This document shows positions 1 to 42,469 of a stretch of 42,469 bases of DNA, piece by piece. Position 1 is the stretch's first letter. Each line of letters starts with the position of its first letter. The notes beneath the pieces are model-generated. The model was not told where the DNA came from. It searched no databases and saw nothing but the letters and a program-made list of their open reading frames with translations. Origin of the DNA: Clostridiales bacterium (lineage in GTDB: Bacteria > Bacillota > Clostridia > Christensenellales > Aristaeellaceae); the NCBI GenBank assembly GCA_015056125.1, contig SVGW01000020.1, positions 1 to 42,469 of the forward strand. Direction: 5' to 3'. Both the position numbers and the translations under genes were made by a program.

Positions 1-17
1 TTTCACAGGGCTGGAAA

Positions 18-111
18 GCCATTTTTGCAGTAAATGTGATGGATCGAATGGAAGACTGCTTTAGCTGACTTCCATTCGCAGTTTGTCGAAAATACTTTTT
101 CGACAAACTGA
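18..111 (-). repeat. Dispersed 94-bp structured repeat, copy 1
   Basis: Base-by-base comparison shows that the reverse complement of this stretch is identical to 39343-39436. Read on the minus strand it contains a 14-bp perfect stem (CAGTTTGTCGAAAA, loop AGTA) and then a 10-bp perfect stem (CGAATGGAAG with CTTCCATTCG). It lies just downstream of upp. The flanks differ from those of copy 2 on both sides, so the identity is confined to the 94 bp. No ORF inside is credible. It is probably a non-coding dispersed repeat of the REP/MITE kind; the family is unknown to me. Confidence 0.9.
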
Positions 112-129
112 CGCCGGTAAAAACCGGCG
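112..129. other. Hairpin downstream of upp
   Basis: CGCCGGT and ACCGGCG form a perfect 7-bp stem with a four-base loop, 15 bases after the upp stop codon. On the minus strand no T-run follows, so it is not a textbook intrinsic terminator. It could still mark the 3' end of the upp transcript together with the adjoining repeat hairpins. Confidence 0.5.
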
Positions 130-144
130 AAAATGTAGATTAAA

Positions 145-798
<654 letters not shown>

Positions 799-830
799 TT
801 ATAAAAGCATCAGAATCATTCCAGTATTGT

Positions 831-859
831 ATTATATCCCCATTCTGCCCGCTTGGCAA
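831..859 (-). promoter_or_regulatory. Promoter of upp
   Basis: On the minus strand TTGCCA (859-854) and TATAAT (836-831) are separated by 17 bases, predicting a start near 824 and a leader of about 50 bases. Confidence 0.75.
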
Positions 860-892
860 GAGCATTTTTGTTCTTCCTGGTCAAAAAAGCCC

Positions 893-921
893 TTGCATCT
901 TTTAAATATATGCGTTAAAAT
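893..921 (+). promoter_or_regulatory. Promoter of the ABC-F gene leader
   Basis: TTGCAT (893-898), a 17-base spacer and TAAAAT (916-921). The predicted start near 928 leaves a leader of about 205 bases before the ABC-F start codon, long enough for an attenuator. Confidence 0.65.
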
Positions 922-951
922 AGAAGCAGATCAATTGAAAGGGGTGGAAGG

Positions 952-963
952 ATGAGCAAGTAA
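952..963 (+). CDS. Three-codon leader peptide (MSK) upstream of the ABC-F gene
   Basis: ATG AGC AAG TAA sits about 25 bases after the predicted transcription start and is preceded by a purine-rich AAAGGGGTGGAAGG ribosome binding site. Very short upstream ORFs are known in the leaders of several antibiotic-induced ABC-F genes, where a drug-stalled ribosome on the uORF prevents termination. Translation here is inferred from the binding site and position only. Confidence 0.55.
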   Translation: MSK

Positions 964-1045
964 CTGTCTGCCGTCTTATGACAAAAGGGCAATGAAATCA
1001 AGGGGCTGAATGAGCCTTTCTTTTTCATGTGCTCTTGGCAGGCAG
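964..1045 (+). promoter_or_regulatory. Putative ribosome-mediated attenuator of the ABC-F gene
   Basis: Directly after the uORF stop, CTGTCTGCC (964-972) can pair with GGCAGGCAG (1037-1045) over nine positions with one G-U. Inside lies a terminator-like hairpin: ATGAAA (992-997) with TTTCAT (1023-1028), and AGGGGCT (1001-1007) with AGCCTTT (1013-1019), ending in a T-rich run. A further 9-bp hairpin (AAAGCGCAT with GTGTGCTTT) follows at about 1048-1074. A ribosome stalled on the uORF would cover the 964-972 arm. Which structures exclude one another cannot be settled by eye. Confidence 0.55.
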
Positions 1046-1133
1046 AGAAAGCGCATCCTTTTTTGCGTGTGCTTTGCTGCACCCTGAAATATACGATGCG
1101 CCTTATGCCTGCGGATATTTTTCGGAGGTACTT

Positions 1134-2594
1134 ATGGCACGCATTCAAATATCCCATCTCACTTTCGCCTATGAAGGCAGCCCCGATCTGATTTTTGACG
1201 ATGCATCTTTTCAAATGGATACCGATTGGAAGCTTGGCTTTATCGGCCGCAACGGCCGGGGGAAAACCACCTTGCTTCGCATTCTTGCCGGATTCCTTCC
1301 ATCCCATGGCGCCGTCAGCGCCCCCGTTGCTTTTGATTACTTTCCTTTTTCTGTGGATCAAGCAAAAACACCCCTGGAAATTGCATCTCAAATGGATGAA
1401 GAAGGCCAAATTTGGCGCTTTCTAAAAGAAATATCCTGCTTGGACGTGGACGATGCAATCCTCTCTCAGCCCTACTCCATCCTATCCGGCGGCGAACAGG
1501 CTAAGGTGCTTCTGGCGTTGCTTTTTGCAAAAGAGCATCATTTTCTCCTCATAGACGAGCCTACCAATCATCTGGATATGCCCGGGCGCGAAACAGTCAG
1601 CCGCTATCTGAACAGCAAAAAGGGATTTATCCTCGTCTCCCACGACCGGGCATTTCTTGATGGATGCGTAGATCACATCCTATCCATCAATAAAGCCAAT
1701 ATCGAAGTACAAAAGGGCAACTTCTCCACCTGGGAGGAAAACAAGCGCCGCCAGGATCAATTTGAATTGGATGAAAATGAGCGGCTGAAAAAGGATATCC
1801 GCCGCTTAAAGGACGCAGCCCGCCGCATGTCCGACTGGTCGGACGCCGTGGAAGCTACAAAAATCGGCTTTGGTCCCTGTGATCGCGGTGCCATCGGCGC
1901 AAAAGCTGCCAAGATGATGCGCCACAGTAAGGCGGTGGAAACCAGAAGAAACCGGGAAATAGAAGAAAAAGAAAAGCTGCTGAAAAATATCGATCAGGCG
2001 GATGATTTAAAGCTTTTTCCCCTTCCCCATCCCAATCACCGTATCCTGGAATGCAGGGATGTATCATTGGGATACAGCGATCGACAGATCCTTTCTCAAC
2101 TTTCCTTTTCCCTGCACAGCGGCGAAATCATGGCAATCACAGGAAAAAACGGCTGTGGAAAATCCAGTATCCTGCGCATGATCACAAAGGAAATATCCCC
2201 TCTTTCCGGCGAGCTTCACTTGGCCAGCCAGCTGATCATTTCCACCGTTCCCCAGCAGGCTCAGCTTTCCGGTTCTCTCCGGGAATTTATTCAGCAAAGC
2301 GCCATCGATGAAACCCTGTTTAAAACCATCCTGAGAAAGCTGGATTTTTCCAGGGAGCAATTTGAAAAGGATATGATTTCCTACAGCGCAGGGCAGAAAA
2401 AGAAGGTGCTCATCGCCCGCAGCCTTTGTGAAAAAGCCCACCTGTATTTATGGGATGAACCACTCAATTACATCGACGTACTATCCAGAATGCAAATTGA
2501 AAGGCTCATTGCGCAGTTTCGCCCCACCATGATCCTGATTGAGCACGATAAGGCGTTCGTTGAAAAGCTGGCCTCCAAAATCATTTCTCTTTGA
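1134..2594 (+). CDS. ABC-F ribosome-protection protein, Lsa/CplR type
   Basis: Cytosolic ABC-F ATPase of 486 residues that probably enters the ribosomal E site and displaces peptidyl-transferase antibiotics (lincosamide, streptogramin A, pleuromutilin class). Two ATPase domains are present: Walker A GRNGRGKT near residue 38, signature LSGGEQ near 117, Walker B with DEPTNHLD near 140, then the second GKNGCGKS near 340, YSAGQKKK near 416 and DEPLNYID near 440. A charged interdomain linker lies at about 210-300, and there are no membrane segments. The N-terminal DTDWKLGFIGRNGRGKTT resembles Lsa-family proteins. The chosen ATG follows CGGAGG by the normal distance; an upstream in-frame ATG at 1029 lies inside the leader hairpin. 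The apparent attenuator upstream supports an inducible resistance role, but drug specificity cannot be read from sequence. Confidence 0.88.
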   Translation: MARIQISHLTFAYEGSPDLIFDDASFQMDTDWKLGFIGRNGRGKTTLLRILAGFLPSHGAVSAPVAFDYFPFSVDQAKTPLEIASQMDEEGQIWRFLKEISCLDVDDAILSQPYSILSGGEQAKVLLALLFAKEHHFLLIDEPTNHLDMPGRETVSRYLNSKKGFILVSHDRAFLDGCVDHILSINKANIEVQKGNFSTWEENKRRQDQFELDENERLKKDIRRLKDAARRMSDWSDAVEATKIGFGPCDRGAIGAKAAKMMRHSKAVETRRNREIEEKEKLLKNIDQADDLKLFPLPHPNHRILECRDVSLGYSDRQILSQLSFSLHSGEIMAITGKNGCGKSSILRMITKEISPLSGELHLASQLIISTVPQQAQLSGSLREFIQQSAIDETLFKTILRKLDFSREQFEKDMISYSAGQKKKVLIARSLCEKAHLYLWDEPLNYIDVLSRMQIERLIAQFRPTMILIEHDKAFVEKLASKIISL

Positions 2595-2603
2595 ATTTTC
2601 TAA

Positions 2604-2669
2604 TAGACGAAAACGGATAAATGGAGTATAATAGAAAAGTACATCCGTATTTTCCCCGATATTTCGGGG
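2604..2669 (+). promoter_or_regulatory. Promoter and leader hairpin of the nucleotidyltransferase-kinase operon
   Basis: TAGACG (2604-2609), a 17-base spacer and TATAAT (2627-2632). In the leader, CCCCGA (2654-2659) and TCGGGG (2664-2669) form a 6-bp hairpin, about 17 bases ahead of the GGAGGG ribosome binding site. It is not followed by a T-run, so a stabilising or regulatory 5' hairpin is more likely than a terminator. Confidence 0.65.
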
Positions 2670-2695
2670 CAAAAACAATTTGGAGGGACTTTATC

Positions 2696-3616
2696 ATGCA
2701 AAAGCCTCAGCTCGTGATTATGGCCGCTGGCCTGGGCAGCCGGTACGGTGGCCTGAAGCAAATGGATCCTGTTGACCCTCAGGGCCAGTGGATCATCGAT
2801 TACTCCATCTACGATGCCATCCGCGCCGGTTTTGGCCAGGTGATTCTGATTGTGAAAGAAGAAAATGAGCAGTTGTTCCGGGATACCCTGGGCAAGCGCG
2901 TAGGCAATAAAGCTGATATCAAATTCGTGCATCAAAAGCCCGATGTGCTCCCTGAAGGCTTTTCCATTCCCGAAGGGCGAGTAAAGCCCTGGGGCACCGC
3001 TCACGCTGTGCTCTGCGCCAAAGACGCCATCCATGCTCCCTTTGCCGTGATCAATGCAGATGATTTCTACGGCCCCAGCGCTTTCCAGGCCATCCATGAT
3101 TTCCTGGTATCCGATCACCCTGAAAATGAAATGGCCATGGTGGGCTACCGCGTAGAAAACACCCTTACGGAAAATGGCCATGTGGCCCGGGGCGTATGCT
3201 CCATGGATGAAAGCGGCAAATATCTCTCCGGCATCGTGGAGCGCACCCATATCGAGCCCCGGGAGGGCGGTGCCGCGTTTACCGAAGATGACGGCAATAC
3301 CTTCACTTTCCTCCCCGCCGGCACCATCGTATCCATGAACCTGTGGGGCTTTGCTCCCAGCATTTTGGACGAGATCGAGGGCCGCTTTGCCGGGTTCCTG
3401 GCGGAAAATTTGCCCAAGAATCCCTTGAAATGCGAATATTTCCTGCCCCTGATCCCCAATCTTTTGATCGCCGAAGGCAAGGGCAAGGTACAGGTGCTGC
3501 CCACTCCCGAAAAGTGGTACGGCGTTACCTATCATGATGATATGCCCCAGGTAAAAGCCTCCATTGCCAAGAAAAAGGCGGATGGCCTCTATCCCGATGC
3601 GCTCTGGGAGGAATAA
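2696..3616 (+). CDS. Sugar-1-phosphate nucleotidyltransferase
   Basis: Cytosolic NTP_transferase-family enzyme (306 residues), expected to join a sugar 1-phosphate to UTP or another NTP. The N-terminal signature MAAGLGSRYGGLKQ (about residues 8-21) is the nucleotide-binding loop, and NADDFYG near residue 120 is the metal-binding aspartate region. The ATG is chosen because TGGAGGGAC precedes it at normal spacing; an upstream in-frame ATG overlaps the promoter. Three bases separate its stop from the kinase start, so the two are co-transcribed. In bifidobacteria the N-acetylhexosamine kinase NahK works with a uridylyltransferase, which suggests this enzyme activates the sugar 1-phosphate made by its neighbour. 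Substrate specificity is inference. Confidence 0.85.
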   Translation: MQKPQLVIMAAGLGSRYGGLKQMDPVDPQGQWIIDYSIYDAIRAGFGQVILIVKEENEQLFRDTLGKRVGNKADIKFVHQKPDVLPEGFSIPEGRVKPWGTAHAVLCAKDAIHAPFAVINADDFYGPSAFQAIHDFLVSDHPENEMAMVGYRVENTLTENGHVARGVCSMDESGKYLSGIVERTHIEPREGGAAFTEDDGNTFTFLPAGTIVSMNLWGFAPSILDEIEGRFAGFLAENLPKNPLKCEYFLPLIPNLLIAEGKGKVQVLPTPEKWYGVTYHDDMPQVKASIAKKKADGLYPDALWEE

Positions 3617-3619
3617 GCC

Positions 3620-4693
3620 ATGCTTCCCATGATCGCATCTTTTCCCATCGTTGGCACGCCCCTTTCCTGTGAGCGCTACGGAAGCGGCCATATCAACGAA
3701 ACATATCTTCTGAAAACCGACGCCCCTCACGATTACATCCTGCAGAAGATCAATCACAATATCTTCAAGGATGTGGACGGGCTCATGCGCAATATCGCCG
3801 CCGTCACTTCTTTTCTCTATGAAAAGACCCCCGATTCCCGCCGGGTGCTGACGCTGGTGAAAACCAAAGAAGGAAAAAACTACGCCCAAACGGAAAATGG
3901 CGAGTATTTCCGGCTCTATGAATTTGTAACGGACAGCATCTGCCTGGACAAGGTGGAATCCAAAGAGGATTTCTATCAGAGCGCCGTGGCCTTTGGGCAG
4001 TTTCAGAATCAGCTTGCTGCATTCCCAGCCGATACGCTTACCGAAACCATCCCACATTTCCACGATACCATTGACCGCTACCGGATCTTCCACGAAGCCT
4101 TGGAAAAAGATCCCCTGGGGCGGGCTGCCTCCTGCCAAGAAGAAATTGCATTTGCTCTGGCCCATGAGGAAGAAGGCGGCTCCATGGTGAGGATGTTGAG
4201 GGAAGGCAAGCTGCCCCTCCGGGTTACCCACAATGATACCAAGCTCAATAACGTGATGCTGGACGCCAGAGAACGCACGCCTCTTTGCGTGATTGACCTG
4301 GATACCGTAATGCCCGGCCTTGCCGGAAACGACTTTGGCGATTCCATCCGTTTTGGCGCAAATACCGCTGCTGAGGATGAAAAGGATCTTTCCAAGGTGC
4401 TTTTCTCCCTGGAGCTTTTTGAAGCTTATGCAGAAGGCTTTTTAAGCGCCTGCGGCTCTGCCCTTACCGAGCTTGAAATCGCCACCCTGCCCCTGGGTGC
4501 TAAGCTTATGACGCTGGAATGCGGCGTTCGTTTCCTGACCGATCATCTTCTGGGCGATACCTATTTCCGCATCCATCGGGAAAATCACAATCTGGATCGC
4601 TGCCGCACTCAATTTAAGCTTATTGCTGAAATGGAAATGCAGTGGGCCCAAATGGAATCGGCTATTGAAAAAATTGCTGCCAAATATCGCTGA
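3620..4693 (+). CDS. NahK-like anomeric sugar kinase (APH fold)
   Basis: 357-residue phosphotransferase of the aminoglycoside-phosphotransferase fold, resembling N-acetylhexosamine 1-kinase. Characteristic segments are GSGHINETYLL (about 22-32), YILQKINHNIF (about 40-50), the catalytic loop RVTHNDTKLNNVMLD (about 199-213; Asp of HND as base) and VIDLDTVMPG (about 221-230), the Mg-binding DxD-like motif. The family phosphorylates the anomeric hydroxyl of GlcNAc/GalNAc with ATP. Coupled to the nucleotidyltransferase immediately upstream, it would form a two-step salvage route from free sugar to nucleotide sugar. A strong terminator follows. The exact sugar is not determinable here. Confidence 0.82.
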   Translation: MLPMIASFPIVGTPLSCERYGSGHINETYLLKTDAPHDYILQKINHNIFKDVDGLMRNIAAVTSFLYEKTPDSRRVLTLVKTKEGKNYAQTENGEYFRLYEFVTDSICLDKVESKEDFYQSAVAFGQFQNQLAAFPADTLTETIPHFHDTIDRYRIFHEALEKDPLGRAASCQEEIAFALAHEEEGGSMVRMLREGKLPLRVTHNDTKLNNVMLDARERTPLCVIDLDTVMPGLAGNDFGDSIRFGANTAAEDEKDLSKVLFSLELFEAYAEGFLSACGSALTELEIATLPLGAKLMTLECGVRFLTDHLLGDTYFRIHRENHNLDRCRTQFKLIAEMEMQWAQMESAIEKIAAKYR

Positions 4694-4708
4694 TTTTCTT
4701 GACCTTCG

Positions 4709-4748
4709 TCCGTCCCTTTGCACGCACAGGGGCGGATTTTTTATTTTT
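4709..4748 (+). terminator. Terminator of the nucleotidyltransferase-kinase operon
   Basis: TCCGTCCCT (4709-4717) pairs with AGGGGCGGA (4728-4736) over nine positions with one wobble, followed by TTTTTTATTTTT. Confidence 0.92.
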
Positions 4749-4813
4749 CAAAAAAGCGAGATATTCTGTGAAATTTAAAGAAAAAGATCGAAATATGCTT
4801 ATTTTTCGTTATT

Positions 4814-4857
4814 ATTGACCTTATTTGACCTTTCTTTATTTTTGACCTTTCCTGACC
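4814..4857 (+). promoter_or_regulatory. Two tandem CtsR operators at the hsp20 promoter
   Basis: The CtsR box is a direct heptad repeat, RGTCAAA-NAN-RGTCAAA. Read on the minus strand, 4830-4814 is GGTCAAA-TAA-GGTCAAT (one mismatch) and 4857-4841 is GGTCAGG-AAA-GGTCAAA (two mismatches). The second box covers the -35 hexamer, which fits direct repression. Spacing and orientation match the consensus in both boxes. Confidence 0.85.
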
Positions 4858-4870
4858 TTGATGGTATACT
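4842..4870 (+). promoter_or_regulatory. Promoter of hsp20
   Basis: TTGACC (4842-4847), a 17-base spacer and TATACT (4865-4870). The -35 lies within the downstream CtsR box, so repressor and RNA polymerase would compete. The predicted start is near 4877, giving a leader of about 70 bases. Confidence 0.8.
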
Positions 4871-4947
4871 ACGATCGTCCCAAGGACAAAATAACAATTG
4901 CAGTAACCAAATCGCATCCCAGATGCGCAATAAAAGGAGGATTTTCA

Positions 4948-5409
4948 ATGTACACCATGATTCCCTTCCGTTCTCACCGCACCCTGAATCAGAATCGTCC
5001 CTCTTCCCTTTTTGACGATCGCTTTTTCCGCTCTTTCTTTGACATGAATGATTGGATGGGCAGCGCAGGCTTCCGGGTAGATATCCATGAAGAAAAGGAT
5101 CATTATCTGATGGAGGCGGAGCTTCCCGGCGTGCCCCAGGAACAGATTTCCATCACCGCCGATCAGGATACTCTCACCATTTCCGCGGATATGCGCAGCG
5201 AGCGAAACGATGAAAAAGCCTACTACAGCGAGCGCCGCATGGGTCATGTGTCCCGCTCCTTCAGCCTGGAGGGCATCGACGAAAACGCCATTACGGCAGA
5301 TTACAAAAATGGCATTCTATATGTGAACATGCCCAAGAAACAGCCTTGCCGGGATTGCAGCCAGCGCCGCATCCCCATTGGCTCCGGCAGCGAAGAAACC
5401 CAGGCATAA
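4948..5409 (+). CDS. hsp20: Small heat shock protein, Hsp20/alpha-crystallin family
   Basis: ATP-independent cytosolic holdase chaperone of 153 residues. The N-terminal arm contains FDDRFFRSFFDMNDW (about residues 22-36). The alpha-crystallin domain begins at FRVDIHEEKDHYLMEAELPGV (about 42-62) and ends with the conserved GILYVNMPKK strand (about 120-129). A short C-terminal tail follows. The ATG at 4948 is preceded by AAAGGAGG; the longer reading would start inside the promoter. Single-gene unit with its own promoter and terminator. The overlapping CtsR boxes indicate heat and proteotoxic-stress control. Confidence 0.95.
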   Translation: MYTMIPFRSHRTLNQNRPSSLFDDRFFRSFFDMNDWMGSAGFRVDIHEEKDHYLMEAELPGVPQEQISITADQDTLTISADMRSERNDEKAYYSERRMGHVSRSFSLEGIDENAITADYKNGILYVNMPKKQPCRDCSQRRIPIGSGSEETQA

Positions 5410-5416
5410 CCCCGTC

Positions 5417-5444
5417 ACCTGATCCAATCCCCCCTCATAAAATG
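5417..5444 (+). promoter_or_regulatory. Candidate SigK-type promoter of dpaAB
   Basis: AC (5417-5418), 17 bases, then CATAAAATG (5436-5444), which fits the SigK pattern AC-N16/17-CATANNNTA in all but the last base. In Bacillus subtilis the dpaAB (spoVF) operon is transcribed by SigK in the mother cell. The site lies inside the hairpin that terminates hsp20 and no sigma-A-like promoter is seen in the 66-base gap. The match is short and could be chance. Confidence 0.4.
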
Positions 5445-5475
5445 CAGTATCGCATGCTGTGAGGGGGGATTTTTC
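5426..5475 (+). terminator. Terminator of hsp20
   Basis: AATCCCCCCTCA (5426-5437) pairs perfectly with TGAGGGGGGATT (5460-5471), followed by TTT. The 3' arm also serves as the purine-rich ribosome binding site of dpaA, so any read-through transcript from hsp20 would hide the dpaA start. Confidence 0.88.
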
Positions 5476-6219
5476 ATGCGTATACATCTCTTGGGCGATA
5501 CGGCCCGGGAATGCTATCTGGCAGAAATGCTCCGGGAAAGGGGGCATATGACCGTTGATCTGGGGCCCTTTGATTTGGTGATCCTGCCGCTTCCAAGGGG
5601 CGAAATTGCAAAGGAACATGCAGAAAAATTTCCTGCAAAGCAAAAAATTATTTGCGGCCTTGTGAGCGAAGAATTTAAGGCCCTGGCCAAGGCGCGCCAA
5701 TGGGCGCTTTATCCCATTTTGCAGGATGAAGCGTTTACCCAGGAAAATGCACTGCTTTCTGCAGAAGGCGCCGTCTATGCCGCCATGCGACAGGCGGATT
5801 TTTCACTGCATGGCGCTTCCTGTGCCGTCATCGGCTATGGAAGGATCGGAAAAGCGCTCACAAAAATGCTGCGAGGATTAGGCGCCTGTGTAACCGTTGC
5901 AGCCAGGAGAGAGGAAAGCCGGAAGGAAGCCGGAAGCAACAGCGTCAGCACCGATGAGCTCCACCTTCTTCTTCCGCAAATTCAAATCCTGTTTAATACC
6001 GTGCCCGCGCCCCTGATTGATCAGGCGCTCTTATCCGCTGCAAAGCCTAATGCGCTTTTCATCGAATTGGCCAGTCCGCCCTATGGCATCGATCTTTCTG
6101 CTGCGCAGCAAATGGGGCTTCGCGCCTGGCTGGAAAGCGGCATTCCCGGGCGCTATTGTCCCCAAAGCGCGGCCAAGGCTATCTTAGGTTACATAGAAAG
6201 GAGCATCGGTCATGGCTAA
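5476..6219 (+). CDS. dpaA: Dipicolinate synthase subunit A (short N-terminus)
   Basis: Mother-cell enzyme making dipicolinic acid from dihydrodipicolinate during sporulation, together with DpaB. 247 residues. The NAD(P)-binding Rossmann motif VIGYGRIGKAL lies near residues 118-128, LFNTVPAPLID near 174-184, and the substrate region ELASPPYGIDL and ESGIPGRYCPQSAAKAI toward the C-terminus, all matching SpoVFA. The family is usually close to 300 residues; about 50 are missing in the N-terminal substrate lobe, and the ORF cannot be extended credibly because the terminator stands directly upstream. The stop overlaps the dpaB start by 8 bases, showing translational coupling. Confidence 0.9.
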   Translation: MRIHLLGDTARECYLAEMLRERGHMTVDLGPFDLVILPLPRGEIAKEHAEKFPAKQKIICGLVSEEFKALAKARQWALYPILQDEAFTQENALLSAEGAVYAAMRQADFSLHGASCAVIGYGRIGKALTKMLRGLGACVTVAARREESRKEAGSNSVSTDELHLLLPQIQILFNTVPAPLIDQALLSAAKPNALFIELASPPYGIDLSAAQQMGLRAWLESGIPGRYCPQSAAKAILGYIERSIGHG

Positions 6220-6808
6220 AACAAAGGTGGGCTTTGCACTCACCGGTTCTTTCTGCACATTCACCCGCGCCTTTGATTCTATGAAAGCGCTCAAAAAACT
6301 GGGCTATGAAATCGTCCCCATTCTTTCATATGCTGCCGCCAAAGAGGATACCCGTTTCTATTCCCATGAAGACGTATGGCGTATTTTGGAAGAAATTTCG
6401 GAAAACAAACCGCTTTCCACACTTTCAGAAGTGGAACCTATCGGCCCCAAAAAACTGGTGGACGCCTATATCATCGCCCCGATGACAGGGGCCTCCATGG
6501 CCAAAATGGCCCACGGCATTTTTGATACCCCGGCGCTCCTTGGTGCCAAATCCCATCTTCGAAACAGCCGCCCGGTTTTGATTGCTCCCTCCACCAATGA
6601 TGGATTAAGCACCGCCGCAGAAAATATCGGGAAGATTTTGGGGATGAGAAACGTTTATATAGTACCCTACGCTCAGGATGATCCCATCCACAAGCCCCGT
6701 TCCCTGGTGGCGGATTTTGCGAAAATTCCAGAGGCCCTGGCGGCTGCCCTTGCCGGCGGCCAGCTGCAGCCGATTCTCTTGGGCGGCTTGAAAAGCGTAG
6801 AAAAATAA
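6212..6808 (+). CDS. dpaB: Dipicolinate synthase subunit B
   Basis: Flavoprotein-like second subunit of dipicolinate synthase, 198 residues, normal length. The flavoprotein fold is recognised from VGFALTGSFCTFTRAF (about 6-21), VDAYIIAPMTGASMAKMAHGI (about 88-108), NSRPVLIAPSTNDGL (about 118-132) and the C-terminal VPYAQDDP. Its start lies inside the end of dpaA, so the pair is made in step. Together they show the organism loads spores with dipicolinate by the DpaAB route, not the EtfA route used by some clostridia that lack dpaAB. Confidence 0.94.
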   Translation: MAKTKVGFALTGSFCTFTRAFDSMKALKKLGYEIVPILSYAAAKEDTRFYSHEDVWRILEEISENKPLSTLSEVEPIGPKKLVDAYIIAPMTGASMAKMAHGIFDTPALLGAKSHLRNSRPVLIAPSTNDGLSTAAENIGKILGMRNVYIVPYAQDDPIHKPRSLVADFAKIPEALAAALAGGQLQPILLGGLKSVEK

Positions 6809-6816
6809 TGTATACT
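6788..6816 (+). promoter_or_regulatory. Promoter within the end of dpaB
   Basis: TTGAAA (6788-6793), a 17-base spacer and TATACT (6811-6816). The predicted start at about 6823 falls on the ribosome binding site GGAGG itself, leaving a leader of only about 13 bases before the ATG at 6836. It would allow vegetative expression of the following genes apart from sporulation control. Confidence 0.65.
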
Positions 6817-6835
6817 ATAGATGGAGGTATTTCCC

Positions 6836-8095
6836 ATGAAGCACGCAATTAAGAAATTGGTCTGTTTTGTTCTTTTTCTCTGTTTCCTGCCCCTGTATTC
6901 CCTGGCAGGATCCGGGATGGTATTGCGCTTTGACAGAAAAGAGCATTGGGTGGATGGCAGCCGCCATGTGGTCTACGCCCAGTTGGTTGCTCAGGACCCG
7001 GCATTTTCTGCTGTGGTTGAAAAGGTCAATCAGGCCATTCAAGAAACTGCATCCATTCAGGACTATGTGAATCTTCTTCCCACCGTTCAAGCGGACGGCA
7101 CTGGCCTTTTGGTGCATGACAGTCTCGCAATTGCCTCCTCTTCTCTTTATCTGGAGGGCGAAGGATACTTCTATGTGCTGATGGAGGCCGAAGGAAAAAT
7201 GCCCAAAGGCCGCCCTTCCCATCACTACTATCCCATGCTCTTTGATATGGCAAGCGGAGAAAGGGTTTCCTTCGATCAATTGTTCACCGATCCGGAAGGT
7301 GCCAAGGCCTATATTGAAAATTATCTCCTGGAAGTGGTGGAGCCACGTCTTTCCTCCTATATGGAAAATAACCAACTTTTCCCTGTGCCCTATGAAAATT
7401 TCGGTTTTTCTGAAGACGGGCATATCGTGATCTACTATCCCAGCGATCAGCTTTCCTTCTTAAGCGGCACCTCCGGCGCCGTTGCCTTTCGCTACAGCGA
7501 ACTGTGGGAGTATCTGGATACCTCGGAAAGCGGCATTGCCCTCCAAATGGTAAAGACAGGCAGATATGTGCAGCAGTATACCGAAAATCGTGCTCCTGAT
7601 GAACTTAGAAATGTAATTCAGGAATATCTTCGCGCACTCCCCGGGCTGGATCATGTGTCTCCATCCCTTGGCACCAGCATGGAACATATGAAAGAAAATT
7701 ATCCCATCACCACCGATTCCGGCTACTATCCCGGCGGCGCATACTTTGAAACCGAAACGCCCGAGCTATTGGGTACTTATCTCATCACCGATCCCAACGA
7801 ATCCTATCTTTCCGGCATTCTCACCAGCCGCATCGATATGTACGGCATCGAAACGGGCAAAACCACCCTTGCCAAAGCCAAGGAATTGCTTGGGGCTCCC
7901 ACAGCGGAATTGCCTTTGGATGAAACCGCAGCAGGAATGTATCTAGTCTGCCCCGGAACGCTTTCCATCTATTCCTTCATCCATGATTTTCCCATTCAGA
8001 AAGGAGAAACGGGCCAGGATTCCTCCTCCGTTTCTCTCGCCCTTTACGCAGATACCGCCGGTGTGGTACAATATATATCGCTTTCCCTGAATTAA
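6836..8095 (+). CDS. Secreted DUF3298/RsiV-like protein
   Basis: 419 residues. An N-terminal signal peptide is clear: basic MKHAIKK, then a hydrophobic core to about residue 23. The middle part (DMASGERVSFDQLF near residues 137-150 and IVIYYPSDQLSF near 197-208) resembles the DUF3298 domain found in RsiV-type extracellular proteins, which bind peptidoglycan-active enzymes such as lysozyme in RsiV. There is no second membrane segment and no lipobox. The C-terminal 200 residues are not recognised. The ATG is chosen for the preceding GGAGG. It lies 22 bases upstream of ftsK and may be co-transcribed. The assignment to DUF3298 rests on a few motifs. Confidence 0.6.
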   Translation: MKHAIKKLVCFVLFLCFLPLYSLAGSGMVLRFDRKEHWVDGSRHVVYAQLVAQDPAFSAVVEKVNQAIQETASIQDYVNLLPTVQADGTGLLVHDSLAIASSSLYLEGEGYFYVLMEAEGKMPKGRPSHHYYPMLFDMASGERVSFDQLFTDPEGAKAYIENYLLEVVEPRLSSYMENNQLFPVPYENFGFSEDGHIVIYYPSDQLSFLSGTSGAVAFRYSELWEYLDTSESGIALQMVKTGRYVQQYTENRAPDELRNVIQEYLRALPGLDHVSPSLGTSMEHMKENYPITTDSGYYPGGAYFETETPELLGTYLITDPNESYLSGILTSRIDMYGIETGKTTLAKAKELLGAPTAELPLDETAAGMYLVCPGTLSIYSFIHDFPIQKGETGQDSSSVSLALYADTAGVVQYISLSLN

Positions 8096-8117
8096 TAAAC
8101 AACGGAGAAAAACATTC

Positions 8118-11108
8118 ATGACAGCAGCTGCAGCAAAAAAGAAAAACAATGCCCAGCCCGCCCTTGCCACCACCGGCCGGGGCGCGGCTTTTGCTATTAC
8201 CCTTGGCATCACCCTGCTCACCCTGGGCCTGGCCTGGCTGATTTCTCTCATCACCCAGACGGATAGCTATGTGCTTTCCCAGCTGCGCCTATCCCTCCAG
8301 GGGCTGTGCGGCCCTCTGTGCCCTTTTTTCCCCATTTTGCTGGCTTGGGGAGGTATAAAGCTGCTGGTTTCTGCTCGTCATCGGGTTTCCGTCCGCGATT
8401 TTTCCATGGTTTCTGCCATCTATCTGCTGATTCTGGCCGGATATACCCTGATCGCTCTGGTGCCTCAAAGCGGCACTGCTATTTCCTATATGGAATTTGT
8501 AAGTAAACAAAATTATAAATCCATGGTTGCCGGATATGATTCCTATTCCGCTTATCTTTATCAAGCCTATGTCCAAAGCACCCATGGCGCCGGAGGTTTG
8601 CTTGGCATGCTTCTTGCCTATCCTCTGTGGCGAATGCTGGGCACCGTGGGCAGCATCCTGTTGATCATCGTGGCGATGATCGCCCTTATTTTTCTGCTGC
8701 TTAGAATAAATCCCGCTGAGTTTTTCCGCAATATATCCGACCACGGCGAGCGGCGCAGGCTCCATCGGGAGGAAAAACACAGAATCAAAGAGCAGGAACG
8801 TGCTGCACAGCAGTCGCAGCAGGAATCCGTTTCCAATCAGCCCATCATCCAAGAATATCCCATGGAACCCATCCAGCCCGCTCAGAATGTGACTGTGGAA
8901 GAAAGCATGTATACCCCTGCCTATTATCAGGCGGCGCCTATATATGAAAATACATCGGTTCCCCAAAAGCGCAGGCCTCAGCAGGATTTTTATGCCGTGC
9001 AGCCTGAATTGTATGATGAGCGATTCCCTCTTCACAGCAACGCCCAAAATGATGGCGCTCAGGATGCGCTTGTTTTCCAGGAGGAATATCTCTATCCCGA
9101 TCCTGTAAAGGAAGAGCCCGCCGCCCCCGAAAAGAAGCCGCAAAAGAAATATTCTCTGCCGCGCCACGCGCCGCAAGAGGAAGGGTATACAGAGCCGGCA
9201 AAGGCTCCTGTGCCCATGCAAGCTGCGCCGGTCCTTCAGGAGGATGCGCCTCCTGCCTATGAAGATACGCCCCCCTGGGAAGGCCCGGAAGAAGAAAGCG
9301 AATCGGAAGAGCCTAAGGCTCCCGCGCCTAATCCGGAACCTACCCGAAAGTCTGCTGCGCCCATTATTTCCGAGAAAAAGCCGGAGCCCGCGCCCGTCCC
9401 CGCTCCCAAGCCACCCATTTCCGATTGGGTCAGCCAAGTGCGGAAGAAGGAAGCCGAGCTAAACGCCGGTTTCCCGGAGCACACCACCCAGAAAGGCGAA
9501 CCCAAGCCCGTATACACCGATCCCGTGATGCCCATTACCGGGGAGCGCATTGCCATTTCGCCCCGGGCTGAATTGAAGGAAGAATCCGCCACCACCCGCA
9601 TGGACGGCACCGGCGCACCGAAAATGAAGCAGACGGAAATGAGCCTGCCCCTGCAGTATCAGGCGCCGCCCATCCGGCTTCTCAATGAATCCCGCCATGT
9701 TTCCCAGGCGGACGCTGCCCAGGAAGATGAGCGGCGTGCCCAGGTGATCGAAAGCACGCTGAGCAGCTTCGGCGTGGAAGCGGAAGTAAAACAGATCATG
9801 CACGGCCCCTCCATCACCCGCTTTGCCATCCAGATTGCACCTGGCGTAAAGGTGAGCCGGGTAGCCAATACGGCAGAAAACCTGGCGCTGGAATTGAAAA
9901 CCAAGCATGTCCGCGTGGAAGCCCCCATTCAGGGCACCAACTATATCGGCATTGAGGTACCCAATGCTCTGGTAAGCACCGTAGCCCTTCGCGAAGTATT
10001 GGATAGCCCGGAAATGCGCAATAATCCTTCTCCCCTCTTAGTGGCCCTGGGCAAGGATATTGCCGGCACCCCCGTGCTTTGCGATCTTTCCAAAATGCCC
10101 CATTTGCTCATTGCCGGCGCTACCGGCAGCGGTAAATCCGTGTGCATCAATTCCATTGTGTGCAGCCTGCTCTACCGCACCTCTCCCGATCAGGTGCGCC
10201 TGATTATGATCGACCCCAAGCAGGTGGAACTGAGCGTATACAACAGCATCCCCCATCTGCTGGTGCCCGTGGTCAGCGATCCCAGAAAAGCTTCCGGTGC
10301 CCTGGCCTGGGTAGTGCAGGAAATGCTGGAGCGCTACGGCAAATTCAGCGCCCAGAATGTGCGCAATTTGGCTGGCTACAATAAAGCCAATCAGGGCACG
10401 GATAAAGTGCTTCCCAATATCGTGGTAATCATCGATGAAATGGCCGATCTGATGGAAGTGTGCCGCAAGGACGTGGAAGAATCCATCCGCCGTCTGGCCG
10501 CTCTGGCCCGTGCAGCCGGTATCTATATGGTATTGGCCACCCAGCGCCCCTCTGTGGACGTTATCACCGGTGTGATCAAAAATAATATCCCCAGCCGCAT
10601 CGCTTTCGCCGTGTCCTCCGGCACCGATAGCCGCACCATCATTGATATTAACGGTGCCGAAAAGCTCATGGGCAAGGGCGATATGCTCTATAAGCCAGCC
10701 GGCACTTCCCCCCTGCGCGTGCAGGGCTGCCTGGTGACGGATGATGAAGTCAACGCCATCACGGAATACATTGGCCGCCGCTATCAGACGGACTATGACC
10801 CCAACATCATCGAACATCTGGATTCTGCCGGCAAAGAGCAAAACGAGGCCGATATCGAAACCACCTCGCCTGATGAAGGCAGCGGGGATTTGGATGATCT
10901 GCTTCGCCAAGCCATTGAAATGGCTGTGGAGGATGGTCAATCCTCCACTAGCATGCTCCAGCGGCGGCTTCGCGTTGGTTATGCCAGAGCCGGTCGATTG
11001 ATTGATGAAATGGAAAAGCGCGGCGTGGTGAGCCAATCCGAAGGATCCAAACCCCGCAAGACTCTGATCACCCGGGAACAGTACTACGAAATGTTTAACG
11101 ATGAATGA
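8118..11108 (+). CDS. ftsK: DNA translocase FtsK/SpoIIIE
   Basis: Septal, membrane-anchored ATPase that pumps DNA through the closing septum in division and into the forespore in sporulation. 996 residues. About four hydrophobic segments occupy residues 15-200, followed by a long Pro/Glu-rich linker to about 500. The motor has Walker A GATGSGKSVC near residue 665 and Walker B VVIIDEMADLM near 767, followed by LAALARAAGIYMVLATQRPSVDVITG. The C-terminal winged-helix gamma domain (LRQAIEMAVEDGQSSTSMLQ onward, about 930-995) would read KOPS/SRS-like DNA signals. Sequence alone does not separate an FtsK role from a SpoIIIE role; in spore formers one protein may do both. A strong terminator follows. 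Confidence 0.95.
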   Translation: MTAAAAKKKNNAQPALATTGRGAAFAITLGITLLTLGLAWLISLITQTDSYVLSQLRLSLQGLCGPLCPFFPILLAWGGIKLLVSARHRVSVRDFSMVSAIYLLILAGYTLIALVPQSGTAISYMEFVSKQNYKSMVAGYDSYSAYLYQAYVQSTHGAGGLLGMLLAYPLWRMLGTVGSILLIIVAMIALIFLLLRINPAEFFRNISDHGERRRLHREEKHRIKEQERAAQQSQQESVSNQPIIQEYPMEPIQPAQNVTVEESMYTPAYYQAAPIYENTSVPQKRRPQQDFYAVQPELYDERFPLHSNAQNDGAQDALVFQEEYLYPDPVKEEPAAPEKKPQKKYSLPRHAPQEEGYTEPAKAPVPMQAAPVLQEDAPPAYEDTPPWEGPEEESESEEPKAPAPNPEPTRKSAAPIISEKKPEPAPVPAPKPPISDWVSQVRKKEAELNAGFPEHTTQKGEPKPVYTDPVMPITGERIAISPRAELKEESATTRMDGTGAPKMKQTEMSLPLQYQAPPIRLLNESRHVSQADAAQEDERRAQVIESTLSSFGVEAEVKQIMHGPSITRFAIQIAPGVKVSRVANTAENLALELKTKHVRVEAPIQGTNYIGIEVPNALVSTVALREVLDSPEMRNNPSPLLVALGKDIAGTPVLCDLSKMPHLLIAGATGSGKSVCINSIVCSLLYRTSPDQVRLIMIDPKQVELSVYNSIPHLLVPVVSDPRKASGALAWVVQEMLERYGKFSAQNVRNLAGYNKANQGTDKVLPNIVVIIDEMADLMEVCRKDVEESIRRLAALARAAGIYMVLATQRPSVDVITGVIKNNIPSRIAFAVSSGTDSRTIIDINGAEKLMGKGDMLYKPAGTSPLRVQGCLVTDDEVNAITEYIGRRYQTDYDPNIIEHLDSAGKEQNEADIETTSPDEGSGDLDDLLRQAIEMAVEDGQSSTSMLQRRLRVGYARAGRLIDEMEKRGVVSQSEGSKPRKTLITREQYYEMFNDE

Positions 11109-11111
11109 TTT

Positions 11112-12104
11112 TTAGCGAAGGAGACAGGCGTTCTCCTTCGCATTTTTTTGCGGCCAAATCAACAAAAGAAAGCAAATGATTCCCAAGGCAGGATAGGCAA
11201 CGGATACAATTCCTTCAAATCCCACAAGCGCCATAGCAAGGGATAGCAGCCATGCGAAAATACCTCCATACCGGGGAAATTTTTCTTTTAGCAGCATCAT
11301 AGCTCCCCGGAGCACCGCTATCAGCGTAGTGATCACCGCCAGATACAGTATCGCTGCCGAAAGATAAAAACCAGCTTTTCCATATCCTTTTAAAAGAATT
11401 ACCAATGGAAGCGCCTGATCCTTTAAAAACCTCCTATAGGGCATAAGCGCTGTATTATACAGCAAAATGAAGGAGAATAAAGCACCTCCCGCCCATAGCG
11501 CACTTCTGCACGTGCCCCGTTTTCCGCATTTTCCGCCCGCATCGCAAAGCACGCCGGTTGCCAGCATCACATTCATTCCCGCATAGCCTATTCCCCGCAC
11601 GACGGCCATCATGATTTCATTAGCGGTAAAAGTTTCCTTGGTGGCAGGGAAATCAGGCAGCCTCAGGCACAGGGCCAGCGCAAGCAGCAAAAACGGCAGA
11701 AGCAGCAGCCCAAATCCGCTTAAAATCCCCATACTCCTTTGGCATAGCGCCGCACACACCGCCGCCGTTACCAGTATCCCAATTCCACGCGCATATTCCA
11801 TCGGCAGCGTCAGGGCAAATAATTCCCCAGCGGCCGCTTCCATTCCTCCAGCCACGCATAGCAGTAAAAGCAGCATGAATCCCTTTCCGGCCCAAGCCCA
11901 TTTTCCCTTGGGGAGCAATAAAAGAATGCTTTCTTTTTGCATCACCCGATACATGAGCCCCGTCATGATAAGCACTGTCAGGAACACCAGTACCCAGGAA
12001 AAAGAACCGTACTGAGAAAAAAATTGCATAATTTCCCGCCCGGAAGCAAATCCGGCGCCAATCATAGCGCCCAAAATGCAAAGCACCGTATGAACCACCT
12101 GCAT
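11112..12104 (-). CDS. YkvI-like polytopic membrane protein
   Basis: 330 residues, almost wholly hydrophobic with about ten predicted transmembrane helices. The N-terminal VLCILGAMIGAGFASGREIM matches the helix-break glycine motif of the YkvI family, related to amino-acid/polyamine/cation-symport folds. Later segments include VVRGIGYAGMNVMLATGVLCD. Substrate is unknown. The start is taken at 12104, behind GGAGGGGG; a longer reading adds five residues without a binding site. The last residues (KNAKENACLLR) are encoded by the ftsK terminator hairpin, so the end may be a recent extension or this is simply tight packing. It is convergent to ftsK and appears to be a single gene. Confidence 0.75.
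   Translation of the reverse strand: MQVVHTVLCILGAMIGAGFASGREIMQFFSQYGSFSWVLVFLTVLIMTGLMYRVMQKESILLLLPKGKWAWAGKGFMLLLLLCVAGGMEAAAGELFALTLPMEYARGIGILVTAAVCAALCQRSMGILSGFGLLLLPFLLLALALCLRLPDFPATKETFTANEIMMAVVRGIGYAGMNVMLATGVLCDAGGKCGKRGTCRSALWAGGALFSFILLYNTALMPYRRFLKDQALPLVILLKGYGKAGFYLSAAILYLAVITTLIAVLRGAMMLLKEKFPRYGGIFAWLLSLAMALVGFEGIVSVAYPALGIICFLLLIWPQKNAKENACLLR
11115..11149 (+). terminator. Terminator of ftsK
   Basis: GCGAAGGAGA (11115-11124) pairs perfectly with TCTCCTTCGC (11132-11141) and is followed by ATTTTTTT. The hairpin lies inside the last codons of the convergent YkvI-like gene. Confidence 0.93.
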
Positions 12105-12180
12105 ACTTACCCCCTCCACCCCTCCAGCCTATGCCCATTTCCTTTCATTCATGTTTTTTTATCTTTTGTAGGTAAATACC

Positions 12181-12209
12181 TTGACAATTGCGAAAAAAAG
12201 AGTTATAAT
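12181..12209 (+). promoter_or_regulatory. Promoter of tRNA-Leu
   Basis: Perfect consensus: TTGACA (12181-12186), 17 bases, TATAAT (12204-12209). The mature tRNA begins 20 bases further on. Confidence 0.92.
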
Positions 12210-12228
12210 TTCTATCGCTGTCAAATAT

Positions 12229-12314
12229 GCCGGTGTGTTGGAATGGCAGACGAGGCGGACTCAAAATCCGTTGCCAGCGATGGCGTGTGGGTTCAAGTCC
12301 CACCACCGGCACCA
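12229..12314 (+). tRNA. tRNA-Leu (anticodon CAA)
   Basis: Class II tRNA with encoded CCA. The acceptor stem GCCGGTG pairs perfectly with CACCGGC (12304-12310), followed by discriminator A and CCA. The anticodon stem GCGGA/TCCGT holds the loop CTCAAAA, giving anticodon CAA for UUG codons. A long variable arm (GCCA with TGGC) and a T-arm GTGGG-TTCAAGT-CCCAC are present. It has its own perfect promoter and terminator, so it is transcribed alone. Confidence 0.96.
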
Positions 12315-12318
12315 CAAA

Positions 12319-12352
12319 AAGGCACTGAATTCGAAAGAATTCGGTGCTTTTT
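12319..12352 (+). terminator. Terminator of tRNA-Leu
   Basis: AAGGCACTGAATTC (12319-12332) and GAATTCGGTGCTTT (12337-12350) pair over 14 positions with two wobbles around a GAAA loop, followed by further T residues. Confidence 0.92.
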
Positions 12353-12397
12353 ATATAGGGAAAACCACACATTAGACGCGTTTTCAGGCCACTCAAT

Positions 12398-12436
12398 AAC
12401 CCCGCAAACGCAAAGATGACCGCAAAAAGCGGTCAT
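12398..12436. repeat. Fragment related to the dispersed repeat region
   Basis: AACCCCGCAAACGCAAA (12398-12414) is identical to the reverse complement of 39455-39471, which adjoins repeat copy 2. In both places the next bases are ATG followed by a hairpin; here ATGACCGC pairs with GCGGTCAT, there GCAAAAATGGC pairs with GCCATTTTTGC. The hairpin also lies just past the stop of the minus-strand serine hydrolase and may act as its transcript end, although the T-run is weak. Confidence 0.45.
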
Positions 12437-12467
12437 TCAAATCATTGAAAAAGGGACGTTTCGTTCT

Positions 12468-13604
12468 TTAGTACGTCAGTTTCGGAGTAGCGTCAATATC
12501 CCCCATGGGAATTTCGATTTTTTCACCGTGCAGATCTGCCTGTATCGCTTTGTAAAGCCAAGGACGCAGGTGGCGGTTTGGTGAATTTAACACATGCTGC
12601 GCATAATAGAAGGAGACATTATTCACCGGATCCACAGAGGCATATGCGCCTGCGGCGCCACCCCATCCGAACTCTGTGTAGTTCGCCCCTTGGCGTTGCG
12701 TACGCATCCCAAGCCCATAGCCCTCACCGAAAGATCTTTCGCCGTACATAGCCCTCTGCTGCTCTGTGAGGTGATCCGTTGCCATCAGGAGGACCGTCTC
12801 TTTCTTCAAGATCACGTCACCGATACGCATGGCCTCCAGAAACTTGATATAGTCCTCCACCGTAGAAATGCAGCCACCGCCGCCGCCGGCATACTCTTTT
12901 CCCAAATGGCACCAGAAACGCCATACAGGCAAAAATTGGCCCGTTTGGGAATCGTAACGGAATTGCTTTGCAAAGCCATTCCAGTCCTCAAGGGGATGCA
13001 GGAAAGTGGAATTTTCCATACCGAGAGGATCAAAGACATGTGTCTTGACATAGTTTTCAAACTTTTCGCCGGACAGCACCTCTATAAGCGCCCCCAGCAC
13101 ATCGTGCGCAAGGCTGTACTTCCACCCCTCGCCCGGCTCATATTCCAAGGGGGTCTTGGCAAACATATTAACCGTCTCCACCGTGGGGCAATTATTACCC
13201 GGAATGCTGTAATACGCTTCCAGCTCGGGGGTATGCATATCATAATTCATACCGGCTGTCATCTGGAACAGATGCAGAATCTTGATGGGATTTTTTGCTT
13301 TGCGAACCCCGTTCTCTGTTTTCACAGTCATTTCCGAAAAAGCCGGCAGATAATCGGACAAGTTGTCTTCCAATGAAAACATGCCCTTTTCCCACAGCTG
13401 CATTGCTGCTGCGCAGGTGATCAGCTTGGAGCAGGAATATATGTGATATTTTTCCTTTCCCCGAATGGGGATCTTGTTTTCCGGGTCAGCATAGCCGCCC
13501 ATATGTCGCAGGATGCATTTGCCATCCTTATAAACGATTAGATCGAAGCCGGGAATACCCATGTCTAAAAAATGCTGACACAGTGCTTTGGTTTGTTCAA
13601 ACAT
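12468..13604 (-). CDS. Serine hydrolase, class C beta-lactamase fold
   Basis: 378-residue cytosolic protein without signal peptide. The nucleophile motif SxxK is present as SCSK in HIYSCSKLITCAAAMQL (about residues 52-68). The second motif is YSLAHDVLGALIE near 163-175, with Tyr where beta-lactamases have YxN. GWGGAAGAY near 317-325 stands in for the KTG-like third motif. This pattern is usual for EstB-type esterases and D-amino-acid peptidases and less so for true AmpC lactamases, which are exported. The substrate is unknown. It is a single gene with its own promoter; GAGAGGTG precedes the ATG. Confidence 0.83.
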   Translation of the reverse strand: MFEQTKALCQHFLDMGIPGFDLIVYKDGKCILRHMGGYADPENKIPIRGKEKYHIYSCSKLITCAAAMQLWEKGMFSLEDNLSDYLPAFSEMTVKTENGVRKAKNPIKILHLFQMTAGMNYDMHTPELEAYYSIPGNNCPTVETVNMFAKTPLEYEPGEGWKYSLAHDVLGALIEVLSGEKFENYVKTHVFDPLGMENSTFLHPLEDWNGFAKQFRYDSQTGQFLPVWRFWCHLGKEYAGGGGGCISTVEDYIKFLEAMRIGDVILKKETVLLMATDHLTEQQRAMYGERSFGEGYGLGMRTQRQGANYTEFGWGGAAGAYASVDPVNNVSFYYAQHVLNSPNRHLRPWLYKAIQADLHGEKIEIPMGDIDATPKLTY

Positions 13605-13623
13605 ATTCTCACCTCTCTAGGAA

Positions 13624-13652
13624 ATTTTATACCATCTTCCAAGCAAAGTCAA
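13624..13652 (-). promoter_or_regulatory. Promoter of the serine hydrolase gene
   Basis: On the minus strand TTGACT (13652-13647), 17 bases, TAAAAT (13629-13624). Confidence 0.72.
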
Positions 13653-13705
13653 CATAATCAAACAGCATATCTCCTTACATGTACACTTTTTTCATGTTTT
13701 TTCTC

Positions 13706-13735
13706 TTGCGCTCGCCTTATATTCGGTGCTATTAT
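13706..13735 (+). promoter_or_regulatory. Probable promoter of the glycerophosphodiesterase operon
   Basis: TTGCGC (13706-13711), 18 bases, TATTAT (13730-13735). The match is moderate, but the position suits the 13779 gene. Confidence 0.5.
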
Positions 13736-13778
13736 ATAGGCAGAATAAACCAATATTTCCAGAAAGGATGTTTTTACG

Positions 13779-14615
13779 ATGGATAAAAAAGTTACTCTTG
13801 CTGCGCATCGCGGCTGGCGCTCCAAATATCCCGAAAACACCATGATCAGCTTTAAAAAAGCGCTTACCCTTGATATCGACGCTATCGAAATGGACGTTCA
13901 TATGACCAAGGATTATCATATCGTGGTTTGCCACGATGCCGATTTGGAACGTACCACCGATAAAACCGGCGCTATTTGCAATATGCCCTTGGAAGAAGTA
14001 CGCCAAGCTGATGCCGGCATCAAATTCGGCGAAGAGTTCAAGGGCGAAAAGGTGCCCACTTTTGAAGAGTTTCTCCAGTTGATGGCCACTCGCCCGGATA
14101 TCAAAGTGATGCTGGAGTTGAAGGACTACCCTGAAATGCTGGGCGATTTTGCCTATGCTTCTGCCGAACTTTCCCTCTCCCTTTGCCGCCAATATGGCAT
14201 CTGGGGCAAGGATCGCCTGATCGTGATTACCTTCTCCACCGGCATCTGCGCCTGGCTGCGTACCCGTTATGCCAAGGATGATTTCCTCATCCACGGCTTC
14301 TATCCCAAAGCAAAAATGAAGGGCTATGAAGCTGATGATCCCTATAAGTATTATGATGAAGTGTGCTTGTTCAATTCCGGCGAAAAGGATCCCCAGGGCT
14401 TTCCCATTCAGCGGGATTCCGTAGTGGCCGATAAGGCCCGGTTCACCGAATTTTCCCTCATGGGCATGAAGCCCTGCGTGTATTACAAGTTTAATTCAGA
14501 CGAAGAAGTATACCGCCAGGCCTACGAAAACGGCGCCATCGGCTTCACCTGCGATCATCCCGATATCTGCGGCGAAATCCTGGATAAAATCGGTGCCAGA
14601 AAGCTGAAGCGCTGA
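13779..14615 (+). CDS. Glycerophosphodiester phosphodiesterase
   Basis: 278-residue GDPD (UgpQ-type) enzyme that hydrolyses glycerophosphodiesters to glycerol 3-phosphate and an alcohol. Catalytic and metal-binding residues are in place: AAHRGWRSKYPENT (about 8-21), IEMDVHMTKD (about 36-45) and VVCHDADLERTT (about 49-60), with LELKDYPE near 112. There is no signal peptide, so it works on internalised substrates. It begins an apparent operon with a D-aminopeptidase (15 bases downstream) and an XRE-TPR regulator, which suggests scavenging of envelope-derived material. The ATG follows AAAGGATG. Confidence 0.93.
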   Translation: MDKKVTLAAHRGWRSKYPENTMISFKKALTLDIDAIEMDVHMTKDYHIVVCHDADLERTTDKTGAICNMPLEEVRQADAGIKFGEEFKGEKVPTFEEFLQLMATRPDIKVMLELKDYPEMLGDFAYASAELSLSLCRQYGIWGKDRLIVITFSTGICAWLRTRYAKDDFLIHGFYPKAKMKGYEADDPYKYYDEVCLFNSGEKDPQGFPIQRDSVVADKARFTEFSLMGMKPCVYYKFNSDEEVYRQAYENGAIGFTCDHPDICGEILDKIGARKLKR

Positions 14616-14630
14616 TTGAAGGAGGATGTT

Positions 14631-15410
14631 ATGAACATTTTTCTGCTCACGGACGTGGAAGGTATCCCTGGCGTAAATGATATTTCTCAGATGGATAGAA
14701 CGGGCGAAGGATACCAGATCGCCCGAAAAATGCTGTGCGAAAGCATCAATATTTCCGTGGAAGCCTGCTTCCAAAATGGCGCCAATACCGTGTATTTTCT
14801 GGACGGACACGGTGGCGGCGGAAACGTAATTGAAGAGCTGATTGATCCACGGGCCATTAAATGCTCCATCATGGAGTGGCAGCAGCTGCTCAAGGATGGC
14901 AAAATCGACTACCAGATTGAGCTTGGTTCCCATGCCCGGGCAGGCACCATAGGCGGCTTTCTGGATCACACGTTGAGTTCCCGGGAATATTTCTGGATCA
15001 AGCACAACGGCCTTGAAATGAGCGAGCTCTCCCTCCATGCTGTTCTCTGCGCCAAATATGGCGTGCCGATTATTGCCACCATGGGCGATGAAGCGGCCTG
15101 CCGCCAAGCCAAGGAATACATTCCCGGCATCTACACAGGCCCTGTCAAGAACGCCGAATGCCGAAACCAGGCCGAAACCTACGATAACTATCGGGAGATC
15201 ATTGCAGATACCATTGCAGCAGCGCTGAAACATCCCGAAAAGGTTGGCATGATCCAATATATCGAGCCCATTGTGGTGGAGCATGCCTATTACCGCACCG
15301 ATATGTGCGAAAAGGCACTGGAGCGCTGGGGCGAAAAGGCCACCCGGATCGATGCGCGCACCTTGCAAAAAACCGTCATGATCGATACCTATGCCGATCT
15401 TAAATTTTGA
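14631..15410 (+). CDS. M55 family D-aminopeptidase, DppA-like
   Basis: 259 residues, cytosolic zinc peptidase. DppA of Bacillus subtilis uses Asp8, Glu10, His60, His104 and Glu133; here Asp8 and Glu10 (LLTDVEGIPG), His60 (DGHGGGG), His101 (GSHARAG) and Glu132 (MSELSLHA) stand at nearly the same positions. The family removes N-terminal D-amino acids, as from cell-wall-derived D-Ala-D-Ala. The ATG at 14631 follows GAAGGAGG; a TTG reading 15 bases upstream includes the binding site itself and is rejected. No Dpp oligopeptide transporter adjoins, unlike in Bacillus. Confidence 0.9.
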   Translation: MNIFLLTDVEGIPGVNDISQMDRTGEGYQIARKMLCESINISVEACFQNGANTVYFLDGHGGGGNVIEELIDPRAIKCSIMEWQQLLKDGKIDYQIELGSHARAGTIGGFLDHTLSSREYFWIKHNGLEMSELSLHAVLCAKYGVPIIATMGDEAACRQAKEYIPGIYTGPVKNAECRNQAETYDNYREIIADTIAAALKHPEKVGMIQYIEPIVVEHAYYRTDMCEKALERWGEKATRIDARTLQKTVMIDTYADLKF

Positions 15411-15422
15411 TTCTTTCGTATC

Positions 15423-16199
15423 ATGGCAATTCATTTAGGAGATCGCTTGCGGGCTCTTCGCATCAAAAAAGGCTTGACCCAGGAGCAACTGGCCGAAATA
15501 TTTTCCGTTTCCCCCCAGGCCATCAGCCGCTGGGAAAATTCATCAGCCTCTCCGGATATTTCATTGCTTCCCGGCATCGCTATCTTTTATCGCATTTCTC
15601 TGGATGAGCTCATGGGGATGGAAGAAATACGCTCAAAGGAACGCATTGGGAAAATCCATGCGGAAGCCCATCGCCTGGTAGCCGCCGGTAAAATCGATCA
15701 GGCCGTGCAGGTATTCAGAGAAGGCCTCAAATTATATCCCAATCACCCTGCTCTCCTTCTTTCTCTCAGCGAAACTTTGGCTCATCAATATGATGATCCC
15801 GCCTGTGTAGATGAGGCCATCACCCTCTCCGAGCGCGCCCTGCGCCACGCTGATCTTTCCATGAAGGCCCGCTCCACCGCCTGCGCCAATCTACTTTTTC
15901 TCTATGCGCAAGCTCATATGCAGGAAAAAATTCCTCCCCTCATCCAATCCTTGCCCCACATCTGGGAAAGCCGGGAAATGCTTTTCCCCGAGCAATTTGA
16001 GGGGCAAGAATATTCTGCCGCGCTTCAGGAAGCCGTGCAAAAAGCATTGGTGTATCTTTGCCGCCGAATTGATGCGCTGCCTGAGAGAATTCATGGAAAA
16101 GCACCGGATTATATTCAGTTGGGCGTAAATTTTTCGCCTGAAGAATCTCTGGAACAAATGCTGGATAAGATCAAAAGTTTTTGCAATTCACCGGATTGA
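15423..16199 (+). CDS. XRE-family regulator with TPR-like repeats
   Basis: 258 residues. The N-terminal helix-turn-helix (LGDRLRALRIKKGLTQEQLA through PQAISRWENSSASPD, about 5-43) is a standard Cro/C1 domain. The rest is helical with TPR-like pieces (AVQVFREGLKLYPNHPALLL near 92-112), as in peptide-sensing or growth-state regulators. It starts 12 bases after the aminopeptidase stop and lacks a clear Shine-Dalgarno sequence, so translation is probably coupled to the gene before it. It is a plausible local regulator of the operon. Confidence 0.85.
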   Translation: MAIHLGDRLRALRIKKGLTQEQLAEIFSVSPQAISRWENSSASPDISLLPGIAIFYRISLDELMGMEEIRSKERIGKIHAEAHRLVAAGKIDQAVQVFREGLKLYPNHPALLLSLSETLAHQYDDPACVDEAITLSERALRHADLSMKARSTACANLLFLYAQAHMQEKIPPLIQSLPHIWESREMLFPEQFEGQEYSAALQEAVQKALVYLCRRIDALPERIHGKAPDYIQLGVNFSPEESLEQMLDKIKSFCNSPD

Positions 16200-16224
16200 C
16201 ATCTCATAATCCCCGCGATAGCAT
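16196..16224 (+). promoter_or_regulatory. Promoter of the PNPOx-fold gene
   Basis: TTGACA (16196-16201) overlaps the TGA stop of the XRE gene; 17 bases later is TAGCAT (16219-16224). The -35 is perfect and the -10 matches at four of six positions. Confidence 0.55.
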
Positions 16225-16254
16225 AAAATAAAGCAATAACCAGGAGGCATGATT

Positions 16255-16668
16255 ATGGATTTGCAGGCACAAAAAATTATGGAGGAGCGCTTTGGTTGCG
16301 ATGCCTTGATTGCCCTGGCCACAGCAGAAAATAATGCGCCTTCCGTGCGCACAGTAAACGCTTTTTATGAAAGCGGTGCTTTTTATGTGATTACCCATGC
16401 CAAATCCAAGAAAATGCGTCAGATTGAAAAGAATCCTGCCGTCGCCGTATCCGGAGATTGGTTCACGGGGCACGGCTTGGGGCAGAATCTGGGGCATATT
16501 CTAACAAAGGAAAACGAAGAAATAGCCCAAAAGCTGCGTGCCGCATTTTCTGCCTGGTATGGCAACGGGCATGTGAATGAGCAGGATGAAAACACCGTTA
16601 TCTTAAAAATTGCACTGACGGACGGCGTGCTTTTCTCACAAGGCAAAAGATATGATCTGCAATTCTAA
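16255..16668 (+). CDS. Pyridoxamine 5'-phosphate oxidase-fold protein
   Basis: 137-residue split-barrel flavin-binding protein of the general-stress/PNPOx-like group. The N-terminal ALIALATAENNAPSVRTVNAFYE and the FYVITHAKSKKMRQIEKNPAVAVSG segment (about 40-66) are typical FMN-binding strands. Substrate is unknown; relatives include flavin reductases and heme- or F420-binding proteins. The start is set at the second in-frame ATG because AGGAGG almost abuts the first one. It probably shares a transcript with the DUF402 gene 23 bases downstream. Confidence 0.8.
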   Translation: MDLQAQKIMEERFGCDALIALATAENNAPSVRTVNAFYESGAFYVITHAKSKKMRQIEKNPAVAVSGDWFTGHGLGQNLGHILTKENEEIAQKLRAAFSAWYGNGHVNEQDENTVILKIALTDGVLFSQGKRYDLQF

Positions 16669-16691
16669 TAATATTCAAAGGAGATAGATAT

Positions 16692-17234
16692 ATGCACCAT
16701 AAGCGTCTGGACAGAGATACATGGAAAGATATCAAAAAAAAACGATATATTCAAAAGCGCATATCCACGCCCTTTGGGGATGGATATGCAGCCCTCCTTT
16801 ATTTGGATGATGTAGACGCGCCTGTCGCTTGGAACTTTCCCGAAGGAAAAGTCACCGTATGCGAAAAGGGCATGAAATGGCTGGAGCTGCTGCCCGAAAA
16901 CGATCACTATCTGATCACTGCCATGATCAGCCCTGAGGGCAAAATCAATGAGTGGTATATCGATATGATTGCCGGGTGGGGCTTTGATGACGATGGCGTG
17001 ATTTACTATGATGACCTGTATCTGGAGTTGATCGCCACCCCCGCTGGAACCATTATAATTGATGATATGGATGAACTGGAGCAGGCGCTTGCAGAAAAAG
17101 ATATTACCACCCAGCAATATGAAATGGCCATTGCCACCATGAAAAAGCTGAAAAGCGGGCTGCTTTCCAATCTTCCCCGCTTCAGCAATCAATGCCTTTC
17201 TATCATGCATCGTTTAGAGCAGGAGCACCAGTAA
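16692..17234 (+). CDS. DUF402 domain protein
   Basis: 180 residues. The DUF402 barrel is recognised from WNFPEGKVTVCEKGMKWLE (about 37-55), INEWYIDMIAGWGFDDDGVI (about 77-96) and YYDDLYLELIATPAG (about 97-111), with the clustered acidic residues that bind metal in the FomD/Ntdp family of nucleotide phosphatases and hydrolases. The C-terminal helical part (ELEQALAEKDITTQQYEMA) is usual for the clostridial form. Activity as a nucleoside tri/diphosphatase is possible but unproven. A bidirectional terminator follows. Confidence 0.8.
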   Translation: MHHKRLDRDTWKDIKKKRYIQKRISTPFGDGYAALLYLDDVDAPVAWNFPEGKVTVCEKGMKWLELLPENDHYLITAMISPEGKINEWYIDMIAGWGFDDDGVIYYDDLYLELIATPAGTIIIDDMDELEQALAEKDITTQQYEMAIATMKKLKSGLLSNLPRFSNQCLSIMHRLEQEHQ

Positions 17235-17255
17235 AAGGGGTTTTAACCGCATAAA

Positions 17256-17297
17256 AACCGCCGGAAAATCTTCTCATGATTTTCCGGCGGTTCTTTT
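17256..17297. terminator. Bidirectional terminator
   Basis: AACCGCCGGAAAATC (17256-17270) pairs with GATTTTCCGGCGGTT (17278-17292) without mismatch, with T-runs in both directions. It separates the converging DUF402 and glycosidase genes. Confidence 0.93.
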
Positions 17298-17299
17298 TA

Positions 17300-18718
17300 T
17301 CATCCAATTACCTTTTCGCCAAATCCGTTAAACAATAACATCATGGGGATATCGGTCAGGGGCAGATTTTTAAGTTCCGTAATCCTGCCAAATTCTCTTA
17401 CCAGCATGCTTTCAGGAAGCTCATATACGCTGCCCTCCAGCAAATCCACCAGAAGGGGCGCTTCATCTTCCCCTGCCAGCTGGAAGCTTACCGTTCCTTC
17501 ATAGGTCTCCCGCATAAGATCGGCAGCAATCCAATAGGCCAGCGCCGTGCCCTTTTCATCTTCAAAACCAAGGGACACAAAGCGGCTGCCGCCTTCATCT
17601 TTTCCGAAGAACCGAGGAGAATCATTCACCACCCGGCGAACAGGCACCTGGCAAGGCTTTGCGTCTTTGCGGAACAAAGTGGTCAGATGCTGCAGAGCGC
17701 GGTAAGAAAGCTTGGGGCGATATTCGCCGGTGGCCAGGCCATCCTCGTTAAAATCCGCCTGAATCACGCCAAAGTAGCCGTAATCCAGATAGGATGCCTT
17801 GTCATTTACACGTCCTTTCAGTGCTTCCACCATGTCCATAGCAGAAAAATGAGAAGTAAAAATTACTTCGGAGCTTAAATCCAGCAGCCGATGGCGAAGA
17901 AGATATTTGGCCTGCTTAAGAGGCGTCCAGGCGCCGCCCCTCAACGCACCGGCTCCGCGGGAATCAGATTGGGTGCCCGATTCGCCCTGGATAATCCCCA
18001 CTTCGGGGTTATACTGATCAATCAACGCCCGAAGCGCCCGAATTTCATTGACAGCCTCCAGCTCATTGGCATTGTAGCAATGGAAGGATACCGCATCCAC
18101 CACATCGCACAGCCCGCGCTCAAAAAGAACCTTAAAGAACGGCAGATTGATATAGCGCAGCGTGCCGCCAATCACCTTGGCCTCCGGATTGGCTTCCTTC
18201 ACCGCCTGCGCAGTGACATAGTTAAATTCAGCCACGGCCTCTGCATCCGACAGGGGCTTCCAGCATGAATTGCCGTCCGGCTCATTCCAGATTTCAAACC
18301 AGGTGACACGGCCCTGATAGCGCTTTACCGTTTCCACCACATAATCATGCCAGGCCTTGCGCTCTTCTTCCGTATCCACAGGAGCGCAGCCGACAGAGCC
18401 GTACATTTCCTTGGCCAGGGGCGTATAAAGAGGATTGCCGTAGCAAAGGCAGATCCAGGGCTCCATGCCCCGGGCGATCAATTCATCCACGATCTGATCC
18501 AGCCAGGCAAAATCATATACGCCTTTTTCTGTTTCCGTACGCTGCCAGCCGGATTGGATACGCACATAATGCACACCGGTATTGGCCACCAGATCATAAG
18601 CTTTTTCCGGCTCAAAGGCCTTCCTGTCCAGCTTTTCAAAGCCCAGGCCGATTCTGGATTCCCCGATTTTGCAAGCCGGAGCCGTTTTGAGCACGCCGAT
18701 TTTCTTTAATCTTTCCAT
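17300..18718 (-). CDS. Clan GH-A glycoside hydrolase (GH39-like)
   Basis: 472-residue TIM-barrel glycosidase without signal peptide, thus acting on imported sugars. The acid/base glutamate is in WFEIWNEPDGNS (about residues 139-150) and the likely nucleophile in GIIQGESGTQSD (about 242-253). HYVRIQSGWQRTETEKGVYD (about 50-69) and the small C-terminal beta domain fit GH39/GH5-type enzymes. The exact family and substrate are uncertain. It lies 12 bases downstream of an alkaline-phosphatase-superfamily gene in one transcript. No transporter or regulator accompanies them, which is unusual for a sugar-use locus. Confidence 0.75.
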   Translation of the reverse strand: MERLKKIGVLKTAPACKIGESRIGLGFEKLDRKAFEPEKAYDLVANTGVHYVRIQSGWQRTETEKGVYDFAWLDQIVDELIARGMEPWICLCYGNPLYTPLAKEMYGSVGCAPVDTEEERKAWHDYVVETVKRYQGRVTWFEIWNEPDGNSCWKPLSDAEAVAEFNYVTAQAVKEANPEAKVIGGTLRYINLPFFKVLFERGLCDVVDAVSFHCYNANELEAVNEIRALRALIDQYNPEVGIIQGESGTQSDSRGAGALRGGAWTPLKQAKYLLRHRLLDLSSEVIFTSHFSAMDMVEALKGRVNDKASYLDYGYFGVIQADFNEDGLATGEYRPKLSYRALQHLTTLFRKDAKPCQVPVRRVVNDSPRFFGKDEGGSRFVSLGFEDEKGTALAYWIAADLMRETYEGTVSFQLAGEDEAPLLVDLLEGSVYELPESMLVREFGRITELKNLPLTDIPMMLLFNGFGEKVIG

Positions 18719-18730
18719 TTTTCTTCTCCT

Positions 18731-19543
18731 TTATTTTTCTGCAGGATAAGCACCATAGAAATGGGTGATATTCAGATCCTCCGGCATATCCAGCCCATGG
18801 GAGCCGCATTCGCCGTCAATTTCATGGCAACCATGGTCCATGGCAAAGCCCACCAATGTATTATGATGCTTCCAGTGGTTCTTGATCATCTGGGCAAAGA
18901 TGCCAAAAGTTCGCGAATTGGCGCGCAGCTCAGCCAGGCTGATAGCGCTCTCAGGGCCGTTCTTATGCATGGTGGAATCGTAATTGCCGTTGTACACACA
19001 GATAAAATCGTATTGATCATCTAAAATCAGTTCCGCAGCTTTGGCATTCACTTCTTCATACGAGGAATACAGGAAATAATCCATCTCCCTCTCCAGGTAA
19101 ATCTTCCCCATGCTGCACTTATTGTCCGCAACGATCACGGGCTTTTTCCCTGCGCGGATCAGGGCGTCAAAAATCGTATCGATTTTGATCACAGGCTTTT
19201 CATATTTCTGAATGCCGTGCACGCAAGGCTGGGCGCCGGTATACATGGTGCCAAAGCACACGGGGGTTACGGATGGCATCACAGTGCAGAAAGGCATTTT
19301 CTGCTCTGTGTAGGCTTCCACTTCCTTAAAGAAATTGGGATATTTTTCATAAACCCATTGAGCCACTGCATCAGGATTATACATAAAAATGCGGTCAGCA
19401 TTCTTTCCGTTAAATGCTTTTTCTGCATAATCCAGCAGTTCCCTGGCAGGAGCGGCAGCACAAGCAGGGGGCTCAATGCCAATGATCTTGGCTAAAGCTG
19501 CGCAAAGGGTATCCAGGCTCTGTGGGTTCAATGCATTGCTCAT
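18731..19543 (-). CDS. Alkaline-phosphatase-superfamily metalloenzyme
   Basis: 270 residues. Motifs are those of the phosphodiesterase/phosphatase/phosphomutase superfamily: VMPSVTPVCFGTMYTGAQP (about 89-107) with a Ser/Thr nucleophile region, YNGNYDSTMHKNGPES (about 187-202) with the DxxxH pair, and GFAMDHGCHEIDGECGSHG (about 233-251) with further metal ligands. It is shorter than most members and lacks a cap domain. There is no signal peptide. The start follows GGAGG; a longer reading runs into the promoter. Operon with the glycosidase suggests removal of a phosphate or sulfate-type group from the same substrate, which is inference. Confidence 0.72.
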   Translation of the reverse strand: MSNALNPQSLDTLCAALAKIIGIEPPACAAAPARELLDYAEKAFNGKNADRIFMYNPDAVAQWVYEKYPNFFKEVEAYTEQKMPFCTVMPSVTPVCFGTMYTGAQPCVHGIQKYEKPVIKIDTIFDALIRAGKKPVIVADNKCSMGKIYLEREMDYFLYSSYEEVNAKAAELILDDQYDFICVYNGNYDSTMHKNGPESAISLAELRANSRTFGIFAQMIKNHWKHHNTLVGFAMDHGCHEIDGECGSHGLDMPEDLNITHFYGAYPAEK

Positions 19544-19580
19544 ATAAGGATCCTCCATCTTTTTATTTGATACTGAGGAT

Positions 19581-19609
19581 ATTTTACTCTTCCTGTATTT
19601 TCTTGTCAA
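19581..19609 (-). promoter_or_regulatory. Promoter of the metalloenzyme-glycosidase operon
   Basis: On the minus strand TTGACA (19609-19604), 17 bases, TAAAAT (19586-19581). It begins just beyond the terminator of the SH3-domain gene. Confidence 0.82.
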
Positions 19610-19620
19610 TCGCCGTAAGC

Positions 19621-19647
19621 AAAAAAAGGAGAGGCTTTCGCCCCTCC
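19621..19647 (-). terminator. Terminator of the SH3-domain gene
   Basis: On the minus strand GGAGGGGC (19647-19640) and GCCTCTCC (19635-19628) pair with one wobble around a GAAA loop, followed by seven T residues. Confidence 0.92.
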
Positions 19648-19665
19648 CCTTCGTTAAACTTAGTT

Positions 19666-20358
19666 TTAGTACTTGAGGAAATAGGTGCTCACATAGCCAA
19701 GCTGGCCATCCAATTCTACCTTGGACCAGTTTTCGCCCATTTCCAGTACGGTCACCTTGGTGCCAACGGAAACAGTCTTGAGAATTTTGGTTTTCATTCC
19801 GGGATACAGGCGGAAATTCACCACGCTGCCCCCATTGATGTTTTTGAGCGTTGCTTCAAAAGGAGCAGCCACAGGCTTGGTATATACCGGCGCTTTGGCA
19901 GCAGCCAAATACTTGCTGCTCATATAGCCCGTATTCCCGTTTACGCTCACCTTATGCCATCCGTTTCCCTTTTGCAAAACGGATACAGGGGTATCAATGG
20001 GATAAGAAGTGATGATTGCGGCATCCGTAGAAGGAGAAGTGCGCAGGTTGAGGCCAATGCCAGTATTGGTGCGCACGTAGAGGGTAGCGGACGCAGTGCC
20101 GTCATTCAAGTACTTGCTCATCATGTAGCCCGTCTTCCCTGCTACCTTTACCTTGCTCCAGGTTTCGCCCTTTTCCAGGATTTCCACCCAGGTGCCCGTC
20201 CAATACTGGCCCAGCACTTTCGCTTCCAAGGACGCCTTTTCCCGCAGGTTCAGCCCGCCGCCCTTTACGGTAGCGTATTCGCTGGCGCTGCCCATCAGGG
20301 GCGCCGTGCACAGGGCAAGCGCCAGGGCGGCAGATGCAATTTTCTTCGCGTGTTTCAT
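19666..20358 (-). CDS. Secreted protein with three SH3 domains
   Basis: 230 residues. A signal peptide (MKHAKKIASAALALALCTAP, cleavage near 27) is followed by three bacterial SH3 domains of about 60 residues, each opening with a variant of the LNLRxxPS pattern: GGLNLREKAS (about 34), GIGLNLRTSPS (about 106) and VVNFRLYPG (about 179). Such domains bind peptidoglycan cross-bridges or peptides. There is no catalytic domain, so it is a wall-associated binding protein. The start is set by AAAGGAGGAATC. The holin-like gene lies about 210 bases upstream on the same strand. That gap holds nothing else I recognise. Confidence 0.88.
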   Translation of the reverse strand: MKHAKKIASAALALALCTAPLMGSASEYATVKGGGLNLREKASLEAKVLGQYWTGTWVEILEKGETWSKVKVAGKTGYMMSKYLNDGTASATLYVRTNTGIGLNLRTSPSTDAAIITSYPIDTPVSVLQKGNGWHKVSVNGNTGYMSSKYLAAAKAPVYTKPVAAPFEATLKNINGGSVVNFRLYPGMKTKILKTVSVGTKVTVLEMGENWSKVELDGQLGYVSTYFLKY

Positions 20359-20569
20359 GGGGATTCCTCCTTTGGTGATGTAAAGTATTGTTCCGGCCTT
20401 TGCCGTACACCACAAATACGGAAATATGCCCCAATCCATTCCGCAAAAGCCCTGGTAAAATCAGGTAAAGAAGGTCCGATTTGGAATGTTTTTCCATGAC
20501 GATTGGATGTGGTGATCCTTTTTCCTGCTTTTTTTCGAGCGACGCATCCAATCATTACCAATTGCCCTT

Positions 20570-20995
20570 TCAAAAATGATTTGCCGTTTTCAGCAGATGC
20601 AAAGCATTTTTTAAGTTTCCCGGCAGCGGAACGCCAAAATGCGCGGCATTGCCCGCCAGGCTCACAGCTTCCTGCGCCATATAAAATCCAATGGCGGCTG
20701 AGCGCAGCATATCGCCTTTTCCGCTGAGCTGATCCAGCGCGCCGGCGATCAAAATAATGCCCAGCATCATTCCCTTTCTGCAAATGCCCATCAGGATTGC
20801 TCTCCAATGGAATCCCCCGCTTGCGCTTCTTGGGCTTTTTCGAATGCAGGCCAGTGCCAGGCCGCTTAATAGATCAAGCGCCATAAGAGCCAGAAGCAAT
20901 TTCCAATCGCTTCCTGAAAAAAGACCCGCCATTGCCCCTAAAAACCGAATTATAATATCCCACCCATCCCTCATCAGCGCTTTCGTCTCATTCAC
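20570..20995 (-). CDS. Holin-like membrane protein (phage_holin_4 family)
   Basis: 141 residues if the GTG start is right. It matches the TcdE/phage holin 4 family: KLLLALMALDLLSGLALACI near residues 32-51, GGFHWRAILMGICRKGMMLGIILIAGALDQ near 59-88, and FYMAQEAVSLAGNAAHFGVPLP near 102-123. About three membrane segments. Family members form lesions releasing lysins or toxins, and chromosomal copies serve in export or sporulation. No phage gene or endolysin adjoins. The start is uncertain: GTG at 20995 has purines directly before it, TTG at 21025 and ATG at 20971 lack good binding sites. Confidence 0.72.
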   Translation of the reverse strand: MNETKALMRDGWDIIIRFLGAMAGLFSGSDWKLLLALMALDLLSGLALACIRKSPRSASGGFHWRAILMGICRKGMMLGIILIAGALDQLSGKGDMLRSAAIGFYMAQEAVSLAGNAAHFGVPLPGNLKNALHLLKTANHF

Positions 20996-21019
20996 CCTCT
21001 CTGCTTCCAAATAAATTCC

Positions 21020-21047
21020 TTGCAAATCAAGGAAAACAAGCTATAAT
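21020..21047 (+). promoter_or_regulatory. Promoter of the UMF1 transporter gene
   Basis: TTGCAA (21020-21025), 16 bases, TATAAT (21042-21047). It overlaps the 5' end of the longest reading of the divergent holin-like gene. Confidence 0.75.
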
Positions 21048-21109
21048 GTAAATGGATATATAGGAAAAATATAGAATCAATCTGCACAAAAGAAATAGGA
21101 GGCATCGCT

Positions 21110-22612
21110 ATGCAGGCTGAAAAGCAAAAGAAATTCACAAAAAAAGAATGGAGCTGGATTCTGTATGACTGGGCCAACTCCGTGTATGCCACCAATATCA
21201 TGGCGGCGATTTTCCCCACCGTCTTTGTCAGCATTGCCGGTAATGCCGGGGATATTTGGTGGGGCTATGCCACCTCCATCGCCACCTTTGTGATCGCCAT
21301 CCTGGCGCCCCTGCTTGGCGCTGTGGCCGATTTTAAGGGCATGAAAAAGAAGCTGTTTACGCTTTTTATGTGGCTCGGCGTAATCTTTACCGCTTTGATT
21401 GCCCTTACCAATGATTGGCGCTTCATGCTGGCGGGCTATATCATCAGCCGCATCGGCTTTGCCGGCTCCAATCTGTTTTATGATTCCTTTCTCACCGATA
21501 TTACCACCAACGAGCGAATGGATAAGGTATCTGCCTGGGGCTATGCCATGGGCTATATCGGCGGCAGCACCATTCCCTTCATTCTATCCATCGCCATGCT
21601 TTTAATCTTTGGCTACTCCAGCGTATTCGCGCAAAAATTCTCTATCGTGATCACCAGCGTATGGTGGCTGTTTTTCTCCATCCCCATGCTCAAAAATGTC
21701 CATCAGGAGCACTATATCGAGCCCTCCGGCCAGCATTCCATCAGCCAAACCTTCCGCAATATCCTTTCCACCTTTAAAGAAATCGTGGAAAGAAAGGGCC
21801 TCTTTCTCTTCACCCTGGCCTATTTCTTCTATATTGACGGCGTAGGCACTGTAATCAGCGTATCCACTGCTTATGGCTCAGCCCTGGGCCTTGGCACGGT
21901 TGGAATGATCCTGGCCCTTCTGGTTACGCAGATCGTGGCCATGCCCTGTTCCATCCTCTTTTCCCGCCTTTCTGCCAAGATCACGGCCCGCAAGGCCCTG
22001 ATCGGCGCCATTATCGTATACATCTGCATCTGCCTGGTTGGCTTCTATATGGGCATTTCACTGGAGCCCCATCAGGAAGCCTACGAAGCTGCTCTGGCTG
22101 CCGATTTTGCCCTTGAAACCGAAAATACCGCGCTGATTGATCAGTGCAAGGAAGCGTTCCGGGCTGAGGATGCCTTATCTGCCCTTGCCTCCCTTCGCCA
22201 TGATCCTGCGAATGCCGGCGATTTGGCCATTCTTGATGCTGCGGATGCTTTCTACATGAAGAACGGACATCTGGCCCTGGCCCTAAAGGATGCCATTTCC
22301 TTTTCCACCATTCTCTTCTGGAGCATGGCCTTTCTGGTGGGCACGGTGCAAGGCGGCATTCAGGCTGTGTCCCGCTCCTACTTTGGCAAGCTGATTCCCA
22401 AAGAGCGCTCCAATGAGTTCTTTGGCTTCTTTGATATTTTCGGCAAATTTGCCTCCGTTCTGGGGCCCTTCCTCTATTCCACCGTTGGCACCTGGACCGG
22501 CCGCTCCAGCTATGGCGTGCTTTGCCTGATTGTGCTTTTCCTCATTGGGCTTGTGCTGATGATTGGCGGCAAAAAGGAATTGGCCGCTATGGAAGAAAGC
22601 GTTCAGGGCTAA
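21110..22612 (+). CDS. UMF1-family MFS transporter
   Basis: 500-residue integral membrane protein of the UMF1/Atg22-like group of the major facilitator superfamily. The family hallmark WILYDWANSVYATNI occupies residues 16-30. PLLGAVADFKGMKKK near 66-80 is the MFS loop 2-3 motif, and QGGIQAVSRSYFGKLIPKERSNEFFGFF near 415-442 is the typical second-half motif. About 12 helices. Residues 318-395 form an Ala/Asp/Glu-rich soluble loop between helices that most MFS proteins lack. The family is thought to export amino acids or related compounds; the substrate is unknown. GGAGG precedes the ATG. Single gene. Confidence 0.87.
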   Translation: MQAEKQKKFTKKEWSWILYDWANSVYATNIMAAIFPTVFVSIAGNAGDIWWGYATSIATFVIAILAPLLGAVADFKGMKKKLFTLFMWLGVIFTALIALTNDWRFMLAGYIISRIGFAGSNLFYDSFLTDITTNERMDKVSAWGYAMGYIGGSTIPFILSIAMLLIFGYSSVFAQKFSIVITSVWWLFFSIPMLKNVHQEHYIEPSGQHSISQTFRNILSTFKEIVERKGLFLFTLAYFFYIDGVGTVISVSTAYGSALGLGTVGMILALLVTQIVAMPCSILFSRLSAKITARKALIGAIIVYICICLVGFYMGISLEPHQEAYEAALAADFALETENTALIDQCKEAFRAEDALSALASLRHDPANAGDLAILDAADAFYMKNGHLALALKDAISFSTILFWSMAFLVGTVQGGIQAVSRSYFGKLIPKERSNEFFGFFDIFGKFASVLGPFLYSTVGTWTGRSSYGVLCLIVLFLIGLVLMIGGKKELAAMEESVQG

Positions 22613-22640
22613 TTTTGTCCAATGGATTGAAGGAATTTTC

Positions 22641-22669
22641 TTTTCATAAAAACATTTTATGGGTATAAT
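22641..22669 (+). promoter_or_regulatory. Promoter and palindrome of the glycyl radical operon
   Basis: TTTTCA (22641-22646), 17 bases, TATAAT (22664-22669). Between and over the -35 lies the perfect palindrome CATAAAA-ACA-TTTTATG (22645-22661), well placed to be a repressor operator. No regulator gene adjoins. Confidence 0.6.
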
Positions 22670-22701
22670 CTTTCCGAGCGATCCATAAAGGAGGAGTATT
22701 T

Positions 22702-24726
22702 ATGACCGATCGCATCCGTGCGATGAAAGATTTTCAGTGGGAGCGAAAGCATCATGCTGCCCGCATTCAGCTTGATAGAAATATGAAGCTTCCTTATCGT
22801 GACGCCAATTTGCCCGATTATACCCGCACAGCCCTGCGCCTGAAACTGGCGCTGGATATGGAAAGCCCCTTCCTATTTCCCAATGAATTGATCGCCTTTA
22901 CCCGCACCGTTCCCGCTCTCCCGCTTATTTTTGATGAAAAGGAGTGGGCCGATATCAAAGCTGCCCACTTCATTCACGAAATGGGCAATATCAGCAATCT
23001 TTCTCCCGATTACGGCACCATCATTCAATCGGGCCTGCTGGTGCTGAAGGAACAGCTCACCGGCAGCGAATATCACAAGGCCATAGCCGCCTCCATCGAT
23101 GCCGTGCTTTCCCTCACCGCCCGCTACGAGGCCGCCGCCCGGGAAAATGGAAACGTTGCCCTTGCCGATGTGCTGAAAAAAGTGCCTGCTCATGGCGCTT
23201 CCTCCTTCCGGGAAGCCCTTCAATCTTTGCGCATTCTCCACTATGCCATGTGGTGCGAAGGAGATTATCATAATACCCTGGGCCGATTTGATCAGTATAT
23301 GCTTCCTTATCTTGAAAAGGATCTTCAAAGCGGCGCAGAAACCGAAGAAAGCGCATTTGAGCTTTTGGAAGCCTTCTTTCTTTCCTGCAATCGGGACAGC
23401 GATCTCTATCCCGGCATGCAGCAGGGGGATAATGGGCAGAGCATGGTGCTGGGCGGCATGACCGTTGACGGAAAAGACGGTTTTAACCTGCTTTCAAAAA
23501 TGTGCCTGAAAGCCAGCGGAGAGCTTCGGCTCATCGACCCCAAGATCAATCTGCGCGTTAGCAAGGATACACCCCTCTGGGTATATGAAATGGGCACCCA
23601 GCTTACCAAGCTAGGCCTGGGCTTCCCCCAATATGAAAACGATGATATTGCCATTCCTGCCTTGATGAAGCTCGGCTATGCCGAGGAAGATGCCCGCAAT
23701 TATGCTATGGCCGCCTGCTGGGAATTCATCATTCCCGCCAGAGGCATGGAAATCCCCAATATCGGCGCCTTGCCCTTTGCCAATTCCGTGGATAGCGTGA
23801 TCCGGGAAAAGCTGTTAAGCTGCGAAAATATGGAAATGCTGAAAGCTGCCATCAAAGAAGATATCTTTGCCCGGGTCAAGGAAACCCTTGCTGAGCGTAA
23901 AAATCTTTATTTCATTCCTTCCCCCTATCTTTCTCTCTTTTTTGACGGCTGCCTGAAAAACGAAAAAGATATTTCCCTTGGCAACAAGTATAACAATTGG
24001 GGCCTCCACGGAACAGGCGTGGCCGCTGCTGCCGATATGCTGGCTGCTGTGGAGCACACGGTATTTCAGGGCGAAACCGCTAAAGAAACTTTGCTTTCCG
24101 CCATGGAAAAGAATTTTGAAGGCTATGCCCCCCTGCAGGATCGGTTAAAAAATCACTGTCCCAAGATGGGCAATGATGATGACCGGGCCGACCGGTATGC
24201 ATCCTGGCTTCTTTCCACATTTGCCGATGCCGTAAATGGCCATAAAAACGAACGCGGCGGCATTGTTCGCGCCGGCACGGGCTCTGCCATGTATTATATT
24301 TTCCATGCCAATGAATTGGGCGCTACGGCAGATGGCCGGGAAAAGGGCGTGCCCCTGCCCGCCAATTATGCCCCCTCCCTGAATATCCGCTTAAACGGCC
24401 CTGTTTCCCTGATTAAGTCCTTTACCAAGCCTGATTTAGCCCGCACCATCAACGGCGGCCCCCTTACCATCGAATTTTCCGAAAGCGTATTTACGCAGGC
24501 GGAATCCATCACCAAGGTGGCACAGCTGGTGCAGCTGTTTATTCAGCTTGGCGGCCACCAGCTGCAGCTCAATACCGTGAATCGCGATCGGCTTTTGGAC
24601 GCACAGGCGCACCCCGAAAACTACCGTAATCTCATCGTGCGCGTATGGGGCTGGAGCGGCTATTTTGTGGAATTGGATAAGTGCTATCAGGATCACATCA
24701 TCCGCCGGGCCGAATTGCTGGTATAA
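22702..24726 (+). CDS. Glycyl radical enzyme of unassigned class
   Basis: 674-residue oxygen-sensitive radical enzyme of the PFL/dehydratase superfamily. The C-terminal radical loop reads LIVRVWGWSGYFVELD (about 648-663), with the radical glycine in WSG or GWS context equivalent to RVxGYSA. The catalytic cysteine lies in NYAMAACWEFIIPA (about 333-346), with a Glu two residues later (CxE), as in lyases and dehydratases, whereas pyruvate formate-lyase has Cys-Cys. HYAMWCEGDYHNTLGRFDQYM near 179-199 is the conserved barrel segment. Relatives usually have 780-850 residues, so about 100 are missing, mostly at the N-terminus. Activase lies 3 bases downstream. Choline, glycerol, isethionate or hydroxyproline substrates cannot be assigned. 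Cytosolic; no microcompartment genes nearby. Confidence 0.85.
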   Translation: MTDRIRAMKDFQWERKHHAARIQLDRNMKLPYRDANLPDYTRTALRLKLALDMESPFLFPNELIAFTRTVPALPLIFDEKEWADIKAAHFIHEMGNISNLSPDYGTIIQSGLLVLKEQLTGSEYHKAIAASIDAVLSLTARYEAAARENGNVALADVLKKVPAHGASSFREALQSLRILHYAMWCEGDYHNTLGRFDQYMLPYLEKDLQSGAETEESAFELLEAFFLSCNRDSDLYPGMQQGDNGQSMVLGGMTVDGKDGFNLLSKMCLKASGELRLIDPKINLRVSKDTPLWVYEMGTQLTKLGLGFPQYENDDIAIPALMKLGYAEEDARNYAMAACWEFIIPARGMEIPNIGALPFANSVDSVIREKLLSCENMEMLKAAIKEDIFARVKETLAERKNLYFIPSPYLSLFFDGCLKNEKDISLGNKYNNWGLHGTGVAAAADMLAAVEHTVFQGETAKETLLSAMEKNFEGYAPLQDRLKNHCPKMGNDDDRADRYASWLLSTFADAVNGHKNERGGIVRAGTGSAMYYIFHANELGATADGREKGVPLPANYAPSLNIRLNGPVSLIKSFTKPDLARTINGGPLTIEFSESVFTQAESITKVAQLVQLFIQLGGHQLQLNTVNRDRLLDAQAHPENYRNLIVRVWGWSGYFVELDKCYQDHIIRRAELLV

Positions 24727-24729
24727 TCC

Positions 24730-25581
24730 ATGAAAACAGGCATTGTTTTCGATATCAAGGAATTTGCCGTTTTTGACGGCCCAGGAATCCGCACCACCGT
24801 TTTCATGAAGGGCTGTCCCCTTCGCTGCCAATGGTGCCATAATCCGGAAGGGCTTTCCCCCAAGCCCCAGCTGATGGTGAGCAAGGCCGCTTGTATCCAT
24901 TGCGGCGCATGCCAAAAAGCTTGCCCGCATCCGGATCGCTGCGCTGCCTGCGGTGCCTGCATCCCCTATTGCCGGGGCGGCCTTCGAAAAATCTGCGGTG
25001 TTTCCTGGCTGGATAGCGATTTGGCCCATCGACTGATCAAAGATCGGGATGTATACACAGCTTCCGGCGGTGGCGTCACCTTTTCAGGCGGCGAACCGCT
25101 GATGCAGTGGGAATTTGTTTCTTCTGTCATTGACCATCTTCCCGGTATCCACACCGCCATTGAAACCAGTGGCTACGCCCCGGACGCCGTATTTGAAGAT
25201 GCCATTCAACGCTGTGATCTAATCCTGATGGATTGGAAGGTCAGCGATCCCGCGCTTCACAGGCGATATACAGGCGTGGATCAAGCCCCTATCCGCCGCC
25301 ATCTTAAAATGCTTTCTCAAAGCGATACGCCTTTTTACCTTCGCATGCCCATCATTCCCGGCGTTAACGATAATAAAGAGCATTTTGAAACAGCGGCACA
25401 ATTGGTCGCAAAAGCAAAGAATCTCGTTCGGGTGGATATCCTTCCCTATCAGCGGGCTGCCGGCGCAAAATATGGAATGGTGGGCAAAACCTATCAGCCG
25501 GATTTTCCGGAGGATAAGCCACCAGCCATTTTTACTGAATCATTTGATCAGTTGAATATCCCTTACCAAGTATTCAAATAA
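24730..25581 (+). CDS. Glycyl radical enzyme activase (radical SAM)
   Basis: 283-residue activating enzyme that uses S-adenosylmethionine to install the glycyl radical on its partner. The radical SAM cluster motif CPLRCQWC (CxxxCxxC) is at about residues 30-37 and is preceded by FAVFDGPGIRTTVFMKGC. A ferredoxin-like insert with two four-cysteine sets, CIHCGACQKAC and CAACGACIPYC (about 56-82), is present, as in dehydratase-type activases and not in PFL activase. VTFSGGEPLMQ (about 116-126) is the GGE SAM-binding motif. It follows the enzyme gene by 3 bases, so the two form a dedicated pair. A shared bidirectional terminator ends the transcript. Confidence 0.94.
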   Translation: MKTGIVFDIKEFAVFDGPGIRTTVFMKGCPLRCQWCHNPEGLSPKPQLMVSKAACIHCGACQKACPHPDRCAACGACIPYCRGGLRKICGVSWLDSDLAHRLIKDRDVYTASGGGVTFSGGEPLMQWEFVSSVIDHLPGIHTAIETSGYAPDAVFEDAIQRCDLILMDWKVSDPALHRRYTGVDQAPIRRHLKMLSQSDTPFYLRMPIIPGVNDNKEHFETAAQLVAKAKNLVRVDILPYQRAAGAKYGMVGKTYQPDFPEDKPPAIFTESFDQLNIPYQVFK

Positions 25582-25582
25582 A

Positions 25583-25616
25583 AAAATGCTGCAAGCACGA
25601 TCACTTGCAGCATTTT
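25583..25616. terminator. Bidirectional terminator
   Basis: AAAATGCTGCAAG (25583-25595) pairs perfectly with CTTGCAGCATTTT (25604-25616), with A/T runs on both sides, between the convergent activase and fhs genes. Confidence 0.92.
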
Positions 25617-25628
25617 CAAGTTTTTGGA

Positions 25629-27296
25629 TCAGAACAGGCCGATAATCTTTCCTTCGGCATCCACGTCGATTTTTTCAGCGGCGGGCACCTTGGGTAAGCC
25701 GGGCATGGTCATAATATCTCCGGTAAGGGCCACGATGAAGCCGGCGCCAGCGGATACTTTCAGGTTCCTCACCGTTACGGTAAAGCCCTTGGGTGCGCCA
25801 AGCAAAGTGGGATCATCGGAGAAAGAATACTGAGTCTTGGCCATGCAGATCGGAAGGCCGCCAAAGCCCAGTTTTTCCAATTGTGCCGCCTGCTTCTTGG
25901 CGGCAGGGGTGAGCATCACGCCATCGCCGTGGTATACGTTCTTAACGATCAAATCAATCTTTTCCTCAATGGACTTATCCAAAGGATAGCTGAAGGAAAA
26001 GTTGTTGGGCATTTCGCAAAGCCGCACCACTTCTTCCGCCAAGACCATGCCTCCCTCGCCGCCCTTGGCCCATACTTCGGACAAGGCCACATTCACATGC
26101 AGCGCCTTGCATTCCTCTTCAATCAGCTTCAGTTCCGCTTCCGTATCCGTGGGAAAGCGATTGATCGCCACCACGCAGGGCAGCTGATATACCTTGGTCA
26201 TGTTTTCTACGTGCTGGAGCAAATTGGGCAAGCCCTTTTTCAGAGCGTCAAGGTCTTCTGTGCCAAGCTCCGTCTTGGGCAAGCCGCCGTGCATTTTCAA
26301 TGCGCGCACAGTCGCCACTACCACCACGGCATCCGGGGTGAGTCCATTCACCCGGCACTTGATATCCAGGAATTTTTCAGCGCCAAGATCAGCGCCAAAG
26401 CCGGCTTCGGTAATGATGTAATCCCCCAGCTTCAAGGCAGTGCGGGTAGCCATAATGGAATTGCAGCCATGGGCAATATTGGCAAAGGGGCCGCCATGCA
26501 CGATGGCAGGGGTGCCTTCTAACGTCTGCACCAGATTGGGCTTCATGGCGTCCTTAAGCAAAGCAGCCATGGCGCCGGCGGCCTTGAGCTGGCCTGCGGT
26601 CACAGGTTCTTCCGCATAAGTATAAGCCACCACGATGCGGGAAAGGCGTTCCTTTAAATCTTCCAGACCATCCGCCAGGCAAAGCACCGCCATAATTTCA
26701 GAGGCCACCGTGATATCATAGCCGTCTTCCCGAGGCACGCCGTTGACTCTCCCGCCCAGACCATCCGTCACAAAGCGGAGCTGGCGATCGTTCATATCCA
26801 CGCAGCGGCGCCATACGATGCGGCGAGGATCGATATTCAGGCTGTTGCCCTGATAGATATGGTTATCCAGCATGGCCGCCAAGAGATTATTGGCGGCGCC
26901 GATGGCATGGAAATCGCCGGTAAAATGCAAATTGATATCTTCCATGGGAATCACCTGGGCATAGCCGCCGCCGGCAGCGCCGCCCTTGATACCAAATACC
27001 GGGCCCAAGGAAGGCTCGCGCAGGGCCACAATGGATTTTTTCCCAATCCTGCGAAGGCCATCCGCCAAGCCGATGGTGGTGGTGGTTTTACCCTCGCCGG
27101 CAGGCGTGGGGGTGATAGCCGTTACAAGGATGAGCTTTCCATCCTTGCCGCCCTTTTCGCGAATGGCGCGGGCATCCAACTTGGCTTTGTAATATCCGTA
27201 GGGCTCCAGCAGGCTTTCGTCAATCTGGGCAGCCCGGGCGATTTCCATAATGGGACGAATGGGTGTGGACTGGGCGATTTCGATATCGGTGAGCAT
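25629..27296 (-). CDS. fhs: Formate-tetrahydrofolate ligase
   Basis: Cytosolic enzyme joining formate to tetrahydrofolate with ATP to give 10-formyl-THF; 555 residues, full length. The ATP-binding P-loop [16 protein letters not shown] is near residues 63-78, [22 protein letters not shown] near 94-115 and the conserved [13 protein letters not shown] near 120-132. It supplies purine and fMet synthesis and, in acetogens, the methyl branch of the Wood-Ljungdahl pathway; no other pathway gene is visible. The start is preceded by GGAGG, with a consensus promoter upstream. Its position beside a glycyl radical enzyme invites a formate link, but the two are not co-transcribed. Confidence 0.97.
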
Positions 27297-27337
27297 GTCA
27301 GATCCTCCATTGATTCATAATATATGGATTCTTCGAT

Positions 27338-27366
27338 ATTATAACGTATTTTTCCTTAACTTTCAA
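27338..27366 (-). promoter_or_regulatory. Promoter of fhs
   Basis: On the minus strand TTGAAA (27366-27361), 17 bases, TATAAT (27343-27338). Confidence 0.82.
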
Positions 27367-27404
27367 CATCCGCACGAGAAATCTGTGCGAAATAATCCGC
27401 AAAA

Positions 27405-27478
27405 AGTCGAACGTTTTTTGCTCCAACCGCATAATCATCCATTTTTCGAGGAAGGATAGAGAATGAGAATGCATGAAT
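27405..27478 (+). promoter_or_regulatory. SigH-type promoter and Spo0A-box-like site of spoIIA
   Basis: GAAGGATAG (27451-27459), 12 bases, CATGAAT (27472-27478) fits the SigH pattern RNAGGAWWW-N11/12-RNNGAAT with one mismatch in each element. Upstream, AGTCGAA (27405-27411) matches the Spo0A box TGTCGAA at six of seven positions. In Bacillus subtilis spoIIA is driven by SigH with Spo0A. No sigma-A-like promoter is evident here. Confidence 0.6.
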
Positions 27479-27512
27479 ATATAGTTTCGATGCAGATTGG
27501 GGAGGGAAGCTT

Positions 27513-27812
27513 ATGGAACATGAACGGAGGCGGGATACGCTCACCGTGTATCTTTCCGGGGAACTGGATCATTGCTGTGCGCAGAGCATCAGAAGAGAAT
27601 TGGATCATCTGATATCCGATTCATCGGTTCGGCATTTGGTGTTGGATATGAAGCAGATGGGATTTATGGATTCATCGGGCATCGGCGTGATTCTGGGGCG
27701 TTACCGCGCCATGCATCAGCGGGGCGGCACGGTATCAGTCAAAAACATGAATCCGCAGGTGCACAGAATATTTATCCTGTCCGGGATGCAGCAAGTCATC
27801 CGGATCATGTAA
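27513..27812 (+). CDS. spoIIAA: Anti-sigma F factor antagonist SpoIIAA
   Basis: 99-residue STAS-domain protein that in the forespore binds SpoIIAB and frees SigF. The phosphorylatable serine lies in MGFMDSSGIGVILGRY (about 49-64), the exact family signature; DTLTVYLSGELDH (about 8-20) is the first STAS strand. It is slightly shorter than the Bacillus protein (117), mainly at the end. The ATG follows GGGGAGGG. First gene of the three-gene spoIIA operon, 14 bases before spoIIAB. Confidence 0.95.
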   Translation: MEHERRRDTLTVYLSGELDHCCAQSIRRELDHLISDSSVRHLVLDMKQMGFMDSSGIGVILGRYRAMHQRGGTVSVKNMNPQVHRIFILSGMQQVIRIM

Positions 27813-27826
27813 CGGAGGAGTAAACC

Positions 27827-28258
27827 ATGCAGATTATCAACCAAATGAAGCTGGAATTTCTCAGCATCCCGGAAAATGAAGGGTTCGCCCGGGTAGCCGT
27901 AAGCGCATTCGCCGTGCAGCTTGACCCCACGCTGGATATGCTGGCGGATATAAAAACGGCGGTGAGCGAAGCCGTCACCAATGCCATTGTGCACGGCTAT
28001 GCCGAAAATATGGGCGTTGTCAGCATTTCGGCTTCGCTCTTTGAAAATGGGCTTCTTTCTGTTTCAGTAGCCGACCGTGGACGGGGCATTGACGATATCC
28101 CCCAGGCCATGCAGCCCTTCTTCACCACCCAGCCGGAAAAAGAGCGCTCCGGCATGGGCTTTTCCGTGATGCAAACCTTTATGGACAGAGTGACAGTGGA
28201 ATCCGTGCCGGGAGAAGGAACCACAGTGCGCATGGAAAAAAAGCTGAAGGAAGCCTGA
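27827..28258 (+). CDS. spoIIAB: Anti-sigma F factor SpoIIAB
   Basis: 143-residue serine kinase/anti-sigma factor of the GHKL ATPase fold. The N-box is DIKTAVSEAVTNAIVHGY (about 42-59), with VADRGRGIDDI (about 79-89) and SGMGFSVMQTFMD (about 105-117) completing the ATP site. It holds SigF inactive before septation and phosphorylates SpoIIAA. Normal family length. Its stop lies one base before the sigF start, so expression is tightly coupled and stoichiometric. Confidence 0.95.
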   Translation: MQIINQMKLEFLSIPENEGFARVAVSAFAVQLDPTLDMLADIKTAVSEAVTNAIVHGYAENMGVVSISASLFENGLLSVSVADRGRGIDDIPQAMQPFFTTQPEKERSGMGFSVMQTFMDRVTVESVPGEGTTVRMEKKLKEA

Positions 28259-28259
28259 A

Positions 28260-28913
28260 ATGAGCCTCTATCTCCTGGCACAGCAGGGCGACCCAGATGC
28301 GCTTTCCTGCCTGATCCGCAAGCATATCCCTTTGGTGCAGGCGCTTTCCAAGCGCTTTTCCTATTGCGAAGACGCCTTTCAGCAAGGATGTCTGGGGCTT
28401 TTGTTGGCCATTCGCGGCTTTCAGGAATCCCTGGGCTATTGCTTTTCCACCTATGCAGTGCCTGTGATCCTTGGAGAAATGCGCAGGGCTTTTACTAAAT
28501 CCCTGGGCTGGCGCGCAAGGCGCACCCTGAATAAGGCGAAAGCCTATCAGGATGAAATCATCAAGGCAACGGGAAAGGAGCCAAGTATAAAAGAAATGGC
28601 CCAGGCAGCGGGAACCGCACCGCAAGACTTGATCCTGCTCTTGGAACGGGATCAGGAAATCCTGCTCCAAGAAAGCGATCAGCTGCTTTTATCTTTCCCC
28701 GATCCTCACAGCGATTCCTGGCTGATTCGCTTTTTCATCCGGGATATTCTATCCAGAATGAGCAAAAAAGATCAATGGCTGATTCAAAAACGCTTCCGGG
28801 AAGGCATCAGCCAGCAGGAATTGGCTGATCGGCTCTCCATCAGCCAGTCCACCCTTTCCCGATATGAAAAGAAAGTGCGCCAATTATTCATAGAGGCATG
28901 GAATGGGCCATAA
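28260..28913 (+). CDS. sigF: Sporulation sigma factor SigF
   Basis: 217-residue forespore-specific sigma-70-family factor; the Bacillus protein has 255, so this is shortened at the N-terminus. Region 2 is seen as LIRKHIPLVQALSKRF...EDAFQQGCLGLLLAIRGF (about 18-60) and FSTYAVPVILGEMRRAF (about 63-79). Region 3 has SIKEMAQAAGTAPQDLI (about 109-125), and region 4 has ISQQELADRLSISQSTLSRYEKKV (about 182-205). Identification rests on the operon order spoIIAA-spoIIAB-sigF as well as sequence. No spoVA genes follow, unlike in Bacillus; rplJ comes next. Confidence 0.95.
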   Translation: MSLYLLAQQGDPDALSCLIRKHIPLVQALSKRFSYCEDAFQQGCLGLLLAIRGFQESLGYCFSTYAVPVILGEMRRAFTKSLGWRARRTLNKAKAYQDEIIKATGKEPSIKEMAQAAGTAPQDLILLLERDQEILLQESDQLLLSFPDPHSDSWLIRFFIRDILSRMSKKDQWLIQKRFREGISQQELADRLSISQSTLSRYEKKVRQLFIEAWNGP

Positions 28914-28936
28914 AGAAATATTTTTAAAATAAATGC

Positions 28937-28965
28937 TTGACGTATATAGGAATCTGTGCTATAAT
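28937..28965 (+). promoter_or_regulatory. Promoter of rplJ-rplL
   Basis: TTGACG (28937-28942), 17 bases, TATAAT (28960-28965), with an AT-rich upstream stretch resembling an UP element at 28915-28935. Confidence 0.9.
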
Positions 28966-28971
28966 TTCTTT

Positions 28972-29098
28972 CGGCTTGAAAGAGCCTGTGCCGTAGACAG
29001 CAGGTGCGCATTGCGCGTAAAGGGTTTTCCCGCCCGCCGAGGTGCGAGGAAGCATGCTTGTAATGCCCTTGTGCCCACGCACAGGGGTTTCTTTTATT
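28972..29098 (+). ncRNA. Ribosomal protein L10 leader
   Basis: The 5' leader of rplJ has the layout of the L10 leader, by which the L10-L12 complex represses its own synthesis. A structured GC-rich segment (28980-29060) precedes a terminator hairpin, CCCTTGTGC (29066-29074) with GCACAGGGG (29079-29087), ending in TTTCTTTTATT. The hairpin stands 30 bases before the ribosome binding site, which fits attenuation. The kink-turn consensus was not checked base by base. Confidence 0.75.
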
Positions 29099-29126
29099 CA
29101 CGGCCGCAAGGAAGGTGAATGAACAC

Positions 29127-29630
29127 ATGAGCAAGAACCTGGAAAACAAAAAGGTGGTCGTGGCTGATATTCTGAATAAGCTTCAGAATGCTCAGTCCGT
29201 CGTGATCGTGCATTACTCCGGTATCACGGTTGAGGAAGTGACCGAGCTGCGCAACCAGTGCCGCAACAATGGCGTGGAATACTGCGTGCTCAAGAATACC
29301 CTCGTTCGTCGTGCCCTGCACGAAATGAACATCACCGGTCTGGATGAACATCTGGAAGGCCCCAGCGCTTTCGCTTTCGGCATGACTGACGCCGTGGCGC
29401 CCGCTAAGGTGATCTGCGATTTCATCGAAAAGTCCAAGAAGGATAACCTGGCTGTTAAGGCCGGCCTGATGGGCACCGAAGTGATGGACGCCAAGGCTGT
29501 GGTGGCCCTGTCCAAGCTCCCCTCCCGCGAGGTGCTCCTCGCCCGTCTGGTGGGCTCCCTCAAGGCTCCCATTTCCAACCTGGTGTATGCGCTGGAAGCG
29601 CTGCGCAAGAAGCAGGCTGGCGAAGAATAA
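29127..29630 (+). CDS. rplJ: 50S ribosomal protein L10
   Basis: 167-residue base of the ribosomal stalk, binding 23S rRNA and the L7/L12 dimers. Conserved segments: KKVVVADILNKLQNAQSVVIVHYSGITVEEVTELR split across residues 8-42, VLKNTLVRRALHE near 56-68 and LVGSLKAPISNLVYALEAL near 139-157. The ATG is chosen because AAGGAAGG lies ahead of it; a GTG reading 12 bases upstream sits on the binding site. It is followed by rplL after 55 bases. The usual rplK-rplA genes upstream are absent here. Confidence 0.97.
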   Translation: MSKNLENKKVVVADILNKLQNAQSVVIVHYSGITVEEVTELRNQCRNNGVEYCVLKNTLVRRALHEMNITGLDEHLEGPSAFAFGMTDAVAPAKVICDFIEKSKKDNLAVKAGLMGTEVMDAKAVVALSKLPSREVLLARLVGSLKAPISNLVYALEALRKKQAGEE

Positions 29631-29685
29631 TCGCTGCCTGAATTTCTAACAACAAGATTACAATAATAATTGGAGGATTCGCATC

Positions 29686-30060
29686 ATGACTCATGAAGAA
29701 TTTTTTGCCGCGATTGACGCGATGACCGTTCTTGAGCTGAACGAACTGGTCAAGGCTTTCGAAGAAAAGTATGGCGTTTCTGCTGCCGCTCCTGTGGCTA
29801 TGGTTGCCGCTCCCGGCGCTGCCGCTGCTGCCCCCGCTGAAGAGCAGACCGAATTTGACGTGATCCTGGTCAACCCCGGCTCCGAAAAGATCAAGGTTAT
29901 CAAGGCCGTGCGCGAAGTCGTTTCCGGTCTGGGCCTGAAGGAAGCCAAGGACTTCGTGGAAGCCGTGCCGAAGGCTCTGAAGGAAGGCGCTTCCAAGGAA
30001 GAAGCCGAAAAGATCAAGGCCATGTTCGCCGAAATCGGCGCCACCGTGGAAGTCAAGTAA
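29686..30060 (+). CDS. rplL: 50S ribosomal protein L7/L12
   Basis: 124-residue stalk protein that recruits translation factors. N-terminal dimerisation helix pair ([20 protein letters not shown]), Ala-rich hinge at about 36-53, and the C-terminal domain with [21 protein letters not shown] and [23 protein letters not shown] precedes the ATG. A strong terminator follows directly, and rpoB, the usual next gene, is not there. Confidence 0.98.
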
Positions 30061-30078
30061 TTTTCACATTGGCTATCG

Positions 30079-30106
30079 CCCGTCACGCTTACGTGGCGGG
30101 TTTTTT
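30079..30106 (+). terminator. Terminator of rplJ-rplL
   Basis: CCCGTCAC (30079-30086) pairs with GTGGCGGG (30093-30100) with one wobble, followed by six T residues. Confidence 0.92.
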
Positions 30107-30168
30107 CTTGCAATCTTTCACATTTGTGCATTCTATCTCCAAATTTCAAATTTTTTTCCAATCTTCGA

Positions 30169-30197
30169 TTGAATGTTTTCGTATTCTGGGCTATAAT
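30169..30197 (+). promoter_or_regulatory. Promoter of the Ldh2-malic enzyme operon
   Basis: TTGAAT (30169-30174), 17 bases, TATAAT (30192-30197). Confidence 0.8.
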
Positions 30198-30235
30198 AGA
30201 TGCAACTGGATTACCATTACAAGGAGGAAACGATT

Positions 30236-31360
30236 GTGGCTTCTAAATCCATTCGGTATACCTATGAACAACTCAACACTTTCTGCATGGACGCTTTCAT
30301 GAAATTCGGCTTCAATGCAGATCAGGCGCGCATCATCACGGACGTGCTTCTCCTTTCCGACCTTTACGGCATCGAAAGCCATGGCATGCAGCGCCTGGTG
30401 CGCTATCACAAGGGCATTGAAAAGGGCCTGATCAAGATCGATGCCAAGCCCGAAATCGTGCATGAAACCCCCGTTTCTGCCGTGATCGATGCTCATGATT
30501 CCATGGGTCAGCTGGTTTCCCATCAGGCCATGAGCCTGGCGATCGAAAAGGCCAAGAAGACCGGTATGGCCATCGTATCCGTGCGCAATTCCAACCACTT
30601 TGGCATCGCCGGCTACTATGCCAAGATGGCCTGTGATCAGGGCCTGATGGGTATGGCCATGACCAATAGCGAAGCCATCATGGTGCCCACCTTTGCCCGC
30701 ATGGCTATGATCGGCTCCAACCCCATCGCCGTGGCCCTGCCCGCCGATCCCTATCCCTTCTTCTTTGACGCCTCCACCACCGTGGTTACCCGCGGCAAGT
30801 TGGAAGTGTACAATAAGATGCAAAAGCCCCTGGTGGAAGGCTGGGCCCTGAATAAGGATGGCCACCCCTCTACCGATGCCAAGGACGTGCTGCAGAATAT
30901 CGTTGCCAAGAACGGCGGCGGCATCATGCCCCTGGGCGGCAACACCGAGCCCCTGGGCAGCCATAAGGGCTATGGCTACGGCATGCTGTGCGAAATCTTC
31001 TGCTCCGTGTTCTCTCAGGGCACTCCTTCCAGCCACGTAAACGTGGGCGGCAAGAGCGGCACCTGCCATGGCTTCATGGCGGTGGATCCCAACGTATTTG
31101 GGGATGCTCAGGCCATTAAGGAGCATTTCTCCGCCTATCTGCAGGAACTGCGCGACGCCCCCAAGGCCGATGGCCAGACCCGCATCTACACCCATGGCGA
31201 AAAAGAAGTGGCCGCCTATGCCGATCGCATGGCCAACGGCATCGATGTAAACATCAACACCGTCGCCGAAATGGTGGATATGGCCAACTTCCTGGGTATG
31301 GATAGCGAAAAGTATCTGGGCAAGGTGGATGTAGCCGGCCTGGAGAGCAGCTATAAGTAA
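30236..31360 (+). CDS. Ldh2-family malate/lactate-type dehydrogenase
   Basis: 374-residue NAD(P)-dependent 2-hydroxyacid dehydrogenase of the Ldh2/MDH2 (non-Rossmann) family. Conserved features: SDLYGIESHGMQRLVRYH (about 40-57), IVSVRNSNHFGIAGYYA (about 117-133) with the catalytic His, MTNSEAIMVP and GSNPIAVALPA (about 162-172), and HKGYGYGMLCEI near 243-254. The GTG start follows AGGAGG; the longer ATG reading starts in the promoter. Members act on malate, lactate, ureidoglycolate or sulfolactate; the malic enzyme gene 21 bases downstream favours malate. Cytosolic. Confidence 0.85.
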   Translation: MASKSIRYTYEQLNTFCMDAFMKFGFNADQARIITDVLLLSDLYGIESHGMQRLVRYHKGIEKGLIKIDAKPEIVHETPVSAVIDAHDSMGQLVSHQAMSLAIEKAKKTGMAIVSVRNSNHFGIAGYYAKMACDQGLMGMAMTNSEAIMVPTFARMAMIGSNPIAVALPADPYPFFFDASTTVVTRGKLEVYNKMQKPLVEGWALNKDGHPSTDAKDVLQNIVAKNGGGIMPLGGNTEPLGSHKGYGYGMLCEIFCSVFSQGTPSSHVNVGGKSGTCHGFMAVDPNVFGDAQAIKEHFSAYLQELRDAPKADGQTRIYTHGEKEVAAYADRMANGIDVNINTVAEMVDMANFLGMDSEKYLGKVDVAGLESSYK

Positions 31361-31381
31361 TATTTTAGGAGGATGAAGCAA

Positions 31382-32554
31382 ATGGATATTAAAGCTGAAG
31401 CCCTGAAAAAGCATTATGAATGGCAAGGCAAAATCGAAGTTGTATCCCGTACCCCTGTTACCAATTCCCGGGAACTGTCCCTGGCCTACACCCCCGGTGT
31501 TGCCGAGCCCTGCCTGGTGATCAAGGACAACTATGAAAAGTCCTGGGAGCTCACCCGCCGCAGCAATATGGTGGCCGTAATCACCGATGGTACCGCCGTG
31601 CTGGGCCTTGGCGATATCGGCCCCGAAGCCGGCATGCCCGTAATGGAAGGCAAATGCTGCCTGTTCAAGGAATTTGCCGATGTGGACGCTTTCCCCATCT
31701 GCATCCGCAGCAAGGACGTGGATGAGCTGGTGCGCACCATCTATCTCATCTCCGGCAGCTTCGGCGGCATCAACCTGGAAGACATCGGTGCACCCCGCTG
31801 CTTCGAGGTGGAACGGCGCCTGAAGGAACTGTGCGATATCCCCGTGTTCCATGATGACCAGCACGGCACCGCGATCGTTGTGGCCGCCGCCATGCTCAAT
31901 GCCCTGCGCGTTGTGAATAAGAAGATCGATGAAATCAAGGTCGTCATCAATGGCGCCGGTGCCGCCGGTATCTCCATTGCCAAGCATATTATGAAGCTTG
32001 GCGTGAAGCACCTGACCATGGTGGATCGCTTCGGCATCATCTGCGAAGGTATGGAAGGCCTGAACCCCGCTCACGAAGAAATGAGCAAGGTGACCAACCG
32101 CGAAAAGCTCATGGGCACCCTGGCTGACGCCATGAAGGGCGCCGACGTATTCATCGGCGTATCCGCTCCCGGCGTTGTCACCAAGGAAATGGTAGCCTCC
32201 ATGGCTCCCAGCGCCTGCGTGTTCCCCATGGCTAATCCCGTTCCCGAAATTTTCCCCGACCTGGCCAAGGAAGCCGGCGCTGCCGTAGTAGGCACTGGCC
32301 GCAGCGACTATCCCAACCAGATCAATAATGTGCTGGCCTTCCCCGGCATCTTCCGCGGTGCTCTGGACGTGCGTGCCAGCGATATCAATGACGCCATGAA
32401 GATGGCCGCTTCCCGTGCGATCGCTGCGCTGGTAAGCGATGAAGAGCTCTCCCCCGAATACATCATGCCCAAGGCCTTTGATAAGCGCGTTGGCAAGGCT
32501 GTGGCCGAGGCTGTGGCTCAGGCTGCCAAGGATAGCGGCGTGGCTCGTCTGTAA
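31382..32554 (+). CDS. NAD(P)-dependent malic enzyme, short form
   Basis: 390-residue oxidative decarboxylase of malate to pyruvate and carbon dioxide. [10 protein letters not shown] (about 36-45) is the N-terminal malate motif, [25 protein letters not shown] (split, about 64-88) the family signature, [13 protein letters not shown] (about 155-167) carries the metal-binding aspartates, and [13 protein letters not shown] (about 193-205) the nucleotide fold. The second in-frame ATG is used because AGGAGG touches the first. With the upstream dehydrogenase it could interconvert malate, oxaloacetate or pyruvate and balance NAD(P)H. Confidence 0.94.
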
Positions 32555-32572
32555 TTATCCCAGAAAACCATC

Positions 32573-32605
32573 AAGGCAAGATGCGAAATGCATCTTGCCT
32601 TTTCA
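32573..32605. terminator. Terminator between malic enzyme and AraC genes
   Basis: AAGGCAAGATGC (32573-32584) pairs perfectly with GCATCTTGCCTT (32590-32601), then TTTCATTT. It lies between convergent genes and the stem can serve both. Confidence 0.9.
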
Positions 32606-33427
32606 TTTAAATTTTTTTAATTCTTCAGAAGGAGAAATACCGATATATTTTTTATAATGCCGATAAAACACAGAATAATCCTGAAATCCGCTGGCGCGAA
32701 AGGCATCGGTGATATTTCTGGTAATATATAATTGCTGCTGGGCCATAAAGATACGCTTGCGCAGGGTATATTCCCAAATGCTGCAGCCCATCACAGCTTT
32801 GAAGCGCCGATTCAAATAATTCCTGTTCCGAAAAAGCTGCTTTTCCAAATCCTCCAAATGCCATTCCACCGCAATATTTTGATGAATATACTGAATAATT
32901 CTTCTTACAATGGGATCATTGGCAGGAACGATTTCCGTTTGGTTTTTTTGCATCTGGGTGAGCTTGGCCAGAATCGAAGTGATCAGCGCATCAATTATGG
33001 ATGCCTCTTGCATACTGCCGCTGTTTTCTTCCAAAATCCGAAAGGATTCCCACAGCCAGATACGCTCGTTCTTGCTAAGTAAAAACACATTGCTGCCATT
33101 CCCCACTGCTTGGAACAGCTGATCAAACCCCGCCGGCATCATCTTTTGAGAAAACAGAATCGCAATGCGCTCATAATCCATTTCTCTGTTTTTAATGTGA
33201 ATATGGTGCGTAGCCCCCCGGGTGCAGAGCATCAGGCTTCCCGCCTTTAACGCATGGATATTTCCTTCCACCACAAAATCCGCTTCTCCATCCAGAAAAA
33301 AATAAATTTCATACATGTTATGGGAATGGCTGCGAAAGGAAAAAGTCTCCTGCTCCGGGCGCGTTGTCAGGGTATGATGCACATAATAATGATCATCCCG
33401 GTAAGAATAAAATACCTTTTCTTCCAT
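32603..33427 (-). CDS. AraC-family regulator with cupin sensor
   Basis: 274 residues. The N-terminal cupin (FRSHSHNMYEIYFFLDGEADFVVEGNIH, split, about 30-60) would bind a sugar or derivative. The C-terminal double helix-turn-helix begins near residue 170 (IQYIHQNIAVEWHLEDLEKQ) and contains NYLNRRFKAVMGCSIWEYTLRKRI and ITDAFRASGFQDYSVFYRHYKKY. It is divergent from the nagB-nagA operon, so it is very probably the operon's activator. The intergenic region holds direct repeats suited to an AraC protein. GGGAGGAGG precedes the ATG. Confidence 0.93.
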   Translation of the reverse strand: MEEKVFYSYRDDHYYVHHTLTTRPEQETFSFRSHSHNMYEIYFFLDGEADFVVEGNIHALKAGSLMLCTRGATHHIHIKNREMDYERIAILFSQKMMPAGFDQLFQAVGNGSNVFLLSKNERIWLWESFRILEENSGSMQEASIIDALITSILAKLTQMQKNQTEIVPANDPIVRRIIQYIHQNIAVEWHLEDLEKQLFRNRNYLNRRFKAVMGCSIWEYTLRKRIFMAQQQLYITRNITDAFRASGFQDYSVFYRHYKKYIGISPSEELKKFK

Positions 33428-33447
33428 CTTCCCGCCTCCTCCCTATT

Positions 33448-33475
33448 ATTGTATCACAAAAGTACTGATTTGCAA
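33448..33475 (-). promoter_or_regulatory. Promoter of the araC-type gene
   Basis: On the minus strand TTGCAA (33475-33470), 16 bases, TACAAT (33453-33448). The -35 lies inside the first TTTGCAA repeat, which suggests autoregulation. Confidence 0.6.
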
Positions 33476-33510
33476 TATATTGTTATTTATTTGCAATTCT
33501 CTTGCAAATA
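33468..33510. promoter_or_regulatory. AraC-type operator: direct repeats plus palindrome
   Basis: ATTTGCAAT occurs at 33468-33476 and 33489-33497, exactly 21 bp apart, or two helical turns, as for AraC-protein half-sites. The second copy also forms the palindrome TATTTGCAA-TTCTC-TTGCAAATA (33488-33510). The repeats cover the -35 regions of both divergent promoters. Confidence 0.65.
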
Positions 33511-33518
33511 AATATAAT
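33491..33518 (+). promoter_or_regulatory. Promoter of the nagB-nagA operon
   Basis: TTGCAA (33491-33496), 16 bases, TATAAT (33513-33518); a second TATAAT is at 33520-33525. The -35 coincides with the second operator repeat. Confidence 0.7.
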
Positions 33519-33556
33519 ATATAATAAACACAAATCACTTTGGAGGTAGCTTGAAT

Positions 33557-34318
33557 ATGGAACGCACGTTTAAACAGGATCAACTGAACATTTTTATCGC
33601 TGATAGCCGGGATGCCATGGGAAAGAAAGCGGCCCAGGATGTGGCCAAGTGCATTCATGCGCTCCTTGAAACCAAGGAAGAAATCAATATGATCTTTGCC
33701 GCCGCCCCTTCCCAGAATGAAGTGCTGCATTATTTGATGAGCGATCCCACCATTCCATGGAACCGCATCAATGCCTTCCATATGGATGAATATATCGGCC
33801 TGCCTGCCGACGCCCCCCAGGGCTTTGCCAATTTCCTTCGCAATGCCATCTTTGATAGGGTGCCTTTTAAGGCGGTGTATACCCTGGATTCTTCCGCCAA
33901 AGCAGAAGATGAAATTGTCCGTTATACTGCCCTGCTTGAAAAATATCCTACCGATATCGTATGCATGGGCATCGGCGAAAATGGCCATATCGCTTTCAAT
34001 GATCCCCATGTAGCTTTCTTCAACGATCCTGCGCTGGTAAAGATTGTGGATTTGGATGAAACCTGCCGGATGCAGCAGGTGCACGATGGATGCTTTTCCT
34101 CCCTTGATCTGGTGCCCAAGAATGCCCTTACCCTTACGATTCCTGCTCTCACCAAGGCGGCTTACCAGTTCTGCGTGGTTCCGGCTGCCACCAAGGCTAA
34201 TGCAGTAAAAAATACTGTGCTGGGCCCGGTAGCGGAAGCCTGCCCCGCCAGCATTCTTCGCACCCTTCCCAACGCTACTCTTTATTGTGACCCCGACAGC
34301 GGTAAATATATCCTGTAA
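33557..34318 (+). CDS. nagB: Glucosamine-6-phosphate deaminase-like protein
   Basis: 253-residue NagB/6-phosphogluconolactonase-fold enzyme. The catalytic segments match NagB: FHMDEYIGLP (about 75-84; Asp base) and GIGENGHIAFNDP (about 137-149; the Asp/His/Glu region), with ACPASILRTLPNATLYCD at the C-terminus. The classical reaction turns glucosamine 6-phosphate into fructose 6-phosphate and ammonia. The sequence differs from typical NagB (for example ENGH where E. coli has NDGH), so a related amino-sugar phosphate is possible. The ATG follows GGAGGT; a TTG reading six bases earlier is rejected. First gene of a five-gene operon ending in nagA. Confidence 0.85.
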   Translation: MERTFKQDQLNIFIADSRDAMGKKAAQDVAKCIHALLETKEEINMIFAAAPSQNEVLHYLMSDPTIPWNRINAFHMDEYIGLPADAPQGFANFLRNAIFDRVPFKAVYTLDSSAKAEDEIVRYTALLEKYPTDIVCMGIGENGHIAFNDPHVAFFNDPALVKIVDLDETCRMQQVHDGCFSSLDLVPKNALTLTIPALTKAAYQFCVVPAATKANAVKNTVLGPVAEACPASILRTLPNATLYCDPDSGKYIL

Positions 34319-34333
34319 GCAAGGAGCCATATT

Positions 34334-35188
34334 ATGTTTCAACTGGGTATCATCTCGGATGAAGTTTCCCAAAATCTTAGGGAAGCTGCCGCCTTTGCCA
34401 AAGCGTATGGGCTTTCCGCCTTGGAGCTTCGCTCGGTGAATGATCGGGGTCCCTTTGAATGGGCCATGGAGGACGCTCAAACCATAAAGGCAATTGCGGA
34501 TGAATTCGATCTTTCCATTGCCGCCATTTCCTCTCCTCTCTTCAAGTGCAGCATCCATGATGAAAAAGCCGTTAGCCAGCATATTGCAGGCTTCCGCCGC
34601 TGCGCAGAATACTGCCATCTTTTTGGCTGCAAGCTGATTCGCGGCTTTGATTTCTGGGATTGCGGCGCATCCCTGGCTGAGCGCGCCGAGAAATTCGCTC
34701 CCATTATAGAAATCTGCCGGGAATACGGCATCACCTGTGCTTTGGAATACGATCCTTCCGTGCACGCCTCCACGCCGAAAAAGATCAAGGAAATCGTAGA
34801 ATCTATCCATGATCCTTGCATTCGCGCCCTCTTTGATCCCGGAAACGGCCTTTTCTCCACCCCCAATTCCCATCCCTATCCCGATGATTACCATCTGCTT
34901 AAGCCCCTGCTGGTGCACATCCATATGAAGGATGCCATCTGCACAGAGGAAGGCACCCAGGCCGTAAAAATCGGCGATGGTCAAGTAAATTATCCGGAAT
35001 TTTTCCAAGCGCTCAAGGATGACGGCTATGAAGGCTATCTCATGCTGGAAACCCATTACCGGCTGAATGCCCAAATCAGTGAAGAATTACTCAAGCTTCC
35101 CGGCGGAAGCACCTTTTCTCAGGGCGCTTACGCTGCTTCCAAAGAATGCATGGAAGCCATTCAAAAAATGATGAATCAACTTGTGTAA
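34334..35188 (+). CDS. TIM-barrel sugar isomerase/epimerase (IolE/XylA-like)
   Basis: 284-residue AP-endonuclease-2-fold protein. The four metal ligands expected for this group are visible: Glu in CALEYDPS (about 137-144), Asp in ALFDPGNG (about 160-167), His in VHIHMKDA (about 195-202) and Glu in YLMLETHY (about 235-242). Members isomerise, epimerise or dehydrate keto sugars and inositols, and some cleave 3-keto-glycosides by elimination. It lies between nagB and two Gfo/Idh/MocA oxidoreductases, which suggests it acts on an oxidised amino sugar. Activity is not assignable from sequence. Confidence 0.85.
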   Translation: MFQLGIISDEVSQNLREAAAFAKAYGLSALELRSVNDRGPFEWAMEDAQTIKAIADEFDLSIAAISSPLFKCSIHDEKAVSQHIAGFRRCAEYCHLFGCKLIRGFDFWDCGASLAERAEKFAPIIEICREYGITCALEYDPSVHASTPKKIKEIVESIHDPCIRALFDPGNGLFSTPNSHPYPDDYHLLKPLLVHIHMKDAICTEEGTQAVKIGDGQVNYPEFFQALKDDGYEGYLMLETHYRLNAQISEELLKLPGGSTFSQGAYAASKECMEAIQKMMNQLV

Positions 35189-35201
35189 GGAGGCATTTTC
35201 T

Positions 35202-36263
35202 ATGAAACAATTAAATGTTGCCATCATTGGCCAGGGCCGCAGCGGCCGGGATATTCATGGCGCTTTCTTTAAGAGCGAGGCCAACACCCATTTTAAGGTG
35301 GTGGCGGTGGTGGATGAAATCGAATATCGTCGGGAACGCGCCAAGGAAGAATACGGCTGCGATGTGTACGCTTCCTATCAAGAGCTTTTTGACCGCAAGG
35401 ATATCGATCTGGTGGTTAATTCTACCTACTCCCATCAGCATGTGCCGGTAAGCATTGATCTGCTGAATCACGGCTTCAATGTAGTATGCGAAAAGCCCTT
35501 TGCCAAGAGCTATGAGGATGGCTGCTTTGCCATTCAGGCCGCCAAAAAGAACGGGAAAATGCTCAATGTATTCCAGCAATCCCGTTTTGCTCCCTACTAT
35601 ACCAAAATCCGCGAAATATTGGATTCCGGCGTGCTGGGAGAAATCATTCAGATATCCATCAGCTTTTCCGGCTTTGCCCGTCGGTGGGACTGGCAAACCT
35701 CCAAGGCCTATGCCGGTGGAAACGTGCGCAACACCGGCCCCCATCCCCTGGATCAGGCCATGGATCTGATGGGGTTTCCGGAAAAAGTGAATGTTTTTTC
35801 CAAGCTGGCCTGCTTAAATACCTATGGCGATGCCGAGGATTATGCCAAAATCGTGCTCACCGCTCCCGGTGCGCCTCTGGTGGACGTAGAAATTTCCAGC
35901 TGCAATGCCTATGCCCCCTACACCTATGTAGTACACTGCAAAAATGGCTCCCTCCGCGCCAATATGCAGAAGATCGAATATAAATATTTTGATCCCGCCG
36001 CCGCCCCTGCCCATCAGCAAATCTTAACGCCCCTGGAGAAGGAAGGCCGCTATCCTGCTTATTGCAGCGAAAAGCTGGAATGGATCGAGAAGGAAGAAGA
36101 AGTGACCGGTACCGCCTTTAATTCCGCTGTGTACAAGTATTATGAAATGATCTATGCGCATCTTACAGAGGGCAAGCCCATGGCCATCACCCCCTATCAG
36201 GTGCTCACCCAGCTGAAGGTGATCGATCAGATCCACGCCCAGAACCCTCTCACCGTAAAGTAA
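35202..36263 (+). CDS. Gfo/Idh/MocA-family oxidoreductase (first)
   Basis: 353 residues. The Rossmann loop is NVAIIGQGRSGRDIHG (about 4-19), the catalytic lysine motif is NVVCEKPFAKS (about 89-99), and the second-domain active site GGNVRNTGPHPLDQAMDLMG (about 173-192) has the usual GxxxxHxxD-like layout with His replaced in position by PHPLDQ. NAD-dependent oxidation or reduction of a sugar hydroxyl is expected. The ATG follows TAAGGAGG at 35188-35196; a longer reading overlaps the gene before. Next gene is a paralogue 13 bases on. Confidence 0.9.
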   Translation: MKQLNVAIIGQGRSGRDIHGAFFKSEANTHFKVVAVVDEIEYRRERAKEEYGCDVYASYQELFDRKDIDLVVNSTYSHQHVPVSIDLLNHGFNVVCEKPFAKSYEDGCFAIQAAKKNGKMLNVFQQSRFAPYYTKIREILDSGVLGEIIQISISFSGFARRWDWQTSKAYAGGNVRNTGPHPLDQAMDLMGFPEKVNVFSKLACLNTYGDAEDYAKIVLTAPGAPLVDVEISSCNAYAPYTYVVHCKNGSLRANMQKIEYKYFDPAAAPAHQQILTPLEKEGRYPAYCSEKLEWIEKEEEVTGTAFNSAVYKYYEMIYAHLTEGKPMAITPYQVLTQLKVIDQIHAQNPLTVK

Positions 36264-36276
36264 GGAGTGTATCGCT

Positions 36277-37134
36277 ATGAAAATCGCCATTCTCGGCACA
36301 GAAAACTCCCACGCCTACGCCTTTGCCAAGCTCATCAAAACCAATCCTAAATATCAGGACGTGGAGATCGTAGGCGTATATGGCTATGACGATGTAGCCA
36401 ACCAGAAGCTGACCTATGAAGGCCTGGCCCCCTATTCTGCCAAATCTCCCGATGAATTCCTGGGCAAGGTGGATGGCATCTTGGTCACCGCCCGCCATGG
36501 CGATCATCACCATGAATATGCCCTGCCCTATGTGAAGGCCGGCATTCCTGCCTTTATTGATAAGCCTTTCACGGTGGATCTTGACAAGGCTGATGAATTG
36601 CTTCAGGAAGCCGAAAAAAACGGCGCCCTGATCTGCGGCGGCTCTTCTCTGAAATTTGCCAACGAATTTATCGAATTGAAGCAGACGATCGCTGATAAAA
36701 CCGTCGTGGGCGGATATGTAGCAGCACCCATCAACATGGTAAACGATTACGCTGGGTTCTACTTTTATTCCCAGCACCTGATTGAGATCCTTTTTACCGT
36801 ATTCGGCAAGGATATCAAATCCGTCCGCGCTGTATGCCCGGATACCGAAAAGAACCGTATCAGTGTGATCGTCAATTACGGCGCATTTGATGTGACGCTG
36901 CAGTATATTGATTCATACCATTACACCGCTACCGCCTGCACCAAGGAAGGCATCTTCTCCGTTTCCCCCACGGACACTTCCTATTGGTATAAACGGGAGC
37001 TGGATGAGTATCTTGACATGGTAAAGAATCATAGGATGCCCCACGACTATGCCGAATACAAAAAGCCCGTGACTCTGCTTCATTGCATCGAAGAATCCTA
37101 TCTTCTGAAAAAGGAAATTGAAGTCGTATGGTAA
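36277..37134 (+). CDS. Gfo/Idh/MocA-family oxidoreductase (second, short)
   Basis: 285 residues, clearly shorter than the 330-370 of most members. The nucleotide loop is degenerate (IAILGTENSHAYAFAKL, about 3-19) without GxGxxG, yet the lysine motif is kept as FIDKPFTVDL (about 92-101). The second domain is reduced, but HLIEILFTVFG (about 167-177) keeps a histidine. It may be a partner subunit or a divergent enzyme. The stop overlaps the nagA start by 7 bases, so the two are translationally coupled. Confidence 0.83.
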   Translation: MKIAILGTENSHAYAFAKLIKTNPKYQDVEIVGVYGYDDVANQKLTYEGLAPYSAKSPDEFLGKVDGILVTARHGDHHHEYALPYVKAGIPAFIDKPFTVDLDKADELLQEAEKNGALICGGSSLKFANEFIELKQTIADKTVVGGYVAAPINMVNDYAGFYFYSQHLIEILFTVFGKDIKSVRAVCPDTEKNRISVIVNYGAFDVTLQYIDSYHYTATACTKEGIFSVSPTDTSYWYKRELDEYLDMVKNHRMPHDYAEYKKPVTLLHCIEESYLLKKEIEVVW

Positions 37135-38279
37135 GCATTATTCAAAATGCCCGGATTGTGACGGACGGAAAAATTCTGGATAATCATTGCATCGTGGTAA
37201 AAGATGGCGTTATCGATACCATTCTTCCCGATCATGAATGCGTAATCCCTGACGATGCTGCCACAGTAGATCTTGGGGGCAAATATCTTTCCCCCGCCTG
37301 GATCGATCTTCATTGCCACGGCGCCGGCGGCAAAGAATTTATCAACGGTGATCCAAAGGAAGTAATCGAGATTTGCAAGATCCATGCAGATCGGGGCACT
37401 CTGGTGCTCTACCCCACCATTTCCGCTACCGATTTTCACACCATGTGGCGAGCCTTGGAGGCCATTGAGCAAGCCTTGCCCGAATGCCCCTTGGAAATCC
37501 CGGGCGTGCATCTGGAAGGCCCCTATCTTTCCAAGGCCATGTGCGGCGCTCAGGATACTTCCTATATCACCAAGCCGGTGAAGGAAGAATACAACGCGCT
37601 GCTTGATCGCTTTCCTAAGCTCATTGCCCGGTGGAGCTATGCCCCCGAAGAAGATGACAACAACGAATTCCTCAATGAGCTTCTCCGGCGCGGCGTGGTT
37701 CCTGCCATGGCCCATACCAATGCAGATTATCCCGATGTGGTGCGTGCCTTTGAGGGCGGAAATCATCTGGTGACTCATCTGTATTCCTGCACCTCCACCA
37801 TCACCCGCCACGGCGGCTTCAGGCACCTTGGGGTCACGGAGTGCGCCTATCTCTGGGATGATATGTATGTGGAGGCCATTGGTGACGGATGCCATTTGCC
37901 CCCTGAACTCGTCCGCCTGATCGTGAAGCAAAAGGGCTGCCAGCGGGTGTGCCTGATCACTGACGCCATCAGCTTTGCCTGCATGGATACCGATGCCGGG
38001 CTTGTTGGCGGCACAGCGAATATTCCCTATCTGCTGGAAGATGGGGTGGCCAAGCTTATGGACCGCAGTGCTTTTGCGGGCAGCATCGCCTCCACCAATG
38101 TGCTCCTCAAGCGCACCGTGGCCGCCGGCATTCCCCTTCCAGACACCATCCGCATGATGACGGAGACGCCTGCCTGCGCCATGGGCCTTGAAGGATACGG
38201 GCGTATTGCTCCCGGCTGCAAGGCGCTGTTTGCTGCCTTTGATGGGGACCTGGATTTCAAGGGTGCTATCCAGGCTTAA
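37128..38279 (+). CDS. nagA: N-acetylglucosamine-6-phosphate deacetylase
   Basis: 383-residue amidohydrolase giving glucosamine 6-phosphate and acetate. Metal-binding HxH is in WIDLHCHGAGGKEF (about 59-72), the metal-ligand Glu in GVHLEGPYLSK (about 127-137), His in PAMAHTNADY (about 191-200) and HLYSCTSTITRH, and the catalytic Asp in LITDAISF (about 276-283). Ends a five-gene operon whose first gene is nagB. No GlcNAc kinase or PTS gene lies nearby to make the 6-phosphate. Confidence 0.94.
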   Translation: MVSIIQNARIVTDGKILDNHCIVVKDGVIDTILPDHECVIPDDAATVDLGGKYLSPAWIDLHCHGAGGKEFINGDPKEVIEICKIHADRGTLVLYPTISATDFHTMWRALEAIEQALPECPLEIPGVHLEGPYLSKAMCGAQDTSYITKPVKEEYNALLDRFPKLIARWSYAPEEDDNNEFLNELLRRGVVPAMAHTNADYPDVVRAFEGGNHLVTHLYSCTSTITRHGGFRHLGVTECAYLWDDMYVEAIGDGCHLPPELVRLIVKQKGCQRVCLITDAISFACMDTDAGLVGGTANIPYLLEDGVAKLMDRSAFAGSIASTNVLLKRTVAAGIPLPDTIRMMTETPACAMGLEGYGRIAPGCKALFAAFDGDLDFKGAIQA

Positions 38280-38312
38280 GGGAAAAAAACGAAAAAAAAT
38301 CACGAATCCACA

Positions 38313-38341
38313 TTTACAATTTCCCCACATCATGGTATTGT
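38313..38341 (+). promoter_or_regulatory. Promoter of the AEC transporter gene
   Basis: TTTACA (38313-38318), 17 bases, TATTGT (38336-38341). Confidence 0.65.
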
Positions 38342-38372
38342 AGATAGGATCAATGAAAGGTGGGGTAAATTG

Positions 38373-39314
38373 ATGGATAGTCTGATTTTTGCCGCCAATA
38401 CGGTGCTTCCGCTTTTACTGCTGATGAGCCTGGGCTTTCTTTCCAGAAGGATAGGCCTTCTCAATGACGTGCTGGTCAAGGGAATCAATCAGCTGGTTTT
38501 CAAGCTTTTTTTGCCGGTAAACCTTTGCTATAACGTGATGAAAACTCCCTATGATGCAGAAATGTCCGGCACGGCATTTCTGCTCATCACCTTTGGCCTT
38601 CTGGCTCTCTGGGGCTTTCTTTTCTTCCTTGTACCCCGCATTGAGAAGGACAGAAAAAAGATAGGCGTACTAATCCAGGGCATGGGCCGCAGCAACTATG
38701 CCATCTTTGGCATTCCCCTGGTCGCTATGCTTTTCCCCGGCCAGGATACTTCTCTGGCCGCTCTGCTGGTAGTGGTTACAGTACCCATCTATAACGTCAT
38801 GTCCGTGATCGCTCTTTCCATCTATGGCGGAGAGCAGAAGATCAATTGGAAGAAAATCCTGCTGAATATCGTCAAGAACCCGCTGATCATCAGCACCCTG
38901 CTTGGCTATGCCCTTTGGCTCCTGCGCTTCCAGCCGCCCCAGTTCCTGCTCACCACCATGAAGGACATTACCAGCCTTTCCACGCCTCTGGCCCTTTTCT
39001 GCCTGGGCGGCGCCATCCGTTTTGCCAGCGCACGTGCACATCTTAAGCAATTGCTGATCGGTGTATCCGGCAAGCTGGTATTTTCTCCTCTGATTTTCCT
39101 CACCCTTTCTGTGATCTGCGGCCTTCGGGGCGTGGCGCTTGCCTGCGTGCTGATCGCCTTTGGCGCGCCCACGGCCGTCAGTTCCTTCCCCATGGCCCAG
39201 CAGATGGGCGGCGATGGCGAATTGGCTGCGGAGCAGGTGGCTTTCACCTCAGCTTTCTCCATCCTCACCACCTTCCTGTTTATCTTCGCCATGAAATCCC
39301 TGGCACTGATCTGA
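38373..39314 (+). CDS. AEC-family transporter
   Basis: 313-residue membrane protein with about ten helices in two five-helix halves, the auxin efflux carrier family. Marks are LSRRIGLLNDVLVKGINQLVFKLFLP (split, residues 22-48) and GMGRSNYAIFGIPLVAMLF (about 109-127) in the first half, then LLGYALWLLRFQPPQ and FGAPTAVSSFPMAQQMGGD (about 265-283) in the second. Bacterial members move malate, malonate or other small carboxylates. The start ATG is preceded by AAAGGTGGGG. A regulator gene is not adjacent. Confidence 0.88.
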   Translation: MDSLIFAANTVLPLLLLMSLGFLSRRIGLLNDVLVKGINQLVFKLFLPVNLCYNVMKTPYDAEMSGTAFLLITFGLLALWGFLFFLVPRIEKDRKKIGVLIQGMGRSNYAIFGIPLVAMLFPGQDTSLAALLVVVTVPIYNVMSVIALSIYGGEQKINWKKILLNIVKNPLIISTLLGYALWLLRFQPPQFLLTTMKDITSLSTPLALFCLGGAIRFASARAHLKQLLIGVSGKLVFSPLIFLTLSVICGLRGVALACVLIAFGAPTAVSSFPMAQQMGGDGELAAEQVAFTSAFSILTTFLFIFAMKSLALI

Positions 39315-39321
39315 ATCAAGA

Positions 39322-39504
39322 AAGCCCTCCGAAAAGGAGGACTCAGTTTGTCGAAAAAGTATTTTCGACAAACTGCGAATGGAAGTCAGCTAAAGCAGTC
39401 TTCCATTCGATCCATCACATTTACTGCAAAAATGGCCGCATGCTTGCAGCCATTTTTGCGTTTGCGGGGTTTGTCAGCGGTCTGAGCCCTCCCAAAGGAG
39501 GGCT
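39322..39504. repeat. Multi-hairpin intergenic element around repeat copy 2
   Basis: Five consecutive hairpins fill most of this gap. The outer two are alike: AGCCCTCC-GAAAA-GGAGGACT (from 39323) and AGCCCTCC-CAAA-GGAGGGCT (39485-39504, perfect). Between them lie the 94-bp repeat (39343-39436) and a stem GCAAAAATGGC/GCCATTTTTGC ending near 39459. The similar ends suggest a bounded element inserted or evolved between the AEC gene and the convergent DUF5107 gene. No protein is encoded. None of the hairpins has a clean T-run. Confidence 0.7.
39343..39436 (+). repeat. Dispersed 94-bp structured repeat, copy 2
   Basis: Identical, in inverted orientation, to 18-111, with no substitution over 94 bases. 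The opening stem CAGTTTGTCGAAAA/TTTTCGACAAACTG carries TGTCGAA in each arm. The second stem is CGAATGGAAG/CTTCCATTCG around an inner TCAGCTAAAGCAGT. Confidence 0.92.
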
Positions 39505-39553
39505 TGTGCATTTGGGTCCTGTATTTTATATCACTCAATTTATATAAGGAGAA

Positions 39554-41578
39554 TCACTCCCGGATAATTTCACCGCCATTGAGCCATTCCGCATTGGAGA
39601 ACATGCGGAAATCTACAAAGGCAGGCGGATCCATTTTCTGCTCATCAAAAACGGTTCCCTTTTCCTGCGCCTTCTTTTTCTGAACGGCGATCCAAAGATC
39701 CAGGGTGATGGTTTCACATTCCCGAATATCAGGAAGCAAAATTCCTCCGTCCTTGTAGAGGATCTCTTCAGCGCCTTTGATATCATCGTTTGCTAACATG
39801 GCAAAAGCATAATAGATCACACACCTTGGTTCATCTTTTATGCATTGCGGCATGCGCTGATATGCTTTTCGCAGTTCCTCAAAACGCTTGTTGCTGTAAA
39901 GGCACCGAAGCACTTCCTTAGCAAGAGAAATATCGTCAGAACGCAGATCAAATGCACGAAGCATATAATCGACTTCTTCATCATGCGCACCGCGATCTCT
40001 GCTCAAAATTGCCAAAGCATAAAGCGCCCAGGGAGACGGCTCAATTTCCATGGAACGAACCAGCATGCTTTCTGCCTGTTCATAATCCTTGGTGATAAAA
40101 TTATTCAGGCCCAGCTGCAGCCAGGTAAACCAGTTATCGCGATCTGCTTCTGCAACAGCCTTATGAAGAAGATTTGTCCATTCTTTTTGGCACATATAGG
40201 ATATAGGCGGTTCATCCGGCTTATGTTTGCCAAGGGTGCCATTTTTCAGCAAAGATAGCCAGGGGGCCTGCTCAGCAGATGTGTCTCCAAAGTCAAGATA
40301 GCCGCATAATGCATCTTCGCCGCAGAAGCGCCTTCTCTCCTCTTCCAGAGCACCCCATCCATCTGCCCGGAACAGCATCTTCTCGGCAGGTCTCTTTGCC
40401 ATTTTTTTCGTAGCCTGCAAGAGGCTCTCCATATCCTCTTCAGTGATCAGCGCACTGAGGCGCAAGGAGCTTTCTTTTCTTGCTTCACTCCAGGATCCGT
40501 GAGCTTTTTCAGGATCCATATGAATGGCGCCGTATGCCTCCACCCACTCCCAAACGGTCTTGGGCGGCATGGGAAGGCATTCGTACTGGGTTTTGGCAAG
40601 GCCCGCCTGAATCTCATTATAGCTTCCACTTTCTTCATCGGCCGTAAGGAAATTCTTCCATCGATCGCCGCCCTTGCTGGCACCCCACACAAACAGCTTT
40701 CTGCCCTTAAGCCGTTTGGTCGAGGTCTGAACAAGACCGTATCCATCTTTATCCACTTGACAAATATATTTCCTTTCTTCGTTAGGAATATTCCAGAAGT
40801 AATCAATGGAAATCACATTATCTGCAGGATAGGTAATGTCGATCCCGTTATACTCAGGAACTGCGATCTTAACCGGATGAGAATCTCTTGCGGTGTATGT
40901 GTTGCTTGCTGGAACAATCACGCGATTCCCTGGCACATCAGGCGTAGCAATATTGCTCCACCAATACATGGGCAAAACTTCAAAAGAAGGATTGATGATC
41001 TTAGTGCGCACAAACAAAAGCTTCGACTTTTCCGGCAGAAAGAAATCCATCTGATATACCACACCGCGAATCCTTTCGTACTGATAAAACCGGAGCACAG
41101 GCGTTCCGTCATCAAGCTTCGTTTGCGCAGTATGCATCAGATCACAAGTGAAAGCATTGTGCCCCACATAGCCGCAGTTCCATTCTACCCCGCCGCTCAT
41201 CCAGGCATTACGCACCCCAAGATGGCAGGGACGGACAATACTGTTTGAAAACAAAAGATTTCTCTTTTGATTTTTATCAAACAGGGAATGCAGTTTACCC
41301 CCGAATTGTGGGAAAAAGGTGGCCTTCAGATGTTCGTTTTCAAGGACAACACAATCCTGCTCTGCATCGTGTAGATTTCGTGTATAATTATCCTGAGCCT
41401 TATATGGGAAGCCATATTCCACCATGCCATAGTTAATAAAAAGCCCATCGTCCTCGCTCAGTTCAAACTGATTCTGCATAAAGGATAAACGCAAATTTTC
41501 CGAAATTGCAGGCAAAGAGCTGACTCCGTTAAACTCCACCGAGGGAATCAAAATTTTTTCCACACGTATTTCAGTCAT
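39554..41578 (-). CDS. DUF5107 domain protein with TPR tail
   Basis: 674 residues, no signal peptide. The N-terminal part (about 60-360) is the galactose-mutarotase-like beta-sandwich of DUF5107: LENEHLKATFFPQFGGKLHSL (split), FSNSIVRPCHLGVRNAWMSGGVEWN and YWWSNIATPDVPGNRVIVPA. The C-terminal part (about 470-640) holds TPR-like helices, e.g. WFTWLQLGLNNFITKDYEQAE and WALYALAILSRDRG. The family occurs in carbohydrate-use loci and is thought to bind or process sugars; no reaction is established to my knowledge. One base separates it from the YgjV-like gene before it, whose end carries the GGAGG binding site. Confidence 0.85.
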   Translation of the reverse strand: MTEIRVEKILIPSVEFNGVSSLPAISENLRLSFMQNQFELSEDDGLFINYGMVEYGFPYKAQDNYTRNLHDAEQDCVVLENEHLKATFFPQFGGKLHSLFDKNQKRNLLFSNSIVRPCHLGVRNAWMSGGVEWNCGYVGHNAFTCDLMHTAQTKLDDGTPVLRFYQYERIRGVVYQMDFFLPEKSKLLFVRTKIINPSFEVLPMYWWSNIATPDVPGNRVIVPASNTYTARDSHPVKIAVPEYNGIDITYPADNVISIDYFWNIPNEERKYICQVDKDGYGLVQTSTKRLKGRKLFVWGASKGGDRWKNFLTADEESGSYNEIQAGLAKTQYECLPMPPKTVWEWVEAYGAIHMDPEKAHGSWSEARKESSLRLSALITEEDMESLLQATKKMAKRPAEKMLFRADGWGALEEERRRFCGEDALCGYLDFGDTSAEQAPWLSLLKNGTLGKHKPDEPPISYMCQKEWTNLLHKAVAEADRDNWFTWLQLGLNNFITKDYEQAESMLVRSMEIEPSPWALYALAILSRDRGAHDEEVDYMLRAFDLRSDDISLAKEVLRCLYSNKRFEELRKAYQRMPQCIKDEPRCVIYYAFAMLANDDIKGAEEILYKDGGILLPDIRECETITLDLWIAVQKKKAQEKGTVFDEQKMDPPAFVDFRMFSNAEWLNGGEIIRE

Positions 41579-41579
41579 T

Positions 41580-42119
41580 TTAATCGTTTCCTCCCTTTGT
41601 TTCTGCCAGAAAGCCTTTTTTTCTGTATCTGATCAGGCCGATTGTGATAGAGATCAGATTAAAAATTTCACAAACAGAGCCGCCGACAGAGGGAACCGAA
41701 ATATTGTAGATCAGCCAGCACGGAGAATCCCCAAGCTTAAACACCCGAAACATATTTTCGTTTTTCATATATGCCGCAACTGTGCCAAAGATCGAGCCGA
41801 CGATGGGCAAAATATCCCAGGGGGTACGATAGCCCAGGGAACCAGCTGCGATCACAGCAATCAGCAATGCAAAAAGCCACGCCTTATGGCGAGCCCACTT
41901 GGCGTCATTCCGGAAATAGAATATGATATTCCTGGCCAGATAAACAATATTCAGATATACCGCCGCCCAGCTTTGAAGGAAGAGAAAACTGATGAGAAAA
42001 AAAGCGGAGCCCGCCGTTTGCATCATTAGGATCTGCTTTCTATCTTTCATTTGGAAGGATATAATCGTGATGACCATACCAAGTATGCTGAATACTTGCC
42101 CCAGAACCTGTTCTGTCAT
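41580..42119 (-). CDS. YgjV-like inner membrane protein
   Basis: 179 residues with about six predicted helices. Matches the YgjV (Imp-YgjV) family: GQVFSILGMVITIISFQMKDRKQILMMQTAGSAFFLISF over residues 7-45 in pieces, and YLNIVYLARNIIFYFRN near 55-71. Function is unknown in the family. In E. coli ygjV lies in a hexuronate region, and here the gene is joined to a carbohydrate-linked DUF5107 gene. GGAGAGAGGG precedes the ATG. Confidence 0.82.
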   Translation of the reverse strand: MTEQVLGQVFSILGMVITIISFQMKDRKQILMMQTAGSAFFLISFLFLQSWAAVYLNIVYLARNIIFYFRNDAKWARHKAWLFALLIAVIAAGSLGYRTPWDILPIVGSIFGTVAAYMKNENMFRVFKLGDSPCWLIYNISVPSVGGSVCEIFNLISITIGLIRYRKKGFLAETKGGND

Positions 42120-42179
42120 AGAAAAAGCCCTCTCTCCTGATGATGAGATTACTCAAGTGCAATCAATGTTTTTCACACA

Positions 42180-42252
42180 AAAACAGGACATTGAAAACGC
42201 GATGTGTCTGAACTCGATACGGAAACACATGAGACGCAATCAATGTCCTGTC
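42180..42252 (-). terminator. Long hairpin, probable terminator of the alcohol dehydrogenase gene
   Basis: ACAGGACATTG (42180-42190) and CAATGTCCTGT (42242-42252) are perfectly complementary, with a second matched pair ATGTGT/ACACAT inside. On the minus strand the stem ends in GTTTTTGTG, as a terminator for the upstream alcohol dehydrogenase. The large interior makes it longer than a usual terminator, so a structured leader for the YgjV gene is also possible. Confidence 0.55.
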
Positions 42253-42274
42253 AGCAATTCAAACAAATAAAGTT

Positions 42275-42294
42275 TACTTATCTATAGACAAGTA
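42275..42294. promoter_or_regulatory. 20-bp near-perfect palindrome
   Basis: TACTTATCTATAGACAAGTA is a palindrome with a single mismatched pair (42280/42289). It lies between the alcohol dehydrogenase stop and the long hairpin. It could be an operator for the YgjV-DUF5107 transcript. No adjacent promoter is convincing. Confidence 0.35.
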
Positions 42295-42330
42295 TCTTGT
42301 GTCCTTATTGCTTGGTCGATCCCGCTGAAA

Positions 42331-42469
42331 TTACAGCAGTTTACGATACAGCGCGGCAATTTCTTCCACGGAAGTATCCCGGGGATTGCCGGGGCGGCAA
42401 GCATCGGCGAAGGCGGATTCAGAGAGGAACTGCACGTCTTCTTCCTTCACGATTTCTTTCAGATCAGCA
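42331..42469 (-). CDS. Iron-containing alcohol dehydrogenase, C-terminal fragment
   Basis: Only the last 46 codons lie in the window; the gene continues beyond the right edge. The translated end, with SESAFADACRPGNPRDTSVE before IAALYRKLL and the stop, is the conserved tail of group III Fe-dependent alcohol dehydrogenases (FucO, butanol or 1,3-propanediol dehydrogenase type). The fragment has normal codon use and no frameshift. Substrate is unknown. Confidence 0.82.
   Translation of the reverse strand, partial: ADLKEIVKEEDVQFLSESAFADACRPGNPRDTSVEEIAALYRKLL

Follow-up and report, generated by a model that had tools for sequence, protein, structure and literature searches.

The attenuators of cplR and vmlR are the closest known systems to the leader described here. 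In C. difficile, a tiny upstream open reading frame (uORF) encoding MRI (clostridial consensus MR[I/M]) lies before the PLSA-type ABC-F gene cplR, and in the account of PMC10201436 transcription and translation attenuation are combined, with the uORF held in a hairpin and the Shine-Dalgarno sequence of the gene hidden in the off state; our leader is predicted to resemble it in each of these respects. As that account has it, the uORF hairpin and the terminator of cplR are separate, induction forms an antiterminator, and the terminator covers the Shine-Dalgarno sequence of the gene with transcripts ending at the cplR start codon, whereas the predicted terminator strand of our leader is the ribosome-binding site and start codon of the uORF itself. 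The vmlR leader of B. subtilis (uORF MIN), as far as it is described in PMC9226507, is similar to what is predicted here in its initiation stalling on the uORF, its pause hairpin with a TTNTTT motif, its intrinsic terminator and its Shine-Dalgarno-sequestering stem that opens on induction; a variant with an MRK uORF is still functional there, if less well. It differs in using an anti-antiterminator, an antiterminator and a separate terminator (SL-3), with the uORF Shine-Dalgarno sequence single-stranded (PMC9226507), whilst the helix termed P0 below would dispense with a separate antiterminator. In the msrD leader (uORF MYLIFM), the stalled ribosome itself obstructs the terminator and a TTNTTT pause site is present, as would be the case here, but according to the text available in PMC10314930 induction is by macrolides, stalling occurs at the stop codon, the terminator lies between uORF and gene, and a translational layer does not form part of the description. 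The translation attenuator of ermC offers the logic of pairings 1:2 and 3:4 against 2:3 that frees a Shine-Dalgarno sequence (PMC10219788 in part). Its erythromycin-stalling peptide is longer than the peptide considered here. The ermC attenuator is not known to have a terminator.

The window, by which we mean the whole stretch of 42,469 nucleotides analysed (SVGW01000020.1 of GCA_015056125.1), is a contig of a 2.86-Mb genome bin. The product of its ABC-F gene matches the NCBIfam Lsa model NF000167 over the full length with 674 bits, which is below the curated cut-off of 750, and passes the general ribosomal-protection ABC-F model NF000355 (442 against a cut-off of 380). Named records at 65-79% protein identity are Clostridia, Clostridiales or Christensenellaceae bins, whose sample hosts, going by record titles only, are roe deer, red deer, goat, sheep and rabbit (‘Lapin’). 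A first-pass annotation had placed a ribosome-mediated attenuator before this gene, in a leader of about 205 bases. The length is borne out (about 206 nt from around 928 to the ATG at 1134), and on the evidence of conserved uORF and stems the attenuator is well supported; the annotation had made its claim depend on conservation in relatives, where we found the uORF in 25 of 25 readable leaders and stems that covary. The fold of 928-1140 is better than 200 of 200 dinucleotide shuffles (z -4.6), and that of 928-1050 alone gives z -2.8, with 1 of 200 shuffles equally good. No Rfam family was found for positions 700-1300 (best E 0.68, far below the gathering score), and nine related loci gave 0 matches. 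The feature is real and is larger than first described, with a predicted mechanism that covariation draws well. Its elements (Table 1) and three competing pairings are established by sequence and conservation, and the leader is probably a two-layer ribosome-sensing attenuator, in which termination at P0 would be joined to exposure of the ABC-F Shine-Dalgarno sequence.

Table 1. Features of the leader and its gene, in coordinates of the window.
Feature	Position	Strand	Basis
Promoter, TTGCAT-17-TAAAAT	893..921 (hexamers 893-898, 916-921)	+	sequence and scan of genus leaders
uORF ribosome-binding site, AAGGGGTGGAAGG; doubles as P0 5' strand from 946	939..951	+	sequence; strongly conserved in 24 leaders
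P0 5' strand (spans the uORF ribosome-binding site and its first two codons; in the window 955 is an A-G mismatch)	946..957	+	fold, covariation
uORF ATG AGC AAG TAA (Met-Ser-Lys)	952..963	+	25/25 readable genus relatives
Segment 1, pairs with segment 2 (P1)	964..972	+	120/120 cells paired, 24 leaders
Inner hairpin, predicted pause hairpin	1001..1019	+	scanner, blocked fold, motif
TTNTTT, NusG-type pause motif	1018..1023	+	20/24 leaders against 6.7 expected in shuffles
Segment 2, partner of segment 1 or segment 3	1037..1045	+	anchored counts, covariation
P0 3' strand GCGCATCC and run of six T, predicted intrinsic terminator	1051..1064	+	conservation, covariation
Segment 3, TGCCTGC, complement of 1038-1044	1106..1112	+	anchored counts, covariation
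Anti-Shine-Dalgarno strand, CCTGCGGA	1108..1115	+	148/168 cells paired; covariation
Segment 4, TTCGGAGG, contains ABC-F Shine-Dalgarno sequence	1121..1128	+	fold, anchored counts, covariation
Lsa-like ABC-F ribosomal-protection gene, 486 aa	1134..2594	+	profile matches

Comparisons were made at several depths. Searching 28 genomes of the same genus yielded the ABC-F gene in 26 and a readable leader in 25, the latter including L008, with a leader about 190 nt longer, and L090, from a genome whose gene contig is cut. Counts over 24 leaders exclude L008, together with L024 and L027, which are without leaders. The set of 43 includes L090, the leader of the genome of L024, and omits L106, whose leader is identical to that of L105; in the reassignment tests, the 19 leaders outside the 24 are 18 from other genera plus L090. 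A set of 59 joins the 24, found first by protein, to 35 that were found by a uORF-containing model or located by ATGCGC. Run on the MAFFT alignment A3, RNAalifold gave a poor consensus (-3 kcal/mol, 12 pairs, P0 absent) because the inner part is too divergent; the pairing counts were made on anchored columns with a hand-made structure. In L008, in the region about 402 to 50 nt ahead of the gene, extra sequence lies between the P0 T-run and segment 3, with both flanks recognisable.

In the window itself, the promoter proposed earlier matches only 8 of 12 consensus bases and is absent from the list of a general scanner. When the 75 nt upstream of the uORF were scanned in the 24 genus leaders with spacings of 16-18 allowed, the best site had a TTG-initial hexamer in all 24 and a spacing of 17 in 23; these sites sit 28-32 nt upstream of the uORF start, and 17 of the 24 score at least 9/12 (1.7 expected in shuffles). 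The uORF is present as annotated, preceded by AAAGGGGTGGAAGG. That it is conserved was confirmed, since every one of the 25 readable same-genus leaders has a three- or four-codon uORF after a G-rich ribosome-binding site; that its peptide MSK is conserved was not, relatives having mostly MRK. Peptides in the genus are MRK, MRN, MRI, MRNA, MRKA, MRNN, MYNA and MRNE, next to MSK in the window. Over the 59 leaders the uORF has three codons in 54 and four in five, with MRK in 41, MRN in seven, MRI in two, and MSK, MRNA, MRKA, MRNN, MYNA, MRNE, MRR, MRQ and MRG once each. The RNA surrounding the start codon is near-invariant in the genus leaders though the peptide varies, and the letters of the uORF are better explained by RNA pairing than by the peptide they encode: they would be kept because the terminator strand is the uORF ribosome-binding site.

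This pairing, P0, was overlooked in the first-pass annotation and was revealed by comparison with relatives. All 24 genus leaders compared offer a GCGCATCTTTTTT-like strand as a possible partner for the uORF ribosome-binding site and start codon, and all have a run of at least five T downstream of segment 2. The longest T-run adjoins the P0 strand in 20 of them; in L011 a six-T run adjoins it and a longer one lies further downstream. L004, L005 and L020 have their T-run further on, after another strand, one able to pair with GGGGTG in the uORF ribosome-binding site. On this evidence P0 with its T-run looks like an intrinsic terminator built on the landing site of the uORF ribosome. The end of the run is 70 nt upstream of the ABC-F gene, and the loop of the predicted terminator, at about 95 nt, is long for an intrinsic terminator.

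The covariation of P0 was assessed in several ways. Cells of P0 and P1 are paired at 96.4%, against at most 50.4% when the strands are slid, and nine of them are double changes, a number reached by 0 of 500 shuffles, with eight of the nine at one pair. The sole leader with TAC as codon 2 (L013, MYNA) carries the matching change in its far strand, and its own P0 duplex has an energy of -20.5, against a mean of -13.2 with the far strands of other species. With windows set without regard to pairing, own pairing in the 43 leaders surpasses all of 5000 reassignments, and within the genus own pairing beats 4993-4996 of 5000, figures that are not true probabilities since the leaders are related; the covariation holds in the 43 leaders and also in 22 representatives. 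In the family leaders L095 and L107, AAAGGGG is replaced by AAACGGAG and the far strand CTTCGTTTTTTT matches. Family leaders with the ribosome-binding sites GGTGTGG, GGGGCGGG, CGGAGTT and GGGATGA likewise have far strands altered to match, their folds being illustrations, selected as the T-run with most pairs. Shuffle tests leader by leader are milder, with a median z of -2.2 over 24 leaders, and over 59 leaders a median z of -1.7 with 39 in their own 5% tail. The energy of the own P0 is better than the cross-species mean in only 15 of the 24 genus leaders, and in the T-run window test P0 of the window is weak (-13.3), with a mismatch that results from AGC where relatives have CGC. Among the 24 genus leaders the window alone has AGC (Ser) as codon 2 (955-957), L013 having TAC and the others CGC; this may reflect genuine decay or a mistake in the assembly of the bin.

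Between the uORF and the gene, four segments can form mutually exclusive structures. The pairing of 964-972 with 1037-1045 given in the first-pass annotation exists, with one G-U, and as P1 it is conserved in relatives: all 120 anchored cells over the 24 leaders are paired, against 23-69 when slid. Segment 1 begins directly after the uORF stop codon, and, counted from the A of the start codon, its CTG core begins after 16-18 nt in 21 of the 24 leaders and after 13 nt in L021-L023. In the vmlR toeprint reported in PMC9226507, the footprint of a ribosome at a start codon extends to about +16, so that the start of segment 1 would be covered. A second, predicted translational layer, unreported before, sets 1038-1044:1106-1112 (pairing 2:3) against 1108-1115:1121-1128 (3:Shine-Dalgarno), with 164 of 192 and 148 of 168 cells paired, respectively, in the 24 leaders. 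Of 2000 whole-row permutations in these leaders, two were equally good for 1:2, 97 for 2:3 and 22 for 3:Shine-Dalgarno. Over the 43 leaders, again with windows set without regard to pairing, both second-layer pairings beat 5000 of 5000 reassignments. Within the 24, 2:3 is weak (122 of 5000 reassignments as good, and 277 of 2000 equally good in a separate reassignment test) and 3:Shine-Dalgarno strong (0 of 5000), whilst in the 19 other leaders the values are 0 of 5000 for 2:3 and 59 of 5000 for 3:Shine-Dalgarno. Double changes in 3:4 are at chance level in the genus (589 of 2000). Mutually exclusive RNA structures with covariation are present, 2:3 being weak in the genus alone. In a folding model with the uORF start blocked, the predicted accessibility of the Shine-Dalgarno sequence in the 24 genus leaders was 0.43, up from 0.27 (p=0.003), with an increase in 18 and no rise in six. 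Over 42 leaders it rose from 0.26 to 0.35 (0.29 with control blocks; p=0.03 against control), and in the 18 leaders outside the genus from 0.24 to 0.25, slightly up in 14 (p=0.09).

From these pairings, we infer termination, pausing, a drug and induction by it, arranged as follows. With no drug, a ribosome would read the three-codon uORF and depart whilst RNA polymerase waits at the inner hairpin and TTNTTT, and segments 1 and 2 would pair as P1. The emerging 1051-1064 would then pair with the uORF ribosome-binding site and start codon to form P0, and transcription would stop near 1064; in transcripts that escape, segment 2 would be held in P1, hence the ABC-F Shine-Dalgarno sequence would be covered by segment 3. 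A drug, expected from the Lsa-like product to be a pleuromutilin, lincosamide or streptogramin A, would freeze the ribosome at or just past the start codon, where it would occupy about 937-968 and so lie over the 5' strand of P0 and the beginning of segment 1. With P0 and P1 blocked, polymerase would continue, and the free segment 2 would take segment 3 and expose the Shine-Dalgarno sequence. With the landing site of the uORF ribosome predicted to be the terminator strand, a drug-jammed ribosome would turn the resistance gene on.

Other readings of the same elements were weighed against this one. The first-pass annotation had taken the hairpin within the long stem, which is present at 1001-1019 and followed by CTTTTTC, as the terminator, controlled by the enclosing stem 964-972:1037-1045. 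A scanner does flag it as terminator-like (one of five such sites in the stretch, 3.2 expected), but it shares no bases with the alternative pairings and is still there when the window leader is folded with a blocked uORF start. On both counts, switching by a stalled ribosome is hardly to be expected. The tract that follows it is TTTGTTTT-like and fits TTNTTT. Of the 24 leaders, 20 have this motif in the stretch from segment 1 to segment 2 and four lack it; in 17 of the 20 it lies 15-19 nt upstream of segment 2. In the accounts of PMC9226507 and PMC10314930, NusG-dependent pausing in the vmlR and msrD leaders occurs at TTNTTT; accordingly, the inner hairpin is more likely a pause hairpin than a terminator, and its role as the switched terminator is improbable. 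Less far-fetched, though still unlikely, is translation attenuation alone in the manner of ermC, with P0 just hiding the uORF ribosome-binding site, an incidental T-run and Shine-Dalgarno exposure as the only output. The pairings 1:2, 2:3 and 3:4 do follow that logic and covary, and predicted accessibility goes up in the genus; outside the genus it is nearly unchanged, however, and an incidental T-run sits poorly with its presence after segment 2 in every genus leader, with L004, L005 and L020, where it moves together with its pairing strand, and with the matched replacements in L095 and L107.

It is also conceivable that P0 as drawn is one state of several and that the acting structure is a local hairpin (GCGC...GCGT) around the T-run or P0 in a different register. 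GCGT is often found downstream of the T-run, a local hairpin sharing the GCGC strand and the T-run scores as terminator-like in L002, L010 and L017, and the duplex search prefers a different register in L002 and L010. Against this stand the covariation of P0 in both the 43 leaders and the 22 representatives and the several family leaders (e.g. L092, L094, L100 and L104) without GCGT after the T-run, which leave such a reading little room. That the leader makes no response to drugs, being constitutive or sensing something besides stalled ribosomes, is the most remote of these readings, given a conserved uORF and ribosome-binding site directly under the switch strands and the position of the element before ABC-F genes in 44 of the 45 model-positive family genomes.

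A covariance model trained on the 24 genus leaders was used to assess the range of the element; the resulting counts are lower bounds because the model was trained on one genus and strict filters were applied in the large searches. On its own genome it found the window copy only, the next match (E 0.046, 57 nt) not being credible. In the family, 45 of 200 genomes matched at E 0.01; the genus accounts for 11 of them and ten further genera for 34. All 34 were inspected, and 33 matches (nine genera) precede ABC-F genes, of which 11 are Lsa-like and 22 belong to a second class about 23-26% identical to the window protein; three of the latter, scanned as partial proteins, gave 259-319 bits with NF000355, under the cut-off of 380. 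The other match, L123, was spurious, one of the 45. A search of the order matched 11 of 396 genomes, in which the matches outside the family in L110 and L111 are real and L112 is spurious. A search of the class matched four of 391 genomes including its own, where L115 is spurious and L113 and L114 are, by inspection, Lsa leaders with a terminator near the gene. These two Lsa-like leaders have the uORFs MKL and MK and a terminator-like hairpin close to the gene.

In the passages covered of the open-licence PMC literature (PMC10201436, PMC9226507, PMC12421871, PMC10314930, PMC11550727, PMC10219788, PMC11109978 and PMC6310831), no description was found of the element or of a terminator to which a uORF ribosome-binding site supplies one strand. 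The chances are about even that the leader belongs to an undescribed class of riboregulator, present in one family and its order, in which the uORF landing site is the 5' strand of the terminator and sensing and switching are one helix with no antiterminator, which drives two ABC-F classes, and which arose from separate-terminator leaders by a swap of output with the sensor kept. The proposed attenuator predicts that uncultured bacteria of rumen and gut have resistance that is silent until a drug induces it and that gene catalogues alone would not reveal. It also offers a compact design rule, in which the terminator strand is the ribosome-binding site of the sensor uORF.

By inspection, distant Lsa-type leaders (Paenibacillus, Monoglobus, Niameybacter, Christensenella, plasmid lsa(E) and others) share the sensor half, which consists of a short uORF, a TTTTCTTGC-like segment 1 about 9-18 nt from the uORF start and a GCAAGAAAG-like segment 2. 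They differ from our leader in a separate terminator-like hairpin nearer the gene, seen in 23 of 30 by scan and in L052, L059 and L074 by eye, and its 3' strand often repeats segment 1. The last 130 nt of the window leader gave no terminator-like hairpin by scan, and the layout of separate terminator and antiterminator known from cplR and vmlR was not found there; among rows L001-L024, three of 24 gave a local terminator-like hairpin, at the P0 T-run (L024 offering only 16 nt of leader). In a protein tree, made by a quick method with long branches and a midpoint root, the genus forms one group with a support of 100, and its neighbours, joined by forks of 79-85, carry separate terminators, from which we infer that the genus swapped the output and kept the sensor. 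L030, of the same family and 45% identical, has an MRK uORF plus a separate terminator. The series of leaders from the separate-terminator to the P0 type offers a way to study how an output is swapped with its sensor kept. Plasmid lsa(E) of Enterococcus faecium (L073) has the uORF MYNFSC, segment 2 and the terminator pattern of chromosomal Lsa-like leaders; 158 nt, which include a small open frame, separate the end of its terminator from the gene, against 20-65 nt in most others. In the leaders of two Lsa-like genes of Paenibacillus (L043 and L045), ATG-TAG and ATG-TAA stand at the place of the uORF with segment 1 at the usual distance; these are possibly one-codon start-stop uORFs, an upstream TTG start being the alternative.
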